From contig NZ_CAKLPY010000001.1 in NCBI RefSeq assembly GCF_923079645.1, forward strand, positions 310,001 through 374,000: DNA of 64,000 bases, written 5' to 3'. Numbering within the stretch: position 1 is the stretch's first letter; each line of letters opens with the position of its first letter. Under the pieces are notes generated by a model that worked only from the letters and a program-made list of their open reading frames with translations, was not told the origin of the DNA and did no database searches. Of the stretch, positions 1-64,000 are shown piece after piece. The translations under genes and the position numbers were made by a program. Source of the stretch: Emticicia aquatica. Its GTDB lineage: Bacteria; Bacteroidota; Bacteroidia; Cytophagales; Spirosomataceae.

Positions 1-267
1 AATGTCAATTCCGCCATAAATTTCCACAGTTTTTTCAACCAAGTTTTTTAATTGAGCCATTTCGCCAGTGTGAGCCGCAATGCCAATACATTCGCCACCT
101 TCAGCACATATTTCTTTTGCCAATTCGTCTAAATCGGCTTGTTTTCTACTACTAATAACAACTTTTGCTCCATAAGCTGCAAAAATACGGGCAATTGCTT
201 CTCCAATACCTTTACTTGCACCCGTAATTACGGCTACTTTTCCTGTTAAATCGAATACGTTTTTCAT
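1..267 (-). CDS. SDR-family oxidoreductase, N-terminal part (runs off left edge)
   Basis: About 89 residues are visible, starting MKNVFDLTGK at the ATG whose complement is 265-267. The Rossmann nucleotide-binding motif TGASKGIG is clear at about residues 15-22, followed by a basic cluster (SSRK) that often goes with NADP preference. The catalytic Ser-Tyr-Lys lies beyond the window edge. It is transcribed in the same direction as the neighbouring SDR at 322-1074, with a gap of about 54 bases, so the two probably form one transcript. The substrate cannot be told from sequence. Confidence 0.88.
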   Translation of the reverse strand, partial: MKNVFDLTGKVAVITGASKGIGEAIARIFAAYGAKVVISSRKQADLDELAKEICAEGGECIGIAAHTGEMAQLKNLVEKTVEIYGGIDI

Positions 268-321
268 AAATTATATACCTTCAAAAGGATATTTTTTTAA
301 TAATTAGAAATAGGAGTAAGG

Positions 322-1074
322 TTATTGCAAAATCAACCCACCGTCCAAAATTACACTTTGACCAGTGATAAAAGATGCTTCATCTGCCGCCAAATATAAG
401 ATTGCACTCGCAATTTCTTCGGGTTTTCCAAAACGTTTCATTGGTGTTGCGTGTTGAAGAGCTTCCATGTAGGCATCGTCAGTATCAGCTCCTTCAAGCA
501 TTGGCGTTTGAGTAAAACCTGGACAAACCGCATTGATGCGAATGCCATATTTTGCGTACTCAATACCAGCAGTTTTGGTCATGCCAACAACCGCATGTTT
601 ACTAGCCGAATAAGCAATATGACCAACCATTCCTAAATGACCTGCAACAGATGCAATATTAACGATATTTCCGCTGCGTTGGGTGATGAAATGTTTCAAG
701 GCCACTTTCATGCAGTTCCATAATCCTTTAACATTAACATTGATTACTTTATCAAAGTCTTCTTCTGGATATTTGTCGGTTCGTATGCGTGGCCCAAGAA
801 TTCCCGCAGAATTCACCAAAATATCAAATCGCCCTAAACGAGTAATTGTTTGTTCAATCATTCGTTCAACATCGTCGAGGTCGGTAACATTTACTCGTAT
901 AAAAGTTGCTTCTCCGCCAGTTTTCTCAATTTCCTCAACGAGGTCGTCGCCCATTTTTTCAGATAAGTCGGCAATCATCACTTTTGCACCTTCTTTGGCA
1001 AACATAATTGCGGCCGCTTTGCCGATACCAGAGTTTCCACCAGTAATTATTACTACTTTGTCTTTAAATCTCAT
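322..1074 (-). CDS. SDR-family NAD(P)-dependent oxidoreductase
   Basis: A complete classical short-chain dehydrogenase of 250 residues, the usual family length. The cofactor motif TGGNSGIG is at residues 11-18, and an acidic residue after beta-2 (IADLS) suggests NAD preference. The LVNSAG segment is near residue 86, and the catalytic Ser142, Tyr155 and Lys159 (YSASK) are present. The C-terminus has the usual 'ASFITGQSVILDGG' ending. It lies immediately upstream of a second SDR on the same strand. FabG-like folds are shared by many enzymes, so only the class can be assigned. Confidence 0.93.
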   Translation of the reverse strand: MRFKDKVVIITGGNSGIGKAAAIMFAKEGAKVMIADLSEKMGDDLVEEIEKTGGEATFIRVNVTDLDDVERMIEQTITRLGRFDILVNSAGILGPRIRTDKYPEEDFDKVINVNVKGLWNCMKVALKHFITQRSGNIVNIASVAGHLGMVGHIAYSASKHAVVGMTKTAGIEYAKYGIRINAVCPGFTQTPMLEGADTDDAYMEALQHATPMKRFGKPEEIASAILYLAADEASFITGQSVILDGGLILQ

Positions 1075-1084
1075 AGGTTGAATA

Positions 1085-1468
1085 TTATTTGGTTTTTAGA
1101 ATTTTATAGATGAAGAATAGAGGATAAATCATTAAAAAAAGGTTAGGAAGCCACCATGTTATGTCGAAATCTTTCCGAATAATCCAAAAAGAAATAGCTT
1201 GTAACCCTGAGCAAAATGTTAGTACTAAAGAAATTAAAGCTATTTTCTCCCACGAACTATTTTGTTTTTTCCATAAATATAAACTTAAAATACCTGTAAT
1301 TGAAACAAAAATATCAAGCCAAAAAAAACTCCAATTCCATGCTACTAAAAGCTGATTGGTGTAATCTTGATAAAGATATTCGTCAGGGATTAACCCTAGT
1401 AAGGTAATTAACCAATAAATTATGAAACCAATATCTGTAATTAAGAAAAAATACTTTAGCGTTTTCAT
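1085..1468 (-). CDS. Small four-helix membrane protein (YvaD/DUF5360-like)
   Basis: A 127-residue protein made almost entirely of hydrophobic helices: about four transmembrane segments near residues 6-26, 42-65, 75-95 and 103-123. The layout recalls the YvaD/DUF5360 membrane proteins of Firmicutes, but this is a resemblance from memory and not a search result. Its ATG overlaps the stop of the upstream methyltransferase in a TAATG junction, which implies translational coupling. No function can be given. Confidence 0.75.
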   Translation of the reverse strand: MKTLKYFFLITDIGFIIYWLITLLGLIPDEYLYQDYTNQLLVAWNWSFFWLDIFVSITGILSLYLWKKQNSSWEKIALISLVLTFCSGLQAISFWIIRKDFDITWWLPNLFLMIYPLFFIYKILKTK

Positions 1469-2238
1469 TATTTCTTCTCACAAAAATATACGATTTCTTC
1501 ACTTGGTAATGAATATCGTTTTACTAATTCTTTTGGCATTTTCATTACAAAATCATCTTCCGTAACTTTAAAACCAGCTTTTTCTAACTCACGCCCATAA
1601 TCTCTGCCGAAAAGACGAAGGTGGTCATTTTGCCAAAAAATTCTTTCACGTTCACGTGGGTCAGTGATGCTTGGGTCTTCAAAAGTATGTGCTTTTGTCC
1701 AATCTTGCGGCGATTGAATAATTGCCCAACCGTTTGGTTTCAAAACTCGGTAAAGTTCTGACATCGCTCGGTGATAATCGTCAACGTGTTCCATTACGTG
1801 GTTACAAATGGCAACGTCAAACGTATTGGCTTCAAATGGAATATCATGAATATCCATTTTTACTTTTGCCAACGGCGATTCGATATCGGCAGTTATATAT
1901 TCTAGATTTTTCATTCCCTCAAAACGGTCAATGAAACAATATTCTGGTGCAACATGCAAGACTTTTAGATTTGTTGCTGTAAAAAAATTGGTTCTTTCCT
2001 TTAAATACAGAGCCATTAATCGGTGGCGTTCGAGAGCTAAACAATTAGGACAAAGTGCATTCGGGCGAGAAATCAAACGCCCATAAGGCATAAATTTAGT
2101 CAATTTTGCATCACAAACTGGACATTCAACATTGTTTCCTTTCAAGAAAAAAGTATAGATTTTTAGCGGTATATGGCTAAAGAGTTGCAAATATTTTCTA
2201 GGAATAAATCGGAGTAAAAAACTAATAATTTTGCCCAT
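1468..2238 (-). CDS. Class I SAM-dependent methyltransferase with N-terminal four-cysteine site
   Basis: A 256-residue protein. The N-terminus has an amphipathic/hydrophobic stretch (about 1-34) and then two cysteine pairs, C39/C42 and C63/C66 (CPVC and CPNC), which look like a zinc-binding knuckle. From about residue 90 a Methyltransf_11 domain follows: 'VLHVAPE' as a motif I variant, then 'HVMEHVDDYHRAMSELYRVL' and 'KPNGWAIIQSP'. Because 'APE' replaces the usual glycine-rich GxGxG loop, SAM binding is inferred from the overall pattern. The substrate is unknown; the gene is coupled to the small membrane protein downstream. Confidence 0.82.
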   Translation of the reverse strand: MGKIISFLLRFIPRKYLQLFSHIPLKIYTFFLKGNNVECPVCDAKLTKFMPYGRLISRPNALCPNCLALERHRLMALYLKERTNFFTATNLKVLHVAPEYCFIDRFEGMKNLEYITADIESPLAKVKMDIHDIPFEANTFDVAICNHVMEHVDDYHRAMSELYRVLKPNGWAIIQSPQDWTKAHTFEDPSITDPRERERIFWQNDHLRLFGRDYGRELEKAGFKVTEDDFVMKMPKELVKRYSLPSEEIVYFCEKK

Positions 2239-2390
2239 TTTGGTAAGTGCTGAGTTACGAGTGTTGAGTTATGAGTGTTGTACGATGCCCATAATTCTTT
2301 ACTGATAATTGATAATTGTTGAAACTTTGCTCCAAAATTAGTTATTTTTGTTGTTAGATTTAACACCAATAACAATAAAGATTCAAGAAC

Positions 2391-2750
2391 ATGGAAGTTA
2401 AAAAACAAAAACCACCTGGAAAAAAGATGTTAAAAAGAATGAGTCTTTACACAAAATGGTTACTTTCTGCTGTTGGAGGCTTGGCTTTAATAGGTTTTGG
2501 GCTAAGCGTTTTTAGTGAAGCTGCCAACTTGAAACACACTAATGCTCCATTTTTAAGATGGTTTCTGCTCGGAAGCTATAGCCTAATTATGATTAATGGC
2601 GGATTGTGTGTATTCGGTCAAGCAATTATTTTCAAAGTAAGAATGGAACACAAAAAACTTATCAAGAAAGCTTTGAAAGAACGTGACAAAAAAAGAACAC
2701 GAAAATTGACAATAACCAAACTTGATAGCACTAAATCAGAAGAAAACTGA
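2391..2750 (+). CDS. Small two-helix membrane protein of unknown function
   Basis: A 119-residue protein with a basic N-terminus (residues 1-23), a first membrane helix at about 24-44, a second at about 57-79, and a long, highly charged Lys/Arg-rich C-terminal tail. The gene is divergent from the methyltransferase gene at 1468-2238 and is followed at once by a strong hairpin terminator. I do not recognise a family. The shape suggests an inner-membrane protein with its basic tail in the cytoplasm. Confidence 0.72.
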   Translation: MEVKKQKPPGKKMLKRMSLYTKWLLSAVGGLALIGFGLSVFSEAANLKHTNAPFLRWFLLGSYSLIMINGGLCVFGQAIIFKVRMEHKKLIKKALKERDKKRTRKLTITKLDSTKSEEN

Positions 2751-2793
2751 CCAAATTAAATGTTTTTTTATCAGTAATTTTGGTCAGTTTTCT
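2742..2793 (+). terminator. Intrinsic terminator after the two-helix membrane protein
   Basis: Inverted repeat with arms 2742-2758 and 2775-2792, about 17 bp with one bulge, loop 2759-2774. The stop codon lies inside the left arm. The right arm ends in a T-rich stretch. Confidence 0.75.
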
Positions 2794-2963
2794 TTAGTGA
2801 TTTTACTAAGTATTTTTTACTATCGTATATTTAAAGCATATGATATTGTAAAAGATTGATTATCAAGATCTTTCAATGTAAATTTTTCTGCGTGTACACT
2901 TGCAAAAAAATGCAATATTTTTAATATGTTTGCATAAACTTGCAACTCGATAAAATAATTTAA

Positions 2964-3836
2964 ATGACGACTGCTATTAATGATGAATCCAGGAAAGATG
3001 GTGTTCATAAACCAAGAAAAATATTAATCTGTATTGATTTAGGTAAATATTCGGAAAATATATTGGCCTATTCTTTTTTGGTAACTCAAGCAATTTACTG
3101 TGAATATGACGTTTTATATTGTTTAGGAAAAAATGAATCTGAAGAAAGTATTGCTGGTAGGGTGGAAGATTTGCATGAAATAATCAAAAATAAATATGCT
3201 AATTTATCCAATGAACAAATAAAATTTATTTTTTCTAAAGAGTTGCCAATTGATGCAATTCGCCAATTGAATCAAGATAATGCGTATAATTGTATAATGG
3301 TTGGAGCTTCAAATCAGGAAAAATCTTGGCAATTAGGAAGCACTTCTCAAGAAATTTTACTCAATATTTCGTCTAGCATACTGATGGTTCCTCCAACCGT
3401 AGAATTGGTAATGCCAAGTAATGTAAGTATTTTGATTGAAAGCCAAGAACAATCTGAAACTGAGAAACTTACCGCTTTTTATAGATATGCTTCTAATTTG
3501 AATATTTTTATCAATTTTATTTTGTTTGCAGCCAACCCCGATGAGTTGATTTCTAACAAAAAAACTATTGAACAATTTCAATCCTTTTTTGACTCTAATT
3601 TTACTTTTTCTTACATCGTACAAGCTCCCAAAACCTTTTTTAATTTCTTTCAATTCCTAATCGAAACCTATTGCAATGCGGCTGTGGTAATTTGGAACGA
3701 ACAATCTAGCTTTTATCAAGCATTTTTAGAAGAAAAACCATTGCAATTTCCTTGCAATCCCAATATTCCAATCTTTTTTTCTAAACTAAGTGAGCCAATT
3801 GAAAATGCCGATAAATCATTAATACCATTATTATAA
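2964..3836 (+). CDS. Universal stress protein (UspA-like), tandem-domain
   Basis: A 290-residue cytoplasmic protein consistent with two UspA-like halves. The first half begins 'KILICIDLGKYSENILAYSF' at about residue 18 and ends with 'GASNQEKSWQLGSTSQEIL', which resembles the nucleotide-binding G-x2-G-x9-G-S/T pattern, followed by 'SSILMVPP'. The second half (about 155-290) is diverged and has no obvious nucleotide loop, so it may be only structural. A monocistronic gene with its own terminator. The role is presumably stress response; the ligand is unknown. Confidence 0.75.
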   Translation: MTTAINDESRKDGVHKPRKILICIDLGKYSENILAYSFLVTQAIYCEYDVLYCLGKNESEESIAGRVEDLHEIIKNKYANLSNEQIKFIFSKELPIDAIRQLNQDNAYNCIMVGASNQEKSWQLGSTSQEILLNISSSILMVPPTVELVMPSNVSILIESQEQSETEKLTAFYRYASNLNIFINFILFAANPDELISNKKTIEQFQSFFDSNFTFSYIVQAPKTFFNFFQFLIETYCNAAVVIWNEQSSFYQAFLEEKPLQFPCNPNIPIFFSKLSEPIENADKSLIPLL

Positions 3837-3837
3837 C

Positions 3838-3870
3838 AAAAAAGAGACACTTTATCGGTGTCTCTTTTTT
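3838..3870. terminator. Bidirectional intrinsic terminator
   Basis: A perfect 13-bp inverted repeat: left arm 3838-3850 (A-run then gagacac), loop 3851-3857, right arm 3858-3870 (gtgtctc then T-run). Because it has A-run and T-run on opposite sides it can serve both the stress-protein gene and the convergent small gene at 3889-4032. Confidence 0.9.
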
Positions 3871-3888
3871 GTTACTTATTTGCAGAAA

Positions 3889-4032
3889 TTATTTAGCAAA
3901 TTCAGCTTTTAATTCTTCGATATCAACTCGCTTAACATCTAATTTTCTTGACAAACGCTTGATTGTCGCAATTCTATTTTTAGCTATTGCTTGGTTTCTT
4001 TTCGCTTTACGCTTTAACTGTGTTACTGCCAT
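3889..4032 (-). CDS. Small highly basic conserved-looking protein (47 aa)
   Basis: A 47-residue ORF starting MAVTQLKRKAKRNQAIAK and ending AEFAK. Fifteen of the 47 residues are Lys or Arg, mostly in the first 35 positions; the last third is acidic/amphipathic (VDIEELKAEF). I recall similar short basic proteins in other Bacteroidota, but cannot confirm this here. It ends 18 bases before a bidirectional terminator, which supports a real gene. Binding to RNA or the ribosome would fit its composition but is inference only. Confidence 0.65.
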   Translation of the reverse strand: MAVTQLKRKAKRNQAIAKNRIATIKRLSRKLDVKRVDIEELKAEFAK

Positions 4033-4283
4033 TGTTTTATGTATTTTAAACCCCAAAACCCATTAACCAATGGAGGATTAGAGCATAGTAAAAAATTTTT
4101 TGGAATAATGAAACCCTGTTTTTTGAGGGCTTGGGGCAAAATTAGGGTGCAAACTTACGAAAATCAATTAACATTTAATAATTAACAATGACTTTTTTAC
4201 GCTAATTTTGTAGCAAATCTAATAGTAATACTTAAAAGCAACGTTTTTTGAGTGAAGATGACCAAAAAACAGAATAAAATACG

Positions 4284-5645
4284 ATGAGTAAACCAAGTTT
4301 AGCAAGAGGAACACGAGATTTTGGTCCGTCAGTGATGGTCAAACGCAATTATATTTTTGATACAATCAAACGTACTTTCCAAAAATTCGGCTTTCAGCCA
4401 ATCGAAACACCAACAATTGAAAACCTTTCGGTTTTGATGGGGAAATATGGTGATGAAGGAGACCAACTTCTTTTTAAAATCTTAAATTCGGGTGATTTCT
4501 CTAAAGATTTAACTCAAAAAGACCTCGATGAAGGAGCAAAAAAGCTGACACACAAAATTTCCGAAAAAGGCCTTCGCTATGACTTAACTGTTCCTTTTGC
4601 ACGTTTTGTGGTAATGAATCGCAATGACTTGGTGATGCCATTCAAGCGTTATCAAATTCAACCAGTTTGGCGTGCCGACCGTCCGCAAAAAGGGCGTTAT
4701 CGTGAATTTTATCAATGCGATGCCGATGTAGTAGGTACAGACTCTTTGATTTGTGAGGCCGAAATTGTGTTGATGTTACAAGAAATTTTACAAAATTTAG
4801 GCATTCAAAATTTTACGATTAAAATAAATAATAGAAAGATTTTATCAGGAATTGCCGAAGTAATCGGTGTGAAAGGTAGCGAAGTACCACTTACAGTTGC
4901 TATCGATAAATTAGATAAAATTGGGAAAGATAAAGTTGAAGATGAATTGCGTGAACGTGGTTTTTCGGAAGAATCAATTGAAAAATTACAGCCAATTTTT
5001 GAAATACAAGGAGCTGATAATCAGGTATTTGAGAAATTAAAAGCATGGTTGAAAGAATCAGAAACAGGTTTGAAAGGAATTGAAGAATTAGAGAAAGTTT
5101 GGTCTTTAGTAGAAAGTTTTGGATTAGATAATTCCAAGATACAACTTGATATTACACTCGCTCGTGGTCTTAGCTATTACACAGGAGCAATTTTTGAAGT
5201 AAAAGCCAATGGTGTTCAAATTGGCAGTATTTCGGGTGGTGGACGCTACGATAATTTGACAGGAACTTTCGGAATGCCAGGTCTTTCAGGAGTTGGTATT
5301 TCATTAGGAGTTGACCGAATTTTTGATGTGATGGATGAACTAGGTTTATTTGTTGATAATCAATCTGTTACAACCAAAGTTTTACTTACAAATTTTGATG
5401 AAGAAGCTGAAAAATATTCTTTGCCGATTCTAAAAAAATTGCGTGATGCAGGCATCAATGCCGAAATTTACCCTGAGTCGGGCAAAATAAAAAAACAGTT
5501 TGATTATGCCAATCGCAAGAATATTCCATTCGTAGTCGTTGTTGGTTCGGAAGAAATTCAAACGGGTAAACTTACTTTCAAGGATATGGCTTTAGGCGAA
5601 CAAGAAAAATTAAATTTGGAACAAATTATTGAAAAGCTAAAATAA
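4284..5645 (+). CDS. hisS: Histidine-tRNA ligase
   Basis: A 453-residue class II aminoacyl-tRNA synthetase that charges tRNA-His. It has the N-terminal 'ARGTRDFGP' region and motif 2-type 'RYREFYQCDADVVG'. The HisRS-specific boxes 'LRYDLTVPFARFV' (HisA-like) and 'LARGLSYYTGAIFE' (active-site histidine pocket) are also present, with a C-terminal anticodon-binding domain from about residue 360 (VLLTNFDEEA...). Length is in the normal range for the bacterial enzyme. mltG follows after only 6 bases, so the two are very likely cotranscribed. Confidence 0.97.
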   Translation: MSKPSLARGTRDFGPSVMVKRNYIFDTIKRTFQKFGFQPIETPTIENLSVLMGKYGDEGDQLLFKILNSGDFSKDLTQKDLDEGAKKLTHKISEKGLRYDLTVPFARFVVMNRNDLVMPFKRYQIQPVWRADRPQKGRYREFYQCDADVVGTDSLICEAEIVLMLQEILQNLGIQNFTIKINNRKILSGIAEVIGVKGSEVPLTVAIDKLDKIGKDKVEDELRERGFSEESIEKLQPIFEIQGADNQVFEKLKAWLKESETGLKGIEELEKVWSLVESFGLDNSKIQLDITLARGLSYYTGAIFEVKANGVQIGSISGGGRYDNLTGTFGMPGLSGVGISLGVDRIFDVMDELGLFVDNQSVTTKVLLTNFDEEAEKYSLPILKKLRDAGINAEIYPESGKIKKQFDYANRKNIPFVVVVGSEEIQTGKLTFKDMALGEQEKLNLEQIIEKLK

Positions 5646-5651
5646 AAATTC

Positions 5652-6689
5652 ATGTTAAAAAATCGAAAATTTATCGCCTACGCATTGGTCATTACGACTA
5701 CTGTTGCCGCAACGTTATCATTCTATTTTTGGCAAGTTGCCAACAGTGCTAATTTGAATGTTGAAGGCAAAAAAGACTTTGTTTTGTACATTCCAACGGG
5801 TGGAACTTATAAAAATGTGGTTGATTCTTTGCATAAATACAAAGTTATTAATGATGAAATTTCTTTCCAATTTTTATCAAAATGGATGAATTACCCCGAA
5901 AAAGTGAGAGCAGGTCGTTACTTAATCAAACCAAATTCGGGTAATCGTGAAGTGATTTCTCGGTTGCGTCGTGGCGAACAAGATGAAGTGCGTTTGACAT
6001 TTAATAATGTTCGTTTAAAATCAGACTTGATTAAGAAAATGGGAGGAAGGTTTGAATTTAAAACCGAAGAGCTCGTTGAACTTTTGCGTAATGCAGAAGC
6101 TTGCCAAAAATATGGTTTCGATACTACAACAATTATGTGCATGTTTTTGCCAAATACATATTTTATCAGATGGACAACCACTCCTGAAAAATTTATGGCA
6201 AGAATGAATGACGAATATAAAAAATATTGGACTGCCGAACGTTTACAACAAGCACAAGCTATTAGCATGACGCCTGTTCAGGTGGCAGTTTTGGCTTCAA
6301 TTGTGCAGTCTGAAACGAATAAAGTTGACGAAATGCCACGCATAGCAGGTGCTTATATCAATCGTTTGGCTGTAAATATGCCACTTGGAGCAGACCCAAC
6401 CGTGAAATTTGCAGTTGGTGATTTTAGCCTTCGACGCATACTTTATAAGCATTTAAGTGTAAATTCACCGTATAATACTTATAAAAATACGGGACTTCCA
6501 CCTGGCCCAATTGCCTTACCTGAGCCAAATGCCTTGAATGCAGTTTTGAATTATGAACACCACAAATATTTGTATTTCTGTGCAAAAGAAGATTTTTCGG
6601 GTTACCATAATTTTGCTGAAACATTCCAAGAACATACCAATAATGCCCGTATTTTTCAGGAGGCTTTAGATAAAGCTAACATAAAATAA
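5652..6689 (+). CDS. mltG: Endolytic murein transglycosylase MltG (YceG-like)
   Basis: A 345-residue inner-membrane protein with one N-terminal membrane helix (about 8-27), a LysM-like segment ('FVLYIPTGGTYKNVVDSL', 43-60), and the YceG catalytic domain. The catalytic glutamate is E221 in 'ASIVQSETNK', and the C-terminal signature 'NTGLPPGPIALPEPNAL' is intact. The enzyme cuts nascent glycan strands near the membrane and so sets glycan chain length. It sits 6 bases after hisS and ends at a terminator. Confidence 0.95.
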   Translation: MLKNRKFIAYALVITTTVAATLSFYFWQVANSANLNVEGKKDFVLYIPTGGTYKNVVDSLHKYKVINDEISFQFLSKWMNYPEKVRAGRYLIKPNSGNREVISRLRRGEQDEVRLTFNNVRLKSDLIKKMGGRFEFKTEELVELLRNAEACQKYGFDTTTIMCMFLPNTYFIRWTTTPEKFMARMNDEYKKYWTAERLQQAQAISMTPVQVAVLASIVQSETNKVDEMPRIAGAYINRLAVNMPLGADPTVKFAVGDFSLRRILYKHLSVNSPYNTYKNTGLPPGPIALPEPNALNAVLNYEHHKYLYFCAKEDFSGYHNFAETFQEHTNNARIFQEALDKANIK

Positions 6690-6707
6690 TACATGCTAAA
6701 AGACAAC

Positions 6708-6745
6708 AAAAAAGCGGAGTAAACGAAAGATTACTTCGCTTTTTT
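6708..6745 (+). terminator. Intrinsic terminator of hisS-mltG
   Basis: Fifteen-bp stem with one G-T pair: left arm 6708-6722, loop 6723-6730, right arm 6731-6745 ending in a run of six T. Confidence 0.88.
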
Positions 6746-6781
6746 GTTAATTTGCACCAACAAACTATAAAAACCTAACGT

Positions 6782-8422
6782 ATGAAATTTGCCTTTAAAT
6801 ACCTCTCTTTGTGTTGTTTTTCGTTGATGTCTTTTGCTGGTTTTTCTCAAAAACAATCGGCCGACCTTATCGTTTATAATGCCGTGGTTTATACAGTTGA
6901 TAACCAATTTGCTACGACAGAAGCTTTTGCAGTGAAAAATGGGAAGTTCTTGCAAACAGGCTCAACAAAAGATATTCTGACAAAATTTAGTGCCAAACAA
7001 CAAGTTGATGCGAAAGGAAAAGCTGTTTTTCCTGGATTTTATGACCCACACAGCCACTTTATGGGGCTTGGACAAATGTTAAGTCAATGTGATTTAGTTG
7101 AAACGGAATCTTACGAAGAAATTGTTGAGCGTTTAAAGAAGTTTGCAATTGAACATCCTGATAATCAGTGGATTATCGGGCGTGGATGGGACCAAAATGA
7201 TTGGAAAAACAAAGAATTTCCGACCAAAGATTTATTAGATAAAGCGTTTCCGAATAAGCCTGTTTTGCTCATGCGTATTGATGGACATGCTATTTTGGTT
7301 AATTCTAAAGCAATTAATTTAGCTAAAATATCGCCTTCCAGTAAAGTTGATGGTGGTTTAGTTGAAGTGAAAAATGGTGCATTGACAGGCATTTTGGTAG
7401 ATAATGCAATGGGTTTAGTAAGAAGAGTATTGCCAAGACCAACTGAAGCTGATAATCGCAAAATGCTTTTGGCGGCTCAAAAGGAGTGTTTTAAATTAGG
7501 TCTAACCACGGTTTCCGATGCAGGTCTTAACCAAGATGACATTGATTTGATCGACAAAATGAACAAAGAAGGCTCAATGAAAATTCGTAATTATGTGATG
7601 GTTTCGTTGGGAATCCGAAATTTAGATTATTTCATCAAAAAAGGAATTTATAAAACTGACCGCTTGAATGTACGTTCATTTAAATTATATGCAGATGGAG
7701 CTTTAGGTTCACGTGGGGCGTGTTTGCTGAAACCATATAGCGATGAAACTACCAAAACTGGATTTCTGTTGCTCAGTGCGGCCGAATTAGAGCGAAGTTT
7801 AACACAAATTTATAATTCAGGTTTTCAAGCAAATACGCATTGTATAGGAGATTCGGCCAATCGTTTAATTTTAGATATTTATGGTAAATTATTACAAACC
7901 AAAAATGACCGTCGTTGGAGAATCGAACATGCACAAGTAGTTGATATACAAGATGTTCCGAAGTTTGGCAAATATTCAATTATCCCTTCAATTCAAGCTA
8001 CACATGCTACATCGGATATGTATTGGGCGGATGAAAGATTGGGTGATGTGCGAGTAAAAACGGCTTATGCGTTCCAAGATTTATTGAAGCAAAATGGCTT
8101 GATTGCCAACGGCAGTGATTTTCCAGTAGAATTTGTCAATCCGTTATACGGTTTTCATTCGGCGGTTGCTCGTCAAGACGCCAAGAATTTTCCTGAAGGA
8201 GGTTTTCAAATGGAAAATGCCTTGACTCGTGAACAAGCCATGCGTGCCATGACAATTTGGAGTGCCTACGCCAATTTCGAGGAAAAAGAACGAGGCAGCA
8301 TTGAAGTTGGTAAAATGGCTGATTTCGTAATTTTAGAAGAAGATTTAATGAAGATTCCGAATGAAAAACTCAGAAATGTGAAGGTTTTGAATACTTTTGT
8401 TGGTGGTGAGAAGGTGTTTTAA
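6782..8422 (+). CDS. Exported amidohydrolase, YtcJ-like (Amidohydro_3)
   Basis: A 546-residue metal-dependent hydrolase with a cleavable signal peptide (hydrophobic core 8-20, probable cleavage after 'SFAGFSQ'). The metal sites typical of the amidohydrolase superfamily are visible: 'DPHSHF' (first HxH) near residue 88, the lysine in 'SFKLYADGALGSRG' that is usually carboxylated, 'QANTHCIGD', 'RIEHAQ', and the metal aspartate in 'NGSDFPVE'. The C-terminal part completes the small beta-sandwich ('GSIEVGKMADFVIL'). The substrate is unknown; most homologues are only predicted to hydrolyse amides or N-acyl compounds. It stands alone between terminator-bounded neighbours. Confidence 0.9.
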   Translation: MKFAFKYLSLCCFSLMSFAGFSQKQSADLIVYNAVVYTVDNQFATTEAFAVKNGKFLQTGSTKDILTKFSAKQQVDAKGKAVFPGFYDPHSHFMGLGQMLSQCDLVETESYEEIVERLKKFAIEHPDNQWIIGRGWDQNDWKNKEFPTKDLLDKAFPNKPVLLMRIDGHAILVNSKAINLAKISPSSKVDGGLVEVKNGALTGILVDNAMGLVRRVLPRPTEADNRKMLLAAQKECFKLGLTTVSDAGLNQDDIDLIDKMNKEGSMKIRNYVMVSLGIRNLDYFIKKGIYKTDRLNVRSFKLYADGALGSRGACLLKPYSDETTKTGFLLLSAAELERSLTQIYNSGFQANTHCIGDSANRLILDIYGKLLQTKNDRRWRIEHAQVVDIQDVPKFGKYSIIPSIQATHATSDMYWADERLGDVRVKTAYAFQDLLKQNGLIANGSDFPVEFVNPLYGFHSAVARQDAKNFPEGGFQMENALTREQAMRAMTIWSAYANFEEKERGSIEVGKMADFVILEEDLMKIPNEKLRNVKVLNTFVGGEKVF

Positions 8423-8571
8423 TAAATAAAGGTTCACATTGCTATCTTTTAAAATCATTCTCTTGGTTAAGATGTTTCACAGGATTCTTTACAAAGGATA
8501 AAAGTACAAATGTTAACTTTTTGTTTAGTGAAAACAATTATTTAGTAAAAGTTTAAGCCGTCCATAAAATT

Positions 8572-9063
8572 ATGATAAACATCCTTTTCGTGTGCCTCGG
8601 TAATATTTGTCGTTCGCCAATTGCTGAAGGCACTTTCAGAGAATTAATAAAAAAACGGGGTTTGCAAGACAAAATTTCTTGTGATTCGGCTGGAACGGCT
8701 GGCTATCATATTGGTCAATTGCCCGACCAACGTACCATCAAAAATGCCGAAAAACATGGTATCAAATTGACGCATCGAGGACGGAAACTTTCGACAACCG
8801 ATTTGGATGCTTACGACCATATTGTGGTTATGGACGAAGCGAATTTCAAAGATGTCAATGAATTTTATTACAAAACTAAACATAAAACGCCATCTGCCGA
8901 TAAACTTTTCTTGCTCCGTGACCATGACCCAGAAACACGAGGAATAAAAGAAGTACCAGACCCTTATTATGAATCTGAACCTTTTTTTGAAGAGGTATTT
9001 CAAATTGTGTGGCGAAGCAATGCTACACTTTTAGATTATTTAATCGAAAAACACCAATTATAG
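8572..9063 (+). CDS. Low-molecular-weight protein-tyrosine phosphatase
   Basis: A 163-residue LMW-PTP. The P-loop 'CLGNICRSP' has nucleophile Cys8 and Arg14, and the general-acid aspartate sits in 'VPDPYYES' near residue 129. The length is standard. It removes phosphate from tyrosine residues or acts on small phosphoesters in the cytoplasm. It has no kinase or capsule genes beside it, so a role in polysaccharide control is not supported by context. The gene for a HEAT-like protein follows after about 15 bases. Confidence 0.95.
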   Translation: MINILFVCLGNICRSPIAEGTFRELIKKRGLQDKISCDSAGTAGYHIGQLPDQRTIKNAEKHGIKLTHRGRKLSTTDLDAYDHIVVMDEANFKDVNEFYYKTKHKTPSADKLFLLRDHDPETRGIKEVPDPYYESEPFFEEVFQIVWRSNATLLDYLIEKHQL

Positions 9064-9078
9064 AAACCGATGTGAGTG

Positions 9079-9603
9079 ATGAATCTCAACAATGAAATAC
9101 TGAGAGAATATTCTAGGACAAACGTAGAAAACATAACAAATTATATTGGAGCTGACAAAGAGCGTTTTGCTGAATTAATGCAAATATTTCTCGATGGTGG
9201 TTATGTAAAAACGCAACGTTCATCTTGGATTGTAAGCGAATGTGCTAAAAAAAATCCAAGTTTAATTACGCCGTATTTTAAAAATTTTATTGATAAACTC
9301 CACGAACCAAATATCCATGATTCTTCCAGACGCAATATTGTTAGAATTTGGCAATTTGTTGAAATTCCTGAACAATTTATTGGCGAAATTTATGATATTT
9401 GTTTTCGCTATTTAGCTAGTAATGAGGCAATTGCAGTGATAGCTTTCTCAATAACTGTGTGTTATAATATTTCCAAAAAGATTCCAGAATTAAAACCTGA
9501 GCTACGTTTAATGATAGAAGATTTATTGCTAAAACACCAAAGTGGTTCGCCTGCAATCAAAAGTAGAGCAAAGAAAGTTTTAGCTGATTTGAAGAAAAAA
9601 TGA
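9079..9603 (+). CDS. Helical (HEAT-like) protein of unknown function
   Basis: A 174-residue soluble protein, taken to start at the ATG at 9079. It is entirely helical in character, with repeating leucine/isoleucine spacing (for example 'SSWIVSECAKKNPSLITPYF', 'RRNIVRIWQFVEIPE', 'SRAKKVLADLKKK') like HEAT or adaptin-type repeats. It follows the phosphatase gene closely and is probably cotranscribed. Family not recognised; a protein-binding scaffold is a guess. Confidence 0.75.
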   Translation: MNLNNEILREYSRTNVENITNYIGADKERFAELMQIFLDGGYVKTQRSSWIVSECAKKNPSLITPYFKNFIDKLHEPNIHDSSRRNIVRIWQFVEIPEQFIGEIYDICFRYLASNEAIAVIAFSITVCYNISKKIPELKPELRLMIEDLLLKHQSGSPAIKSRAKKVLADLKKK

Positions 9604-9720
9604 GTAAATTTGAAAATTATTTAACCAAAGGAATTAACAAAATATTTGTATGCTTCAATAAAGCCTCTTCATACAAATTATTTCAATAAAATTCCCTTCA
9701 AGGGGCGAGGGGTCAAACTT

Positions 9721-11283
9721 ATGAGCAAAAAAGTAATCTTAATCATCCTTGATGGATGGGGAATTCCGAAAAAAGGTGAAGAATGGCGTTCGGCAATCGA
9801 AGCAGCCAATGTTCCATATTTTAGAAAATTGATGAATGAATACCCAAATAGCACGCTTGAGGCTTGCGGACGTGCGGTAGGTTTACCAAACGGTCAAATG
9901 GGTAACTCGGAAGTTGGTCACATGAATTTGGGAGCAGGGCGAGTGGTTTATCAAGAATTAGAAAAAATCAACATTGCCGTTGAAGAAGGTAAATTGGCGA
10001 AAGAACCAGTACTTGTTGAAGCTTTTGAATATGCAAAAACCAATAATAAAAAAGTTCATTTTATTGGCTTAGTGTCTGATGGTGGCGTTCACTCGCACAT
10101 TGACCACGTAAAAGGTCTTTGCACAGCTGCCGCTGATTATGGTTTGAAAGATGTTTTCGTTCATGCATTTACTGATGGCCGTGACTGTGACCCAAAAAGT
10201 GGCAAAGGCTTTTTAGCGGATTTACAAGAAACGTTAGATAATACAGGGGGCAAGATTGCTTCGGTAACTGGTCGATATTATGCAATGGATCGTGACAAGC
10301 GTTGGGAACGTGTAAAAATGACTTACGATGCTATGGTCAATGGCATTGCAGCAGTTGACGAGAATGTTGAAGGTTTAGAAGTAAAAATTCAGATTGAAGA
10401 GCTGCCAGAAGTGATTCAAGATTTTTATGATGAAGGTATTACTGATGAATTCTTGAAGCCAATCGTAATCGTTGAAGACGAAAAACCAGTGGCAGTTATT
10501 GAAGAAGGAGATGTAGTGATGTGCTTCAATTTCCGTACTGACCGTGGACGTGAAATTACGGAGGTGCTTACGCAAAAAGATTTTCCAGATTTTGGCATGA
10601 AAGCCTTAAATCTGTATTATATAACAATGACAAATTATGATGAAACTTACAAAAATGTCAAGGTTATTTATGAAAAAGATAATCTGAATAATACTTTAGG
10701 CGAAGTTTTAGAGCGTGCAGGAAAGAAACAGATTCGTATCGCTGAAACCGAAAAATATCCTCATGTAACATTCTTCTTTTCGGGAGGCCATGAGCAGCCA
10801 TTTGCTGGTGAAAGCCGCTTGATGTGTCCTTCCCCAAAAGATGTGGCTACTTACGATTTAAAACCACAAATGGCCGCATTTGATATTGATAATGCCATTA
10901 TTCCAGAATTGAAAAAAGGGGAAGTTGATTTCGTTTGTCTAAATTTTGCAAACCCTGATATGGTCGGTCATACAGGCGTTTTCTCGGCAGTAGTTTCAGC
11001 GGTTGAAGCTGTAGATAAATGTTTAGAACAAGTAGTAGAAACAGCGTTAGTAAACGGTTATACATCAATTGTAATTGCCGACCACGGTAATGCCGATTAC
11101 ATGATAAACGATGATAAATCGCCAAATACGCAGCATTCACTTAATCTTGTGCCTTGTATTGTGGTTGACAAAGACAAACGTTTTGAAGTAAAAAGTGGAA
11201 AATTAGGAGATATTGCTCCAACAATTTTAACTTTGATGGGTGTAGAAATTCCAAAAGAAATGACAGGAGATGTTCTCATCTAA
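9721..11283 (+). CDS. gpmI: 2,3-bisphosphoglycerate-independent phosphoglycerate mutase
   Basis: A 520-residue alkaline-phosphatase-superfamily enzyme interconverting 3- and 2-phosphoglycerate in glycolysis, with two Mn ions. Metal ligand D11 is in 'ILDGWG', and the phosphorylated Ser63 is in 'GQMGNSEVGHMN'. 'GLVSDGGVHSH', 'DGRDCDP', 'NFANPDMVGHTG' and 'ADHGNAD' are all present. I chose the ATG at 9721 because MSKKVILIILDGWG is the normal N-terminus. An upstream in-frame start at 9646 would add 25 residues read from a G-rich repeat-like stretch. A strong terminator follows. Confidence 0.97.
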   Translation: MSKKVILIILDGWGIPKKGEEWRSAIEAANVPYFRKLMNEYPNSTLEACGRAVGLPNGQMGNSEVGHMNLGAGRVVYQELEKINIAVEEGKLAKEPVLVEAFEYAKTNNKKVHFIGLVSDGGVHSHIDHVKGLCTAAADYGLKDVFVHAFTDGRDCDPKSGKGFLADLQETLDNTGGKIASVTGRYYAMDRDKRWERVKMTYDAMVNGIAAVDENVEGLEVKIQIEELPEVIQDFYDEGITDEFLKPIVIVEDEKPVAVIEEGDVVMCFNFRTDRGREITEVLTQKDFPDFGMKALNLYYITMTNYDETYKNVKVIYEKDNLNNTLGEVLERAGKKQIRIAETEKYPHVTFFFSGGHEQPFAGESRLMCPSPKDVATYDLKPQMAAFDIDNAIIPELKKGEVDFVCLNFANPDMVGHTGVFSAVVSAVEAVDKCLEQVVETALVNGYTSIVIADHGNADYMINDDKSPNTQHSLNLVPCIVVDKDKRFEVKSGKLGDIAPTILTLMGVEIPKEMTGDVLI

Positions 11284-11298
11284 TAACGAAGATAATAT

Positions 11299-11338
11299 AA
11301 AAAAATCCCCCAAGAGTTTGCTCAAGGGGGATTTTTTT
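11299..11338. terminator. Bidirectional intrinsic terminator between gpmI and tig
   Basis: Strong GC stem flanked by A and T runs: ccccc at 11307-11311 pairs with ggggg at 11326-11330, extended by aaaaat/attttt, with a second gag/ctc helix in the loop. It separates two convergent genes. Confidence 0.9.
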
Positions 11339-11380
11339 GTATGTTTCAATGAACTGAATTCGGTCATTCAAAATTGCATC

Positions 11381-12724
11381 TTATGCGTAAACCGTTTCTG
11401 CAATTTTGTTAAATTCTTCAACGTTGATTGATTTCGTTTCTACTTTAACATTTGATTTCAAAAACTCACGTACTTTCTTGCCAAAAGCACGGTCAGTATA
11501 ACGACGAACGGCATTATCTTTGTTTTCTTTCAAAGTTTTACGAGCCATTTGGTCAATCATATCGTCCAAACCTTCGTAAGCATATCCTCCAAAATAATTA
11601 CGCATTTCTGCTTTTACCTCTTCAACGATGTCATTATATTCTAGTTTAACATCGTTATTTGAAGCAACTTCATTACGAATTAAATCCATGCGAAGGCCTT
11701 TTGCAAAAGCGTCGAAATCTTTCTCAATATCTTCAGCCGTAAATTTGCCTTCATTGATGTTGAATAACCATGTTTTCAAAAAATCATTCGGCAATTCAAT
11801 AGAAATATTGTCTAAAAGAGCTTTTTCTACTTCAAAATCCAATAAAAAAGCACTTTCACGAGCATAATTTTCAGCAATGATTTTTGAAATTTCAGCTCTA
11901 AATTCTTCTTCATTGCTAACTTTTCCTTGTCCAAGAGCTTTATCGAATAATTCTTGGTCTAATTCAGAAGCTGCAACACGAGTTATTTTCTCAACAGTTA
12001 ATTCAAATTCTCCGCTCAATGCAGCCGCTTCTTCTTCGGTTTTACCAGTAGCAAAACCTAGGTCTTTTGTATTTGAAAAAATTGATTGAATATCAAATTT
12101 TACGCTACTACCTTTTTCTAAACCTTTGAAAATATGGAAAGAATCCTCAATCACACGGTCAGTTGGAACAGTGGCATCTTTAACCTCAAATTCAGTTGAT
12201 TCTTGTTTCAATGTTCCAAAAATCAAGTCGCCTTTTTCAACTTCTTCAACTTCTGCATCTTTACCAAAACGTTTACGAACATCTTCAATGGCTTCATTGA
12301 TTTTCTCTTCAGAAGGCTCGATGTTATAAGTTGTGATGGCAGGAATGCTCGATAAATCTACCGTAAAATCAGAAGCTGTACCTAATTGGTATTCAAAAGT
12401 AAATTCTTTTTGAGTATCCCAATCAATATTTTGAGCCGCTTCATTGTCTGGTAATGGGTCTCCAACAACGCGTAATTTATTGTTAGCGATATAATCATTT
12501 ACAGACTTAGACACCATATTGATCACTTCATCAACTAAGATACTTTTGCCGTGTAATTTCTGAATATATTCTTTCGGAACCATTCCTGGACGAAATCCTT
12601 TTATTTGAGCGGTTTTGCTGTATTGTTTGATTTTTTTATCAACTTCTGGCTTGTAGTCCGCCTCTGTGAGTGTTACTTTAAGTCTGCCTTCGGTAGAAGA
12701 AATTCTATCTAATGTAGTTTCCAT
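11381..12724 (-). CDS. tig: Trigger factor (ribosome-associated chaperone/PPIase)
   Basis: A 447-residue protein with the N-terminal ribosome-binding domain containing the signature 'IKGFRPGMVP' (about 40-49). The middle PPIase-like region ('VEKGDLIFGTLK', about 160 onward) is much diverged from FKBP, as is common in Bacteroidota. A long helical C-terminal chaperone domain follows. It binds nascent chains at the exit tunnel. clpP is not adjacent here (it is at 31,068), unlike the tig-clpP-clpX order in many bacteria. Convergent with gpmI. Confidence 0.93.
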   Translation of the reverse strand: METTLDRISSTEGRLKVTLTEADYKPEVDKKIKQYSKTAQIKGFRPGMVPKEYIQKLHGKSILVDEVINMVSKSVNDYIANNKLRVVGDPLPDNEAAQNIDWDTQKEFTFEYQLGTASDFTVDLSSIPAITTYNIEPSEEKINEAIEDVRKRFGKDAEVEEVEKGDLIFGTLKQESTEFEVKDATVPTDRVIEDSFHIFKGLEKGSSVKFDIQSIFSNTKDLGFATGKTEEEAAALSGEFELTVEKITRVAASELDQELFDKALGQGKVSNEEEFRAEISKIIAENYARESAFLLDFEVEKALLDNISIELPNDFLKTWLFNINEGKFTAEDIEKDFDAFAKGLRMDLIRNEVASNNDVKLEYNDIVEEVKAEMRNYFGGYAYEGLDDMIDQMARKTLKENKDNAVRRYTDRAFGKKVREFLKSNVKVETKSINVEEFNKIAETVYA

Positions 12725-12874
12725 TTAGGATAATTTGATTTTAAAGCTTTTAGCAGTTAGCTGTGAGCTTTTAGCTTAAAAAAAACGAGAATTTTACTTG
12801 ATTTTACTAATAAAATATACCTACAAAGAAATTTATTGTGTGTAGGTAAAATGCTAATAGCACTATTATAATTT

Positions 12875-12910
12875 AAAAAACCCCCTGACCAAGCAAGGTT
12901 CAGAGGGTTA
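12875..12910 (-). terminator. Intrinsic terminator downstream of tRNA-Leu
   Basis: On the minus strand a stem pairing 12901-12910 (aaccctctga) with 12881-12890 region (tcagggggtt), followed by a run of T (complement of 12875-12880). It lies six bases past the tRNA 3' end. Confidence 0.8.
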
Positions 12911-12915
12911 AGTCG

Positions 12916-12997
12916 TACGGGCGAAGGGACTCGAACCCCCACACCTTGCGGCACCAGATCCTAAGTCTGGCACGTCTACCAATTTCGCCACGCCCGC
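12916..12997 (-). tRNA. tRNA-Leu (anticodon TAG)
   Basis: An 82-base tRNA on the minus strand. The acceptor arm GCGGGCG pairs with CGCCCGT (last pair G-T), with discriminator A complementing 12916. The anticodon stem CCAGA/TCTGG encloses the loop CTTAGGA, giving anticodon TAG. A long variable arm (TGCCGCAAGGTGT) identifies a class II tRNA, as expected for leucine. The T arm is GGGGGTTCGAGTCCC(TT). No CCA is encoded. A terminator follows at once. Confidence 0.96.
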
Positions 12998-13271
12998 ATT
13001 TTCCTTCAGACAATTACCAACGAAGAAAATTGCTGATAAGTGTTATTCGGGCTGCAAAGGTAATGAGTTTTTTTTATCGTGTCAACCTAAAAATCAAAAA
13101 TATTTTTAAAACTTTACTTTTTGGGTTTGAATGTACGCTTTTTATAATTTTGGATAGAATACTTTCGATTTAATTTATACTATTCATTGAAAATAATTTG
13201 TTCCTTTAGGTCTTAATATTAACTTAGTGTTACTAAAATACAACAAAACGAAATTAGAAAGGAGGGAGATT

Positions 13272-15545
13272 GTGATAGAACAAGAAGCAAGTAATTCGGG
13301 GGAAATGAGTCAGCAGCTACCAATGATTGATTTAGATAAAGAAAGAGACGAAATCTTAGCGAAGTATCGCCGATTATTACGTGCAGCAAAACCTGTGCTG
13401 AAAGACGAAGACGCCAAGCAAATCAAGAAAGCGTTTACGATTTCGATGGAAGCTCATAAAGATATGCGGCGGAAGTCGGGTGAACCTTATATTTTTCATC
13501 CGCTCGAAGTGGCTCAGATTTGTGTGGAAGAAATAGGCTTAGGAGCAACATCAATTATTTGTGCTTTGTTGCATGATGTGGTAGAAGATACCGACATGAC
13601 ACTCAAAGATATTGAGCGAGAATTTGGTCCAAAAGTAGCACGAATTATTGATGGGTTGACCAAAATCGGAGGGAATTTTGAACAAGGAACTTCTGCTCAA
13701 GCCGAAAACTTCCGTAAAATGTTATTGACACTTTCGGAAGATGTAAGGGTGATTTTAATAAAACTCGCCGACCGCACCCACAATATGCGTACTTTGGGTA
13801 GCATGGCTAGAAATTCACAGCTCAAAATTGCCCATGAAACCATATTTATCTATGCTCCACTTGCCCATCGTTTGGGTTTGTATAAAATAAAATCTGAACT
13901 CGAAGATTTATATCTGAAATATGCCGAGCCAGAAATTTATAAAGATATTGCCAATAAACTCAAAACTACCAAAGCTACGCGTGACCGCTTCATTGATAAT
14001 TTTATAAAGCCTCTCCAAAAGAAACTTAATGACGCGGGAATCAACTTTGTTATTAAAGGTCGCCCAAAACATATTTATTCGATTTGGAACAAAGTTAAAA
14101 CACAACATACCGCTTTTGAAGATATTTTTGATTTGTTTGCCATCAGAATAATCTTGCAAGATGTACCAGCCGAAAAAGAAAAATCTGCTTGTTGGCAGGC
14201 GTATTCAATCGTAACCGACGAATATAAACCTAATCCTGACCGCCTGAAAGATTGGATTTCGATTCCAAAAGCTAATGGTTATGAGTCGTTGCACACCACT
14301 GTTATGAGCCAGACTGGCCAGTGGGTGGAAGTACAGATTCGGACTGAACGAATGGATGAAATATCGGAGCGGGGTTATGCCGCACATTTCAAATATAAAG
14401 GAAATGACACTTCGATGGATGCTCCGCTCGACCGTTGGATAAATCAAGTGCGTGAAACGCTCGAATCTGGCGATAAGTCTGCAATTGAGTTTTTGGAAGA
14501 TTTTAGAGGGAATTTTTATAACGAAGAAGTCTTTGTTTTTACGCCCAAAGGCGATTTGAAAGTATTGCGTAAAGGAGCAACGGTGCTCGATTTTGCTTTT
14601 GAAATTCATACCGATATTGGTAAAAAATGTACAGCAGGAAAAGTCAATAATCAACTGGTTCCGATTAGCTATGTCATGCAAAATGGTGACCAAATTGAAA
14701 TTTTGACCACCAAAAATCAAAAACCATCAGAAGATTGGTTACGATTTGTAACTACTACAAAAGCAAAGGCTCGTATAAAAGACTTGCTAAAAGAGGAAAA
14801 TAAAGTTTATTTTAGTGATGGAAAAGAAGTTATTACCAAGAAATTAAAGACTTTAGGCATTGATAATACGCTTGAAACCCTCAATCAGTTGAGAGCATAT
14901 TTCAATAAAAAAGATTACAATGACCTTTATTATAGTTTCGGAAAAGGGTACATTCATGTTGATGAAATCAAAAAATTCAAGTCTGACCGTGATGCCCGTA
15001 TTAATAAGCAAGCCAAGATTGAAATTGATAATAAAGCATTTATTGACGCCAAAAGTTTTGAGAAAGAAATTAAAAAAGTAAAAGGTGTCGATACACTTTT
15101 TATTGGAGATGATTTGCAAGAAATTGATTTTACACTTTCTCGTTGTTGTAGCCCTATTCCAGGTGATGATGTTTTTGGCTTTTTGACTGTTAATGAAGGT
15201 ATCAAAATTCACCGAAACTCTTGTCCAAACGCACAGCAATTACTCTCTCAATATGGCAATCGAGTCATTAAGGCTCGTTGGTCTTCTCAGGTTGCAAAGG
15301 CTTTTGTGGCAAGTATTCATCTTGATGGGCTTGACCGAATGGGAATGATTCAAGATATTTCAAAGGTTATTTCGAGTGAATTACACATAAATATGCGTTC
15401 TTTGGCAGTTGATACGAATGATGGTATATTTACAGGCGATATTAAACTTTATGTGCAAGATACCCGCCATTTGGAGACCTTAATGTTACAATTAGGCGAA
15501 ATTGAGGGCATGAACCAAGTAACTCGTGTTGATGCAGAAAGATAA
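13272..15545 (+). CDS. Bifunctional (p)ppGpp synthetase/hydrolase (RelA/SpoT homologue)
   Basis: About 757 residues from the GTG at 13272, which has an AAAGGAGG sequence 7-8 bases upstream; an in-frame GTG at 13227 would add 15 residues. Domains in order: HD hydrolase with 'HDVVEDT' near residue 100, the synthetase with 'GRPKHIYSIWNK' and 'NGYESLHTTV' near 333, TGS ('VFVFTPKGDLKVL'), a helical/zinc-finger-like region ('RCCSPIPGDD'), and a C-terminal ACT domain. Both catalytic halves keep their key motifs, so it should make and degrade the stringent-response alarmone. The strong SD is unusual among its SD-less neighbours. Confidence 0.95.
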   Translation: MIEQEASNSGEMSQQLPMIDLDKERDEILAKYRRLLRAAKPVLKDEDAKQIKKAFTISMEAHKDMRRKSGEPYIFHPLEVAQICVEEIGLGATSIICALLHDVVEDTDMTLKDIEREFGPKVARIIDGLTKIGGNFEQGTSAQAENFRKMLLTLSEDVRVILIKLADRTHNMRTLGSMARNSQLKIAHETIFIYAPLAHRLGLYKIKSELEDLYLKYAEPEIYKDIANKLKTTKATRDRFIDNFIKPLQKKLNDAGINFVIKGRPKHIYSIWNKVKTQHTAFEDIFDLFAIRIILQDVPAEKEKSACWQAYSIVTDEYKPNPDRLKDWISIPKANGYESLHTTVMSQTGQWVEVQIRTERMDEISERGYAAHFKYKGNDTSMDAPLDRWINQVRETLESGDKSAIEFLEDFRGNFYNEEVFVFTPKGDLKVLRKGATVLDFAFEIHTDIGKKCTAGKVNNQLVPISYVMQNGDQIEILTTKNQKPSEDWLRFVTTTKAKARIKDLLKEENKVYFSDGKEVITKKLKTLGIDNTLETLNQLRAYFNKKDYNDLYYSFGKGYIHVDEIKKFKSDRDARINKQAKIEIDNKAFIDAKSFEKEIKKVKGVDTLFIGDDLQEIDFTLSRCCSPIPGDDVFGFLTVNEGIKIHRNSCPNAQQLLSQYGNRVIKARWSSQVAKAFVASIHLDGLDRMGMIQDISKVISSELHINMRSLAVDTNDGIFTGDIKLYVQDTRHLETLMLQLGEIEGMNQVTRVDAER

Positions 15546-15589
15546 ATAATAATTAAATTAGTGTATAACCTAATAAAATGTAAATACAG

Positions 15590-16111
15590 ATGAAGAGATT
15601 TTTCTTGATAGTTAGTGTCGCTCTTTTTAGCTTTTTTAATGCTTTTACCCAAAATACCGACTCACTACGAGCAAAAAGAATATTTCTTTCAACGTATGTT
15701 TACAGCGATTCAGCAAGGTTATCAAAATCGAATATAATTAATCTCTTAAAAGAAAACCCAAAAGCAAAAGTAAAGTATAAATGGGCAAATATTTTAAAAC
15801 CAATTGGGCCAGTTGTGGCTTTAGGCGGAATTAGTTTAGCATTTATTGCACTCAAAGGAGTTGATGCTTCTGCTGAAATTGATGGAAAAATGGTTGATTA
15901 CAAAATAAGAAGTTTAACAAAGTTGTTGGCTGGTTTAGGGCTTTTAGCAGGCGGCGTTTGTATGATAGAATCGTCTAATGAACTGGTTCAGCATTCGGTT
16001 GATATTTATAATTCAACCAAAAAAAATCGGAATACTTTCAACAATATTGATAAAATAAAATTTGGAATCACGGAAAGTAACGCAGTTGGTTTTTCGATTT
16101 CATTAAAATAA
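15590..16111 (+). CDS. Secreted or membrane-anchored protein of unknown function
   Basis: A 173-residue protein with an N-terminal signal sequence (hydrophobic core 5-19, 'AFTQ' cleavage-like site). Two further hydrophobic segments near 66-84 ('GPVVALGGISLAFIALKGV') and 107-124 ('LAGLGLLAGGVCMI') look like membrane helices. The mature N-terminus mentions 'STYVYSDSARLSKSNIINLL'. No family recognised. It lies between the RelA/SpoT gene and the Fur-family gene without clear operon structure. Confidence 0.7.
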   Translation: MKRFFLIVSVALFSFFNAFTQNTDSLRAKRIFLSTYVYSDSARLSKSNIINLLKENPKAKVKYKWANILKPIGPVVALGGISLAFIALKGVDASAEIDGKMVDYKIRSLTKLLAGLGLLAGGVCMIESSNELVQHSVDIYNSTKKNRNTFNNIDKIKFGITESNAVGFSISLK

Positions 16112-16142
16112 AAAATACCTTATATAAATAGCGATATTTACT

Positions 16143-16172
16143 CAAAAGCACAGATGAAAATCAGTGCTTTTG
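16143..16172 (+). terminator. Probable intrinsic terminator
   Basis: Nine-bp stem caaaagcac/gtgcttttg with a 12-base loop (16152-16163), followed by a moderately T-rich sequence. It is 30 bases after the preceding gene. Confidence 0.55.
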
Positions 16173-16297
16173 GTATTTATTGAAGAATATATTAGAATAA
16201 ATCTAGCTAATTGTTTCAATAATTTTATAAATGATGGTAGTTCTACATTTTATTAGTAATTTTATCCTAAAATTACAGTCAAACTCATTGCGATAAA

Positions 16298-16765
16298 ATG
16301 GTTTCTACTCCTTCAAATTTTGAATCGGCAAAAAGTATTTTTACGGCTTATTTAGAGACAAAACAACTCCGAAAAACACCCGAAAGATATGCTATTTTGG
16401 ACGAGATTTATTCAAGAAATGACCATTTCGAGGTCGAAGATTTGTATATTTCTATGAAAAACAAGAAATATCAAGTGAGTAGAGCAACAGTTTATAATAC
16501 GCTTGATTTGTTGGTTGAGTGTGATTTGGTAAAGAAACATCAGTTTGGCAAAAACTTGGCTCAATACGAAAAAGCTTATGGTTCTAAGCAACACGACCAC
16601 TTAATTTGTGTTGATTGCCATAAAGTGATGGAGTTTTGTGACCCACGAATACAAAATATTCAGACGATGGTAGGAGATATGCTGAAATTTAAAGTAATGC
16701 ACCATTCGCTGATTTTTTATGGAAATTGTGAACGTGAAAATTGTGAAAATAAAGTAGCTTCTTGA
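16298..16765 (+). CDS. Fur-family metal-responsive transcriptional regulator
   Basis: A 155-residue Fur superfamily protein. The N-terminal winged helix contains '[25 protein letters not shown]' and '[19 protein letters not shown]'. The C-terminal dimerisation part keeps the structural zinc cysteines 'CVDCHK' near 105-110 and the second pair 'CERENC'. Whether it is Fur, Zur or PerR cannot be decided from the visible residues, because the extended histidine clusters typical of Zur are absent. The gene lies about 100 bases upstream of purA, on the same strand. Confidence 0.92.
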
Positions 16766-16866
16766 TTAAATATTTTGAAGATTTAACGATATAAATAGAG
16801 TTTTTACCATGAGTTTTATGTCTATCGACAGTTGTCAGCAGACATTGACTAAACAATAATAATTAG

Positions 16867-18147
16867 ATGATTGACATTCTTTTAGGCTTACAATGGGGCG
16901 ATGAAGGCAAAGGCAAAATTGTTGATGTGCTTGCTCCTGATTATCAAGTAGTTGCACGTTTTCAAGGAGGGCCAAATGCTGGTCATACACTTGAGTTTAA
17001 TGGCAATAAGCACGTTCTGCATCAAATTCCATCAGGTATTTTTCGCTCAGATTGCTTAAATATTATCGGAAATGGTGTAGTTCTTGACCCAATTATTTTT
17101 AGAAAGGAGATTGATGCTTTAGGTAAATATAACCTTGATTTAAAGAAAAACTTGGTTATTTCTAAGAAAACAGCAATCATTATCCCAACACATCGTTTGC
17201 TTGATGCAGCTTATGAAAAAGCCAAAGGTGATGCCAAAATAGGCTCGACTTTGAAAGGAATTGGGCCAGCTTATTCAGACAAAGTTTCTCGTCAGGGATT
17301 GCGTTTAGGAGATATTCTTTCGCCAAATTTCAAGCAAAAATATGAAGCTTTAGTAGCAAAACATACACAAATATTAGACTTTTATAGTTTTGAGTACGAT
17401 TTGACTGACGCTGAAAAAGAATTTTTCTCTGCTGTTGAATTCATCAAAGAATTTGATTTAAGAGACACCGAATATATTGTAAACGATTCTCTAAAAAGTG
17501 GCCAAAGAGTATTGGCAGAAGGAGCTCAAGGGTCATTGTTAGACATTGATTTTGGTTCGTATCCGTTTGTAACAAGCTCAAACACCACGGCTGCGGGTGT
17601 TTGTTCAGGCTTAGGTGTTGCTCCAAATACAGTTGGAGAAGTTTTTGGTATTTTCAAAGCTTACTGCACACGTGTTGGAAGCGGACCATTCCCAACTGAA
17701 TTGAATGATGATTTAGGTGAAAAAATCCGTCAAGAAGGACGTGAGTTTGGAGCAACTACTGGACGTCCACGCAGAACAGGTTGGTTAGATTTACCTGCAT
17801 TAAAATACAGCATCATGCTCAACGGTGTAACGCAGTTGATAATGATGAAAGTTGATGTGTTGAACTTCTTGGATGAAGTCAAAATTTGTACGCATTATCG
17901 TTTACCAGATGGAACTGTTACAGAACAAATGCCTTTTGATTTGACAGATACCGACGTAGAACCAATCTACAAATCGTTTAAAGGATGGAAATGCTCGCTT
18001 GAAGGAATGCGTTCTTTCGACCAAATACCTGCTGAATTAGCAGATTATGTTAATTATTTAGAAGAAGTTCTTGAAGTACCAATTAGTTTTATCTCAACTG
18101 GGCCAGACCGTGAAGCTGTTATTTTACGTGAAGCGGTAGAAGCTTAA
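16867..18147 (+). CDS. purA: Adenylosuccinate synthetase
   Basis: A 426-residue enzyme that joins IMP and aspartate using GTP, the first committed step to AMP. The N-terminal loop 'LGLQWGDEGKGKIVD' carries the catalytic Asp13-type residue, 'GGPNAGHT' holds the catalytic histidine, and 'STLKGIGPAYSDK' and 'TTGRPRRTGWLDLP' are the family's IMP- and GTP-site signatures. Full length. A strong hairpin terminator follows. Confidence 0.98.
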   Translation: MIDILLGLQWGDEGKGKIVDVLAPDYQVVARFQGGPNAGHTLEFNGNKHVLHQIPSGIFRSDCLNIIGNGVVLDPIIFRKEIDALGKYNLDLKKNLVISKKTAIIIPTHRLLDAAYEKAKGDAKIGSTLKGIGPAYSDKVSRQGLRLGDILSPNFKQKYEALVAKHTQILDFYSFEYDLTDAEKEFFSAVEFIKEFDLRDTEYIVNDSLKSGQRVLAEGAQGSLLDIDFGSYPFVTSSNTTAAGVCSGLGVAPNTVGEVFGIFKAYCTRVGSGPFPTELNDDLGEKIRQEGREFGATTGRPRRTGWLDLPALKYSIMLNGVTQLIMMKVDVLNFLDEVKICTHYRLPDGTVTEQMPFDLTDTDVEPIYKSFKGWKCSLEGMRSFDQIPAELADYVNYLEEVLEVPISFISTGPDREAVILREAVEA

Positions 18148-18152
18148 TAACT

Positions 18153-18186
18153 AAAACCTCACAGGCTTTTAAACCTGTGAGGTTTT
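18153..18186 (+). terminator. Intrinsic terminator of purA
   Basis: Perfect 13-bp stem aaaacctcacagg (18153-18165) with cctgtgaggtttt (18174-18186), A/T-flanked. Confidence 0.9.
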
Positions 18187-18218
18187 CTAGAACTTCCAAA
18201 AATTAACTACATTAGCGA

Positions 18219-18755
18219 ATGACTCCCCATCTTGCCAGCTATCTTTTCAACAAAGAAACACTTTATCGAAAGGCTTTCATCGAAATAAAATCGATGGAGG
18301 AACTGGAAACAGTTGTTGAAAAAACAGTTGTTAAGCAAGTAACGGCACCCATTTCAACGCCAAATATAGAAGTTAAAAAACCTTTGCTACCGTCTTATGT
18401 TTTTAAACATCAAGTAGCTATTTTAACGGATTCAATTTCTGACAATGAAAAACTACTTTTATCGAAAATTCTTGGAGCGATAGGTTTATCAATCGAGCAA
18501 GTTGATTTGATCGAATTAAATAAAGTGCAATCAATTGATTATCAGTCATTTATTTCTCAGAATACTACAAAAAAGTTTATAAGTTTTGGTATTGGTTTGG
18601 GGAAAATAAATTGGGATATTCTGCTAAATATTTATCAACCCAAAAATATTTCTGGCGTAGATTTTCTGCTTTCAGATGAATTGAGGGTTTTAGATACAAA
18701 TATTGAATTGAAGAAAACACTCTGGAATGCCCTTAAAGTAATGTTTACCAACTAA
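18219..18755 (+). CDS. Protein resembling DNA polymerase III psi subunit (HolD-like)
   Basis: A 178-residue protein. Residues 1-60 are a low-complexity, charged N-terminal region. From about residue 65 ('KHQVAILTDSISDNEKLLLS') the pattern of a hydrophobic strand, a helix 'LLSKILGAIGLSIEQVDLIEL' and a C-terminal 'LSDELRVLDTNIELKKTLWN' parallels remembered E. coli HolD, including the S-x2-L-x2-L-x2-N-x4/5-K/R-x2-LW ending. It lies about 470 bases upstream of dnaX, the partner of psi in the clamp loader, which supports the call. The assignment is inference from pattern; an unrelated fold with the same rhythm is possible. Confidence 0.6.
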   Translation: MTPHLASYLFNKETLYRKAFIEIKSMEELETVVEKTVVKQVTAPISTPNIEVKKPLLPSYVFKHQVAILTDSISDNEKLLLSKILGAIGLSIEQVDLIELNKVQSIDYQSFISQNTTKKFISFGIGLGKINWDILLNIYQPKNISGVDFLLSDELRVLDTNIELKKTLWNALKVMFTN

Positions 18756-19126
18756 AATTGACACAATTCAATAAAGTTACCGTCGGGGTCATTTAAAAAA
18801 AGTTGCAAAACACCATCTGGACGAGATTTTATAGGCAAATATTTTATTCCCTTCTGAATTAAATACCTTTCTACAAATTTTATATCTGACACCGCCATCG
18901 CAAAATGATTGCTCCTAATTGGCGTAAATTCTTTTTCTGGTTTTCGAGCAATTAAATGTAACTCTTTTCCTTCTCCCAAATCAAACCAAATAACAGGATA
19001 ATCAAAATCAGGTGTTCTAATCTCCTGTAAATTAAGTATTTGTGAATAAAAAAGTCGACTTACTTCAATATCGGAGATTTGTAATGCAACGTGATTTAAC
19101 GCCTTGATTGTTAGTTTGTTATTCAT
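18752..19126 (-). CDS. VOC/glyoxalase-family protein
   Basis: A 124-residue vicinal-oxygen-chelate protein with two beta-alpha-beta-beta-beta modules: 'ALNHVALQISDIEVSRLFYS' starts the first and 'NHFAMAVSDIKFVERYLIQ' the second, and it ends with 'LFLNDPDGNFIELCQF'. Candidate metal ligands are His13 in the first module, a histidine near 57 ('LHLIAR'), His74 and the terminal Glu. It overlaps the psi-like gene by 4 bases at the stop codons (convergent). The substrate is unknown. Confidence 0.85.
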   Translation of the reverse strand: MNNKLTIKALNHVALQISDIEVSRLFYSQILNLQEIRTPDFDYPVIWFDLGEGKELHLIARKPEKEFTPIRSNHFAMAVSDIKFVERYLIQKGIKYLPIKSRPDGVLQLFLNDPDGNFIELCQF

Positions 19127-19221
19127 TTTGAAGCTGTCTTTTTTTACTACAAAAGTAAATATTTCAAACGATTCTGCTGGATAAAACCTCTGAAAATTCC
19201 TTTTTTTTTGTAACTTGCATC

Positions 19222-20991
19222 ATGGAAAAATTTGTTGTTTCAGCCCGTAAATACCGCCCGATAACTTTTGATACAGTTGTTGGTCAGTCGCACATTACAA
19301 CGACTTTGCAAAATGCCATTCGTACAAATCATTTGGCTCAAGCATTTTTGTTTTGTGGCCCTCGTGGAGTAGGAAAAACAACATGTGCAAGGATTTTGGC
19401 CAAAACAATTAATTGTCAGAATCTTACAGAGGATATTTCACCTTGTAATGAATGCGAATCGTGCAGGAGTTTTAATAATAATGCTTCATTTAATATTCAC
19501 GAACTTGATGCAGCTTCAAATAATTCGGTAGAAGATATTCGTAATTTAACCGACCAAGTACGTTTTCCTCCGCAAACAGGTAAATATAAAATTTATATCA
19601 TTGATGAGGTTCACATGCTTTCGCAGGCGGCTTTTAATGCTTTTTTGAAAACCCTCGAAGAGCCACCGAGCTATGCAATTTTTATTTTGGCAACAACGGA
19701 AAAGTACAAAATTTTACCTACAATTTTAAGCCGTTGCCAAATATTCGATTTTAACCGAATTCAGATAAAAGATATTGCCGACCATTTAGCAAATGTGGCT
19801 GAAAAAGAAAATATAACGGCTGATTATCAGGCACTTGAACTTATTGCTCAAAAAGCAGATGGTGGTTTGCGTGACGCACTTTCAATGTTTGATTTGAATG
19901 TTACATTTTCTTCAGGAAATGGATTGACTTATCAGACAGTCTTAGAAAATTTACATATTCTTGATTATGATTACTATTTCCGAATGACGGCTGCGTTATT
20001 GTCAGGAAGTGTTACTGAAGCTTTTTTATTGTACAATGAGATTTTAGAAAAAGGTTTTGATGGACACCAATTTGTGGTGGGATTGAATGAACATTTCCGA
20101 AATTTGATGGTAAGTAAAGACCCTCAAACTGTCAAATTACTCCAAGTTGCCGATTCTATTCAGCAGCGATATTTGGAACAATCAGCAAAACTTTCTTTGC
20201 CATATATATTTTCTTCGATGAGTGTTGGAAGCCAGTTAGATATTAATTACAAATCTGCAAAAAATCAGCGTCTGCACGTAGAAATAGGCCTAATGAAACT
20301 CTCTCAAATTGAACAAGTTTTGAATTTGAATGAGCTACCCAACATAGGGGACGAAAAAAAAAATCCTAACGCGGTAGAAGTAGCAAAAGTTGAGGTGAAA
20401 AAGCCAACTTCAGAGCCAATTCAACCAGCTTTGAATGAGCCAAATAACATTAAAACTTCTTCTTCAATTGAAGAAAATGTAATTATAAATACAGTAGCAA
20501 AACCGCTTCCAGTTACGCGTCCTTCGTTGGCTTCTTCTAAACTAAGGTCAACTGTTGATTTAGAAACCTCAGTATTAAATACGAAGTCAAATTCTTTTCA
20601 ACGTGCTGATAATGAGCTTTCTACGTCTATTCTTAATGAAGCTTTTACTTTTGAGACAATGCAGAAAGAATTATATTTTTTTGCAGATGAGCGTGACAAT
20701 GAAACGCTGAAAGTGATGTTGAAACGAGCGTTTGAACTAGAAGGAACAACACTAAAATTACAATTAGATAACCAAATTCAATTGGATGCTTTAATGCAAT
20801 TGAAACAAGATTTGGCTACTTATCTTCGACAAAAATTACGTAATTCATCCATTCAGATTTTGGCAGAAATTGTTGAATCTACAACCGAACGTCGTCCATA
20901 TACGGCTCAAGAAAAGTTTGAATATTTAGCCAATAAAAATCCTGCTTTATTACAATTGAGAGATAAACTAGGTTTGGAATTAGTATTTTAA
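19222..20991 (+). CDS. dnaX: DNA polymerase III subunit tau/gamma
   Basis: A 589-residue clamp-loader ATPase. The Walker A loop 'GPRGVGKT' is at 46-53, followed by a zinc site CX9CX2CX2C ('CQN...CNECESC'), Walker B with sensor 'IIDEVHML', and 'ILSRCQIFDF' with the SRC arginine finger. Domain III ends near residue 370, after which comes a long, less conserved tail (about 380-589). Exactly at that boundary is a run of ten A (20354-20363, codons 378-381), where a one-base slip in either direction meets a stop within a few codons. This could give a gamma-like short form (see findings). The stop codon is in a terminator stem. Confidence 0.97.
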   Translation: MEKFVVSARKYRPITFDTVVGQSHITTTLQNAIRTNHLAQAFLFCGPRGVGKTTCARILAKTINCQNLTEDISPCNECESCRSFNNNASFNIHELDAASNNSVEDIRNLTDQVRFPPQTGKYKIYIIDEVHMLSQAAFNAFLKTLEEPPSYAIFILATTEKYKILPTILSRCQIFDFNRIQIKDIADHLANVAEKENITADYQALELIAQKADGGLRDALSMFDLNVTFSSGNGLTYQTVLENLHILDYDYYFRMTAALLSGSVTEAFLLYNEILEKGFDGHQFVVGLNEHFRNLMVSKDPQTVKLLQVADSIQQRYLEQSAKLSLPYIFSSMSVGSQLDINYKSAKNQRLHVEIGLMKLSQIEQVLNLNELPNIGDEKKNPNAVEVAKVEVKKPTSEPIQPALNEPNNIKTSSSIEENVIINTVAKPLPVTRPSLASSKLRSTVDLETSVLNTKSNSFQRADNELSTSILNEAFTFETMQKELYFFADERDNETLKVMLKRAFELEGTTLKLQLDNQIQLDALMQLKQDLATYLRQKLRNSSIQILAEIVESTTERRPYTAQEKFEYLANKNPALLQLRDKLGLELVF

Positions 20992-21029
20992 ACAATTCCT
21001 CAAATGTTTTTTAATTTGAGGAATTGTTT
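20990..21029. terminator. Bidirectional intrinsic terminator between dnaX and the M28 peptidase
   Basis: A 16-bp perfect inverted repeat, arms 20990-21005 and 21014-21029, overlapping the dnaX stop codon and 7 bases from the convergent peptidase stop. Confidence 0.85.
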
Positions 21030-21035
21030 AAATAG

Positions 21036-22262
21036 TTAAAAAGTAATCTTTAAAATTACTTTTTCAGCACCACGTTTTACTTCAGCATCAATGGTTTGCC
21101 CTTTTTCAAACTTTCCTAGAGCTTTCATATACTCTTGTACATCACTTGTTGAGTTTTCGCCTAATTTCAAAATAACGTCTCCCGCTTGAAGACCCGCTTT
21201 TTCGGCTGGCCTACCTTTAGTTACACCATCGATTCGGACGCCTCCTTTGTCATAAGCATAATCGGGAATAATGCCCATCGTTACTTTGAAACTACTACGA
21301 GCGTTTCCAGCGTGTGGATTATTTGCAACTTGGATAAAATCAAGTTTTGGAGATTCCTCAATTTTTTTAATAACACTTTTCGCTAGTTCCAAAACCTTCA
21401 CTTCTCCTTCATAATTAATCAAATTAGCATCATCGCTCGGCTTGTGGTACTCTTGATGAGCTCCAGTAAAGAAAAATAGTACAGGCAGGTTTTTTAAATA
21501 AAAGGAGGTATGGTCTGACGGCCCAATTCCAGCCGAATCTACGTTATACTTAACTGATTGATTGATAGCTAATTGAGGAATATTTTTACCCCAAAAACTA
21601 CTTGTTCCCCAACCACCGATTGTCAGACCTTTATCGTCACGATAGCGACCAATCATATCCATATTTATCATACAATTAACGGTTTTTAAGTCAATTGTAG
21701 CATTGTCAGCGTAGTATTTTGAGCCAATTAATCCGAGTTCTTCACCCGAAAATCCAATAAACAAGAAATTGTGTTTTTCCTTGATTTTGTTTTTTGCATA
21801 GAATTTCGCCATTTCAATTAAACCCGCTGTTCCAGAAGCATTATCATCAGCACCGTTGTGAATACTTCCAACCGAATTCGCTTCGAGCGAACTGCCTTGG
21901 TCACCTTTGCCAAGATGGTCATAATGAGCTCCAATAACGATAGTTTTGTCCGAACCATTATCCAAAAAACCTACAACATTAGTTGCTTGAACATAGCTAA
22001 TATTTGGTGGTAAACCTTTTTTTGCAGGAAATTCTTGTAAAAAAGTTTCTTTATCGCCATAAGGTTTCAAACCGATTTTTTTGAATTGTTTTTCTAAATA
22101 TTTGGCGGCAGTTTTTCCTCCTTCTGTACCAGTTCCACGCCCCTCAAGTTTGTCTGAAGCTAAATATTCGATATGTTTTTGTACATTTTTTACTTCAATT
22201 TTAGGCGTTTGTGCAAAGGAAATACTTTTAAAAAGTAATAATAAAGCGATTGTTTTTTTCAT
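21036..22262 (-). CDS. Exported M28-family zinc aminopeptidase with C-terminal PDZ domain
   Basis: A 408-residue secreted or periplasmic peptidase. Signal peptide residues 1-17 ('LLLLFKSISFAQ'). The co-catalytic zinc ligands of M28 are visible: 'GAHYDHLG', 'NGADDNASG', the catalytic pair in 'GFSGEELGL', 'INMDMIGR', and the late histidine in 'EYHKPSDD'. A PDZ domain fills about 325-408 ('GRPAEKAGLQAGDVILKLGE'). It should remove N-terminal residues from peptides; specificity is not predictable. It is convergent with dnaX and shares a terminator. Confidence 0.93.
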   Translation of the reverse strand: MKKTIALLLLFKSISFAQTPKIEVKNVQKHIEYLASDKLEGRGTGTEGGKTAAKYLEKQFKKIGLKPYGDKETFLQEFPAKKGLPPNISYVQATNVVGFLDNGSDKTIVIGAHYDHLGKGDQGSSLEANSVGSIHNGADDNASGTAGLIEMAKFYAKNKIKEKHNFLFIGFSGEELGLIGSKYYADNATIDLKTVNCMINMDMIGRYRDDKGLTIGGWGTSSFWGKNIPQLAINQSVKYNVDSAGIGPSDHTSFYLKNLPVLFFFTGAHQEYHKPSDDANLINYEGEVKVLELAKSVIKKIEESPKLDFIQVANNPHAGNARSSFKVTMGIIPDYAYDKGGVRIDGVTKGRPAEKAGLQAGDVILKLGENSTSDVQEYMKALGKFEKGQTIDAEVKRGAEKVILKITF

Positions 22263-22347
22263 TGAAAATATTGTGGTTAAAAATGAAGTGTAAAATATTT
22301 CAAAAATTGACAGCTAATATACTCATAAATTAGTTTTAGCAATAAAA

Positions 22348-22767
22348 TCATTTCTCTTGGGTTTGAAAAAATGGAAGCAGTCTGTCCAAAATCTCTTTTG
22401 GACAAAAAGTAATTCGATTATTAGCTGTTTTCAAGAAAACCAAAGTGGTTTCGCCCGTGTGTAGAAGCGTATCTTCTTCATTATAAATTTCGTAATTAAA
22501 TACAATTCTGACTTTTGGTAATTCTTTGATAATGACCCGAATCGTGACCAAATCGTCGTATTTTGCAGGAACAATAAAACGAGAACGATTTTCATAAACT
22601 GGCATAATTACACCCGTATCTTCTAAATCTCGGTAGCGTAAACCCAATGAACGCAATGCTTCTACACGACCAATTTCATAAAGTCGAGCGTAATTTCCGT
22701 AGTACATATAACCCATTTGGTCAATATCAGCATAACGAATGCGGTAATTATAATCGAATTGATACAT
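22348..22767 (-). CDS. Acyl-CoA thioesterase, 4HBT hotdog family (YbgC/FadM-like)
   Basis: A 139-residue protein from the ATG at 22767, giving MYQFDYNYRIRYADIDQMG, the normal family start; an upstream in-frame start would add 16 non-conserved residues. The hotdog helix and the catalytic aspartate are in 'VRYADIDQMGYMYYGNYARLYEIGR'-type sequence (D about 14). It hydrolyses acyl-CoA thioesters in the cytosol; in other bacteria YbgC is tied to the Tol-Pal region, which is absent here. It is followed after about 50 bases by the M61 peptidase upstream on the same strand order. Confidence 0.92.
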   Translation of the reverse strand: MYQFDYNYRIRYADIDQMGYMYYGNYARLYEIGRVEALRSLGLRYRDLEDTGVIMPVYENRSRFIVPAKYDDLVTIRVIIKELPKVRIVFNYEIYNEEDTLLHTGETTLVFLKTANNRITFCPKEILDRLLPFFQTQEK

Positions 22768-22860
22768 TTTCTGACGATAAATGATGAATGAAAAACAGTG
22801 TTTTATTATTCGCAAAAGTAGCTAAGTCTTGACAGAAATCTGGTTTTTTGATTTTTTCTA

Positions 22861-24291
22861 TTAGATGATTTTTAAGTTGACTAGCCCTTCTTCGTTTCTA
22901 ACTACTTGTAAATCAATTAGTTGTAAGTATTCATTTAATAAATCAAAAAGAGATTCTTTCCCCAAAATACATTTTTCAAAATACCAATCTAATGGTTCGC
23001 CTGCAATTTGTTCACAAATATTTTTATAATCTTGCATTGTGTAGCCTAATAATGGCGTTCCGTTAGTAGATTTTCCGAAAACTTTCCACATTAACTTCAT
23101 CACATCATCGAGTGAACGGGTTTTATTTGAAACTTTTTGAATATGAAGGTCTAAAATTTGGGCAGAAATAGCTCCTTTATGGTAAACTGAAACTTTCCGA
23201 TTTGGGATACTTTGTGAATAACCATCAAGCCATAAATCCCAAGATGATTCAACCAACGATTGTGCCGCCGAATCAGCATGGTCAAAATGTCGTTTATAAC
23301 AAGCTTCTAGTTCTTTTAAATACTGATTTCTGTCGAAAACACCCGAACGATAAAGCATCAAATCACCATAATAGGTTGTTACACCTTCCGCAACAAAGCA
23401 AGTTTGAAAATAATTTTCTTTAGTAAAATCGTAAGGAAGCAGCTCGATGGGACGAATTTTGCAAATATTCCATGTATGAAAAAGTTCGTGTGAGGCTAAT
23501 CCGAGCAAATCTGTGTACAATTCTTCAAAGTTTTGACTGTCAGGCCCTAGAATTTGCATGGTAGAGTTGCGATGTTCGACACCGTGATAATAAGGAACAG
23601 GCAGTACCCAAGTAATGAAATGATAATCCTTTTCGGGGAAGTTGCCAAAAACTTTGATTTGTTCTTGTGAAAACTTCTTGAAATCGGTTTTGATTTGTTT
23701 CAAATATTCTCTCGAAAAGTTACCTTGAAACCAAAGATTAAATTTAACTTTTCCAATATTATAAAAATCATGTTTGAGATTCACACTGATAATAAAAGGA
23801 GTGTCAGCCAAGTGAAAGAAATCATGGAAATGAATAGTGTTAACATCGCTTTTAGCTGCATTCTGAAAAGAGGCACCCGCAATTTGTTCATTATCAGCTA
23901 TTTGCAAATACAAATTACAAGATTCATTGATTCGACCTTCGGCATAAATGCATAAATTTACTGGATTGACGTAGAAAACATTTTCATCCACGAAACTGCT
24001 TCCTGCATTGATTGTATTGGCGTAATAATTGTATTTCGCAGTGATTGTAGTTGCTCCGTTACAACTTACTTCCCAGCGGTCTTTGCTCACTTTTTTTGTA
24101 CTTAGTAAATTATTTTTTTCGTCAAAAACGTCAAGATTTTGAATGTTTTTGGCAAAATTTTGTAGCTCATAACGTCCTGGACGCCAAGCAGGTAGCTGTA
24201 ATTCGATGGTGTTAGTATTGATATTTTCGATTTCACATTCAACATCAATAAAATGAGAAACTTTGTTTTTTGAATATATTTTGTAGTTCAT
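22861..24291 (-). CDS. M61-family glycyl aminopeptidase-like protein, short form
   Basis: A 476-residue protein. An N-terminal beta-sandwich (1-170, 'LQLPAWRPGRYELQNFAKN') is followed by a thermolysin-like domain with the zinc motif HELFH ('LASHELFHTWNICKIRP') and the glutamate-containing 'FVAEGVTTYYGDL'. No signal peptide is obvious. M61 proteins usually run to about 580-620 residues with a C-terminal PDZ domain; here the sequence ends shortly after the catalytic domain ('YLQLIDLQVVRNEEGLVNLKII'), so the PDZ is missing. The gene is divergent from rpmH. Confidence 0.88.
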   Translation of the reverse strand: MNYKIYSKNKVSHFIDVECEIENINTNTIELQLPAWRPGRYELQNFAKNIQNLDVFDEKNNLLSTKKVSKDRWEVSCNGATTITAKYNYYANTINAGSSFVDENVFYVNPVNLCIYAEGRINESCNLYLQIADNEQIAGASFQNAAKSDVNTIHFHDFFHLADTPFIISVNLKHDFYNIGKVKFNLWFQGNFSREYLKQIKTDFKKFSQEQIKVFGNFPEKDYHFITWVLPVPYYHGVEHRNSTMQILGPDSQNFEELYTDLLGLASHELFHTWNICKIRPIELLPYDFTKENYFQTCFVAEGVTTYYGDLMLYRSGVFDRNQYLKELEACYKRHFDHADSAAQSLVESSWDLWLDGYSQSIPNRKVSVYHKGAISAQILDLHIQKVSNKTRSLDDVMKLMWKVFGKSTNGTPLLGYTMQDYKNICEQIAGEPLDWYFEKCILGKESLFDLLNEYLQLIDLQVVRNEEGLVNLKII

Positions 24292-24312
24292 ACAAGATTT
24301 TTTTGTAAGGAT

Positions 24313-24343
24313 TTTGTCTTTTTAAAAAATAGTCGTACTTTTG
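24313..24343 (+). promoter_or_regulatory. Bacteroidota-type sigma-70 promoter for rpmH
   Basis: TTTG at 24313-24316, exactly 19 bases, then TACTTTTG at 24336-24343. This matches the Bacteroidota consensus TTTG-N19-TAnnTTTG. The expected start site is about 24350, giving a leader of some 38 bases before the rpmH ATG. Confidence 0.85.
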
Positions 24344-24387
24344 CACTCCCGAATTAAGATTCCAAGAACAAAAATAACAAAAATATA

Positions 24388-24543
24388 ATGAAAAGGACAT
24401 TCCAACCATCAAATAGAAAGCGTCGTAACAAACACGGATTCCGTGAGCGTATGGAAACAGCCAACGGAAGAAGAGTTTTGGCAGCACGTCGTGCAAGAGG
24501 CAGAAAGAGATTGACTGTTTCTGATGAGAAAAAGCATAAATAA
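24388..24543 (+). CDS. rpmH: Large ribosomal subunit protein bL34
   Basis: A 51-residue, highly basic protein starting [18 protein letters not shown] and containing the family motif '[18 protein letters not shown]'. Length is as expected for Bacteroidota. It is followed by a hairpin and then rnpA, the classical rpmH-rnpA order. Confidence 0.98.
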
Positions 24544-24610
24544 TACTTTTTCAGCAAATAGAAATTTTATCAATTATGCTTTTTGACTAATTTGATAATA
24601 AAGATATTGG

Positions 24611-24638
24611 AGCCGCCTTTTGGTGGCTTTTTTTTTGA
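24611..24638 (+). terminator. Intrinsic terminator/attenuator between rpmH and rnpA
   Basis: agccgcc (24611-24617) pairs with ggtggct (24622-24628; one G-T pair) around a four-base loop, followed by at least eight T. Placed 10 bases before rnpA, it could reduce rnpA expression relative to rpmH, as is known for this gene pair elsewhere (inference). Confidence 0.78.
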
Positions 24639-24647
24639 ATTTCTTCT

Positions 24648-25076
24648 ATGTTTTTTCTGCGAACAATATTTTCGCAACCTATTTTGAAAAAAACATTTAA
24701 AAAAGACGAGCGTCTATGTAGTGTAAAGGTTATTGAAGGCCTTTTTGACAGAAAGAATTCTGCCAATGGCGGTGTTTTTTCTTATCCACTTAGAATTGTT
24801 TTTCAACCACTTCTCGAAACCCCATCTTCTGAAAGTATTGCTACTATTTGCCCCCAAAAAACACAAGTATTGTTTTCTGTACCTAAGCGTCAATTCAAAC
24901 ACGCAGTTGACCGAAATCTAATTCGCCGACGAATAAAAGAGGCTTATCGACTAAATAAAAACCTACTTTCTAAGAAATATAGTATTGCATTTATTTATAT
25001 TGGTAAAGAAATTGAAGATTTTAAAGCGATAGAAAAAGGTATGAAAGGGGCTTTTCGTAAAATGAATTCCATTTAA
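24648..25076 (+). CDS. rnpA: Ribonuclease P protein component
   Basis: A 142-residue basic protein that, with the RNA subunit, matures tRNA 5' ends. The RNA-binding signature 'KHAVDRNLIRRRIKEAYRLNK' region (RNR motif) is intact near residues 85-104, and 'FSVPKRQFKHAVDR' precedes it. The N-terminus carries the expected 'LKKTFKKDERLCS'. The second half of the rpmH-rnpA pair. Confidence 0.96.
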   Translation: MFFLRTIFSQPILKKTFKKDERLCSVKVIEGLFDRKNSANGGVFSYPLRIVFQPLLETPSSESIATICPQKTQVLFSVPKRQFKHAVDRNLIRRRIKEAYRLNKNLLSKKYSIAFIYIGKEIEDFKAIEKGMKGAFRKMNSI

Positions 25077-25159
25077 TAAATATTGGCATATTTATGTGAT
25101 AAAAGGCTCATAAATTTATATATATTTGTTGTTTAGATTTCACTCCAAAATATTTTACT

Positions 25160-27571
25160 ATGAAAAAAAATATACTTCTTGTATTTTTTATACTCTTCTC
25201 ACAAATGGTAATCGCTCAAATTGAAAATAAAGATTTTCCAAGAGAGAGAATGGAACACGAAATTAGTGTTACGATTGACCCAAAACTTGGTCGTGTTCCT
25301 TTTGAAAGACTTGTAAATGAGCGAGAAAAACTTAATCAAGGATTAAAAAATCATACAATAAATACTGCAATTTCGGGGCTTACATGGTACGAAAGAGGCC
25401 CGAATAATATTGGAGGTCGTACAAGAGCATTGATGATTGACCCAAATGATGCTACAAAAAAACGTGTTTTTGCTGGTGGTGTGGGTGGTGGACTTTGGTA
25501 TAATAATGATATAACCTCTGCGGTTTCTGGATGGACAAAAATTGATGATTTTTGGGCAAATATCACGATTGGTTGTATTGCGTATAATCCAGTTAATACA
25601 CAAATATTTTATGTTGGCACTGGTGAAGGTTGGGGAAGCTTAGATGCCTTACAAGGAGCGGGTGTTTATAAGTCAACGGACGGTGGAACAACTTGGTCAT
25701 TGCTCACATCAACTTCAACGGGTATTTATTCAAATAATTTTAAATTTACTCAAAAAATTGTCGTCAATAATGCTGGCGATGTGTTTGCAGGTACTCAAAG
25801 TGGGGTACTGAAATCTACTGATGGAGGAACAACATGGGCGGTGTCTCTTGCAGGAACTGGTTTTGTTTCTGACTTAGAAATTGCATCTGATGGGGTGCTT
25901 TACGCTGCTTTTAGTAATGGAAGTAAAATTTATAAATCAACTGACAGTGGTGCATCATGGACAGAGATCACACCAGACCCAAATCAGTCAAGAGTGGAGT
26001 TAGCCTTAGCCCAATCAACGTCTGGTGCTAGTCAAGTAATTTATGCAATGGCTGATAATGGAGGCAATTCTCCTGCATGGATAAAAAAATCTGTTAATGC
26101 AGGTTCTACTTGGACGACTCTAACAAATGCAAGTTTATTGGGCGGGCAAGGATGGTATGACATGATTATGGCAGTTCATCCTACGAATCCTGATTTAGTG
26201 ATTGCAGGAGGAAACGTACTTGGTAGAACAACCGACGGCGGAGCAACTTGGACATTGCAAGGATATGGATACCCACACCCCGACCAACATGCGATTGTAT
26301 TTAGACCAAATGCCGGAAGCTATAATGAAGTAATCGTTGGAAATGATGGGGGAGTAATTTATTCACCAGATTATGGTAATTCGGCTGATGCTTCTCCGAT
26401 TTTTGAAGCTCATAATACTGGCTATAATGTTACCCAATTTTATGGAATTTCGATGAAAAATATTGCTGGAGATGGATATATTCTAGGTGGAACACAAGAT
26501 AATAATACACTTAAAGTTACTTCTGCTGAAAATGTAGTTGGAGGCGGAACAAATGTTAATGGTGGCGATGGAATTGCTTCATTTATTGACCAAAATGAAC
26601 CCAATATTGCCTTGGTTTCAGCTCAATATGGAGGATATTATTACATGAATACCGCAACTGATGCGAAAACCTATTTAGGTGTTGGTAGTAGTCAATTTAT
26701 AACAACGGGTGATTATGATAGTCAAAATAATATTTTTTATGTTGATAGAACTAATGGTTCTACCATTTGGAAAGTAAGAAATGTTGGTGGTGCATTTACT
26801 TCAAATTATTATAGTACAAACGTTCCAACGGCAGTTTCTTTCATAAGAGCAGGGCTTACACAACACACCATTTTTGTTGGAACTGGTTATTATTATTATG
26901 CAGGAAGTTGGTTTGGGGGACAAATTTATAAAATCACAAACTTTGGTGAGCCAGGACAAGTTACTACGCTTATCGGCACATTAAATACTGGGGGTGTTTC
27001 CTCCATTTCAATTGGTGCTACTGAGAATGAATTACTTGTTACTTTGGCCAATTACGGAGTAAAATCAGTGTATTATACGAATGATGGAGGAGCAAATTGG
27101 ACAAGTAAAGATGAAGTTGCACATGGTTTGCCAGATATTCCAGTGAGATATGGAATTTTCAACCCCAATAACAGAAAACAAGTACTACTAGCAACTGATT
27201 TAGGGGTTTGGTCTTCTACTGATATTACAGCAGCCAATCCTGGTTGGGGAGTTACAAATACTGGATTAGCCAACGTTAGCTGCTTTCAATTATTTTATCG
27301 TTCTTCGGATAATACAGTAGCCGTTGCGACACACGGAAGAGGTATTTTTACGACAAAATTAACTGCATGCCCTACAAACATAGTTAAAACAGGTAATATG
27401 TCAGGCACAGAAACTGTTCTTTCGGGTACCTATATTAAAGGAAATACAGCAAATGTGATTCAAACTGGGGCAAAAAGTACTTATAGTGCTAAAAATTACG
27501 TTTTACTAGAGCCGAAGTTTGAAACCCAAAGCAATAGTGTATTTACTGCAATTATTGCTGGTTGTAATTAA
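25160..27571 (+). CDS. Secreted BNR/Asp-box beta-propeller protein with GC-x C-terminus
   Basis: An 803-residue protein with a signal peptide (1-20, 'LFSQMVIAQ'). The body is a sortilin/VPS10-like beta-propeller with at least five Asp-box repeats: 'STDGGTTW' (twice), 'STDSGASW', 'TTDGGATW' and 'TNDGGANW'. The last 70 residues ('TGNMSGTETVLSGTYIKG', 'FETQSNSVFTAIIAGCN') match, from memory, the small C-terminal beta domain that ends in Gly-Cys-X-COOH in Cytophagales secreted proteins and is thought to be a T9SS-linked sorting tail. Glycosidase activity cannot be claimed. Confidence 0.85.
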   Translation: MKKNILLVFFILFSQMVIAQIENKDFPRERMEHEISVTIDPKLGRVPFERLVNEREKLNQGLKNHTINTAISGLTWYERGPNNIGGRTRALMIDPNDATKKRVFAGGVGGGLWYNNDITSAVSGWTKIDDFWANITIGCIAYNPVNTQIFYVGTGEGWGSLDALQGAGVYKSTDGGTTWSLLTSTSTGIYSNNFKFTQKIVVNNAGDVFAGTQSGVLKSTDGGTTWAVSLAGTGFVSDLEIASDGVLYAAFSNGSKIYKSTDSGASWTEITPDPNQSRVELALAQSTSGASQVIYAMADNGGNSPAWIKKSVNAGSTWTTLTNASLLGGQGWYDMIMAVHPTNPDLVIAGGNVLGRTTDGGATWTLQGYGYPHPDQHAIVFRPNAGSYNEVIVGNDGGVIYSPDYGNSADASPIFEAHNTGYNVTQFYGISMKNIAGDGYILGGTQDNNTLKVTSAENVVGGGTNVNGGDGIASFIDQNEPNIALVSAQYGGYYYMNTATDAKTYLGVGSSQFITTGDYDSQNNIFYVDRTNGSTIWKVRNVGGAFTSNYYSTNVPTAVSFIRAGLTQHTIFVGTGYYYYAGSWFGGQIYKITNFGEPGQVTTLIGTLNTGGVSSISIGATENELLVTLANYGVKSVYYTNDGGANWTSKDEVAHGLPDIPVRYGIFNPNNRKQVLLATDLGVWSSTDITAANPGWGVTNTGLANVSCFQLFYRSSDNTVAVATHGRGIFTTKLTACPTNIVKTGNMSGTETVLSGTYIKGNTANVIQTGAKSTYSAKNYVLLEPKFETQSNSVFTAIIAGCN

Positions 27572-27643
27572 AATAACAGGATTCCAACCTTTTCTTTAAA
27601 AGTAGAATCATAGATATAAATTAGGAGTTAAATATTAACTACA

Positions 27644-28081
27644 ATGAAAAATCTAATGTTAATTATCAGTTTTTTGATACTACTTTTTGCTTGTGAAAAC
27701 ACATCGGTAGAACTCAATGATGTAGCAACCATTGAAGGCAAAGTTACGATTGGACCACTTTGCGGAAATGTGCCTATTATAGCAAATAATTCTAATCCGT
27801 GTGGTTTCAGTGATGACCAAATGAATCTGGTTTATAGTAAATACAAAGTTGATTTATCTGGGCAGGTCGATGGAAAAACTATTACCAAAGAAGTAGTTCT
27901 GAATAAAACAGGCGTTTTTACGTTTGAAGTCCCTGTTGGAACTTATAAAGTAGAGGTAATTTTACCAGAAGGAGGAAGTTCTAATCAATTTAACGCCCAA
28001 GGGTCTCTTACTAAACAAGTAAGTCTTGTGAAAAATCAAACGTCAAAAGTTGAAATAAATGTAGATACTGGCATACGTTAA
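27644..28081 (+). CDS. Small lipoprotein with transthyretin-like beta domain
   Basis: A 145-residue lipoprotein: signal peptide with lipobox LFAC, lipidated Cys17. The mature part begins with 'ATIEGKVTIGPLCGN' and has alternating strands ('FTFEVPVGTYKVEVIL') like prealbumin/CarboxypepD-regulatory domains. Two further cysteines (C-G-N and P-C-G-F) may form a disulphide. It follows the BNR protein by 72 bases and may be cotranscribed. The 3' end overlaps the convergent LytTR gene by 4 bases. Function unknown. Confidence 0.82.
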   Translation: MKNLMLIISFLILLFACENTSVELNDVATIEGKVTIGPLCGNVPIIANNSNPCGFSDDQMNLVYSKYKVDLSGQVDGKTITKEVVLNKTGVFTFEVPVGTYKVEVILPEGGSSNQFNAQGSLTKQVSLVKNQTSKVEINVDTGIR

Positions 28082-28773
28082 AACCCTATTTTTTCTCTAA
28101 TTTCCATTAATTTATTTTCGTAAGAAGCTCCAATGGTTATCTCATTACCCGCCACCCATACCGACTGGCGGGTAATTTTTTGGATTTTATTCAACGCTAC
28201 AATATACGAACGATGAATTCTAATAAATTGATTATCAGGAAGTTGAGAGACTGCTTCGCTAATATTTTGACGGCATAAAAGTTTTTTATTTGCTAAAATA
28301 TATGCCATATAATTTCCTTCGGCTTCAATATATTGAATTTCATCAAAAAAGACTTTTTCTTCATCGTAGCCAGTTTTTAAAAAGATATAATTTAACGTAT
28401 CTTCTTTTCTTGAATGCTTGATTTCGAGGGCCTTATTACAACCTTTTGTAAATCTTGCTAACGAAAATGGCTTCATCAAATAATCAATGGCATCTAATTC
28501 AAAACCATTGACAGCATACTCTGAATAGGCCGTCGTGAAGATTATCATTGGAGGTTTTTGAAGAATTTGTACAAACTCAATGCCTGAAATATCAGGCATT
28601 TTAATATCTAAAAAAATCAAATCAATTTTATTTTTTTGCAAATAAGCAATTGCCTCGAAAGCATCTGTAAAAGTTGCTTTAAGTTCAAGAAAAGGTACTT
28701 TCGTGCTGTGCATTTGTATGACTTCCAAAGCTCGTGGCTCGTCATCAATGGCGATTGCTGATAAAACTATCAT
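28078..28773 (-). CDS. LytTR-family response regulator
   Basis: A 231-residue protein with an N-terminal receiver domain (acidic pocket 'AIDDEPRA' at 8-14, phospho-acceptor Asp56 in 'FLDIKMPD', conserved 'TTAYSEYAVNGF' and 'DYLMKPF' with its lysine) and a C-terminal LytTR DNA-binding domain ('IQYIEAEGNYMAYIL', 'FIRIHRSYIVALNKI'). The sensor kinase gene lies directly upstream with a 9-base gap, so the pair is one operon. The target genes are not visible. Confidence 0.95.
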   Translation of the reverse strand: MIVLSAIAIDDEPRALEVIQMHSTKVPFLELKATFTDAFEAIAYLQKNKIDLIFLDIKMPDISGIEFVQILQKPPMIIFTTAYSEYAVNGFELDAIDYLMKPFSLARFTKGCNKALEIKHSRKEDTLNYIFLKTGYDEEKVFFDEIQYIEAEGNYMAYILANKKLLCRQNISEAVSQLPDNQFIRIHRSYIVALNKIQKITRQSVWVAGNEITIGASYENKLMEIREKIGF

Positions 28774-28782
28774 CGAAATATT

Positions 28783-30360
28783 TTAATAAATTCCTAAAAC
28801 CAAAGATACAAAATAATCATTGTTGGAGGCTTGAATATCAAGTGTATGGCGGTTTGGGTAAATTAGGTCGAGCCGTTTTTTTACGTTTTCGAGGCCAATT
28901 CCGTTGCTTTCACTTTCTAAATCAACTTCATTTTTAAGATGTAAGCTATTATGAACCTTGAAGTATAATTTTTGAGCGTCGTGAGTTAACGTAATGTATA
29001 TCCAAGAAGGGCTTCTGAAACTGATTCCATGTTTAAAGGCATTTTCTACAAAAGGATTGAGTAACATTGGAGCAATGAAAACTTCTCGTTCGGAATCTTG
29101 AATATTTACTTTAATTTCAATGTTGTGACTTTCATCAATTCTCATGCGTTGAATGTCAATATAATTATTCAAATATTCAATTTCTTTACTCAATGGAATA
29201 CGGTCTTGGTGATTCTCATTCAACATAAATCGCATCATATCTCCTAGTTTTTGGATGCCATCGGAGGTTTTTTCTGCATTTTCTTTCAACGAAACCGAAT
29301 ATAATGTGTTCAAGGCATTGAATAAAAAATGTGGATTTATTTGTGAACGGAGATTAGAGAGCTCGGCAACCTTTGAAACGATTTGAGTTTGAAGTTGATT
29401 TTTTTCTTTGGTCAAAACTTTTCTAAGAAAAGCAATAATTATGGAAGGGAAAAAGAATAAAGCAAACATCTGAAAAATCCACTCACCGTGAAATCCGAAA
29501 ATTATGTTGCCGTAAGTTAGCCAACTTATATATTGAATAAAATATGCTGCAAATGCTCCAATAAAATTGATTATAAAAAAACGAATAGCCCTATTATAAA
29601 ATTCTTTCGACTGAATTAAAGAAAAATAAGGTAGCACTTTCTTATAAAAGTAGTCTTGGGCAAAATAGATTGTGGTCATGCCAATTCCGAGTAATGATAA
29701 ATCTCGAATTGCACCATGCCAATAGTCTTTTCGTGGAATATTGCCAAATAAAGCTACAAAAAGAATAAAAATACTGATAGTTCCAATCAAAAAATAATCT
29801 AAATATTGATAATTTTCTTCTTGCTCATCTTTTAGTTTAGCGTGAATAAAATAATAAAACTGAGCAAAAGCTTCATAGAATAGAATAACAATCAATATAG
29901 CGATTGTGTCAGTAACCAAGTGTAATTTACGGAAAATGGAATAGACTTTTGTCCCAATAATATATTCATTTCTATCATATTTGAATCTAAAGTAGAGCTT
30001 AAAATAATCAAAAAGGAAAACACAAACGAAAGCAAGAATGATAGTAATCAATACAGAAAAGTACAGTTTAGAGTCAATTTTCTTCTGATTGAATTGTGGA
30101 TAAACCCAAAAATGAAAAATATACCAAGCAGCAAAGAGAAATATTGCTCCAGCGATAGTCGGAAAAATAGTGTTATAGAAGTGGTTATAAGTACTCAATC
30201 CTTGCCAAATTGTATTGTGAGGAACATGATTGAGTTCGGCAATCGTAACTGTTCTATCGAAACTATTTGCTTCTTGAAACAGCCGACGCACAACATAAAT
30301 TGTTATTGAAATTAAAATTAGGAAAAATTCATTTCGTCTAAGTTTTTGTAGTGTTTGCAT
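28783..30360 (-). CDS. LytS-type sensor histidine kinase
   Basis: A 525-residue membrane kinase. About eight hydrophobic segments occupy residues 12-310. The His_kinase domain (PF06580 type) has the phospho-acceptor histidine in 'QINPHFLFNALNTLYS' and 'MRFMLNENHQDRIPLSKEIEYL', and the ATPase part has 'PMLLNPFVENAFKHG' (N-box) and 'SNGIGLENVKKRL' (G-box). The signal is unknown. Partner of the LytTR regulator. A perfect 8-bp inverted repeat touches the start codon (30361-30384), which may affect expression. Confidence 0.94.
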   Translation of the reverse strand: MQTLQKLRRNEFFLILISITIYVVRRLFQEANSFDRTVTIAELNHVPHNTIWQGLSTYNHFYNTIFPTIAGAIFLFAAWYIFHFWVYPQFNQKKIDSKLYFSVLITIILAFVCVFLFDYFKLYFRFKYDRNEYIIGTKVYSIFRKLHLVTDTIAILIVILFYEAFAQFYYFIHAKLKDEQEENYQYLDYFLIGTISIFILFVALFGNIPRKDYWHGAIRDLSLLGIGMTTIYFAQDYFYKKVLPYFSLIQSKEFYNRAIRFFIINFIGAFAAYFIQYISWLTYGNIIFGFHGEWIFQMFALFFFPSIIIAFLRKVLTKEKNQLQTQIVSKVAELSNLRSQINPHFLFNALNTLYSVSLKENAEKTSDGIQKLGDMMRFMLNENHQDRIPLSKEIEYLNNYIDIQRMRIDESHNIEIKVNIQDSEREVFIAPMLLNPFVENAFKHGISFRSPSWIYITLTHDAQKLYFKVHNSLHLKNEVDLESESNGIGLENVKKRLDLIYPNRHTLDIQASNNDYFVSLVLGIY

Positions 30361-30384
30361 TTTTGTTCTGATTTTTGAACAAAA
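30361..30384. repeat. Inverted repeat abutting the kinase start codon
   Basis: ttttgttc (30361-30368) and gaacaaaa (30377-30384), 8-base loop. It lies directly 5' of the ATG at 30360 and could act as an operator or as a weak RNA hairpin. Confidence 0.6.
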
Positions 30385-30450
30385 CTATGCTTTCAAATGA
30401 ATCAAAAGACAAAAATGTTGTAGGACATTTAAAAAATGTGATGAATTTCC

Positions 30451-30825
30451 TTAAAAACCAATTTTCCTACGTTCAGGCTCTTCCGAAAGAACCCTCAACA
30501 CATTACCAACGAAACGGTTTTCGTATTTTTCTCGCCAATATGCGGCCGTTATTTCCCATTTTTCGACTTCAGCTTTTAGTTTTTCATTTTCCAAATGTAG
30601 CTTTTCCATCGAAAAATCAATAGGTTGTAGCTCAATATCAAGTAAATCTACGATACCAATGTTCAAAATTTTGGCTACTTCTGTGGCTCTTACAATTGTT
30701 AGTTCAGTTTTATTTCGTTCAATATCACCGTATGCAGTTGTTGAAATACCTAACATATCAGCCAAGTTTTCTTGAGAATAACCTTTTGCAAGACGGATTT
30801 GTCTAATTTTTTCGCCGATATTCAT
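30451..30825 (-). CDS. XRE-family helix-turn-helix regulator
   Basis: A 124-residue protein with an N-terminal HTH_3 domain (residues 5-60: 'IRQIRLAKGYSQENLADMLG', 'YGDIERNKTELTI') and a C-terminal coiled-coil-like segment ('MEKLHLENEKLKAEVEKWE', about 75-95) that may dimerise it. It is upstream of the LytS kinase on the same strand but 90 bases away with an inverted repeat between, so coupling is uncertain. No toxin partner is visible. Confidence 0.9.
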   Translation of the reverse strand: MNIGEKIRQIRLAKGYSQENLADMLGISTTAYGDIERNKTELTIVRATEVAKILNIGIVDLLDIELQPIDFSMEKLHLENEKLKAEVEKWEITAAYWREKYENRFVGNVLRVLSEEPERRKIGF

Positions 30826-31067
30826 AATTATTTTAATTTATTTGACATTTGTACCTAAAATCAGTTTTTCTGAGAAAATATCTGAAATTCTGACTACAAA
30901 TTTCTAAAAGAATTAACATCTTTGTATCGAACAATGTGGCTTTATAGAAAGTTCTTATTTTGAACTTAGAAAGTAAACGTTATGTTTTAAATCTAAATAA
31001 CCAAATCAATAAAAATCGGCATAAAACCGTTGAATATTGAAAATTGATAACTGTTAATTGAAAAACT

Positions 31068-31742
31068 ATGCATTTTGGAGAAGAATTTCGTAAGTACGCC
31101 GTACATCATCACGGCATGAGTGGTTTAGGAATTGATGATTATATGAAACACAACGTTCAGAATATGACTCCAAATATCATCGAAGAGCGTCCGATGCGTT
31201 TTGCCGCAATCGACGTATTCTCTCGTTTGATTATGGACAGAATTATATTCTTGGGAACAGGTGTTGATGATTATGTAGCCAATGTTGTGGTTGCTCAATT
31301 ACTTTTCTTGGAATCAGTTGATGCAAAAAAAGATGTTTTAATGTACATTAACAGTCCAGGCGGCTCGGTTTACGCAGGTTTAGGTATGTACGATACGATG
31401 CAGTATGTACGTCCAGATGTAGCAACTATTTGTACATCATTAGCAGCGTCAATGGGTGCTGTATTATTGGCAGGAGGAGCAGCTGGTAAACGTTCAGCAT
31501 TGCCACATGCACGTGTGATGATTCATCAACCAAGTGGTGGAGCTCAAGGACAGTCACGTGATATGGAAATTACAGTGAAAGAAATCATTAAATTACGTCA
31601 CGAATTGTATGAAATCTTAGGCAATCATACAGGAAAAACGATTGAACAGATTGAAGCTGATTCAGACCGTGATTATTGGATGAAAGCCGAAGAAGCAAAA
31701 ACTTACGGCTTAATTGACGAAGTTTTATACAGAGATAAGTAA
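31068..31742 (+). CDS. clpP: ATP-dependent Clp protease proteolytic subunit
   Basis: A 224-residue serine protease. The catalytic Ser is in '[12 protein letters not shown]' and His in '[13 protein letters not shown]'; the catalytic Asp follows near 'DSDRDYWM'. The '[19 protein letters not shown]' segment is the oligomer/active-site strand. The N-terminus carries a 25-residue extension before the core. It stands alone here: neither clpX nor tig is beside it. A terminator follows. Confidence 0.96.
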
Positions 31743-31775
31743 ATCTTGAATATGTCTTTTTGAATTTAGAAAAGT

Positions 31776-31812
31776 AAAAAATGCCTGTGTATCTGATACA
31801 TAGGCATTTTTT
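31776..31812 (+). terminator. Intrinsic terminator of clpP
   Basis: Sixteen-bp stem, arms 31776-31791 and 31797-31812 with one G-T pair, ending in a T-run. Confidence 0.88.
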
Positions 31813-31861
31813 GTTTTATCCTGCCTAATAAAGCTTTAACTTTGTCAAAAAATAAACAAAT

Positions 31862-32527
31862 ATGAGTTCTCTTTCAAGCGGAGCGATGATTGCTCCTTCA
31901 GTTTTAGCAGCCGATTTTGCAAATCTTCAACGAGATTGTGAAATGCTCAATGTATCTCAAGCCGATTGGTTTCATATTGATATCATGGATGGGGTTTTTG
32001 TTCCAAATATATCATTCGGAATGCCAGTTTTGGAGGCGATTCAACGTCATGCCCAAAAACCACTCGATGTGCATTTGATGATTGTTCAACCAGAAAGATA
32101 TTTGGAAACGTTCAAAAAATTAGGAGCTGAAGTGATAACTGTACATTATGAGGCATGTCCACACTTGCATCGAACGATTCAACAAATTAAAGATTTGGGT
32201 TGCAAAGCAGGTGTTGCATTGAATCCACACACACCAGTAAATGTTCTTGAAGACATCATACAAGATATTGACATGGTTCTGATAATGTCAGTGAATCCAG
32301 GTTTTGGTGGACAAAAATTTATCGAACATACCTACCAAAAAGTTCAAAAAACTCGCCAAATGTGTGACATGCAAGGATTGAATACTTTGATAGAAATTGA
32401 TGGAGGTGTTAACCAAAAAAATGCTAAAAAGTTGATTGATGCTGGAGCAAACGTGCTTGTTGCTGGAAACTTTGTGTTTAGCTCGGAAAATCCAATTCAA
32501 ACCATCCAAGAATTAAAAAACATATAA
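31862..32527 (+). CDS. rpe: Ribulose-phosphate 3-epimerase
   Basis: A 221-residue TIM-barrel enzyme interconverting ribulose-5-phosphate and xylulose-5-phosphate in the pentose phosphate pathway. Metal and catalytic residues appear in 'APSVLAADFANL', 'WFHIDIMDGVFVPNISFG' (His and Asp), 'LDVHLMIVQPE', 'SVNPGFGGQKFI' and 'IEIDGGVN' (second Asp). The next gene starts 3 bases after its stop, so the two form an operon. Confidence 0.97.
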   Translation: MSSLSSGAMIAPSVLAADFANLQRDCEMLNVSQADWFHIDIMDGVFVPNISFGMPVLEAIQRHAQKPLDVHLMIVQPERYLETFKKLGAEVITVHYEACPHLHRTIQQIKDLGCKAGVALNPHTPVNVLEDIIQDIDMVLIMSVNPGFGGQKFIEHTYQKVQKTRQMCDMQGLNTLIEIDGGVNQKNAKKLIDAGANVLVAGNFVFSSENPIQTIQELKNI

Positions 32528-32530
32528 TTA

Positions 32531-34150
32531 ATGGAATTTCGACAGTTTATAAAAGCTAATACGAAACTGATTTTGTTCGGTTTTTTGATAATTGCTTTTG
32601 GGTTGAGATTTTATAAAATTGGTGAACATGGATTAGCAGGCGATGAAAAATATTCTTTGTTTGTGAGTCAATTTGTTACCTACGAAGGTAATAACCAGCA
32701 TGATTCTGTTCGTAAACCAAGCGACCAATATTTTACTCCAAAAGAATTTTGGTCAAAAAAATCACTACCCGATTTTTTTGATTCAATTGCCCGTTTAGAC
32801 ACTGGTAATGGGGCATTATATACTTATTTTTTACATTATTGGACTCAACTTTTTGGTGTAAGTGATGGTAATTTAAGAATGCTTTCTCTTTTATTTAACT
32901 TATTGACTATAAGTTTATTATATGTTTTTGTGAAAGAACATTTTCGTTCTGAAAATCTAGCTTTATTAGTTGTTTTTTTAGCAACAATTTCCCCCTTTTA
33001 TATTACCTATTCACAAGTTGCTCGTAATTATAGCATCAATATGTTTTTTGCATTGATGTCCACGCACCTTTTACTAAAAATATTGATGAGTGAAGAGATA
33101 AAAGAAAAACCATTTTGGAATTACTTTTATTATGGATGTTGCGTTTTAGCTTGTGAAATGTGCCATTTTGCTACATTTCCATTGTTTTTGACTCATGCAC
33201 TTTTTGCAACCATTTTTTTTCGAAAAAAACGAGTTTATGTTGGCTTTGGATTAGCTATGTTAATTCCCGCAATAGGTGTTGGACTTTGGCTTAATTGTGA
33301 AGGAGGAAAATGGGTTGTTGATTATGTGACCAATAGTGTGAAAGTTTATAATGAAATGGCTCTGTTACATCCTGATGAATATTTGAATGTAGCAACCTTG
33401 AAAAATATTCTAAAGCAACTTAGACACGTCATTTCAGCAATGTTTATTGTTATTGACGGTTATCCTGCTTTATATATTGTGCATAAAAAAGCATATGTTT
33501 TGATTCTTACCACGTCAATAGCTACTTTATTACTATTGATACAAAGTTCATGGCGGATTCAAAATAAGAGTCAAAGGCGGCTGAGGTTTTTTATTATTTT
33601 ATTGTCTTTTTTACCGCTTCTTTCGTTGGTATTATTTGCTTTTCAAGACGGTAATACATTTAGAATAATGCCCCGATATGTGGCTTATTCCTATGGGTTT
33701 AATTTGATTGTTATTTCACTAATTATTAAGGATTTATGGTTAAGAAAAAATTGGATTAAATATCCGATTTATTTTATATTCGGGATTCAGTTTTTAGCAA
33801 TAAATAAGTTGATTGTTAGTATTTGGGATGATAATCCGCCAAGATATTTTATGGGTTTTTCACAACCACGAAAACCCAATCCATATCATTTTTCTGCTCA
33901 GAAAATTATACAAGAATATGCTAAAGGTGATACAGTACTTTACCCGTCTGTTGTTATTGAGAAAAGAGGAGGAATCGGAATGCCACGTTATTCAGTAGTT
34001 GATGCCCAATTAACTAATTTTTATTTGCCAAAAGATGCAGAAATAATTCAGAGAGTTGATGTTAAAGAAACAAATAAGATTTTCATCAAAAAAGTTAACG
34101 GAGATAAGAAGCTAATTTTTGATTTTGAAGATACAAAATATAGGTATTAA
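32531..34150 (+). CDS. GT39/ArnT-like multi-pass membrane glycosyltransferase
   Basis: A 539-residue integral membrane protein with about ten to eleven transmembrane helices. The first long loop has the acidic 'GEHGLAGDEKYSLFVSQF' sequence, where the GDE matches the catalytic acidic position in PMT/ArnT-type (GT39/GT83) transferases that use polyprenyl-phosphate sugars. The C-terminal about 130 residues are soluble (periplasmic side expected). The acceptor and sugar are unknown. It is translated 3 bases after rpe, an unexpected partner. Confidence 0.8.
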   Translation: MEFRQFIKANTKLILFGFLIIAFGLRFYKIGEHGLAGDEKYSLFVSQFVTYEGNNQHDSVRKPSDQYFTPKEFWSKKSLPDFFDSIARLDTGNGALYTYFLHYWTQLFGVSDGNLRMLSLLFNLLTISLLYVFVKEHFRSENLALLVVFLATISPFYITYSQVARNYSINMFFALMSTHLLLKILMSEEIKEKPFWNYFYYGCCVLACEMCHFATFPLFLTHALFATIFFRKKRVYVGFGLAMLIPAIGVGLWLNCEGGKWVVDYVTNSVKVYNEMALLHPDEYLNVATLKNILKQLRHVISAMFIVIDGYPALYIVHKKAYVLILTTSIATLLLLIQSSWRIQNKSQRRLRFFIILLSFLPLLSLVLFAFQDGNTFRIMPRYVAYSYGFNLIVISLIIKDLWLRKNWIKYPIYFIFGIQFLAINKLIVSIWDDNPPRYFMGFSQPRKPNPYHFSAQKIIQEYAKGDTVLYPSVVIEKRGGIGMPRYSVVDAQLTNFYLPKDAEIIQRVDVKETNKIFIKKVNGDKKLIFDFEDTKYRY

Positions 34151-34207
34151 AAGTTTCAACCTTATCGACAAAGAGATTATATAAAATTTTCACTTGGGAG
34201 TTCCAAT

Positions 34208-34242
34208 AAAAAAGAGGCGTCGCAATTGCAACGCCTCTTTTG
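34208..34242. terminator. Bidirectional intrinsic terminator
   Basis: Stem agaggcgt/acgcctct with A-run (34208-34212) and T-run (after 34238), 9-10 base loop. It sits between the convergent GT39-like and FN3 genes. Confidence 0.88.
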
Positions 34243-34260
34243 TTTTACCCAATATTGAAA

Positions 34261-36462
34261 TTAGAATTTATACACACGCTTTGTAATTTGTTGCGTTGCT
34301 GTACGAAGACTAATAGTATATGTTCCTTCTGAATAATTACTCAAATCAACGTTGTATTCTGATTGAGTTGTATTCAAGAGAGTTTTTGAAATTACTCGAT
34401 TCATTTTGTCAGTAACCATAATGACGCCTGACTCTTTTAGCATATTATCAGAAACCGAAACCTTAATACCATCAGTAGTAGGATTAGGATATACTTGGAA
34501 AATATCAGCATCTGCTAATTGAATAGCTGCCGAAGTTTTTGCCAAAGTTGTAATTGCTAAAACGTTAGTATAATCAGAACCACCTTTGATGTTGGTCGCT
34601 TTAACTCTATAGTAATATTTAGTGTTATCACTAACTGTATTATCAATGTAAGTTACTTCATTACGACCTGTTGTTCCGATTGATGCAAACGTTGTTCCGT
34701 CAGTTGAGCGTTCTACATCGAAAGTACTTTCTTTATTGGAATCATCACCCCATTTTAAAGAAACTGATGCAGATGTTGCTGTTCCTTTTAAATCATAAGG
34801 TGCATTTGGAATAGCAGTTACAATTGTTTCAATTTGTGCAACTTCTGAGTATTTTGAATCACCGTAAATATTTGAAGCTTTAATTCTGAAGAAGTAAGTC
34901 ACACCTTCCTCGAAAGGAATACTTGTTGCTTCAACAGTATTTTCAATTAAGTCTGCTTTTACGATGTTTGTAAATGAGTTATCTAAAGACCTTTCAAGTG
35001 CAAATCCCCATTCATCATCTGAGTTATCTTTCCAAGATGCTTTGATAATGGTATTTCCAAGAGCATCATTTGCAAGTACTGCTTTTAGATCAGAAGGAGC
35101 ATAAGGTGGCCCTAAAGTAGTCGCACTTGCTACATTTGAAAAAGGAGATTGTCCTTGATAGTTCGCTGCTAAAACTTTATACCAGTACTTTGTTTTTGGC
35201 AAACCTGTTTTGTCAGAATAACTAGATTCATAATCACCAATGGTTGCAATTCTAGAGAAGCCATCAGTAGCACTAGTTGATGAGCGATAAATTTCTTGAG
35301 CCACTCTGTTATTTGTTACACCATCTTGTGTTCCAAGATTCCATGCTAAATCAATTTGAGTAGTAGAAACTGTTTGTGCAGTAAGGTTGAATGAAGGATT
35401 TGGAGCAACTCTTTTCAGTGTTGTATAAACTGCCGTGTTTGAGTATCCACTACTACCACCCGAATTAGTTGCTTTTACGCGGAAGAAATATTTTCTACCT
35501 TCTTCTAAATTATAAACAGTAAAGCCTGTAACATAAGGAGGATTAGTTCCAGCAACAACCCAACTATTATTATCAACTGAATATTCTATTACGAAAGCTT
35601 CTGCATTACTAGCTCCATTGATCCAATATAAACTTACAGAATTTAACCCAATCCCAAATGACCCCAAGCTATTTGGAGCAACTGGAGGGTCTGGCGGTGT
35701 TGGGAAAATAGCGGTAGTTGTATTACTTGTGCTGTAACCTGTGCCATTGATAGCCCAAACACGGTAAGAATATTTGCTATTAGGGAAAAGACCATTGTCA
35801 ACATAAGTACGATTTCCTGTACCAGAAATCCCAGGAATTGTAGCAATAGTTGTATATGTTACACCATCATCTCCAGAACGTAAAATTTCAAATGATGTTT
35901 CTGTGGTTGAATTATCAGTCCAATTCAAAGTAGCTGTTCTTTGTGAAATTGGAGCTACATAAGCACCAGTTGGAGATTCAGGTGTATTAACATTGGTAGA
36001 AATCAATAGTTGATTGCTCCAGCAAGATACACTTTTACCAACGGGAGCTGCATTAGTTGGCATATTGGGAACAGACACACAAGAAGGAACATCTACACCA
36101 TTTTTAACAGCTCTTACCCAAACATAATACTGGGTTCCAGGTAATAAACTTGTTAATTGAAAACTACCTGTTGGAGAACTATTTGGTGAGCCAGTAAGAA
36201 CTGTTTGGTAGCCGGTTGGAAGTGTTGAATAAGCAATTTCAAACTCTGTTTCATCTGAAGAGTTATCATTCCAAGTGAGGTTGATTTTTGTGCTATTTCC
36301 ACCAACTGCTAAACCAGTTAAAAGGGTTGGATTTCCTGGTGCTGCTAGCATTAAAGTCTCGACTTCACGAGCAGGATTTGTTGATTTATTTCCATCTGTT
36401 GCTTCTACATGCCAAAATGCGGTCATCAACAAAAATAGGGATAAAAAATAATTTTTTCTCAT
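34261..36462 (-). CDS. Secreted multi-fibronectin-III protein with T9SS type A sorting domain
   Basis: A 733-residue protein taken from the ATG at 36462 (MRKNYFLSLFLLMTAFWHVEA, a signal peptide); a longer in-frame reading would add 28 residues. At least five FN3 domains follow in tandem, each with the 'LTWNDNSSDETEFEI' / 'TKYYYRVKATN' rhythm. The C-terminal 75 residues are a T9SS type A tail: 'VYPNPTTDGIKVS' then '...YSEGTYTISL...ITKRVYKF'. It should be exported and probably surface-attached. No catalytic domain is visible, so adhesion is the likely role. Confidence 0.9.
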   Translation of the reverse strand: MRKNYFLSLFLLMTAFWHVEATDGNKSTNPAREVETLMLAAPGNPTLLTGLAVGGNSTKINLTWNDNSSDETEFEIAYSTLPTGYQTVLTGSPNSSPTGSFQLTSLLPGTQYYVWVRAVKNGVDVPSCVSVPNMPTNAAPVGKSVSCWSNQLLISTNVNTPESPTGAYVAPISQRTATLNWTDNSTTETSFEILRSGDDGVTYTTIATIPGISGTGNRTYVDNGLFPNSKYSYRVWAINGTGYSTSNTTTAIFPTPPDPPVAPNSLGSFGIGLNSVSLYWINGASNAEAFVIEYSVDNNSWVVAGTNPPYVTGFTVYNLEEGRKYFFRVKATNSGGSSGYSNTAVYTTLKRVAPNPSFNLTAQTVSTTQIDLAWNLGTQDGVTNNRVAQEIYRSSTSATDGFSRIATIGDYESSYSDKTGLPKTKYWYKVLAANYQGQSPFSNVASATTLGPPYAPSDLKAVLANDALGNTIIKASWKDNSDDEWGFALERSLDNSFTNIVKADLIENTVEATSIPFEEGVTYFFRIKASNIYGDSKYSEVAQIETIVTAIPNAPYDLKGTATSASVSLKWGDDSNKESTFDVERSTDGTTFASIGTTGRNEVTYIDNTVSDNTKYYYRVKATNIKGGSDYTNVLAITTLAKTSAAIQLADADIFQVYPNPTTDGIKVSVSDNMLKESGVIMVTDKMNRVISKTLLNTTQSEYNVDLSNYSEGTYTISLRTATQQITKRVYKF

Positions 36463-36672
36463 AGCTAAACTATCAGTTTTAGTTATTAATATTGGGAGGG
36501 AACTTTGTTTTCTGTAAATATATATGTTTTTATTTATTATAGACACATTCTGCCCTATGAAAATTATTTTACGGTAAATTTTATTTGTTTAATTCAAATT
36601 TAGCCCTAAAATACACTACTTTACAATAAACCGAATGCCTTAAATAGAAACAATTTGACAATTCTGTTTTGA

Positions 36673-37038
36673 TTACTTAACTGCAATAACAGAGATTTCA
36701 ACATTGACATCTTTTGGTAATCGTGCTACTTGTACAGTTTCTCGAGCGGGTGGTAATGAAGTAAAAAAACTACCATAAACTTCATTAATTAGAGCAAAAT
36801 CATCCATGTTTTTAAGAAAAATACTTGATTTTACGATATTTTCGTAAGACATCCCCGCTTCTGAGAGTATATTGCCGAGGTTTTCCATGACTTTTTTAGC
36901 CTCTGCTTTTAAATCACTACTATTTGCCAATTCAGCAGCGATTTGCCCTGATACATAAAGCGTGTTTCCTGCTAAAACGGCTTGACTATAAGGCCCGATT
37001 GGAGCAGGGGCATTTTCGGTAAAGATAATTTGTTTCAT
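36673..37038 (-). CDS. RidA-family reactive intermediate deaminase
   Basis: A 121-residue RidA/YjgF/UK114 protein. The hallmark residues are present: 'APAPIGPYSQAV' at 11-22 and 'PARETVQVARLPKDVNVEISVIA' with the catalytic arginine and final glutamate. It hydrolyses reactive enamine/imine intermediates formed by PLP enzymes. A single gene with its own upstream space. Confidence 0.95.
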   Translation of the reverse strand: MKQIIFTENAPAPIGPYSQAVLAGNTLYVSGQIAAELANSSDLKAEAKKVMENLGNILSEAGMSYENIVKSSIFLKNMDDFALINEVYGSFFTSLPPARETVQVARLPKDVNVEISVIAVK

Positions 37039-37196
37039 GTATGAATTTTAGAGTAAAAAAATAATTTTCGTGCGATATTTATCAAGACTTGTTATTTAAA
37101 ATATCAAACATAAATGTTGATTATTTCGTATGTTTGAAAAACAAAAATCCGAATAAATCAAACAAGAAACAATTTTAAAAGCATAATTATTAGCAA

Positions 37197-37889
37197 TTGA
37201 CAACGATTTTTAAAGTGCAGAATCATACAGAACACAAATATTTGAATAAAAACGGGATCATTATTTTCATAAAAAATCCTCAATTAGGAAAGGTCAAAAC
37301 TCGTTTGGCCGCAACGGTCGGTAATGAGCGTGCATTGGAAATATATCAAGTTTTATTAAATCATACACAAAAAATAACCTCATCATTAAAGGTTGAGAAA
37401 TTTTTGTTTTACTCTGATTTTATTGATGAAAATGATATTTGGAGAAATGAATTTTATCATAAATCGTTACAAAATCCAGTTGAAGACCTTGGATTTAAAA
37501 TGGCCGATGCCTTTACTCAATTATTGGATGATGGATTTGAAAAAGCACTCATTATTGGAAGTGATTGCTTGGAATTAACTACTGATATTTTAATTACTGC
37601 GTTTGATGAACTTGCTGATAATGAGGTAGTTATTGGCCCCGCACTTGATGGCGGATATTACTTGATTGGTTTTAACTTCAATAAAATTGGAGAGCGTAGT
37701 AATGAGGTTTTGACTAATATTTTTTTAAATAAACAATGGAGTCACAATGAAGTTTATAAGGAGGCGATGCACTCTTTTGAAGTACTTAATTTGAAATATG
37801 CCCAACTCACAATACTAACTGACATTGATGAAGAAAAAGATTTTTTGAAAATGAGGTCCATATTAGATAATCAAGCTAATAACGATTGA
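37197..37889 (+). CDS. TIGR04282/DUF2064-type nucleotidyl-sugar transferase-like protein
   Basis: A 230-residue GT-A-fold protein. Family marks are 'GIIIFIKNPQLGKVKTRLAATVG' at about 20-42 (P-loop-like KTRL), 'LIIGSDCLELT' (acidic site) and 'PALDGGYYLIGF'. The only start compatible with this length is TTG at 37197; an in-frame GTG at codon 7 is an alternative. The enzymatic reaction is not known for most of the family, although glycosyl or nucleotidyl transfer is assumed. The 3' end overlaps the convergent coaE by 19 bases. Confidence 0.82.
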   Translation: MTTIFKVQNHTEHKYLNKNGIIIFIKNPQLGKVKTRLAATVGNERALEIYQVLLNHTQKITSSLKVEKFLFYSDFIDENDIWRNEFYHKSLQNPVEDLGFKMADAFTQLLDDGFEKALIIGSDCLELTTDILITAFDELADNEVVIGPALDGGYYLIGFNFNKIGERSNEVLTNIFLNKQWSHNEVYKEAMHSFEVLNLKYAQLTILTDIDEEKDFLKMRSILDNQANND

Positions 37890-38518
37890 TGAATGGCTAA
37901 AATCTGAGGCATTAATAGTTGTTTTTCATCATTAATGATTTGATAATCAGCTATTTTTTGAAATTCTTCTTCAGATCTTTGCCTAGAAATAATAGCTTCG
38001 ATTTCTTTTTGTGTACGTTGTGGGTCACGCTTTTTTATTCTATTAATGCGTAAATCCAATGGAGCTGAAACCACAATAACTTTATCCAAATCATTCCCAT
38101 TTCCAGCTGCTTTGGTTAAGGCGGCTTCTCTTAAAAGATAGGGTTGATTACTTTGAGCCTTTACCCACTGTTTGGTGTCTTCAAAAACTCGTGGATGAAT
38201 GAGCATATTGAGCATTTGCAAAAGCTGCGGATTGTCAAAAACTAACTTGGCAACCCACTTTCTATTATACTGATTATGAGCGTCGTAAGCTTCTCGGCCT
38301 AATAGCTCCTTGATTTCTTTTTTTAATTGTAAGTCGTTATTAGTAAGCCATTTAGCTCGTTCGTCAGCATAATACACAGGAATACCAAAAGTTTCAAAAA
38401 CCTTGCAAATGGTACTTTTTCCCGAACCTATGCCTCCTGTAATGCCAATACATTTAACGCGTTTTTTCGATAAATCAATGTTTTCAACGAAATGATTTGG
38501 CTGACTTTCTATTGACAT
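37871..38518 (-). CDS. coaE: Dephospho-CoA kinase
   Basis: A 215-residue kinase carrying out the last step of CoA synthesis. The P-loop 'GITGGIGSGKST' is at about 25-36 and 'YYADERAKWL' and 'KVIVVSAPLDLRINRIKKRD' are typical. I chose the ATG at 38518; a TTG three codons upstream is possible. The start lies just 6 bases after the GT2 stop, indicating an operon. An N-terminal extension of about 20 residues precedes the P-loop strand. Confidence 0.95.
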   Translation of the reverse strand: MSIESQPNHFVENIDLSKKRVKCIGITGGIGSGKSTICKVFETFGIPVYYADERAKWLTNNDLQLKKEIKELLGREAYDAHNQYNRKWVAKLVFDNPQLLQMLNMLIHPRVFEDTKQWVKAQSNQPYLLREAALTKAAGNGNDLDKVIVVSAPLDLRINRIKKRDPQRTQKEIEAIISRQRSEEEFQKIADYQIINDEKQLLMPQILAIHQSLLA

Positions 38519-38523
38519 GATTT

Positions 38524-39504
38524 TCAAATTTTAGGTTTTTCTTTTTTTACAAAATGTTCCCAAACAATGCTTTTTTGATAGATTTGACTTACTGTTTTGG
38601 GAGACTGTCTTTTCAGTTTTGGAATTAAACCATAGAAAGCAAAATGAGCTTTTATAATTGCTAAAAAGTCTGATAATGAGCCACTTAATAATAGTTTTAT
38701 TCCAGAAATGCCATCTAAAACCAGCCTAAATAATAAGGTAATAAATAGCTTATTTGATGGTAAGTTTTTGTAAAGCATCGCTAAGCCATTTCGATAGTTA
38801 AGAAAGGTTTTACGTGGATTTGATTTGTGTAAAGTTCCGCCTCCAACATGAAAAACGGTTGAATCTGAACAATAAAAAACTTTGTTTCCTGCATTTTTCA
38901 TTCGCCAACACAAGTCAATTTCTTCCATGTGTGCAAAAAAATGAGCATCGAAACCACCAAGTTTATGAAATATTTCAGCTCTTACAAACATACAAGCCCC
39001 AGTTGCCCAAAAAACTTCTTTCGTGTCATTATATTGACCTAAATCTTCTTCGTAAGCATCAAAAACTCTACCTCTACAAAATGGATAACCTAGCCAATCA
39101 ATGTAGCCGCCCGCAGCCCCTGCATATTCAAAATGTGTTTTTTGATGATAACTCCTTATCTTTGGTTGACAAGCAGCAATCGTTTTATCACTGTCCATCA
39201 AATCAATAATTGGCTGAATCCAATTGTGAGTAACTTCAACATCTGAGTTTAACAAAACATAATATTCTGCTTCAATCTGATTTAAAGCACTGTTATATCC
39301 GCCTGCAAAACCTTCATTCTGAGGTAGTTGAACGAGCTTAATTTGTGGATAAGTGTTTGCTAAAAAAACAATAGAATTATCCGTTGAAGCATTATCTGCA
39401 ACAATTATCTTACAATTTTCACTATAATTAACGACCGACTGCAAAAATGTTTCAAGAAATTTTTGCCCATTATAATTTAAAATAACAACAGCTACTTTTG
39501 TCAT
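38524..39504 (-). CDS. Glycosyltransferase family 2
   Basis: A 326-residue GT2 enzyme: 'VAVVILNYNGQKFLETFL' at the N-terminus, 'IIVADNASTDNSI', the acidic 'LLNSDVEVTH' (metal/nucleotide-sugar site), 'ATGACMFVRAEIF' and 'HMEEIDLCWRMKNAG'. The C-terminal part has a hydrophobic segment ('LFITLLFRLVLDGIS'). This rhamnosyl-transferase-like layout is common in cell-surface glycan synthesis. Sugar and acceptor unknown. In operon order ybaB - GT2 - coaE. Confidence 0.93.
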   Translation of the reverse strand: MTKVAVVILNYNGQKFLETFLQSVVNYSENCKIIVADNASTDNSIVFLANTYPQIKLVQLPQNEGFAGGYNSALNQIEAEYYVLLNSDVEVTHNWIQPIIDLMDSDKTIAACQPKIRSYHQKTHFEYAGAAGGYIDWLGYPFCRGRVFDAYEEDLGQYNDTKEVFWATGACMFVRAEIFHKLGGFDAHFFAHMEEIDLCWRMKNAGNKVFYCSDSTVFHVGGGTLHKSNPRKTFLNYRNGLAMLYKNLPSNKLFITLLFRLVLDGISGIKLLLSGSLSDFLAIIKAHFAFYGLIPKLKRQSPKTVSQIYQKSIVWEHFVKKEKPKI

Positions 39505-39511
39505 GAATTTT

Positions 39512-39853
39512 TTACTTAAATAATTTATCCAAATCCATTCCAGGGATATTTGGTATCATTCCTTCTGTTGATTTTTGCAGCTCTGCTTTGGCTTTTTCTT
39601 CTACTTTTTCTAAGGCCTTATTTGTTGCTGCTACAATTAAGTCTTGTAAAATTTCACGGTCGCTGGCTTTCATCAAATCTTCATCAATTTCGATGCTTAC
39701 CAATTGCTTTTTGCCATTAGCTGTTGCTTTTACCATACCAGCACCAGCTTCACCTGTTTCTATTATTTTTACTAAATTTTCTTGTGCTTCTTGCATTCGG
39801 GTTTGCATTTCTTTCATTTTGCTTGCCATCCCGAAAAGGTCTCCCATATTCAT
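39512..39853 (-). CDS. YbaB/EbfC-family nucleoid-associated protein
   Basis: A 113-residue protein from the ATG at 39853 (a second ATG is 6 bases on). It has the family shape: a Met/Lys-rich N-terminal helix ('FGMASKMKEMQTRMQEAQ'), a short beta core ('VKATANGKKQLVSIEIDEDL'), then a helix 'LQDLIVAATNKALEKVEEKAK'. It binds DNA as a dimer with little sequence preference. A dnaX-recR link often seen for ybaB is not present here; the gene leads into GT2 and coaE. Confidence 0.92.
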   Translation of the reverse strand: MNMGDLFGMASKMKEMQTRMQEAQENLVKIIETGEAGAGMVKATANGKKQLVSIEIDEDLMKASDREILQDLIVAATNKALEKVEEKAKAELQKSTEGMIPNIPGMDLDKLFK

Positions 39854-39889
39854 ATCCTTATGATTTAAGTTTGAAGTGCAAATATACAC

Positions 39890-39921
39890 AAAAAGGCAGT
39901 CGCTTTCGGGACTGCCTTTTT
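39890..39921 (-). terminator. Intrinsic terminator downstream of the gliding-type protein
   Basis: Twelve-bp stem aaaaaggcagtc (39890-39901) / gactgccttttt (39910-39921), loop 8 bases. On the minus strand it follows the gene at 39985-42063 and lies before ybaB. Confidence 0.85.
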
Positions 39922-39984
39922 GTAATTTTATAAATAATAATAATATGATTGAATGTTTTATTTTTTGGAAAAAATTTGCCACAA

Positions 39985-42063
39985 TTACCTTACCAAGGTG
40001 ATTGAACCAACTTTCTCAAACTTTTGTCCTGCAGGGTCTAATCCGAAGATTTTAAAACCATAATTTCCTGGTGGAGCAGGTGTAACGCCGTCAGTTCCTG
40101 TGCCATTCCAGCCTGTATCAATATCGTTACTTTCAAAAATTACATTTCCCCAGCGGTCATAAATTTCTAAATTATAAGTAACAATAAATCTTCCTTTCGC
40201 TGAAAAAGTATCATTGTTGCCATCATCATTCGGTGAAAAAGCCACTGGGACATAAATCTGTGCTGGAGTAATGAAGGTATAAATATTAGAGTTACAAGTA
40301 AATGGCCATGATATAATACTACCATTGACATTTAGTGGTACTCGTTGGACAGCCTTAATCATGAATTTTGCTTTTCCAAGAGCATTCGGATTGTTTAAAA
40401 TATTATCAATTTGTGCTTTTACACCCAATGTAATATCAGTTGTAAGGTCAACGCTCTGTGTATTTCCATTTTCATCAACTATTTCAACATAATATTCGAC
40501 TGGAGAAGTATTAGGACTCGGAATCACAAATGGGGTCCAATTAAGTGTATTCGGTTGATTTGATGTCAAAAATACACTACAAAAAACAGGGGATGGCTCT
40601 GACGAATTACCACATTGGTCTTGGTATTCTACTTTATAGCAATATTGCTGTTTTTCGGGTTCTACATTTTGGTCGTTATAAAAGTTTTCAGTCGTTTCCT
40701 TTACTTTTGTAAAGTTAGTAGAACCACCTTCCGAACGGTAAAATATATATTTAGCCTCTCTGGCATTTGGCTCAAAAACATTAAAAGAAATTAAAGTAGG
40801 ACTACTAACCGAAACAGTTGCAATTACTTTTGGTTCAAATTTTGGCGTTGTTGCAGGGTCAACTAGTACAAAAGGAGACTTAATTAAAACCCTGTCGGCT
40901 GGTGTTGTCCCCAAATATGCAGTAAGTCCGAAATTATATTTTTTTGTACAATCTAAGGCGTCAAATGTGTAACTTGTTTCGGTTGGAGTATTTGGAGCTC
41001 CTGTATTTGGGTTTGCTCCACTTGGTGACTCACTGTAATTAATCGCATATCTAGTCACATTTGGGTCAGGAGAGTTCCAGTTAAGTTTAGCAATTTTTGA
41101 ACTAACAATTGTGGCCTTTGGTACAATCGTGCATACTTCGTTAGAAGTTGATACATTATTACAAGCATCGACTGTTTTTAATCGGAAGCAATATTCTTTT
41201 GTACCGTCAAGCCCTGTTATCGTTTCATTGGCTGAAGTACTACTATTAGCACGATTTATTTTTTTGCCAGTATCAACCCAACTGCCATTTTTAGGTTTTT
41301 GTTCAATAATATAATCACTTCCTGCCAAACCATCTACCATAGTGATTTTACTACTCGTTCCACCGCTAAGTCCTTCGAGTTCACTGATACGTGGTTCACT
41401 ATTAAAACCATTCAGAAAAACAGGGCTTGTACTTGTACAAGCCACAAAATTTGTACTACCTCTTGTATATAATGCTTCAATTTGAGGAGGGGATGCCGGA
41501 GCAGCAGCATAAGTATGAGCCATTTCATGTGGCCAAACAGTTACTTGTGCTGAAAATGATTGGTCGCCATCACCCCAAACAATTCTGTATTTTCCATGTT
41601 TTCTGTTTTTGGGAGTATCCAAAAATTTGACAGTAATGCTAGTTGCTCCACATTGACTAATAGTAAAATCTGGTGCTTCTGTCTGAATTATTTCTACGGC
41701 TTTACAAGTAACATAGGCAATACTATTTTCATTTCCACCTTGTAATATCCAATAAACGCCTGGGCTGCTAACAGTCCAGGTAGTTTGACTTGTAGTTGGA
41801 AATACAATATCATCACCTTCTTTGAAATCAAAAATATAACCTAAATTAGTCAATGCCCCTCCAGTGTTACCAACAGCACCTGAAACTGATATAGTTGATG
41901 AACTACTTGTATAATCAAGACAAGCTTGCTGAGGGGTTACATTGAAAGTTCCTCCTAAAGAAATACCTCCTCCAGGGTTTGTGCATTTTGAAGGTTGACC
42001 AAAAGAAAGGGTAGTTATGCAAATAACTAATAACCCCAATAAAATAAATCTGATACGGGACAT
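39985..42063 (-). CDS. Secreted protein with gliding-motility-associated C-terminal domain (T9SS type B)
   Basis: A 692-residue exported protein. Signal peptide 1-22 ('LLGLLVICITTLSFG'). The middle consists of Ig/FN3-like modules with cysteine pairs ('TKEYCFRLKTVDACNNVST', 'QYCYKVEYQDQCGNSSE'). The last 90 residues are the gliding-type CTD: 'VPVAFSPNDDGNNDTFSAKG', 'YNLEIYDRWGNVIFES', 'WNGTGTDG' and '...NYGFKIFGLDPAGQ'. This is a type B T9SS signal. Likely a surface adhesin-like protein; no enzyme domain seen. Confidence 0.92.
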   Translation of the reverse strand: MSRIRFILLGLLVICITTLSFGQPSKCTNPGGGISLGGTFNVTPQQACLDYTSSSSTISVSGAVGNTGGALTNLGYIFDFKEGDDIVFPTTSQTTWTVSSPGVYWILQGGNENSIAYVTCKAVEIIQTEAPDFTISQCGATSITVKFLDTPKNRKHGKYRIVWGDGDQSFSAQVTVWPHEMAHTYAAAPASPPQIEALYTRGSTNFVACTSTSPVFLNGFNSEPRISELEGLSGGTSSKITMVDGLAGSDYIIEQKPKNGSWVDTGKKINRANSSTSANETITGLDGTKEYCFRLKTVDACNNVSTSNEVCTIVPKATIVSSKIAKLNWNSPDPNVTRYAINYSESPSGANPNTGAPNTPTETSYTFDALDCTKKYNFGLTAYLGTTPADRVLIKSPFVLVDPATTPKFEPKVIATVSVSSPTLISFNVFEPNAREAKYIFYRSEGGSTNFTKVKETTENFYNDQNVEPEKQQYCYKVEYQDQCGNSSEPSPVFCSVFLTSNQPNTLNWTPFVIPSPNTSPVEYYVEIVDENGNTQSVDLTTDITLGVKAQIDNILNNPNALGKAKFMIKAVQRVPLNVNGSIISWPFTCNSNIYTFITPAQIYVPVAFSPNDDGNNDTFSAKGRFIVTYNLEIYDRWGNVIFESNDIDTGWNGTGTDGVTPAPPGNYGFKIFGLDPAGQKFEKVGSITLVR

Positions 42064-42309
42064 AAGATATAATCATTTCATGTGTTCACTCACTCAGTGG
42101 TTAAAAGCAAAAATCATGCCCGACAAGGGGAAGTCAGTATTATAACGAAAGGAAAGTATAGATTATTAAGTAAAATTTATAAAATGTAGCGAGAAATGCA
42201 AGGGAGGAGGAATAATATTTTTTTTATATATTGTTGATAGTCAGTTAATTATCAGCTTATTTGAGCTAAATTTAAAAATTGGCTTAATATTTGTTCAATA
42301 ATTTATCGA

Positions 42310-43005
42310 CTAATTGAAAGGAAAAGGATTGACTCCTTTCACTGTGCCAAATGTTTTAAACGGTACAAAACGAGCAAATAATTCTTCTGAATACCAGCCT
42401 TCTGAATGTGTTTTCTTAATAATTTCAGCGTGTTCTCGCTGGCGATAAGCAAATTTTTTAACGTCGTCTAAACTATTCCAAACTGAAAATGTGGCTTGCC
42501 GTAAAAAAGGCATTTCCCCAATTCCAACTGAAGTAATGAAGCCTTGAGCATTTCCCATTGAAGCAGCAACCTTCGGAACATTTTTCCAAAATCCCGCTAA
42601 TTTAGTTAATCGAATGGTAGCACGAGTCAGAACTGCAATTGGCCCATTATACATTTTATCGGGCGTCGGATTACCAAAAGGTTCTTTGTTATCCCATTTT
42701 CCGTGAGATTCATAAGGTAAGCAAAGTATTGTCCACTGTTCTTTCGTGAAAAAACGCCACCAAAACCAAACAAATGAGTCATTTTGAAACTTTATGAAAT
42801 CACTTTCTTTATCCCAAACGGCCATCATTCCCCATTGTTGATAATCTGGATGTATATCAAACGTGCCATTTTTTCCGCAGCCTAATAATTTCCAAAATTT
42901 TAGATTTGCTCTAAAAAAAAGAGGAATATGCAGAATCGCCATCGAAATAAATGCAAACGGAATAAAGTATTTTGGGTAGCGTACAATGGTAAGTGAAACA
43001 AGCAT
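42310..43005 (-). CDS. Spheroidene monooxygenase (CrtA)-like protein
   Basis: A 231-residue protein with a hydrophobic N-terminus (12-32) and a domain recalling CrtA: 'ISMAILHIPLFFRANLKFWKLLGCG' early, aromatic-rich 'DSFVWFWWRFFTKEQWTIL', and 'GFITSVGIGEMPFLRQATFSVWNSLDDVKKFAYR'. CrtA enzymes oxygenate carotenoids, but members outside photosynthetic bacteria are uncharacterised. It lies 86 bases downstream of the methyltransferase and type III PKS genes on the same strand, so it may tailor the polyketide (inference). Confidence 0.65.
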   Translation of the reverse strand: MLVSLTIVRYPKYFIPFAFISMAILHIPLFFRANLKFWKLLGCGKNGTFDIHPDYQQWGMMAVWDKESDFIKFQNDSFVWFWWRFFTKEQWTILCLPYESHGKWDNKEPFGNPTPDKMYNGPIAVLTRATIRLTKLAGFWKNVPKVAASMGNAQGFITSVGIGEMPFLRQATFSVWNSLDDVKKFAYRQREHAEIIKKTHSEGWYSEELFARFVPFKTFGTVKGVNPFPFN

Positions 43006-43091
43006 TTCTTTTGAGGGAGTAAGAATGAATACCTTCAGTCCTATCTATAAACAGATATTTTGCTCAAAATGTTAAATAATTATTTCAATAA

Positions 43092-43805
43092 TTACTTAGT
43101 TTCTACTAAAATCAGCCATCGGAAGGCCCATTTCCATTGTATTTTGTATTGTTCAATGCCTGCTTCTTTTAGTAAAATCTCCCATTCCTTTCGGCTGAAA
43201 CCTCTTAAAACAGATAATGGAGCATCATTTTTGACTAAATATGATTTTGAAAATAAATGTGTGAGCCATTTAATAGAATAATAGGCGAGTGGATGTCGGT
43301 GCAAATCTGCAATTACGAAGCCAGTTTGTGCATTTTGGTGCATCCAACGGAGCATTTTTATGAGTTCTGCATCTTGAAAATGATGACAAAACAATGAATT
43401 AAAAATGATGTGAGATTTTCCTTCTGGAAATGTAGCAAGTTGATAATCAGCAATTTGATATTTTATAATTGACGTTTTTGAGTTGAATTTTTCTGCAAAC
43501 CGTACGCAATCTTCCTTTAAATCGACGCCGCCTAGCTGCGATGTAATTTGTTTTTTTCTTAGATATTTATCAATCGCTCTTAGATTATCTCCACCACCGC
43601 TGCCAATTTCAAATATATTTATTTTTTCAGAAATACTTGAAAATTTAGAATTAATAAAATATTTAATTCCATCTAAAATAATTGAATGTCCGCCAAGTGT
43701 TCGATTAATAAAATCTAATTCATGCAGATTTTGATAAAGATCTTCGGTTGGAATATCTTCATTATCAAGAAGTTCGGCTTGGTATGAGCGAGTATTGAAT
43801 GTCAT
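43092..43805 (-). CDS. Class I SAM-dependent methyltransferase (polyketide-locus)
   Basis: A 237-residue methyltransferase. Motif I is 'NIFEIGSGGGDNLRAI' (about 63-78), motif II-like 'QLGGVDLKEDCVRFAEKF', and 'HIIFNSLFCHHFQDAELI' is the post-II strand. The start overlaps the stop of the type III PKS gene by 4 bases, so translation is probably coupled and it likely methylates the PKS product. Methyltransferases of this kind commonly sit beside bacterial type III PKS genes. Confidence 0.88.
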   Translation of the reverse strand: MTFNTRSYQAELLDNEDIPTEDLYQNLHELDFINRTLGGHSIILDGIKYFINSKFSSISEKINIFEIGSGGGDNLRAIDKYLRKKQITSQLGGVDLKEDCVRFAEKFNSKTSIIKYQIADYQLATFPEGKSHIIFNSLFCHHFQDAELIKMLRWMHQNAQTGFVIADLHRHPLAYYSIKWLTHLFSKSYLVKNDAPLSVLRGFSRKEWEILLKEAGIEQYKIQWKWAFRWLILVETK

Positions 43806-44890
43806 TTTTCTAAAATTACACTTTCCATCGTGATTCCTGGTCCAAAAGCAACAGCGAATATGTTTCTTTGCTTTGATTGGTCGAAATCAGTTGCGAAAAT
43901 TTCGTTCATCATTTCTTTTATCACAAATAAAATAGTTGGCGATGACATATTTCCATACTTTTTTAAAACTTCGTAAGATTTTGACAAATTATTTCGATTC
44001 AAATCAAGAGAAGTTTCAACCGCTTCTAAAATATTTTTTCCACCAGGATGAATTGCCCAATCCGTGATATTTTCTGCTGAAAGATTAAGTTTTTGTAGGG
44101 AATTATCTAATAATTGCTTGATTTCTTGTTTAATCAACTTAGGAACATGATTGGAAAGCGTCATCAAAAAACCTGTACTCGAAAGTTGCCAAGCCATATC
44201 AGCTTGTCCACTTAGGGCAAGTTGCGAATAAAATTGCTTGATTTCCAAGCCTTTTACATTTTTTTCAGAAGAAATCAAACAAGCAGCCGACCCATCAGCA
44301 AAAAGTGTGGAAGATAAAACTGCATCAACATCGTTTGATTGTTGGAAATGCAGCGTACATAATTCCGTACAAACGACTAAAACCTTCGCAGAAGCATCAG
44401 CTCGACAAAATGCATCAGCAATTTTGAGTGCGTGAATAGCCGCATAGCAACCCATAAAGTTGATTGAAGTACGCACAATATTTGGCGAAAGTCCTAGTTT
44501 CTGAACCAAAAAAATATCTATTCCTGGTGCCGAAATACCTGTGCAGGTAACTGTTATTAGATGTGTAATTTCTTTAATATCAGTATTTTGAAGGCAATTA
44601 TTAATAGCTTCGATTGATAAATTGGTGGCTGCTTCATTATAAAGAGCCATTCTTTTTTCAAGTGTAGGAATTGAAGAATGATTACCGAAAAAATTCCATT
44701 GCTCAGGTGGTAAAGAGAAATCTGGAAAAACAGAATAACGGGTATCAATACCACTTCGGTGGTATAAAATTGGTAATAGTTTTTTTGTCTTTTCATCAGG
44801 GTTGTTGGCTTCAAGCATAAAGTGCATGATGTCAGTTTGCTGATGACAAAAAGGTGGATTAGCAGTACCTATGGCTATGATTTTTGACAT
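43802..44890 (-). CDS. Type III polyketide synthase (chalcone/stilbene synthase-like)
   Basis: A 362-residue condensing enzyme. The catalytic Cys148 is in 'SINFMGCYAAIHAL', with the catalytic His ('AIHPGGKNILEAVE', about 290) and Asn ('YGNMSSPTILF', about 323) both present; the C-terminal 'AFGPGITMES' loop matches the family's GFGPG. It extends an acyl-CoA starter with malonyl units to give an alkylpyrone or alkylresorcinol-type product. First gene of a coupled pair with a methyltransferase. Confidence 0.94.
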   Translation of the reverse strand: MSKIIAIGTANPPFCHQQTDIMHFMLEANNPDEKTKKLLPILYHRSGIDTRYSVFPDFSLPPEQWNFFGNHSSIPTLEKRMALYNEAATNLSIEAINNCLQNTDIKEITHLITVTCTGISAPGIDIFLVQKLGLSPNIVRTSINFMGCYAAIHALKIADAFCRADASAKVLVVCTELCTLHFQQSNDVDAVLSSTLFADGSAACLISSEKNVKGLEIKQFYSQLALSGQADMAWQLSSTGFLMTLSNHVPKLIKQEIKQLLDNSLQKLNLSAENITDWAIHPGGKNILEAVETSLDLNRNNLSKSYEVLKKYGNMSSPTILFVIKEMMNEIFATDFDQSKQRNIFAVAFGPGITMESVILEK

Positions 44891-44943
44891 GCAAAAAATT
44901 ACGGTAAATTATTAAGCTTGATTAAACAGGCTCATAATGGAAG

Positions 44944-45672
44944 TTACGAAAAACACTCCATAAAAACTCTATATACGAAGTTTTTATCTTTTTGGAGGTC
45001 TTGATAGCGAACAACGAAGTTTTCGTCATCAAGGCTAAATTGAGTAACACTTAATGTTTTCAATTTGTTTTCTCGATTCATTCTAATGTCATTTCTAGTA
45101 TCTCCTTTTCCACCGAAATGATGAAATTTTAGGATTGCTTCCTCATTACAATTAGGGTTTTTGGTAAGAAAATCGCTAAACCATTGTTCTCGTTCTCGAA
45201 TTATTTCTGGTGTATAAAGCGTTACAGAAGACCAAATTTTGGGCTTGTTTGCATCGATTTCTTGGTGATGAATCTTTGAGCCAGTCCAACGTAACTCATT
45301 GATTGATAATGTGTTTTCACGGTCAATTATAACTAATGTGAACGGTTCAATACCATTAAAGGTATAGTTATGAATGAAAGATTCAACGTTTAGAAATTGA
45401 TAAAAATCTAAAATTACTTGTCCTCTACTATGTCGATAAGGTGGTGCAGAAATATGTTTTTCTAAACCGCCGTTGAGTAAGCACAGCGTAAATTGATTGC
45501 ATCCGCCAATCCATGTTCCGCTGCTAACGGGATCTTTTGGAAAGAAGATGTATCTACCATTTATTTCATATTTTCTCGGTGGAATTGCCGCTTCTCGTAC
45601 CACACTTTCATCACGATTAGAAGTGAAATAATAACCGTTTTTCCCAGTTGGGATATATGTTAATACGCACAT
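44944..45672 (-). CDS. NRDE/TANGO2-family protein
   Basis: A 242-residue protein starting MCVLTYIPTGKNGYYFTSNRDES, the NRDE motif region that names the family, with Cys2 in the position of an N-terminal nucleophile. 'SSGTWIGGCNQFTLCLLNGG' follows. The fold is probably Ntn-hydrolase-like. Biochemical role unknown; the eukaryotic homologue is linked to heme/lipid handling. The gene is the last one before the PKS locus on this strand; 54 bases separate it from the PKS ATG. Confidence 0.9.
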   Translation of the reverse strand: MCVLTYIPTGKNGYYFTSNRDESVVREAAIPPRKYEINGRYIFFPKDPVSSGTWIGGCNQFTLCLLNGGLEKHISAPPYRHSRGQVILDFYQFLNVESFIHNYTFNGIEPFTLVIIDRENTLSINELRWTGSKIHHQEIDANKPKIWSSVTLYTPEIIREREQWFSDFLTKNPNCNEEAILKFHHFGGKGDTRNDIRMNRENKLKTLSVTQFSLDDENFVVRYQDLQKDKNFVYRVFMECFS

Positions 45673-45708
45673 TTTTAGATAAATTATTATTAGTGATGAA
45701 AATGTATT

Positions 45709-46218
45709 TTAAATTTCAACGACCATTTCTTGACGATGCTTTACGGTTGAATACGCTACACCAAAATTTTTCGGTATATCAATTTTATCAAAATTTTCCT
45801 GTAACCCAATGCGTATCAAGGCGTAATGATGAATAGAATGCTCGACTAAATAAACCATTTCACGTATGAAATTTGTTTCTATAAAATGCTGACTGTCAGA
45901 GTTATAGTTAACAGAAAGCAACAATGGCTCGTTCAGGTTTTTGATATTTTCAATTTGAGTCTCAATCAATTTCAAGATTGAAAGTGTGTAGTTCAAATCA
46001 TTTTCGAGCATTAAATTTCGTTCGCGGGCATCATAATCAACAATACCACCTAATATTCCTTTGAGTAAACATTGATAAAATTCAACTATGTGACGCGTAT
46101 GCTGACCAATACTACTTCCGTTGAGTACGTCAAGAGATTTTGAATAATCATTAGGTTTGAGTTGCTTGAGCAAATTAGATAGTTGCTTCACAACTTCTGT
46201 AAAAATGACACTTTTCAT
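45709..46218 (-). CDS. DinB-family protein
   Basis: A 169-residue four-helix-bundle protein. Candidate metal-binding histidines of the DinB/YfiT fold are visible in 'SIGQHTRHIVEFYQCLL' and 'VEHSIHHYALIRIG'. DinB-like proteins include thiol-S-transferases; the actual substrate here is unknown. Its start overlaps the YceI gene stop by 4 bases, showing they are cotranscribed. Confidence 0.85.
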   Translation of the reverse strand: MKSVIFTEVVKQLSNLLKQLKPNDYSKSLDVLNGSSIGQHTRHIVEFYQCLLKGILGGIVDYDARERNLMLENDLNYTLSILKLIETQIENIKNLNEPLLLSVNYNSDSQHFIETNFIREMVYLVEHSIHHYALIRIGLQENFDKIDIPKNFGVAYSTVKHRQEMVVEI

Positions 46219-46769
46219 TGCTGTGTATTGATTGTAATGTTTATTGTTGCGACGTCGCCGAGTAATGCACTTTTTTCTCCGATGCCAAATTCGATTCGGT
46301 TAATGGCAAAAGAACTTTTAAAAATACCTTGATTATTATCGTTTTGCGTAAAGGTGAACGGGATTTTTATTGCTTTAGTAATATTTTTAATGGTTAGATT
46401 AAAATAGCCATTGTATTCAGTTTCTTTGCTTGATTTTTCAATTTTAGTCGAGACAATTGAAATTTTCGGGTACTTTTCAACATCGAAATAATCATCACTT
46501 CTCATCGTATTATCTCGTAAATTAATGCCAGTATTTATGGTTTTTACATCAATACTTGCTTTGATAGAAGCTGATGCTAAATGCTGAGGGTCAAAAGCAA
46601 ATGAACCAATAAAACCTTTAAATGAGCCATCGGCTGTTGCTCCTAAAGAGTGTTTAATTTTAAAGGTGATTGATGCCGTAATTGGCTTCCATATTTGTGC
46701 TTGAGTATTAATTTGAAAATTTAGAATGCTGATTATCAATGAAATATAGAAAATGATTTTTTTGTTCAT
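46215..46769 (-). CDS. YceI-family periplasmic lipid-binding protein
   Basis: A 184-residue exported protein. Signal peptide 1-24 ('LIISILNFQINTQAQ'). The mature part is the YceI lipocalin-like barrel: 'SITFKIKHSLGATADGSFKGF' and 'RDNTMRSDDYFDVEKYPKISIVS'. YceI proteins bind isoprenoids and long-chain hydrophobic ligands. It is in a row with a beta-barrel protein gene (11-base gap) and DinB (overlap). Confidence 0.92.
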   Translation of the reverse strand: MNKKIIFYISLIISILNFQINTQAQIWKPITASITFKIKHSLGATADGSFKGFIGSFAFDPQHLASASIKASIDVKTINTGINLRDNTMRSDDYFDVEKYPKISIVSTKIEKSSKETEYNGYFNLTIKNITKAIKIPFTFTQNDNNQGIFKSSFAINRIEFGIGEKSALLGDVATINITINTQQ

Positions 46770-46780
46770 CGCTGGTCAAT

Positions 46781-47491
46781 TTAGAATTTATATGAAAATG
46801 CAATCATTGGCAAAAGTACTTTTGTCCGAAATCTATCGTTTTCAAAAGTTAGTTTTTTATCTGTTGAATATTCAACAAATTGAAAACTTAAACCAGCTCT
46901 CAAACCAATCTTATCATTAACCCAATATCGTGCATAAAGTTCTGAATTAAGGCTGCCCAAATCGTTATCACTCACCAAAAGCAAGTTAAATGTGGTTGGT
47001 TTTGCAGATTGTGAACTTTTATGAAGGCTTTTCGATTCGCTTGCATAGAATGTTCCATTTTGTTTGCTGCCAAAACTCAAGCCGATGGCGTCAATGTTGA
47101 AGCCAATTTCAAATTTATTGCTAAAACTATACTGTAAATGAATTGGAATATTGAGATAACCAACACCAATTTTAGCAATTTTAAGCGTATCAAAATTGCT
47201 AAAAATATTTTCGGTAAAAAGAACTTGTGGCCCTTTTTGACCTGATGTAAGTGATGCTGGAGCGGTAATTAAATCCATGTTTTTTCCTGAAAAATAAGTA
47301 AATCTAATTCCAGAACCGACTTTGAATTTGCCAGTTTTGCCAATTCCCAAAAGATATTGATAAGAAAATGCAGGTGAAAAACCGTTTCCTGCAGCAATTG
47401 AAAAGTCTAAAACTCGTTGATTTTTACTCTGAGAAAAAGCAAATTGACCAATAATTAGAGAAATAAATAATAAAAATGAGGTTTTTTTCAT
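46781..47491 (-). CDS. Outer-membrane beta-barrel protein
   Basis: A 236-residue protein with a signal peptide (1-20, 'LIIGQFAFSQ') and amphipathic strands ending in aromatic residues to the C-terminal '...PMIAFSYKF', the usual terminal phenylalanine for outer-membrane barrel insertion. 'YLNIPIHLQYSFSNKFEIGF' and 'YARYWVNDKIGLRAGLSFQ' are strand pairs of the porin/OmpW-like type. Ligand unknown. In operon with the YceI gene. Confidence 0.82.
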   Translation of the reverse strand: MKKTSFLLFISLIIGQFAFSQSKNQRVLDFSIAAGNGFSPAFSYQYLLGIGKTGKFKVGSGIRFTYFSGKNMDLITAPASLTSGQKGPQVLFTENIFSNFDTLKIAKIGVGYLNIPIHLQYSFSNKFEIGFNIDAIGLSFGSKQNGTFYASESKSLHKSSQSAKPTTFNLLLVSDNDLGSLNSELYARYWVNDKIGLRAGLSFQFVEYSTDKKLTFENDRFRTKVLLPMIAFSYKF

Positions 47492-47513
47492 GTGTTTAGT
47501 AAAAATGTTAAAT

Positions 47514-47978
47514 CTATTTTAATGAAGCACTACCAAATAAAACCGAAAATGACCGACACCAAATAATAACGGTTGTTTGTTTTTTCAAATCGACATTTGC
47601 TGGAATCGGTAACATATAATTACCACTTGTATTTGCTTTATCTGTGATTTGAATAAAATTTGTGAGGACTTTATCTTCGGCCATATAGATTCGTAAATCA
47701 GGGCCTGAATCGGTTTTGAAATTTTCAAAAACAAGACTTCGATTGAGATTTTTATCTTCGTAAATCTTTACAGTTCCAGAAGTTGCATGCACTCCTGAAA
47801 CGAATGTTCCTTGCAAAATCAATGTCTGATTTTGTAAGTCAGTTTCGTTAATGTTAGTCGAATTTGGAGTTGAAGAATTTGAGTTGTCCGCTATTGCTGT
47901 TGAAGACTTGATCGGCCCATTTTCACACGCCGATAAACTCAAAAGTAATATTGAAAGAGACACAAATATTTTAATCAT
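47514..47978 (-). CDS. DM13-domain lipoprotein
   Basis: A 154-residue lipoprotein with lipobox LSAC (Cys18) followed by a Ser/Asn/Thr-rich linker and a DM13 domain from about residue 54 ('LQGTFVSGVHATSGTVKIYE'), including 'DSGPDLRIYMAEDK' and a single conserved cysteine in 'TVIIWCRSFSVLFGSA'. DM13 domains are proposed to act in electron transfer with this cysteine. It starts the operon DM13 - barrel - YceI - DinB. Confidence 0.88.
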   Translation of the reverse strand: MIKIFVSLSILLLSLSACENGPIKSSTAIADNSNSSTPNSTNINETDLQNQTLILQGTFVSGVHATSGTVKIYEDKNLNRSLVFENFKTDSGPDLRIYMAEDKVLTNFIQITDKANTSGNYMLPIPANVDLKKQTTVIIWCRSFSVLFGSASLK

Positions 47979-48087
47979 ACTTTCTTATTTTGATGATACA
48001 AATGTAGAAAGTACTTGAAAAAGTAAATGTCGGCTAAATGACCAAATGGAAGAGGAAGTTATTAAGTACTTGATAGTGAGTTGTTTA

Positions 48088-48765
48088 TTAGGTTAGTAAG
48101 GTCATGTTTTTGATAATGATTTCGGAGCGAGAATAATCTAATGCACCTTTTTCTTTTAAGTCATTGAAAAGTGCTGTGACAGTCTGGCGAGTGCTACAAA
48201 TCAGACTGGCAATATCTTGATGAGTGAGATAATTTTTTAGAATAATTTCATTGTTATTATTTGAACCTTCTTTTGTTGCCCAGTCTTTCAAAAAACTAAT
48301 TAATCTTGAACGCACATCTTTGAAAACTAAATTTGCGTATCGGTTTTCGAGGCGTTTGAGGCGAAAACCCATCCATTTGGTATATCGAAGAGCAAGAGCA
48401 GGGTTTCGCTCAATAACTTTTTCAAAATCATCAAGACGAAAACTACAACAAGTGATATAATCTGACATCGCCACTGCATATTCATCGAGCGTTTCATCGG
48501 TGAGTGTAAATTGTCCAAATAAATCGCCTTCTTGGAGAATATCTTTAACTATTTCATTGCCTTTGGCATCAATTTCAACAATTTTAATTGTTCCTCTTTT
48601 TAAGGTATAAACTCGACTTGATTCGTCGTGAGAAAAATAGATGATTTCTCCTTTTTTAGCAGTTTTGAAATTTGTAATTAAGCAAATTTCTTTTAGCTCA
48701 GCCGAACTCAAAACATTCATCAATTTATGATTATGAAGATGCCAATATTTAGTTTCGAGATTCAT
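48088..48765 (-). CDS. Crp/Fnr-family transcriptional regulator
   Basis: A 225-residue protein from the ATG at 48765; a longer reading frame adds 50 hydrophobic residues and overlaps menC. The N-terminal cyclic-nucleotide-binding-type beta-roll ('LKEICLITNFKTAKKGEIIY', 'SSRVYTLKRGTIKIVEID', 'LQEGDLFGQFTLTDE') is followed by a dimer helix and a winged helix ('LTHQDIASLICSTRQTVTALFNDLKEKGALDY'). The Cys-rich Fnr cluster motif is absent. Ligand unknown. The downstream DM13 operon runs the same way. Confidence 0.92.
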   Translation of the reverse strand: MNLETKYWHLHNHKLMNVLSSAELKEICLITNFKTAKKGEIIYFSHDESSRVYTLKRGTIKIVEIDAKGNEIVKDILQEGDLFGQFTLTDETLDEYAVAMSDYITCCSFRLDDFEKVIERNPALALRYTKWMGFRLKRLENRYANLVFKDVRSRLISFLKDWATKEGSNNNNEIILKNYLTHQDIASLICSTRQTVTALFNDLKEKGALDYSRSEIIIKNMTLLT

Positions 48766-48887
48766 GTTTGTGAATATGGTTAGCAAAAAAATGTTACATA
48801 AAAAATGAAAAATAGATGAGAGAGTTTTACAAACTAATGTTAATGTAATTTTTGCTGTTTTGAGTAAAATTACATAAATGTAGATAA

Positions 48888-49976
48888 TTATTGAGGAATT
48901 AAACTTAAATCCCAACCTCTTTGTAGTTGATAATGTAACTTTCCATCTTTCACAACCAACGGACTTTCAATATTATTGTGGTACAAAGCACCAGTTCCAA
49001 GTCCTTGAGGAAGTGTGTTTTTGTATTCGGCAGAAAACTGAGCAATGGCATTGAGACCAATGTTTGATTCGAGTGCAGAAGTAAGCCACCAACCAATATG
49101 TAATCGAGAAGCAATTTCAATCCATTCACGGCAATGTTGTAATCCACCTAGCAAAGTTGGTTTCAAAATAATATAAGCAGGCTTGATTTTTTTGAGCAAT
49201 TGCATTTTCTGAACATAATCGGTCACTCCAATCAATTCTTCGTCTAACGCAATCGGAATTGGTGGATTTTGACACAAAGAAATCATAGCCTCGGTTTGGT
49301 GTTGTCTAATGGGTTGTTCGATGCTATGAATTTGATAGTCAGCTAGTTGTAATAACTTTTCATGGGCATTTTCGGGCAGAAAAGCACCATTTGCATCGAC
49401 TCGGAGTGTAATTTTTTCAGAAGAAAATTGTTGACGAATATCGGCTAAAATCCCTAATTCTTCTTCAAAATTTATCGCACCGACTTTCATTTTGATTGTA
49501 TCAAAGCCTGCAGCAAGTTTTTCGTTGACTTGAGCCGCCATAAACTCTTTATTTCCCATCCAAACCAAGCCATTAATGCTAATTGCTTTTCTAGCTTTAA
49601 CAAAATCATTATCGAAAATGATTCTTTTTCCACAATGCATGATGTCGAGAAGAGCCGTTTCGAAGCCAAATTTGATTGAAGGCAGTCTATCATCAATGAG
49701 TTGAGAAAGAATAATATTAATGTTCCACTCGAAGACTTCTAAATCTAAACTATTAAAACTATCGCAGATATCTTGTAAAATTGTGTCAAAATTGGGCAAA
49801 TCATCAATACTTAGGTCTTTCAATGGAGCGGCCTCACCTAACCCAAAAATTGAAGGGTTTTCAGAATCGAAGATTTTTATGAAAAAAGTATCTTTCTCGG
49901 TATAAACTCCACGTGAAGTTCCTGCTTCAAACCTGAACTTTAATGTATGCTTAGACCATTTGACTTTCAGACCCAT
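48888..49976 (-). CDS. menC: o-Succinylbenzoate synthase-like enolase-superfamily enzyme
   Basis: A 362-residue enolase-superfamily protein. The catalytic lysine pair is in 'DTIKMKVGA' (KxK), metal ligands in 'LRVDANGAF' (Asp), 'HSIEQPI' (Glu) and 'IALDEELIG' (Asp), and the last 'SALESNIGLNAIAQF' and 'LPQGLGTGALY' sequences are those of MenC as I recall them in Bacteroidota. MenC makes the aromatic ring of menaquinone. No other men gene is in the window, and a dipeptide epimerase is the main alternative. Confidence 0.82.
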   Translation of the reverse strand: MGLKVKWSKHTLKFRFEAGTSRGVYTEKDTFFIKIFDSENPSIFGLGEAAPLKDLSIDDLPNFDTILQDICDSFNSLDLEVFEWNINIILSQLIDDRLPSIKFGFETALLDIMHCGKRIIFDNDFVKARKAISINGLVWMGNKEFMAAQVNEKLAAGFDTIKMKVGAINFEEELGILADIRQQFSSEKITLRVDANGAFLPENAHEKLLQLADYQIHSIEQPIRQHQTEAMISLCQNPPIPIALDEELIGVTDYVQKMQLLKKIKPAYIILKPTLLGGLQHCREWIEIASRLHIGWWLTSALESNIGLNAIAQFSAEYKNTLPQGLGTGALYHNNIESPLVVKDGKLHYQLQRGWDLSLIPQ

Positions 49977-50100
49977 TGAAAATTGCTTAATTTTGGCAAA
50001 AGTACAGAAACTTTTGTTTTTTATGACACAAATAGATGATTTATATGATTTCAGGGCTTTTTACTGAAAATACAAAGGTCAATATACAAAATTAAACCAA

Positions 50101-51147
50101 ATGAAGTTTGTTTTTTTTACGCTAAAAGTGATTTTATATCCTTTAATGCTATTGATAAATATTATTATATATAGTAGAAATTGGCTATATGATAACGGAT
50201 TTTTTAAATCCGTTCGGACAAATATTTTTACAATTAATGTTGGAAATCTTAATTTAGGTGGAACTGGCAAAACTCCGCATGTAGAATATTTAGTGCGTTT
50301 ACTGCTTGATAAACAGCCAGTTAGTATTTTGAGTAGGGGCTATAAACGTAAAACAAAGGGATTTATTTTGGCCGATGAAAACGCAACAGCAGAGAGCATT
50401 GGAGATGAACCGATGCAGTATTTCTCGAAATTTAATGGTAAAGTAAACGTAGTAGTTTGTGAAGATAGGGTGGCAGGCGTAAATAAAATTGAGTCATTAA
50501 CGAATAGTAATCAAGTAGTTATTCTTGATGATGCTTTTCAACATCGGAAAATTGCTCCGCACCTAAATTTATTGCTTTGTGATTATAATAGACCTTTTTA
50601 TGAAGATTTTTTGGTGCCAATCGGACGCCTGCGTGATGTAAGAACCAGTGCCAAAAGAGCAGATGCCGTAATCGTAACTAAATGTCCGAACGAGATTTCT
50701 AGTCAAAATTATAAACAAATTAAATCAGGTATCAGTAAATATATTTTAAGTGAAACGCCAATCTTTTTTTCAAGAATTCTGTATAAACCTATACGTGGAT
50801 ATTCTGAGAAAAGTGTCTTTAATCCTATAAATAGTACTTCAATAATAACGGGTATTGCTAAGCCAGAGATTTTTGTTGATTATATTTTGAGCCAAAACAT
50901 CGAAGTAAAAAAAGTACATAACTTTGCTGACCATTATGCTTTTTCAAGAAAAGACATTGACAAAATTATTGTAGAAAATACTTATTCAGACATAATTACA
51001 CAAATGATTACAACCGAAAAAGACATGGTAAAACTCAAGCCTTTATTGTCTGAAAAGGAGTTAAACCTATTTTTTTATGTTCCAATTGAAATAGAAATTG
51101 AAGATAAAAAAGTTTTTGACGACTTTATTTTAGGGAAATTGAAATAA
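50101..51147 (+). CDS. lpxK: Tetraacyldisaccharide 4'-kinase
   Basis: A 348-residue inner-membrane kinase that phosphorylates lipid A precursor. N-terminal membrane segment (about 10-25), P-loop 'VGNLNLGGTGKTPHVEYLVR' (about 45-64), then 'ILSRGYKRKTKG', 'VVILDDAFQHRKI' (Walker B-like), and 'PIGRLRDVRTSAKRADAVIVT'. One of several lipid A genes in this region but on the opposite strand and separated from lpxD-lpxC/fabZ-lpxA. queG follows 42 bases later. Confidence 0.96.
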   Translation: MKFVFFTLKVILYPLMLLINIIIYSRNWLYDNGFFKSVRTNIFTINVGNLNLGGTGKTPHVEYLVRLLLDKQPVSILSRGYKRKTKGFILADENATAESIGDEPMQYFSKFNGKVNVVVCEDRVAGVNKIESLTNSNQVVILDDAFQHRKIAPHLNLLLCDYNRPFYEDFLVPIGRLRDVRTSAKRADAVIVTKCPNEISSQNYKQIKSGISKYILSETPIFFSRILYKPIRGYSEKSVFNPINSTSIITGIAKPEIFVDYILSQNIEVKKVHNFADHYAFSRKDIDKIIVENTYSDIITQMITTEKDMVKLKPLLSEKELNLFFYVPIEIEIEDKKVFDDFILGKLK

Positions 51148-51189
51148 TTTTTTCCTTTTCAAAATGCTAATATCTAGTACACTTACTTC

Positions 51190-52125
51190 ATGCAAAACGC
51201 TCTTCACCAAAAATATTCCCAAATAATCAAAGCTAAAGCCACCGACTTGGGTTTTGATGCTTGTGGTATTTCTAAAGCAGATTTTTTGGAAGAAGAAGCT
51301 CCTCGTTTGGAAGCGTGGCTCAACCAAAATTATCATGGAAAAATGAGTTATATGGCTAATCATTTTGATAAAAGACTTGACCCAAGAAAATTAGTCGATG
51401 GAGCAAAATCAGTTATTACTGTTATTTTAAACTATTTTCCAGAGCAACAACTTCCAACAAACGATGATAATTACAAACTTTCAAAATATGCATACGGCAC
51501 TGATTATCACTTTGTGTTGAAAGATAAATTGAAGGATTTGATGGCGTATATTTCGGAAGAAATAGGTGAGGTCAATGGACGAATCTTTGTAGACTCAGCT
51601 CCCGTAATGGACAAAGTTTGGGCAAAAAAAAGTGGCATTGGTTGGGTCGGGAAACACACAAACCTGATTACAAGAGAAATTGGAAGCTTCTTTTTTATTG
51701 GTGAAATTATCTGTGATTTAGTTCTCCAACCTGACGGAGCAATTAAAGATTATTGTGGAACTTGTACTCGTTGTGTTGATGCTTGTCCGACGGATGCAAT
51801 TACTGAACCTTACGTGGTTGATGGCTCAAAATGTATCAGTTATTTTACAATTGAGTTGAAAGAAGCTATATCAGAAGATGTAAAAGGAAAATTTGAAAAC
51901 TGGATTTTTGGATGTGATATTTGCCAAGACGTTTGCCCATGGAATCGTTTTTCTAAACCTCATTCTACTCCAGAATTTACTCAAAATACTGATTTACAGC
52001 AGTTTACTAAAAATGATTGGGAAGAGATTACAGAAGAGATTTTTCAAGAGATATTCAAACGAAGTGCTGTAAAACGGACGAAATTAGAAGGATTAAGGAG
52101 GAATATTGCGTTTGTGAAGAACTGA
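51190..52125 (+). CDS. queG: Epoxyqueuosine reductase
   Basis: A 311-residue cobalamin- and iron-sulphur-dependent enzyme that completes queuosine in tRNA. Two [4Fe-4S] motifs are visible: '[16 protein letters not shown]' and '[13 protein letters not shown]' (the second motif's CxxCxxxCP). 'VSIPKANG'-like features are absent, but '[22 protein letters not shown]' and 'SDYHFVLK'-type substrate region are conserved. Length is somewhat shorter than the E. coli enzyme, as common in Bacteroidota. Confidence 0.95.
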
Positions 52126-52181
52126 AATTAAACAAATCTAAAAAGATAAATTAAGGCAATTCATCGAAATCATCAAAATCA

Positions 52182-52922
52182 ATGGCAAAAGATAATTTTT
52201 CTAATCAAGCAAGTACTTATGCAAAGTTTCGCCCGACGTACCCAAAAGAAGTTTTTGAATACTTAAAAGAAGTTGTAAAAAATAAAAATTGTGCATGGGA
52301 TTGTGCTACTGGAAATGGACAAATGGCGAGAGAATTGGCTCTTTTTTTTGAAAATGTTTGTGCAACTGATATTAGTCAAAAGCAATTGGAAAATGCTTTT
52401 TTGGTCAAAAATATTGAATATTCACTAGCAAAAGCAGAATCTACTTTTTTTAAAGATAATACCTTTGATTTGATAACTGTTGCCCAAGCCATTCATTGGT
52501 TTGATTTTGAAAAATTTTATTCTGAAGCAAAACGAGTGGCTAAAAATGGAGCAATTTTGTTTGTGATTGGTTATTCAATGCCACGATTTGAAGGTAAAAT
52601 TGATGAAATTTTACAAGATTTTTACTGGAATGTTACAGGCCCTTACTGGGATGCCGAGCGAAAACACCTCGATAATCAACTAGAGAGTATTCCTTTCCCA
52701 TTCAGACAAGTTCCTTGTCCAATTTTCAAAAATGAATACCGCTGGACGCTCGAAATGGCAGAAGGTTATTTCAATTCATGGTCTTCAGTGCAGCATTATA
52801 TTAAAAAACATAGCGAAAATCCAGTAAATTCAGTAATAAATGAACTTAAAAGCTTTTGGAAAGATAATGAAAAAGTTAGTTTTCCATTATTTACTAAGGT
52901 TGGAATTATTGAAAAAGATTGA
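52182..52922 (+). CDS. Class I SAM-dependent methyltransferase
   Basis: A 246-residue Methyltransf_11-type enzyme. Motif I 'NCAWDCATGNGQMARELA' (about 36-53), then 'VCATDISQKQLENAF', 'FDLITVAQAIHWFDFEKFYSEAKRVAKNGAILFV' with the post-II/III strands. It resembles YafE/UbiE-like methyltransferases with the 'QAIHWFD' motif. The substrate is unknown. It follows queG on the same strand with a gap of about 56 bases. Confidence 0.9.
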   Translation: MAKDNFSNQASTYAKFRPTYPKEVFEYLKEVVKNKNCAWDCATGNGQMARELALFFENVCATDISQKQLENAFLVKNIEYSLAKAESTFFKDNTFDLITVAQAIHWFDFEKFYSEAKRVAKNGAILFVIGYSMPRFEGKIDEILQDFYWNVTGPYWDAERKHLDNQLESIPFPFRQVPCPIFKNEYRWTLEMAEGYFNSWSSVQHYIKKHSENPVNSVINELKSFWKDNEKVSFPLFTKVGIIEKD

Positions 52923-52940
52923 TTTTTTGGAAAATATCAA

Positions 52941-53558
52941 TTATTTAAAATCCCGAATATCGATAATATTCTTACAAAAAGAATATTCCGCTGGCTGATT
53001 AGAACAGATAATAAGTAGCCGATTAGTCGTATGTTTTTTGATGTGTTCTAAATACCAAGCTAAACCTTGAGCATCGAGGTTTGAGGTTGGTTCGTCGAGT
53101 AGAATAATTGGAGCTTCAGAATAAAATGCCAAACCTAATTTGAGTCGTTGTTTCATTCCTGAAGAAAAATTCTTAATTGTTTTTTCTTTATGAGAAGTAA
53201 GTTGAAGCAAATCAATGAGTTGATTTGGTGTAAGATTATCTTTAAAACGTTTGAATTTCTGATGAAACTCTACTGATTCAAATAATGTAAATTCTTCTAC
53301 TAACTCAAGATAAGGTGCAGCAATGACTATTTTTTTATAAATATCGTCAATTTCAACTATTTCATTATTAAATAAGTAAGTAACTTTCCCTTCTGAATGG
53401 GGCATTGTACCCATCAAAACTTGCAAAAGAGTCGATTTTCCGCTGCCATTTGGACCAACGAAAGTGTAACTATTTCCTGCGTCAAATCTTAGATTGACAT
53501 TTCGGAAAATCCATTCTTTGCGAAACTTCTTACCTAAATTTTCTAGTTGAATTACCAT
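52941..53558 (-). CDS. ABC transporter ATP-binding protein (orphan)
   Basis: A 205-residue ATPase with Walker A 'GPNGSGKST' at 35-43, the signature 'NFSSGMKQRLKLGLAF', Walker B 'PIILLDEPTSNLD' and switch region. The small size and 'SSGMKQR' resemble CcmA/heme-exporter type or simple exporter ATPases. No permease gene is next to it in the window. The start is 12 bases after the lpxA stop, so it is at the end of the lipid A operon. Confidence 0.93.
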   Translation of the reverse strand: MVIQLENLGKKFRKEWIFRNVNLRFDAGNSYTFVGPNGSGKSTLLQVLMGTMPHSEGKVTYLFNNEIVEIDDIYKKIVIAAPYLELVEEFTLFESVEFHQKFKRFKDNLTPNQLIDLLQLTSHKEKTIKNFSSGMKQRLKLGLAFYSEAPIILLDEPTSNLDAQGLAWYLEHIKKHTTNRLLIICSNQPAEYSFCKNIIDIRDFK

Positions 53559-53570
53559 TCGTCATCGTTA

Positions 53571-54365
53571 CTATTCTTCCGAAACCTTTTTGACTGGACT
53601 TTTGATAATTCCACGCTCAGAATTTGAAATAAAATTCAAAATTTCATCTCTTTCAGGCGTTGCTGGAAATTCTAATTCAACCTGTGTAATTGCATCAGTA
53701 TTATTTAGGCCACGAAGGTAAATATATCGATAAATAGCTTGAATTTCTGCAATTTTTTCGTCAGAATTACCTCTTCTACGCAATCCAACAGAGTTGATAC
53801 CAGCATAAGAAAGTGGTTCACGAGCAGCTTTAATGTAAGGAGGAACGTCTTTTCTAATTTGAGAACAACCTCCGATATAAGTATGTTTCCCGATTTTTAC
53901 AAATTGTTGAACTGCAGACATCCCGCCAATATTTGCGTAATCTCCAACTGTAATATGGCCAGCTAATTGCACAGCATTTGCCAAAATTACATTATTTCCA
54001 AGAATACAATCATGTGCAATATGTGCATAAGCCATGATAAGGCAATTTGAGCCAATTTCGGTACGGTGTTTATCAATTGTACCTCGATTGACAGTTACAC
54101 ATTCACGAATAGTTGTATTATCGCCAATAATTGTAACAGTATTTTCACCTTTAAACTTTAAATCTTGTGGAACGGCTGAAATAACAGCACCTGGAAAGAT
54201 TTTACAATTTTTTCCAATTCTAGCACCTTCCATAATGATAGCGTGTGAACCTATCCAAGTACCTTCGCCAATTTCTACGTCTTTATGGATTACTGCAAAT
54301 GGCTCAATTACTACATTTTGTGCAACTTTTGCGTCGGGGTGTATGTAAGCTAGCGGTTGATTCAT
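53571..54365 (-). CDS. lpxA: UDP-N-acetylglucosamine O-acyltransferase
   Basis: A 264-residue left-handed beta-helix acyltransferase that starts lipid A synthesis. Hexapeptide repeats run through residues 1-190 ('IHPDAKVAQNVVIEPFAVIHKD', 'GDNTTIRECVTVNRG'), with the catalytic histidine in 'IMAYAHIAHDCILGN'. The C-terminal helical domain begins near 195. Lies in the order lpxD - lpxC/fabZ - lpxA - ABC ATPase. Confidence 0.97.
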   Translation of the reverse strand: MNQPLAYIHPDAKVAQNVVIEPFAVIHKDVEIGEGTWIGSHAIIMEGARIGKNCKIFPGAVISAVPQDLKFKGENTVTIIGDNTTIRECVTVNRGTIDKHRTEIGSNCLIMAYAHIAHDCILGNNVILANAVQLAGHITVGDYANIGGMSAVQQFVKIGKHTYIGGCSQIRKDVPPYIKAAREPLSYAGINSVGLRRRGNSDEKIAEIQAIYRYIYLRGLNNTDAITQVELEFPATPERDEILNFISNSERGIIKSPVKKVSEE

Positions 54366-54452
54366 TTTTCTTATTAAAAGCCGATGATTAGAATCAAAAC
54401 CAACAAAAGCGTTGCTTTGTTAATTTTTAATAAAAATCTTTTAGCTTAATGA

Positions 54453-55844
54453 TTATTTTGCTTTTTTAACTAATCTAGCGGTCATGTTAACATCACAAAC
54501 GAGATTCTTTCCAACCCAAGCTTCGCCGTGCATTTTGGCTACACCTAGTCTGATTGGAGCGAGAAGATTACATCTGATAATTAACGTATCACCGGGTAAA
54601 ACATTGCGATAGAATCTACAATTGTCGATTCCAACTAAATATGGCCAATAGGCTTCTGGGTCACCAGTTGAGGTAAGAACCAAAACACCACCTGTTTGTG
54701 CAATCGCCTCAATTTGTAACACTCCTGGCATGACAGGGTTGTCAGGGAAGTGACCTGTAAATTGTGGCTCATTCATTGTAATATTTTTAATACCAACAAC
54801 CGTTTGTCCATCGAGATACACAATCTTATCTACGAGAGCAAATGGATAACGGTGGGGTAGAAGTCGAGCAATTTCACTAACATTAAATACTGGAGGGGTA
54901 TTTGGGTCGTATTGCGGCGTACTTTTTGCCGCGTCAGTCATTTGTTTTTTTATTTTTTTCGCTAATGCTACATTTGGCGTATGACCAGGGCGAGCGGCCA
55001 AAATATGGGCTTTTAATGGGCGGCCAATCAATGCTAAATCTCCCATAACATCGAGCAGTTTATGTCGAGCAGGTTCATTCGCAAATCTTAGCGGCATATC
55101 ATTCAAAATGCCTGTTTTACCCACGTGAATTTTTTCTTTGTTGAGTAACTTTGCAAGATTTTCAACTTCTTCTTCTGAAATATCTCTATCAACTATTACT
55201 ACGGCATTATCAATATTTCCACCTTTGATTAGTCCAGCATTAAAAAGTGCTTCTAACTCATGTAAAAAAACGAAAGTACGACAAGAAGAAATTTCTTGTT
55301 TGTACAGATTAATATCATGTAATTGGGCGTGTTGGCTATGAAGTACAGAAGAATTATAGTCAACCATTACTGTTAGGCGGTAATCATTGAGTGGCAAAGC
55401 CGCTAATTCGATACTTTGGTCATCGTTACGAAAATGAATTGCTTCTTCGATTTCATAATAATTACGTAAAGCGTGTTGTTCTTCGATACCAGCTTCTTCA
55501 ATTAATTCTACAAATTGAATCGCACTGCCATCTGCAATCGGAATTTCGGGACCATCTAATTGTATCAAAACATTGTCGATTTGTAAACCAACCAATGCCG
55601 ATAAAATATGCTCAGTAGTATGTATTCTTACACCATCTTTTTCTAGAACTGTGCCTCTTGAAGTATCAACTACGTAGTCAACGTCAGCTTCAACAATAGG
55701 TTTTGCTGGTAAGTCGATTCTTTGGAATTTATATCCATGATTGATAGCAGCAGGTTGCAATAACATGGTTACTTTTTCGCCAGTATGCAAGCCTACGCCT
55801 GTAATAGAAACTAATTTTTTGAGGGTCTGTTGCTTAACGTTCAT
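54453..55844 (-). CDS. lpxC/fabZ: Bifunctional UDP-3-O-acyl-GlcNAc deacetylase / 3-hydroxyacyl-ACP dehydratase
   Basis: A 463-residue fusion. LpxC (about 1-305) has the zinc ligands H79 ('HTTEH'), H261 and D265 ('RHKLLDVMGDL') and the base glutamate region. FabZ (about 322-463) has 'LLPHRYPFALVDK', the catalytic H365 in 'FTGHFPDNPVMPG' and the acidic E379 in 'QIEAIAQTGG'. The fusion is usual in Bacteroidota and couples lipid A deacetylation to fatty acid synthesis. In operon between lpxD and lpxA. Confidence 0.97.
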   Translation of the reverse strand: MNVKQQTLKKLVSITGVGLHTGEKVTMLLQPAAINHGYKFQRIDLPAKPIVEADVDYVVDTSRGTVLEKDGVRIHTTEHILSALVGLQIDNVLIQLDGPEIPIADGSAIQFVELIEEAGIEEQHALRNYYEIEEAIHFRNDDQSIELAALPLNDYRLTVMVDYNSSVLHSQHAQLHDINLYKQEISSCRTFVFLHELEALFNAGLIKGGNIDNAVVIVDRDISEEEVENLAKLLNKEKIHVGKTGILNDMPLRFANEPARHKLLDVMGDLALIGRPLKAHILAARPGHTPNVALAKKIKKQMTDAAKSTPQYDPNTPPVFNVSEIARLLPHRYPFALVDKIVYLDGQTVVGIKNITMNEPQFTGHFPDNPVMPGVLQIEAIAQTGGVLVLTSTGDPEAYWPYLVGIDNCRFYRNVLPGDTLIIRCNLLAPIRLGVAKMHGEAWVGKNLVCDVNMTARLVKKAK

Positions 55845-55952
55845 TGTTAATGTTACTTTTTTTCTTAGGCAAATGTAATATGAATGACGGTTAACCGTCG
55901 GATTGAATAGCTATAATTATAATTCAATTATACAATCGAATTCATGAGTAAA

Positions 55953-57005
55953 TTAAACCAAAACCCCTTGTTGATTGAGTTCTAGTAGATGTTCTTCCAA
56001 AGCTTTTACTTGTTTTTCTAAGGCGGGAAGTTTTCGTAAAACTGACATTGCTCTCAAATAATCATTCAAATCAAAAGCTGGTGTTCCGTTGATGGCTGTT
56101 CCTGATTTCTTTACACTTTTTGTTACGCCTGCTTGGCCACCAATGCGAGTACCATCAGCAATCGTGATATGTCCATTTACTCCCACTTGTCCACCAATCA
56201 TACAATTATTACCTACTTTGGTAGAACCTGCCACGCCTGTTTGTGCTGCAATAACTGTATTTTTTCCAATTTCAACATTATGAGCAATCTGCACCAAATT
56301 GTCAATTTTAGCACCTTCACGAATAATTGTTGAACCCATCGTAGCACAATCAATCGTCGAATTTGAGCCAATGCTCACATTGTTTTCAATGATTACATTA
56401 CCCAACTGTGGAATTGTTTTATAAGTTCCGTCGGCTTGTGGAGCGAAACCAAAACCATCACTACCAATTACAACTCCTGAATGAATAACGCAGTAGTTAC
56501 CAATGATACAATTTTCGTAAACTTTTGCTCCAGCGTATAAAATGGTATTATCGCCAATACTTACATTATCGCTGATATATACTTGGGGGTAAATTTTTAC
56601 ATTTTTCCCAATTTTACAGTTTTTCCCGATGTAAGAAAATGCTCCTTGATAAATATCTTCGCCAATGGTGGTATTCTCACCAACGAATACAGGTTGTTCT
56701 ATTCCTTTCTTGGAAAAATCTAAAATCTTTTGATACTCTTCTAATAATTGTGTGAATGCGATATAGGCATTTTCAACAATGATAAGTGTGGCTGTAAAAT
56801 CTTTTTTGGGTTCAAAATCACGCCCCACAATCACCGCACTTGCTTTTGTAGTATAAAGAAAAGGCTCATATTTATCATTAGCAAGAAAAGAAATATCACC
56901 CGTAGTGCCTTCCTCAATTTTTGCTAATTGACTGATTGTGAGAGAGTCATCGCCTCGAACCTCACCATTTAGTAGATATGCTATTTGCTTAACCGTGAAT
57001 TTCAT
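55953..57005 (-). CDS. lpxD: UDP-3-O-acylglucosamine N-acyltransferase
   Basis: A 350-residue protein taken from ATG 57005 ([15 protein letters not shown]); six extra residues upstream are possible. The N-terminal uridine-binding domain (1-100) includes '[25 protein letters not shown]', then the hexapeptide beta-helix, with the catalytic histidine in '[15 protein letters not shown]', and a C-terminal coiled region '[18 protein letters not shown]'. It adds the N-linked 3-hydroxyacyl chain. First lpx gene in the operon. Confidence 0.96.
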
Positions 57006-57158
57006 ATTTTTCGTGCCATGCAAGTGCTTTCTTGCGTAGGTTTTTGCGTTAGTGTTTAGCTATTCGCTCGAATACGGTGATTGACGTTATTGACGATCGA
57101 ATGGTTTTGTAAAATATAATCTTAAAATAATACAAAAAACTTTCCTTGCACTGCAAAA

Positions 57159-58391
57159 TCAATGCAAAGATACATTTTTGCCCCAACATACATAGTATTT
57201 TTTCACGATGTTAATTAAAGCCTTAATTGTTGGCAAGTCGGAAGCATCGGCTATATCAATAATATTTTTATTTTTTGTGAGAATATTAATTGTTTCATCG
57301 CCCGAAATGTAACCTTTATTACTAACATCGCCTTCAGTAATGAAATATTTTAATTCATCTTCCTGCACCCCTTTTTCAAGAAGAGCGGCTTTCAAATGAT
57401 TGATGAATGAATCTTCAATAGGAAAATTAGAAATTTTGACCTTATAAAGTTTTCGGTTGAGTAAATCTTTGCAAATAGTTGCAAGGATTTTGTCCGAATG
57501 ATGTTGCCAAGTTTTTACGCAAGCCCAAATATCATAATCATCAATTTCGGTGAATGCTTGTAAATATTTTTCGTTGGTTTGAAATGCTTCTAAACTAATT
57601 TGTTCTTCCAAAAACAACGAAAAGGAAGGAGTTACAAATAATTTTTGACCATTCTTAATAATTTCTCTTGCTCTACTAATAATCTGAATGAGCATTACTT
57701 CGGTACAAATCGAAGTTTTGTGCAAATAAACTTGCCAATACATTAAACGCCGAGCATTCAAAAAGTTTTCTACACTCAATACACCTTTTTCTTCAACAAC
57801 TAATTGATTATCAACAACATTGAGCATTTTTATAATTCTGTCAACACCAATTGTACCTTCGGCCACACCAGTGAAAAAGCAATCTCGGTTGAGATAATCC
57901 ATTCTATCCATGTCAAGCTGACTCGAAATTAGTTGGTGGAAAAACTCACGTTGATATGTACCATTAAACATTTCGATTGCTAAATTGAGTTGACCACCAA
58001 ATTGCTGATTCAGTTTTTCCATCAATAGAGCCGAAATATGTTCGTGATGAACATCATTCAAGATGGTATATTCCAATACATGCGAAAAAGGGCCATGACC
58101 AATATCGTGCAGCAGAATAGCAATTTGAGCAGCTTCGATTTCTGCGTCTGACAAATGATGTCCTTTAGACTGTAAAACCTGCAAAGCTTGTCCCATCAAG
58201 TGCATTGCACCAAGGGCATGATGAAAACGTGTATGCAAAGCACCTGGATAAACGTATTCGGCCATACCCAATTGTTTGATACGACGTAAACGCTGGAAAA
58301 AAGGATGCTCGATTAGGTCATAAATTAAATCGGAAGGCACACTTACAAATCCATAAACGGGGTCATTGAATATTTTACGTTTGTTGGTCAT
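57159..58391 (-). CDS. HD-domain hydrolase (dGTPase-like/HDIG family)
   Basis: A 410-residue soluble protein with the metal-binding H...HD...D motif: 'HTRFHHALGAMHLMGQAL' then 'ILLHDIGHGPFSHVLEYT' and 'QLDMDRMDYLNRDCF'. It resembles SAMHD1/dGTPase-type phosphohydrolases and was likely named HD-domain in Bacteroidota genomes, where as I recall it also precedes lpxD. The substrate is unknown. It is the gene upstream of lpxD; the gap is about 150 bases. Confidence 0.9.
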   Translation of the reverse strand: MTNKRKIFNDPVYGFVSVPSDLIYDLIEHPFFQRLRRIKQLGMAEYVYPGALHTRFHHALGAMHLMGQALQVLQSKGHHLSDAEIEAAQIAILLHDIGHGPFSHVLEYTILNDVHHEHISALLMEKLNQQFGGQLNLAIEMFNGTYQREFFHQLISSQLDMDRMDYLNRDCFFTGVAEGTIGVDRIIKMLNVVDNQLVVEEKGVLSVENFLNARRLMYWQVYLHKTSICTEVMLIQIISRAREIIKNGQKLFVTPSFSLFLEEQISLEAFQTNEKYLQAFTEIDDYDIWACVKTWQHHSDKILATICKDLLNRKLYKVKISNFPIEDSFINHLKAALLEKGVQEDELKYFITEGDVSNKGYISGDETINILTKNKNIIDIADASDLPTIKALINIVKKYYVCWGKNVSLH

Positions 58392-58509
58392 GCTTATAAA
58401 AGTGTTTTTAGCAGGTGTGCAAAGGTAGTATTTTATTTTTTAGGGCTACTTAGCAACAACACAAAGAAGAAAATTTTAGTTGTGAATGGGAGAAAAATGG
58501 AGATAAAAT

Positions 58510-58540
58510 TTTGTAGTAAGGGAAGAAATGTCTAATTTTG
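58510..58540 (+). promoter_or_regulatory. Bacteroidota-type promoter for the CAT-anticodon tRNA
   Basis: TTTG at 58510-58513, exactly 19 bases, then TAATTTTG at 58533-58540. This matches TTTG-N19-TAnnTTTG, placing the start about 20 bases upstream of the tRNA. Confidence 0.82.
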
Positions 58541-58566
58541 CGTCACAAAACCAAAAAGTGGTTTTA

Positions 58567-58640
58567 GGGCCTATAGCTCATTCGGTTAGAGCAACTGACT
58601 CATAATCAGTAGGTGCTTGGTTCGATTCCAAGTGGGCCCA
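58567..58640 (+). tRNA. tRNA with CAT anticodon (Ile-2 or Met)
   Basis: A 74-base tRNA without an encoded CCA. Acceptor GGGCCTA pairs with TGGGCCC, D arm AGCTCATTCGGTTAGAGC, anticodon stem ACTGA/TCAGT around loop CTCATAA (anticodon CAT), T arm CTTGG/CCAAG with TTCGATT. A CAT anticodon could be elongator Met or, if the first C is lysidinylated, Ile (AUA). I cannot separate these by eye. It is the border of the accessory region, and its 3' half is a plausible integrase target. Confidence 0.95.
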
Positions 58641-58650
58641 CCTGATAATC

Positions 58651-58688
58651 AAGGAGTTACGATGAAAGTTGTAACTCCTTATTTTTTT
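58651..58688 (+). terminator. Intrinsic terminator after the tRNA
   Basis: Perfect 10-bp stem aaggagttac (58651-58660)/gtaactcctt (58671-58680), then a run of seven T. It lies 10 bases past the tRNA. Confidence 0.9.
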
Positions 58689-58710
58689 GATACATACAAG
58701 ATACATACAA
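58689..58710. repeat. Two tandem 11-bp direct repeats (gatacatacaa)
   Basis: Perfect head-to-tail copies at 58689-58699 and 58700-58710, immediately after the tRNA terminator. Short tandem repeats beside a tRNA attachment site often are arm-type integrase binding sites; here that is inference. Confidence 0.7.
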
Positions 58711-58722
58711 ATTGAGTTATAT

Positions 58723-59208
58723 TCAGAAAGTATCGGTAAATAAAAACAAACCTTTCTTTTCCGACTTCGCTTTTAAACTAAGCATCTGATATTTTGGTAA
58801 ATCATCACAATATACTTTAGAATATGGCTTGGCAAATCCATTTTCTATTAATACTTCTCCTACTGATTTACTATCCTCCAAAATAACATAAGCTAAGGTT
58901 CTGCCGTAACTATCAACCATGTTTCGTGTTTCTTGAACCAGAGTAACTTTGTCGTCTGGTCGAACTACTTGGAGCATAAAGTTCAAAGATTTGTTTCCAA
59001 GTTCAATTAAAAATTGTGCAGGAAGGTTTAACTCTCTTTCGTCTTTCAGCAATTTATTTGATAGTTTTAACTCAGGTGCATCTATGCCGTAGATGCGAAC
59101 TTCTTCTTGTTCTTTTGTAGAAATATTTTCCACAATTAAGCCGTCACCATCTACGATTTGAACCACTTTAAAGTGGGGTCTTATGAGTTTTGATTCGTTA
59201 GCTTCCAT
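58723..59208 (-). CDS. Thermonuclease (SNase)-like protein
   Basis: A 161-residue SNase-fold protein. 'IVDGDGLIVENISTKEQEEVRIYGIDAPELK' shows the Ca-binding aspartates and the catalytic arginine in 'VRIYG', and 'DSYGRTLAYVI' gives the second catalytic Arg. The catalytic Glu after the IDAPE motif is less sure ('DAPELK'). No signal peptide is visible, unlike secreted staphylococcal nuclease. It points toward the tRNA end of the accessory region and may be part of the element. Confidence 0.85.
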   Translation of the reverse strand: MEANESKLIRPHFKVVQIVDGDGLIVENISTKEQEEVRIYGIDAPELKLSNKLLKDERELNLPAQFLIELGNKSLNFMLQVVRPDDKVTLVQETRNMVDSYGRTLAYVILEDSKSVGEVLIENGFAKPYSKVYCDDLPKYQMLSLKAKSEKKGLFLFTDTF

Positions 59209-59308
59209 TTACGCCTCTATGCTTTTATTTGAATAATTGATGTGGTTTTACGACTATCTAACTTTGCAAGTATAGTAAAACAATCGTAAAACTTAAATAA
59301 TTAGCATC

Positions 59309-60112
59309 ATGGCAAGGCAAAAAGGAGTAATGAAATATGTCGGAACTATCGGCGATGTTCGACATTTTAAAATCAAAGGTAATCAGGGTTACTTCGCTGG
59401 AATGATTGGCGGACCAACTGGTGAACAAATCGCCACAGCACCAGAGTTTGCTCGTACTCGTGAAAATATGAACGAGTTTGCAGGTTGTGCAATGGTTGGT
59501 AAATCGCTTAGAGTTTATCTCGCAAGTTTATTGAAGTCAATGGCTGACAATCAAGTAACTGGTCGTTTAACTGCCATTATGAAAAAAATCAACTTGGAAG
59601 ATGGTTCTGAAGCAAGGGGACAAAGAGCGGTTTTGATTTCAACTGTTCCGCAATATTTGGAAGGTTTTGAATTTAATCGTTTTGTTTCATTTGGTGGAAC
59701 AATTACTGCTCCGTTTACTATAACCCCAACAGTTGAACGAGATAGCTCTACAGTAGTATTTCAGCCTTTCAATCCGTTAAGTTATTTGAACATCCCATCA
59801 GGTGCAACGCATTTTAGATTGGTGAATGCAATTTCGGCAATTTCTGATTTTCAATTCAATGCAACAACTGGTGGCTACGAGCCAAAAGAGCCTGTTTTGA
59901 ATGAGTTAGTAGATATTAAGTATTCTGCTTTCATTCCTGTTAATGCGGTAACTCCTGCCATTACAATCACAAGTGCATTTGCTGGCAGTCCTACATTAAC
60001 GAGTGATGTTTCAGTTTTGAATGTCATTGGCATTGAGTTTTTCCAAGATGTGAATGGAAACAAGTATTTGTTCTCGCAAGGAAACTGCATGAAAATCTGT
60101 AAGATATTCTAA
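59309..60112 (+). CDS. Conserved-looking Bacteroidota protein of unknown function
   Basis: A 267-residue protein starting MARQKGVMKYVGTIGDVRHF and followed by 'FARTRENMNEFAGCAMVGKSLRV'. I recall multicopy Bacteroidota proteins with the same 'MARxKG...GDLSFYK...RTREN..EF' start, but their role is not known to me. The C-terminal half is beta-rich ('FNPLSYLNIPSGATHFRLV'). No signal peptide or membrane segment. It is monocistronic with a terminator and lies inside the putative element. Confidence 0.75.
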   Translation: MARQKGVMKYVGTIGDVRHFKIKGNQGYFAGMIGGPTGEQIATAPEFARTRENMNEFAGCAMVGKSLRVYLASLLKSMADNQVTGRLTAIMKKINLEDGSEARGQRAVLISTVPQYLEGFEFNRFVSFGGTITAPFTITPTVERDSSTVVFQPFNPLSYLNIPSGATHFRLVNAISAISDFQFNATTGGYEPKEPVLNELVDIKYSAFIPVNAVTPAITITSAFAGSPTLTSDVSVLNVIGIEFFQDVNGNKYLFSQGNCMKICKIF

Positions 60113-60135
60113 GATTTTTGATTTATAGGTGAATA

Positions 60136-60174
60136 AAACAAAGCCTTCTCATTTGAGAGGGCTTTTGTTTTTTT
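60136..60174 (+). terminator. Intrinsic terminator of the 59309-60112 gene
   Basis: Fifteen-bp stem with one bulge, arms 60136-60150 and 60155-60170, four-base loop, then T-rich. Confidence 0.8.
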
Positions 60175-60349
60175 ACCTATTGCTAAAAATTCCTTTAAAT
60201 GGTGCTGATATGTATAACTTATGTATGAAATAAGTATGGGTTAATCATGTGTGAATTATGAAGTACCGAATAATAAAAATGGATACTTTATCATTGATAA
60301 TCCTTGAAATAAAACTTAATTTTAATTGTACATTAAAAATTTCAACAAC

Positions 60350-61066
60350 ATGAAAACAAGAAGATATTTACTTTTGCTAAGCTGTCTCTTACTGGGTTCA
60401 AGCTTTATATTATTACCAGATTGGCCAAATCTTGATATACTTAAAGACTACCCTAAAGTTGGAGAAACTTGTTCGATTGATGGAAAGAGTAATGCAACTG
60501 CAAATAAAAAAGCACAAAATAGACTTAAGAATAGATACAGAATGCCTGTAAATAATGTATTTGAAGAAATGACTATTCAAGATATTATTGACCTGCCTTC
60601 TGGAACTAAAGTCATAAAACCGCCTTTAAATAGTCCAAATCATAGTAGAGCAGTTTCTGTTATAGGGTTTGTGAAGGATGTTAATTTTGGAGGAACGAAA
60701 GGGGAATCTTGTAATTGTGGAGCAACAGATAGAGGGATGGTCGATACACATATTGATTTAGTTTTGGATGGAAATGATACTGATGAAACAGGAAAAAACT
60801 TAATTGTGGCAGAGGTAACATTTAGAACGCAAATTTTGGCTCAAAATGGGTTGCTTGCAAGTAACATAGGTAATAAATGGACCAAGAAAAATCTAAGGGA
60901 TAGATTGTTAGGTCGTAGAGTAAAATTTAGTGGTTGGCTTTTTTATGATTATGACCATCATGGAGAAACATGGGTTGTTGACCCAGATAATACTTTTGAT
61001 AGGAATAATTGGAGAGCTACGGCTTGGGAAATTCATCCTGTAATGGCGATAGAAGTACTTAATTAA
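60350..61066 (+). CDS. Exported protein with C-terminal WEIHP motif
   Basis: A 238-residue protein taken from the ATG at 60350 (MKTRRYLLLLSCLLLGSS is a signal peptide); a TTG 24 bases upstream is in frame. The mature protein has basic 'NKKAQNRLKNRYRMP', then 'AVSVIGFVKDVNFGGTKGES' with a Cys-x-Cys ('CNCG'), and ends 'NNWRATAWEIHPVMAIEVLN'. The last motif recurs, from memory, in Bacteroidota secreted proteins with OB-like folds. Function unknown. Confidence 0.72.
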   Translation: MKTRRYLLLLSCLLLGSSFILLPDWPNLDILKDYPKVGETCSIDGKSNATANKKAQNRLKNRYRMPVNNVFEEMTIQDIIDLPSGTKVIKPPLNSPNHSRAVSVIGFVKDVNFGGTKGESCNCGATDRGMVDTHIDLVLDGNDTDETGKNLIVAEVTFRTQILAQNGLLASNIGNKWTKKNLRDRLLGRRVKFSGWLFYDYDHHGETWVVDPDNTFDRNNWRATAWEIHPVMAIEVLN

Positions 61067-61105
61067 TTCCCCCTCTAAAAGATGAAACTAAATAAGTGAG
61101 TGGCA

Positions 61106-61160
61106 GTTGCAATCGTGGAGTCGAGAAATGCGGCAGCATTTCGAAGCGACCCATTGCAAC
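61106..61160. repeat. Nested inverted-repeat hairpin (about 55 bp)
   Basis: Three stacked helices: gttgcaat (61106-61113)/attgcaac (61153-61160), gtcg (61120-61123)/cgac (61147-61150) and gaaatgc (61125-61131)/gcatttc (61136-61142), closing a four-base loop. It lies 40 bases after the 60350-61066 gene and is not a normal terminator (no T-run). Confidence 0.7.
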
Positions 61161-61206
61161 AACGAACGTCCACAAACAATTATATTCCTTTTAAAAAGCG
61201 ATGAAT

Positions 61207-61231
61207 AAAAAAAAAGGGGCGTAGCCCCTCT
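61207..61231 (-). terminator. Intrinsic terminator of the 61233-61490 gene
   Basis: aggggc (61215-61220)/gcccct (61224-61229) with a 3-base loop; on the minus strand it is followed by a run of T (complement of 61207-61215). Confidence 0.78.
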
Positions 61232-61232
61232 C

Positions 61233-61490
61233 TTATATTTTCTTTCTTCGCTTTGCTTCTTTTCGATAACGCACATTTGCCATTTGGTAGATTTGTAATT
61301 TCACGGAATCAGTGAAGTAATTGGCAAAGCCGAGCCATAATTGCACATTTGTATTATCAGAAAATGTAAATCTTTTGGTTTCCCAAAAGTGCTTAAATTC
61401 AAAGTTTTCGCATAAGACTTGAATATCATTTTGTGAATAGTTCCAAAAGAATAAAGCTAAAACTTCAATATCTATGATAATATTTTTCAT
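61233..61490 (-). CDS. Small protein of unknown function
   Basis: An 85-residue ORF starting at a good ATG (61490), 'MKNIIIDIEVLALFFWNYSQ', with a basic tail 'RYRKEAKRRKKI'. It ends directly at a terminator, which supports a real gene. Family not recognised. Position inside the putative element suggests an accessory small protein. Confidence 0.6.
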   Translation of the reverse strand: MKNIIIDIEVLALFFWNYSQNDIQVLCENFEFKHFWETKRFTFSDNTNVQLWLGFANYFTDSVKLQIYQMANVRYRKEAKRRKKI

Positions 61491-61536
61491 GATTAAAGGA
61501 ATTTAAGAGTGAGAAATGAATAAAAAAGTTCCCCCC

Positions 61537-61740
61537 TTAGTAAGGGAGAACTCTATCTAAAAAGCCTTCTTTGATTTGGCCAATGCCTTTTCTTAATTGG
61601 CTTATCTCAAACAAATCTTTTTCCCAATGGCCTTTCATGCTTTGGTCTGCAACACGCTTTGATTTTAACTTTTTCTTTAATTCTTTGATTTCTGCCTCGA
61701 TTATATTTTCGACAGTTTTGTACATTTCAAAAGCATCCAT
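61537..61740 (-). CDS. Small coiled-coil-like protein
   Basis: A 67-residue ORF, 'MDAFEMYKTVENIIEAEIKEL', rich in Glu, Lys and Leu with heptad-like spacing through about residue 32, then 'WEKDLFEISQLRKGIGQI'. It is 46 bases upstream of the 85-residue gene on the same strand and could be in one transcript with it. No family recognised. Confidence 0.55.
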   Translation of the reverse strand: MDAFEMYKTVENIIEAEIKELKKKLKSKRVADQSMKGHWEKDLFEISQLRKGIGQIKEGFLDRVLPY

Positions 61741-61820
61741 AATGATTATGATTTAAAGGTGAATTATTATTTTTTCTTTTCGGGAAACGAAATCAAAACG
61801 ACACCCCCTTGTGGGGCTTG

Positions 61821-61899
61821 GTAGCAAGTTTTTTTGAAAGAAATTTTCTGGCGTAGCCGAAAAATTGTTTCAAAAACCCGTAGGGCTTGAACTTGCTAC
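61821..61899. repeat. Nested inverted repeat with one-sided insert
   Basis: Outer arms gtagcaagtt (61821-61830) and aacttgctac (61890-61899), inner arms 61831-61848 and 61859-61876 (about 17 of 18 pairing), apical loop ggcgtagcc-like, and a 13-base insert (61877-61889) only on the 3' side. Confidence 0.8.
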
Positions 61900-62312
61900 T
61901 GTGGGTTTGACTTTCGTAGCTTTGGAAAAAATGATAAAGCACCAGACCGACGAGCCGTGCGAGCTACCCCCCAGCGAGGGGGGACAGGGGGGAGAAAAAG
62001 CCGCTGAGTTCCAGTCAACCCCCACCAAAAACTGTTTGAAGGCTGTGGGAGTGGTGGCGATAGCCACCTGCCCACAGACAAGTTCTTTTGGTGGGATGGC
62101 GAAGGGAAAACCAAATTGAAAATCCAACATACTGTCAATCAAACCGATAAATGAGCGTAGGATAAACAGGCTTAGGGCTGAGTGGTTGGGCTTTGATTTC
62201 GTGCAAAAAGCAAGCAATCGCCGAGCCTTGTGTTTTGCCTTGCTTGATTTATGTAAACGAAATAAAGCGAAGTGTCAGCCAAAAGCCCTGTGCCTGTGTG
62301 CCAATGTAAGCG

Positions 62313-62331
62313 GTGCCGTTTTTCACGGCAC
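62313..62331. repeat. Short GC hairpin
   Basis: Perfect 7-bp stem gtgccgt (62313-62319)/acggcac (62325-62331), five-base loop of mostly T. Confidence 0.7.
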
Positions 62332-62437
62332 GGCTGAAATGGTGGAAACAAAGGCAGTCGAAATCCATAGTTTTTTGAAAAATTCCAGAAAACTATGCGT
62401 GTAGGTGCGGCTGGGTAAAAAGCCTGTGGCTATTTTT

Positions 62438-62500
62438 CATAATGTTTCAATTATATAGGGCTTGCCCCCTTGACCAAAGGTTATATAATTCAACATTATG
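62438..62500. repeat. 20-bp inverted repeat around a 24-base G/C-rich loop
   Basis: Left arm 62438-62457 and right arm 62482-62500 pair over their length with a single indel/mismatch; the loop 62458-62481 holds runs of G and C and a ttgacc box. Lies 195 bases downstream of the ardA stop. Candidate origin-of-transfer or recombination site. Confidence 0.72.
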
Positions 62501-62694
62501 AAACTTAGCTTTGGTTGTGCGGCTGGAGCTTTTTACGAAGAATAGCAAACGCACCGAAAACGTGAGGGGCAAAAGGACTGTCGAACTTAGCAAACTTTGA
62601 GTTTCCCCAAAACACCAAACGCCACACGAGCCGCCGCCCCAAACGTGGGGTGAGTGGCTTGGGTGGCATGAAATCGGGGAATAAATCCCCTTTT

Positions 62695-63237
62695 TTAGTT
62701 AATGAAAACATGCCCATCATGCTCGACAAATGAACTCGAAAACAAATCTCTTGCATAAGCTTCGTAATCAAAATATCTCGATAATTCATCAGGACAATTA
62801 TTTAAAAAGCCAGCTTGCTCAACGTATTCATAAGCATATTCAACTTCGGCAGTATCGCTTTTACCACCGTAATATCCTTGATAAGAATCTTCAAACTGCT
62901 GCAATAAATCTGAAACTGAAATTTGGTAATGCTTACCCAAAATATTATCTCGGTAAATTTCTAAGGCTTCAATTTTATCATCATCCATACCCGCAATGGC
63001 TTCAAAATATTCAAAAGCATCATCATCTAAACTACATTCTGAAATTAAGAAATCAGGAATATTTTCCCAATCTTGAAACATAAACTCAGCATCTTCTTCA
63101 TCAGAATGAAGCTCTTTACAAGCTTCATAAAACTCTTCTTTTGATGAATATTCTGTTAAATTAAGCCACCTGCCAGCAATTGAGCCACAGTTATATTTGT
63201 GATAAGTGCCAACATAGATAGAAGGAATATTTTGCAT
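62695..63237 (-). CDS. ardA: ArdA-type antirestriction protein
   Basis: A 180-residue, strongly acidic protein beginning 'IPSIYVGTYHKYNCGSIAGRWLNL' (the ArdA N-terminal signature 'IYVGTYxKYNxGSIxGxWL'), then 'SKEEFYEACKELHSDEEDAEFMFQDWENIP'. The C-terminal part ('YFDYEAYARDLFSSSFVEHDGHVF') also matches ArdA. It mimics DNA and blocks type I restriction enzymes when an element enters a new host. Its presence is the strongest evidence that the right part of the window is conjugative or mobilisable DNA. Confidence 0.9.
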   Translation of the reverse strand: MQNIPSIYVGTYHKYNCGSIAGRWLNLTEYSSKEEFYEACKELHSDEEDAEFMFQDWENIPDFLISECSLDDDAFEYFEAIAGMDDDKIEALEIYRDNILGKHYQISVSDLLQQFEDSYQGYYGGKSDTAEVEYAYEYVEQAGFLNNCPDELSRYFDYEAYARDLFSSSFVEHDGHVFIN

Positions 63238-63297
63238 TTTAGTAAAGATTTTAGATTATAAAACCATGCACTTGCACGGCAATCGCCGAAGGCAACA

Positions 63298-63427
63298 CGA
63301 GTAAAAAATGTCGGGGCTTAGCCCTTAATTTTCAAGTCCATTTGGCGGTTTACGGTGCGTTTGCCTTGTGCGTAGCTAAATAGCCAAATGACGTAGTGAA
63401 GACTTGAAAACGTCATTTTATCACTCG
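63298..63427. repeat. Large nested inverted repeat with one-sided insert
   Basis: Outer arms 63298-63310 and 63414-63427 (one bulge), middle arms ttttcaagtc (63329-63338)/gacttgaaaa (63401-63410), inner arms catttggc (63339-63346)/gccaaatg (63383-63390), and a 10-base insert acgtagtgaa (63391-63400) only on the 3' side between the inner and middle helices. Confidence 0.78.
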
Positions 63428-63758
63428 TAAATTTGATTGAACCGTGTAAGTAAATACTATGCGTGCTGACCAACCCAAATCAAAAACTAAAATAAGACCT
63501 TATTAATAATCAAATGTAGCAAAGGAAATGCAGCTTAATTACTGCCGTGAAACTGGTAGAAATTGGGCTGCTGTGCTAATGGAGGCGGTGCTTTTTTTGC
63601 ACTGCTGAAATGAAGCAAAAGAAAATCAGACCTTATTTGGCTTAGGGATAGAAGCGTAAAGCCCGAAGTGTGTTTGCCATGTGCTTTTGGCGGACTTGAA
63701 GCGAATAGCCCGACCGAAGGAAAGCTCATAAAAGTATGAGAACTTTATATATATTTGT

Positions 63759-63770
63759 AACTTATAAGTT
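63759..63770. repeat. 12-bp perfect palindrome beside a TATATTTG box
   Basis: aacttataagtt follows one base after TATATTTG (63750-63757), a -7-like element. It overlaps the expected start of transcription, the usual place for a repressor operator. A TTTG -33 box is not seen at the right spacing. Confidence 0.5.
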
Positions 63771-63784
63771 GTGTGGAATAACTA

Positions 63785-63818
63785 AAACAGCCCCGAACAA
63801 TTTTTGTCGGGGCTGTTT
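63785..63818. terminator. Strong intrinsic terminator
   Basis: Stem aaacagccccga (63785-63796)/tcggggctgttt (63807-63818), with a 10-base loop that can pair further. It follows the partial gene at the right edge on the minus strand and could also end a short plus-strand transcript. Confidence 0.85.
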
Positions 63819-63906
63819 ATATTTTGTTTTGTTCAATTTGTAAGTTTAAAAGTATTGCTACTTAGTTATACGAATGAAATATTTATCTATATAGATTATC
63901 AAAAAC

Positions 63907-64000
63907 TTATATTCTAACTACTAATATTTTAACCATATCTTCTTTGTTTATCACTGTTTTTGTATAATCAACAGTTCTTGCGTCTACTTGGTCAAAGATA
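63907..64000 (-). CDS. C-terminal fragment of an unidentified protein (runs off right edge)
   Basis: Thirty residues read on the minus strand, '...IFDQVDARTVDYTKTVINKE' and ending 'DMVKILVVRI' before a TAA. The codon pattern is protein-like and a strong terminator follows at 63785-63818. Too short to assign a family. Confidence 0.5.
   Translation of the reverse strand, partial: IFDQVDARTVDYTKTVINKEDMVKILVVRI

Follow-up and report, generated by a model that had tools for sequence, protein, structure and literature searches.

An A10 run at the gamma/tau boundary of dnaX in Emticicia aquatica and other Bacteroidota as a predicted RNA polymerase slippage site

How could the single dnaX reading frame of Emticicia aquatica deliver a short gamma protein next to the full-length tau, and is the run of ten A's at the boundary between the two the site where this would happen? 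In the 64-kb stretch of DNA that was analysed (the window), dnaX lies at 19222..20991 on the plus strand, as do the run, the stops, and the tau-only region given below, and an ORF together with NCBIfam and Pfam matches supports a tau of 589 aa in the zero frame, to which a predicted gamma is added. The gene (GC content 35%) matches the gamma/tau equivalog PRK14971 (NCBIfam) with a score of 804 bits (cut-off 685), and TIGR02397 (dnaX_nterm) covers residues 6-360. Pfam matches to delta', the lid, and domain III were also obtained, the last of which ends at residue 366 and falls just under its cut-off (24.3 versus 24.4 bits). The A10 run, the predicted slippage site (20354..20363), occupies codons 378-381, starting and ending at the second position of the first and the last of these codons, and reads GAA AAA AAA AAT. 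It is followed by the tau-only linker and C-terminal region (20364..20991), where the PRK14971 match extends to residue 587. As the zero frame continues for 208 more codons past the run, the gene is a single ORF and does not have a two-ORF layout.

Both shifted frames are closed shortly after the run. One extra A leads to a stop after one codon (TAA, 20367..20369), while the frame that is entered through the loss of one A or the gain of two is closed by TAG at 20375..20377, after four codons in the case of the loss. Simulated dnaX mRNAs with A11 and A9 gave products of 382 aa (C-terminus DEKKKS, 43.1 kDa) and 384 aa (C-terminus DEKKILTR, 43.4 kDa), respectively, and the gain of two A's corresponds to 385 aa. 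The A10 and A13 mRNAs gave 589 and 590 aa (66.6-66.7 kDa). An earlier note on this DNA had located the run past domain III and had read ILTR and a stop after the loss of an A, S and a stop after a gain, and an open zero frame. The sequence, the end of the Pfam match, and the simulated mRNAs bear this out; the mass that it gave for the short product (about 42 kDa) has to be raised to the computed 43.1-43.4 kDa.

The A10 at the gamma/tau boundary is likely to be a programmed transcriptional slippage site. RNA polymerase would add A's to the A10 of dnaX or drop them from it, and the slipped fraction of the mRNA would run into a nearby stop, thereby yielding a gamma of 382-385 aa alongside the 589-aa tau; we infer that the slip is one of RNA polymerase and that both proteins are made. 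In relatives with reversed roles (two-ORF genes, see below), the same slippage would yield tau and not gamma, and the two products may be made in such balance that a single-base change exchanges the roles without loss. For Thermus thermophilus dnaX, transcriptional slippage on an A9 run has been described in the portions available of PMC1088944 and PMC5009743. To the extent covered by these portions, the Thermus gene and the window gene are alike in having a single tau ORF, a late A run, stops in both shifted frames, and a gamma that is (or, in the window, would be) the slipped product. They differ in the length of the run (A9 versus A10), and the window gene belongs to the Bacteroidota, where slippage is predicted from sequence alone.

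One alternative would be a functionless A-rich linker that arose by chance in a gene of low GC content. Among the 89 linker codons of the window dnaX, 21% have stops in both shifted frames within four codons and 11% have shifted-frame stops as near as those at the run, which speaks for this alternative. Since double stops are common in such an AT-rich gene, the stops alone are weak evidence and the relatives are decisive. The earlier note had judged position, run, and double stops to be beyond chance; this holds for the run and its position, which are conserved in relatives, and not for the stops taken alone. Furthermore, A10 is avoided in this genome, which makes its location in dnaX noteworthy. 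It occurs once in the window where 13.5 occurrences are expected from dinucleotide shuffles, and the 4.94-Mb genome holds 41 overlapping A10 matches and 36 exact isolated A10 runs. When 30 of these 36 runs were read, nine were found within a sense ORF of at least 80 aa, and only in dnaX and in an rplO-like gene did the run lie more than 40 codons from either end. The rplO-like ORF (L383:981-1772, in the same genome but outside the window) encodes 263 aa with an L15 match and a weak helix-hairpin-helix match, and its A10 is situated at the domain linker. This A10 was absent from both relatives that were read (n = 2), which, like the avoidance of A10, argues against a chance linker in dnaX.

For the comparison with relatives, dnaX was classified from 265 genomes: 11 of the genus (own genome included), 135 from the rest of the family, 53 from the order, 23 from the class, and 43 from other classes, the latter taken from 82 genomes and picked for family spread rather than at random. 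Second copies (L140 and L261) were dropped from the classification. Among the matches listed, four of 150 family genomes (G010, G013, G014, and G035) and one of 54 order genomes (G293) had no full dnaX match. The family includes Dyadobacter, which NCBI places in the Spirosomataceae, Cytophagales. A run of at least eight A's was found at the dnaX junction in 208 of the 265 genomes, distributed as A10 in 174, A9 in 23, A11 in 9, and A8 in 2, with no run in the remaining 57. The exact A10 was present in 11/11 genomes of the genus (own included), 90/135 of the rest of the family, 42/53 of the order, 14/23 of the class, and 17/43 of the other classes; 70 of the 114 genera include at least one gene with it. 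The earlier note had named disappearance of the run from close relatives as evidence against slippage; no such loss occurred within the genus, and each of its 11 genomes has both shifted frames stopped within five codons. Over the 234,269 nt of codons that precede the site in the 208 genes, only two other runs of at least eight A's occur. The 174 A10 runs use all three codon phases (108/55/11), so it is not a fixed peptide that is conserved. The run is present at the same place even in dnaX genes of up to 65% GC. Conservation in relatives excludes chance, and a functionless linker appears extremely improbable.

For a second set, the 80 best of at least 574 matching loci were taken from records that carry a title, among them Pedobacter, Hymenobacter, Chitinophaga, and Aquimarina; it includes many MAGs without a genus name and shares at least one genome with the 265. 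Among these best 80 loci, 58 had a run of at least eight A's (A10 45, A9 8, A11 3, A12 1, A13 1) and 22 had none; half of the latter (11) bear the title Bacteroidaceae, Bacteroides, Prevotellaceae, or Prevotella. Seven Bacteroidaceae/Prevotellaceae-like loci without an A run (L286, L288, L303, L310, L320, L343, and L345) carry a varying GRSP-like peptide at the dnaX junction, mostly followed by LK or IK.

The surroundings of the run were subsequently compared by reading frame. The 208 A-run genes comprise 143 single-ORF genes, which have the layout of the window gene, and 65 two-ORF genes. One gene that was first counted as single-ORF (L256 in G067, a fragmented genome of the family) has a TAA in the zero frame that overlaps its A10 at the start, which the slippage model does not explain; the frame counts were repeated without it (n = 142). 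Compared with expectations from the rest of the linker codons in these genes, an extra A leads to a stop within five codons in 114/142 single-ORF genes (39.8 expected) and the loss of one A in 71/142 (40.7 expected); both shifted frames are stopped within ten codons in 113/142 (29.0 expected). When one gene per genus was kept, both shifted frames were stopped within ten codons in 51 of 61. The tau region lies in frame 0 in 126 of the 143 single-ORF A-run genes. In the two-ORF genes, the zero frame is stopped within ten codons past the run in 64/65, the long open frame is the one with an extra A in 62 and the one with a lost A in three (L126, L160, and L177), and the remaining shifted frame is stopped within five codons in 60/65. 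Using tblastn, tau homology was found in the open shifted frame of 38 of the 65 two-ORF genes (36 with one extra A, 2 with one lost A) and in no frame of the other 27, for which the class rests on the open frame alone. The stop patterns thus indicate that, in either layout, one frame continues and the other two terminate near the gamma boundary.

Counted without a tree, six genera contain both layouts, and in two pairs of genes with otherwise alignable flanks the layout is swapped by a single A, namely L072 (A10, single-ORF) versus L100 (A9, two-ORF) and L030 (A10, single-ORF) versus L089 (A9, two-ORF). On a quick gene tree with SH-aLRT support only, built from 136 of 219 eligible sequences (no more than three for each genus and state, leaving out those with a late-starting match such as L259), a rough count over 129 labelled sequences gave at least 23 layout changes, compared with a mean of 38.1 and a minimum of 33 in 50 label shuffles. 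Homopolymer assembly error could account for single cases but hardly for uniformly two-ORF genera.

Such swaps between A9 and A10 relatives may also be read as the mark of a phase-variation tract, whose length is changed in the DNA itself by replication slippage. Indel mutation is typical of homopolymer tracts, which counts in favor of this explanation. On the other hand, all 11 genomes of the genus and, more widely, 174 of the 208 A-run genes share a length of ten, and loss of the replicase tau would presumably be costly. Phase variation is considered highly improbable.

This leaves the question of which machine would slip. The ribosome might make gamma instead, either through -1 frameshifting or by sliding on the lysine-encoding A run. 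In favor of this, any A10 includes an A_AAA_AAN heptamer (A_AAA_AAA), and ribosome sliding on lysine A stretches has been reported in the portion available of PMC4363877. Moreover, the open frame can also be reached by a -1 ribosomal shift in 62 of the 65 two-ORF genes, and in the window AGGGG (20346-20350) is found just 5' of the run, with a spacing of 4 or 7 nt to a heptamer. E. coli dnaX has a Shine-Dalgarno-like element about 10 nt upstream and a stem-loop a few nucleotides downstream. The outcome there is the same, gamma and tau from one gene. A -1 heptamer and an upstream stimulator are described for E. coli dnaX in the portion available of PMC3711429. The A10 of the window gene contains the heptamers A_AAA_AAA and A_AAA_AAT, though not A_AAA_AAG. 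In contrast to E. coli dnaX, GGAGG is absent at 10 nt upstream, and the downstream sequence, with fold z scores of 0.27 and 0.25, forms no stem-loop. No Rfam match to the window dnaX was found.

GGAGG occurs within 25 nt upstream of the run in 11 of the 208 A-run genes, and the mean downstream fold z is about -0.3 to -0.6 (76 single-ORF and 45 two-ORF A-run genes). Three observations count against slippage: some Shine-Dalgarno-like 5-mer is present within 25 nt in 27 of the 208, the 50 nt upstream fold somewhat better than chance (mean z -0.96 for two-ORF genes, -1.91 for the window), and 57 of the 265 genomes have no run. A heptamer would require only six to seven A's, but 206 of the 208 genes have runs of 9-11, and the deletion frame has an early stop as well. 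For L126 and L160, both two-ORF and with tau homology, the open frame is out of reach for -1 shifting, and judged by the open frame alone the same applies to L177 and L338 (second set), although single-base assembly errors might account for a few such genes. The run length of 9-11, the rarity of GGAGG, the small amount of downstream folding, the guarding of both frames, and the few frames that -1 shifting cannot reach together favor the polymerase over the ribosome, without proving which of them slips. A ribosomal origin of gamma at the A10 is accordingly regarded as unlikely.

How a ribosomal solution may look can be seen within the same family. Of its 35 dnaX genes without an A run, 34 (for example, L018, L071, L102, L109, L252, and L258) have a zero-frame -1 heptamer, either A_AAA_AAG or G_GGA_AAG, with GGAGG upstream, a layout that resembles that of E. 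coli dnaX; the exception (L060) has neither an A run nor this cassette. In 32 of the 34 cassette genes, 10 nt separate the end of the GGAGG from the heptamer; in L057 and L087, where a second GGAGG lies nearer, the first is again at 10 nt. In the single-ORF cassette genes, the -1 frame is stopped within five codons in 26/26 and the +1 frame in only 5/26, and in the two-ORF cassette genes the zero frame stops at the very next codon in 8/8. Many cassette genes have a stem-loop about 5 nt downstream whose stem sequences differ (GTCCCC/GGGGAC, GCCCC/GGGGC, and GTCAACCTC/GAGGTTGAC), in others the fold is weak, and none is seen in L071, L091, and L097. Over the 40 nt downstream, z averages -1.38 for the 34 cassette genes, which are unthinned and come half from one genus, versus -0.33 and -0.40 for the thinned A-run genes. 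No Rfam match was obtained for the 15 of 34 cassette loci that were tried. All 13 cassette genes that the tree includes group together in one clade (SH-aLRT 81), in which ribosomal frameshifting is predicted in place of the A10. The GGAGG that is present throughout this clade, often together with a stem-loop, is what the window gene lacks at 10 nt, and this is a further argument against a ribosomal slip at its A10. A GGAGG cassette is odd here because, according to the portion available of PMC9976891, Bacteroidia ribosomes are reportedly blind to Shine-Dalgarno sequences.

Taken together, we lean towards a gamma/tau switch operated by RNA polymerase on A10 throughout the Bacteroidota, whose length would be under selection, whose frame would have flipped many times, and which would once, within this family, have given way to a ribosomal cassette convergent on that of E. 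coli.

The availability of the Shine-Dalgarno interaction as the cause of this exchange was checked through prfB in 30 family genomes (L348-L377) and was set aside. The prfB frameshift motif was found in 29 of the 30 genomes, among them both dnaX types, with L376 unmatched by the pattern used. Of the 16 ribosomal-type genomes, 15 have AGGAGG in this motif, and of the 13 other genomes that showed it, 11 have GGGGG; since the ribosomal-type genes form one clade, this contrast is a single event and provides no test.

Separately, two uncultured Bacteroidales (L300 and L328) have no A run; a single TAG interrupts their reading frame where gamma and tau would part, tau homology continues past it in the same frame, and the two share a sequence context with a CGCC-GGCG inverted repeat. 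Stop-codon readthrough is a possible further route in these two loci. The TAG pattern was absent among the 295 class genomes sampled.

Earlier work had already pointed in the direction of slippage. In a 2013 GeneTack survey, as far as the portion available of PMC3711429 goes, 17 two-ORF dnaX genes were listed, nine of them with ten A's, and slippage was proposed. Their layout is the same as that of the 65 two-ORF A-run genes described here; tau would be the recoded product in those genes, whereas it is the zero-frame product in the window gene. A 2016 review (PMC5009743, likewise available in part) notes, with dnaX as an example, that at an efficiency of about 50% one nucleotide can invert which product is the recoded one. 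With slippage on A9 in Thermus and the slippage proposed for A10 in two-ORF dnaX genes, the window gene joins a known kind. A phylum-wide A10, its survival through frame flips, and the exchange for a ribosomal cassette were not found in the literature searched, which was seen partly in excerpt and covered few subscription papers.

If the reading put forward here is true, much of the phylum would set the make-up of its replicase through the stuttering of RNA polymerase, and two-ORF dnaX genes would be misread when they are called broken. The family holds the A10 and an E. coli-like cassette side by side, together with natural one-base swaps of the default subunit. Close relatives would thereby allow direct tests of why gamma has been retained and of whether one mechanism can stand in for the other.
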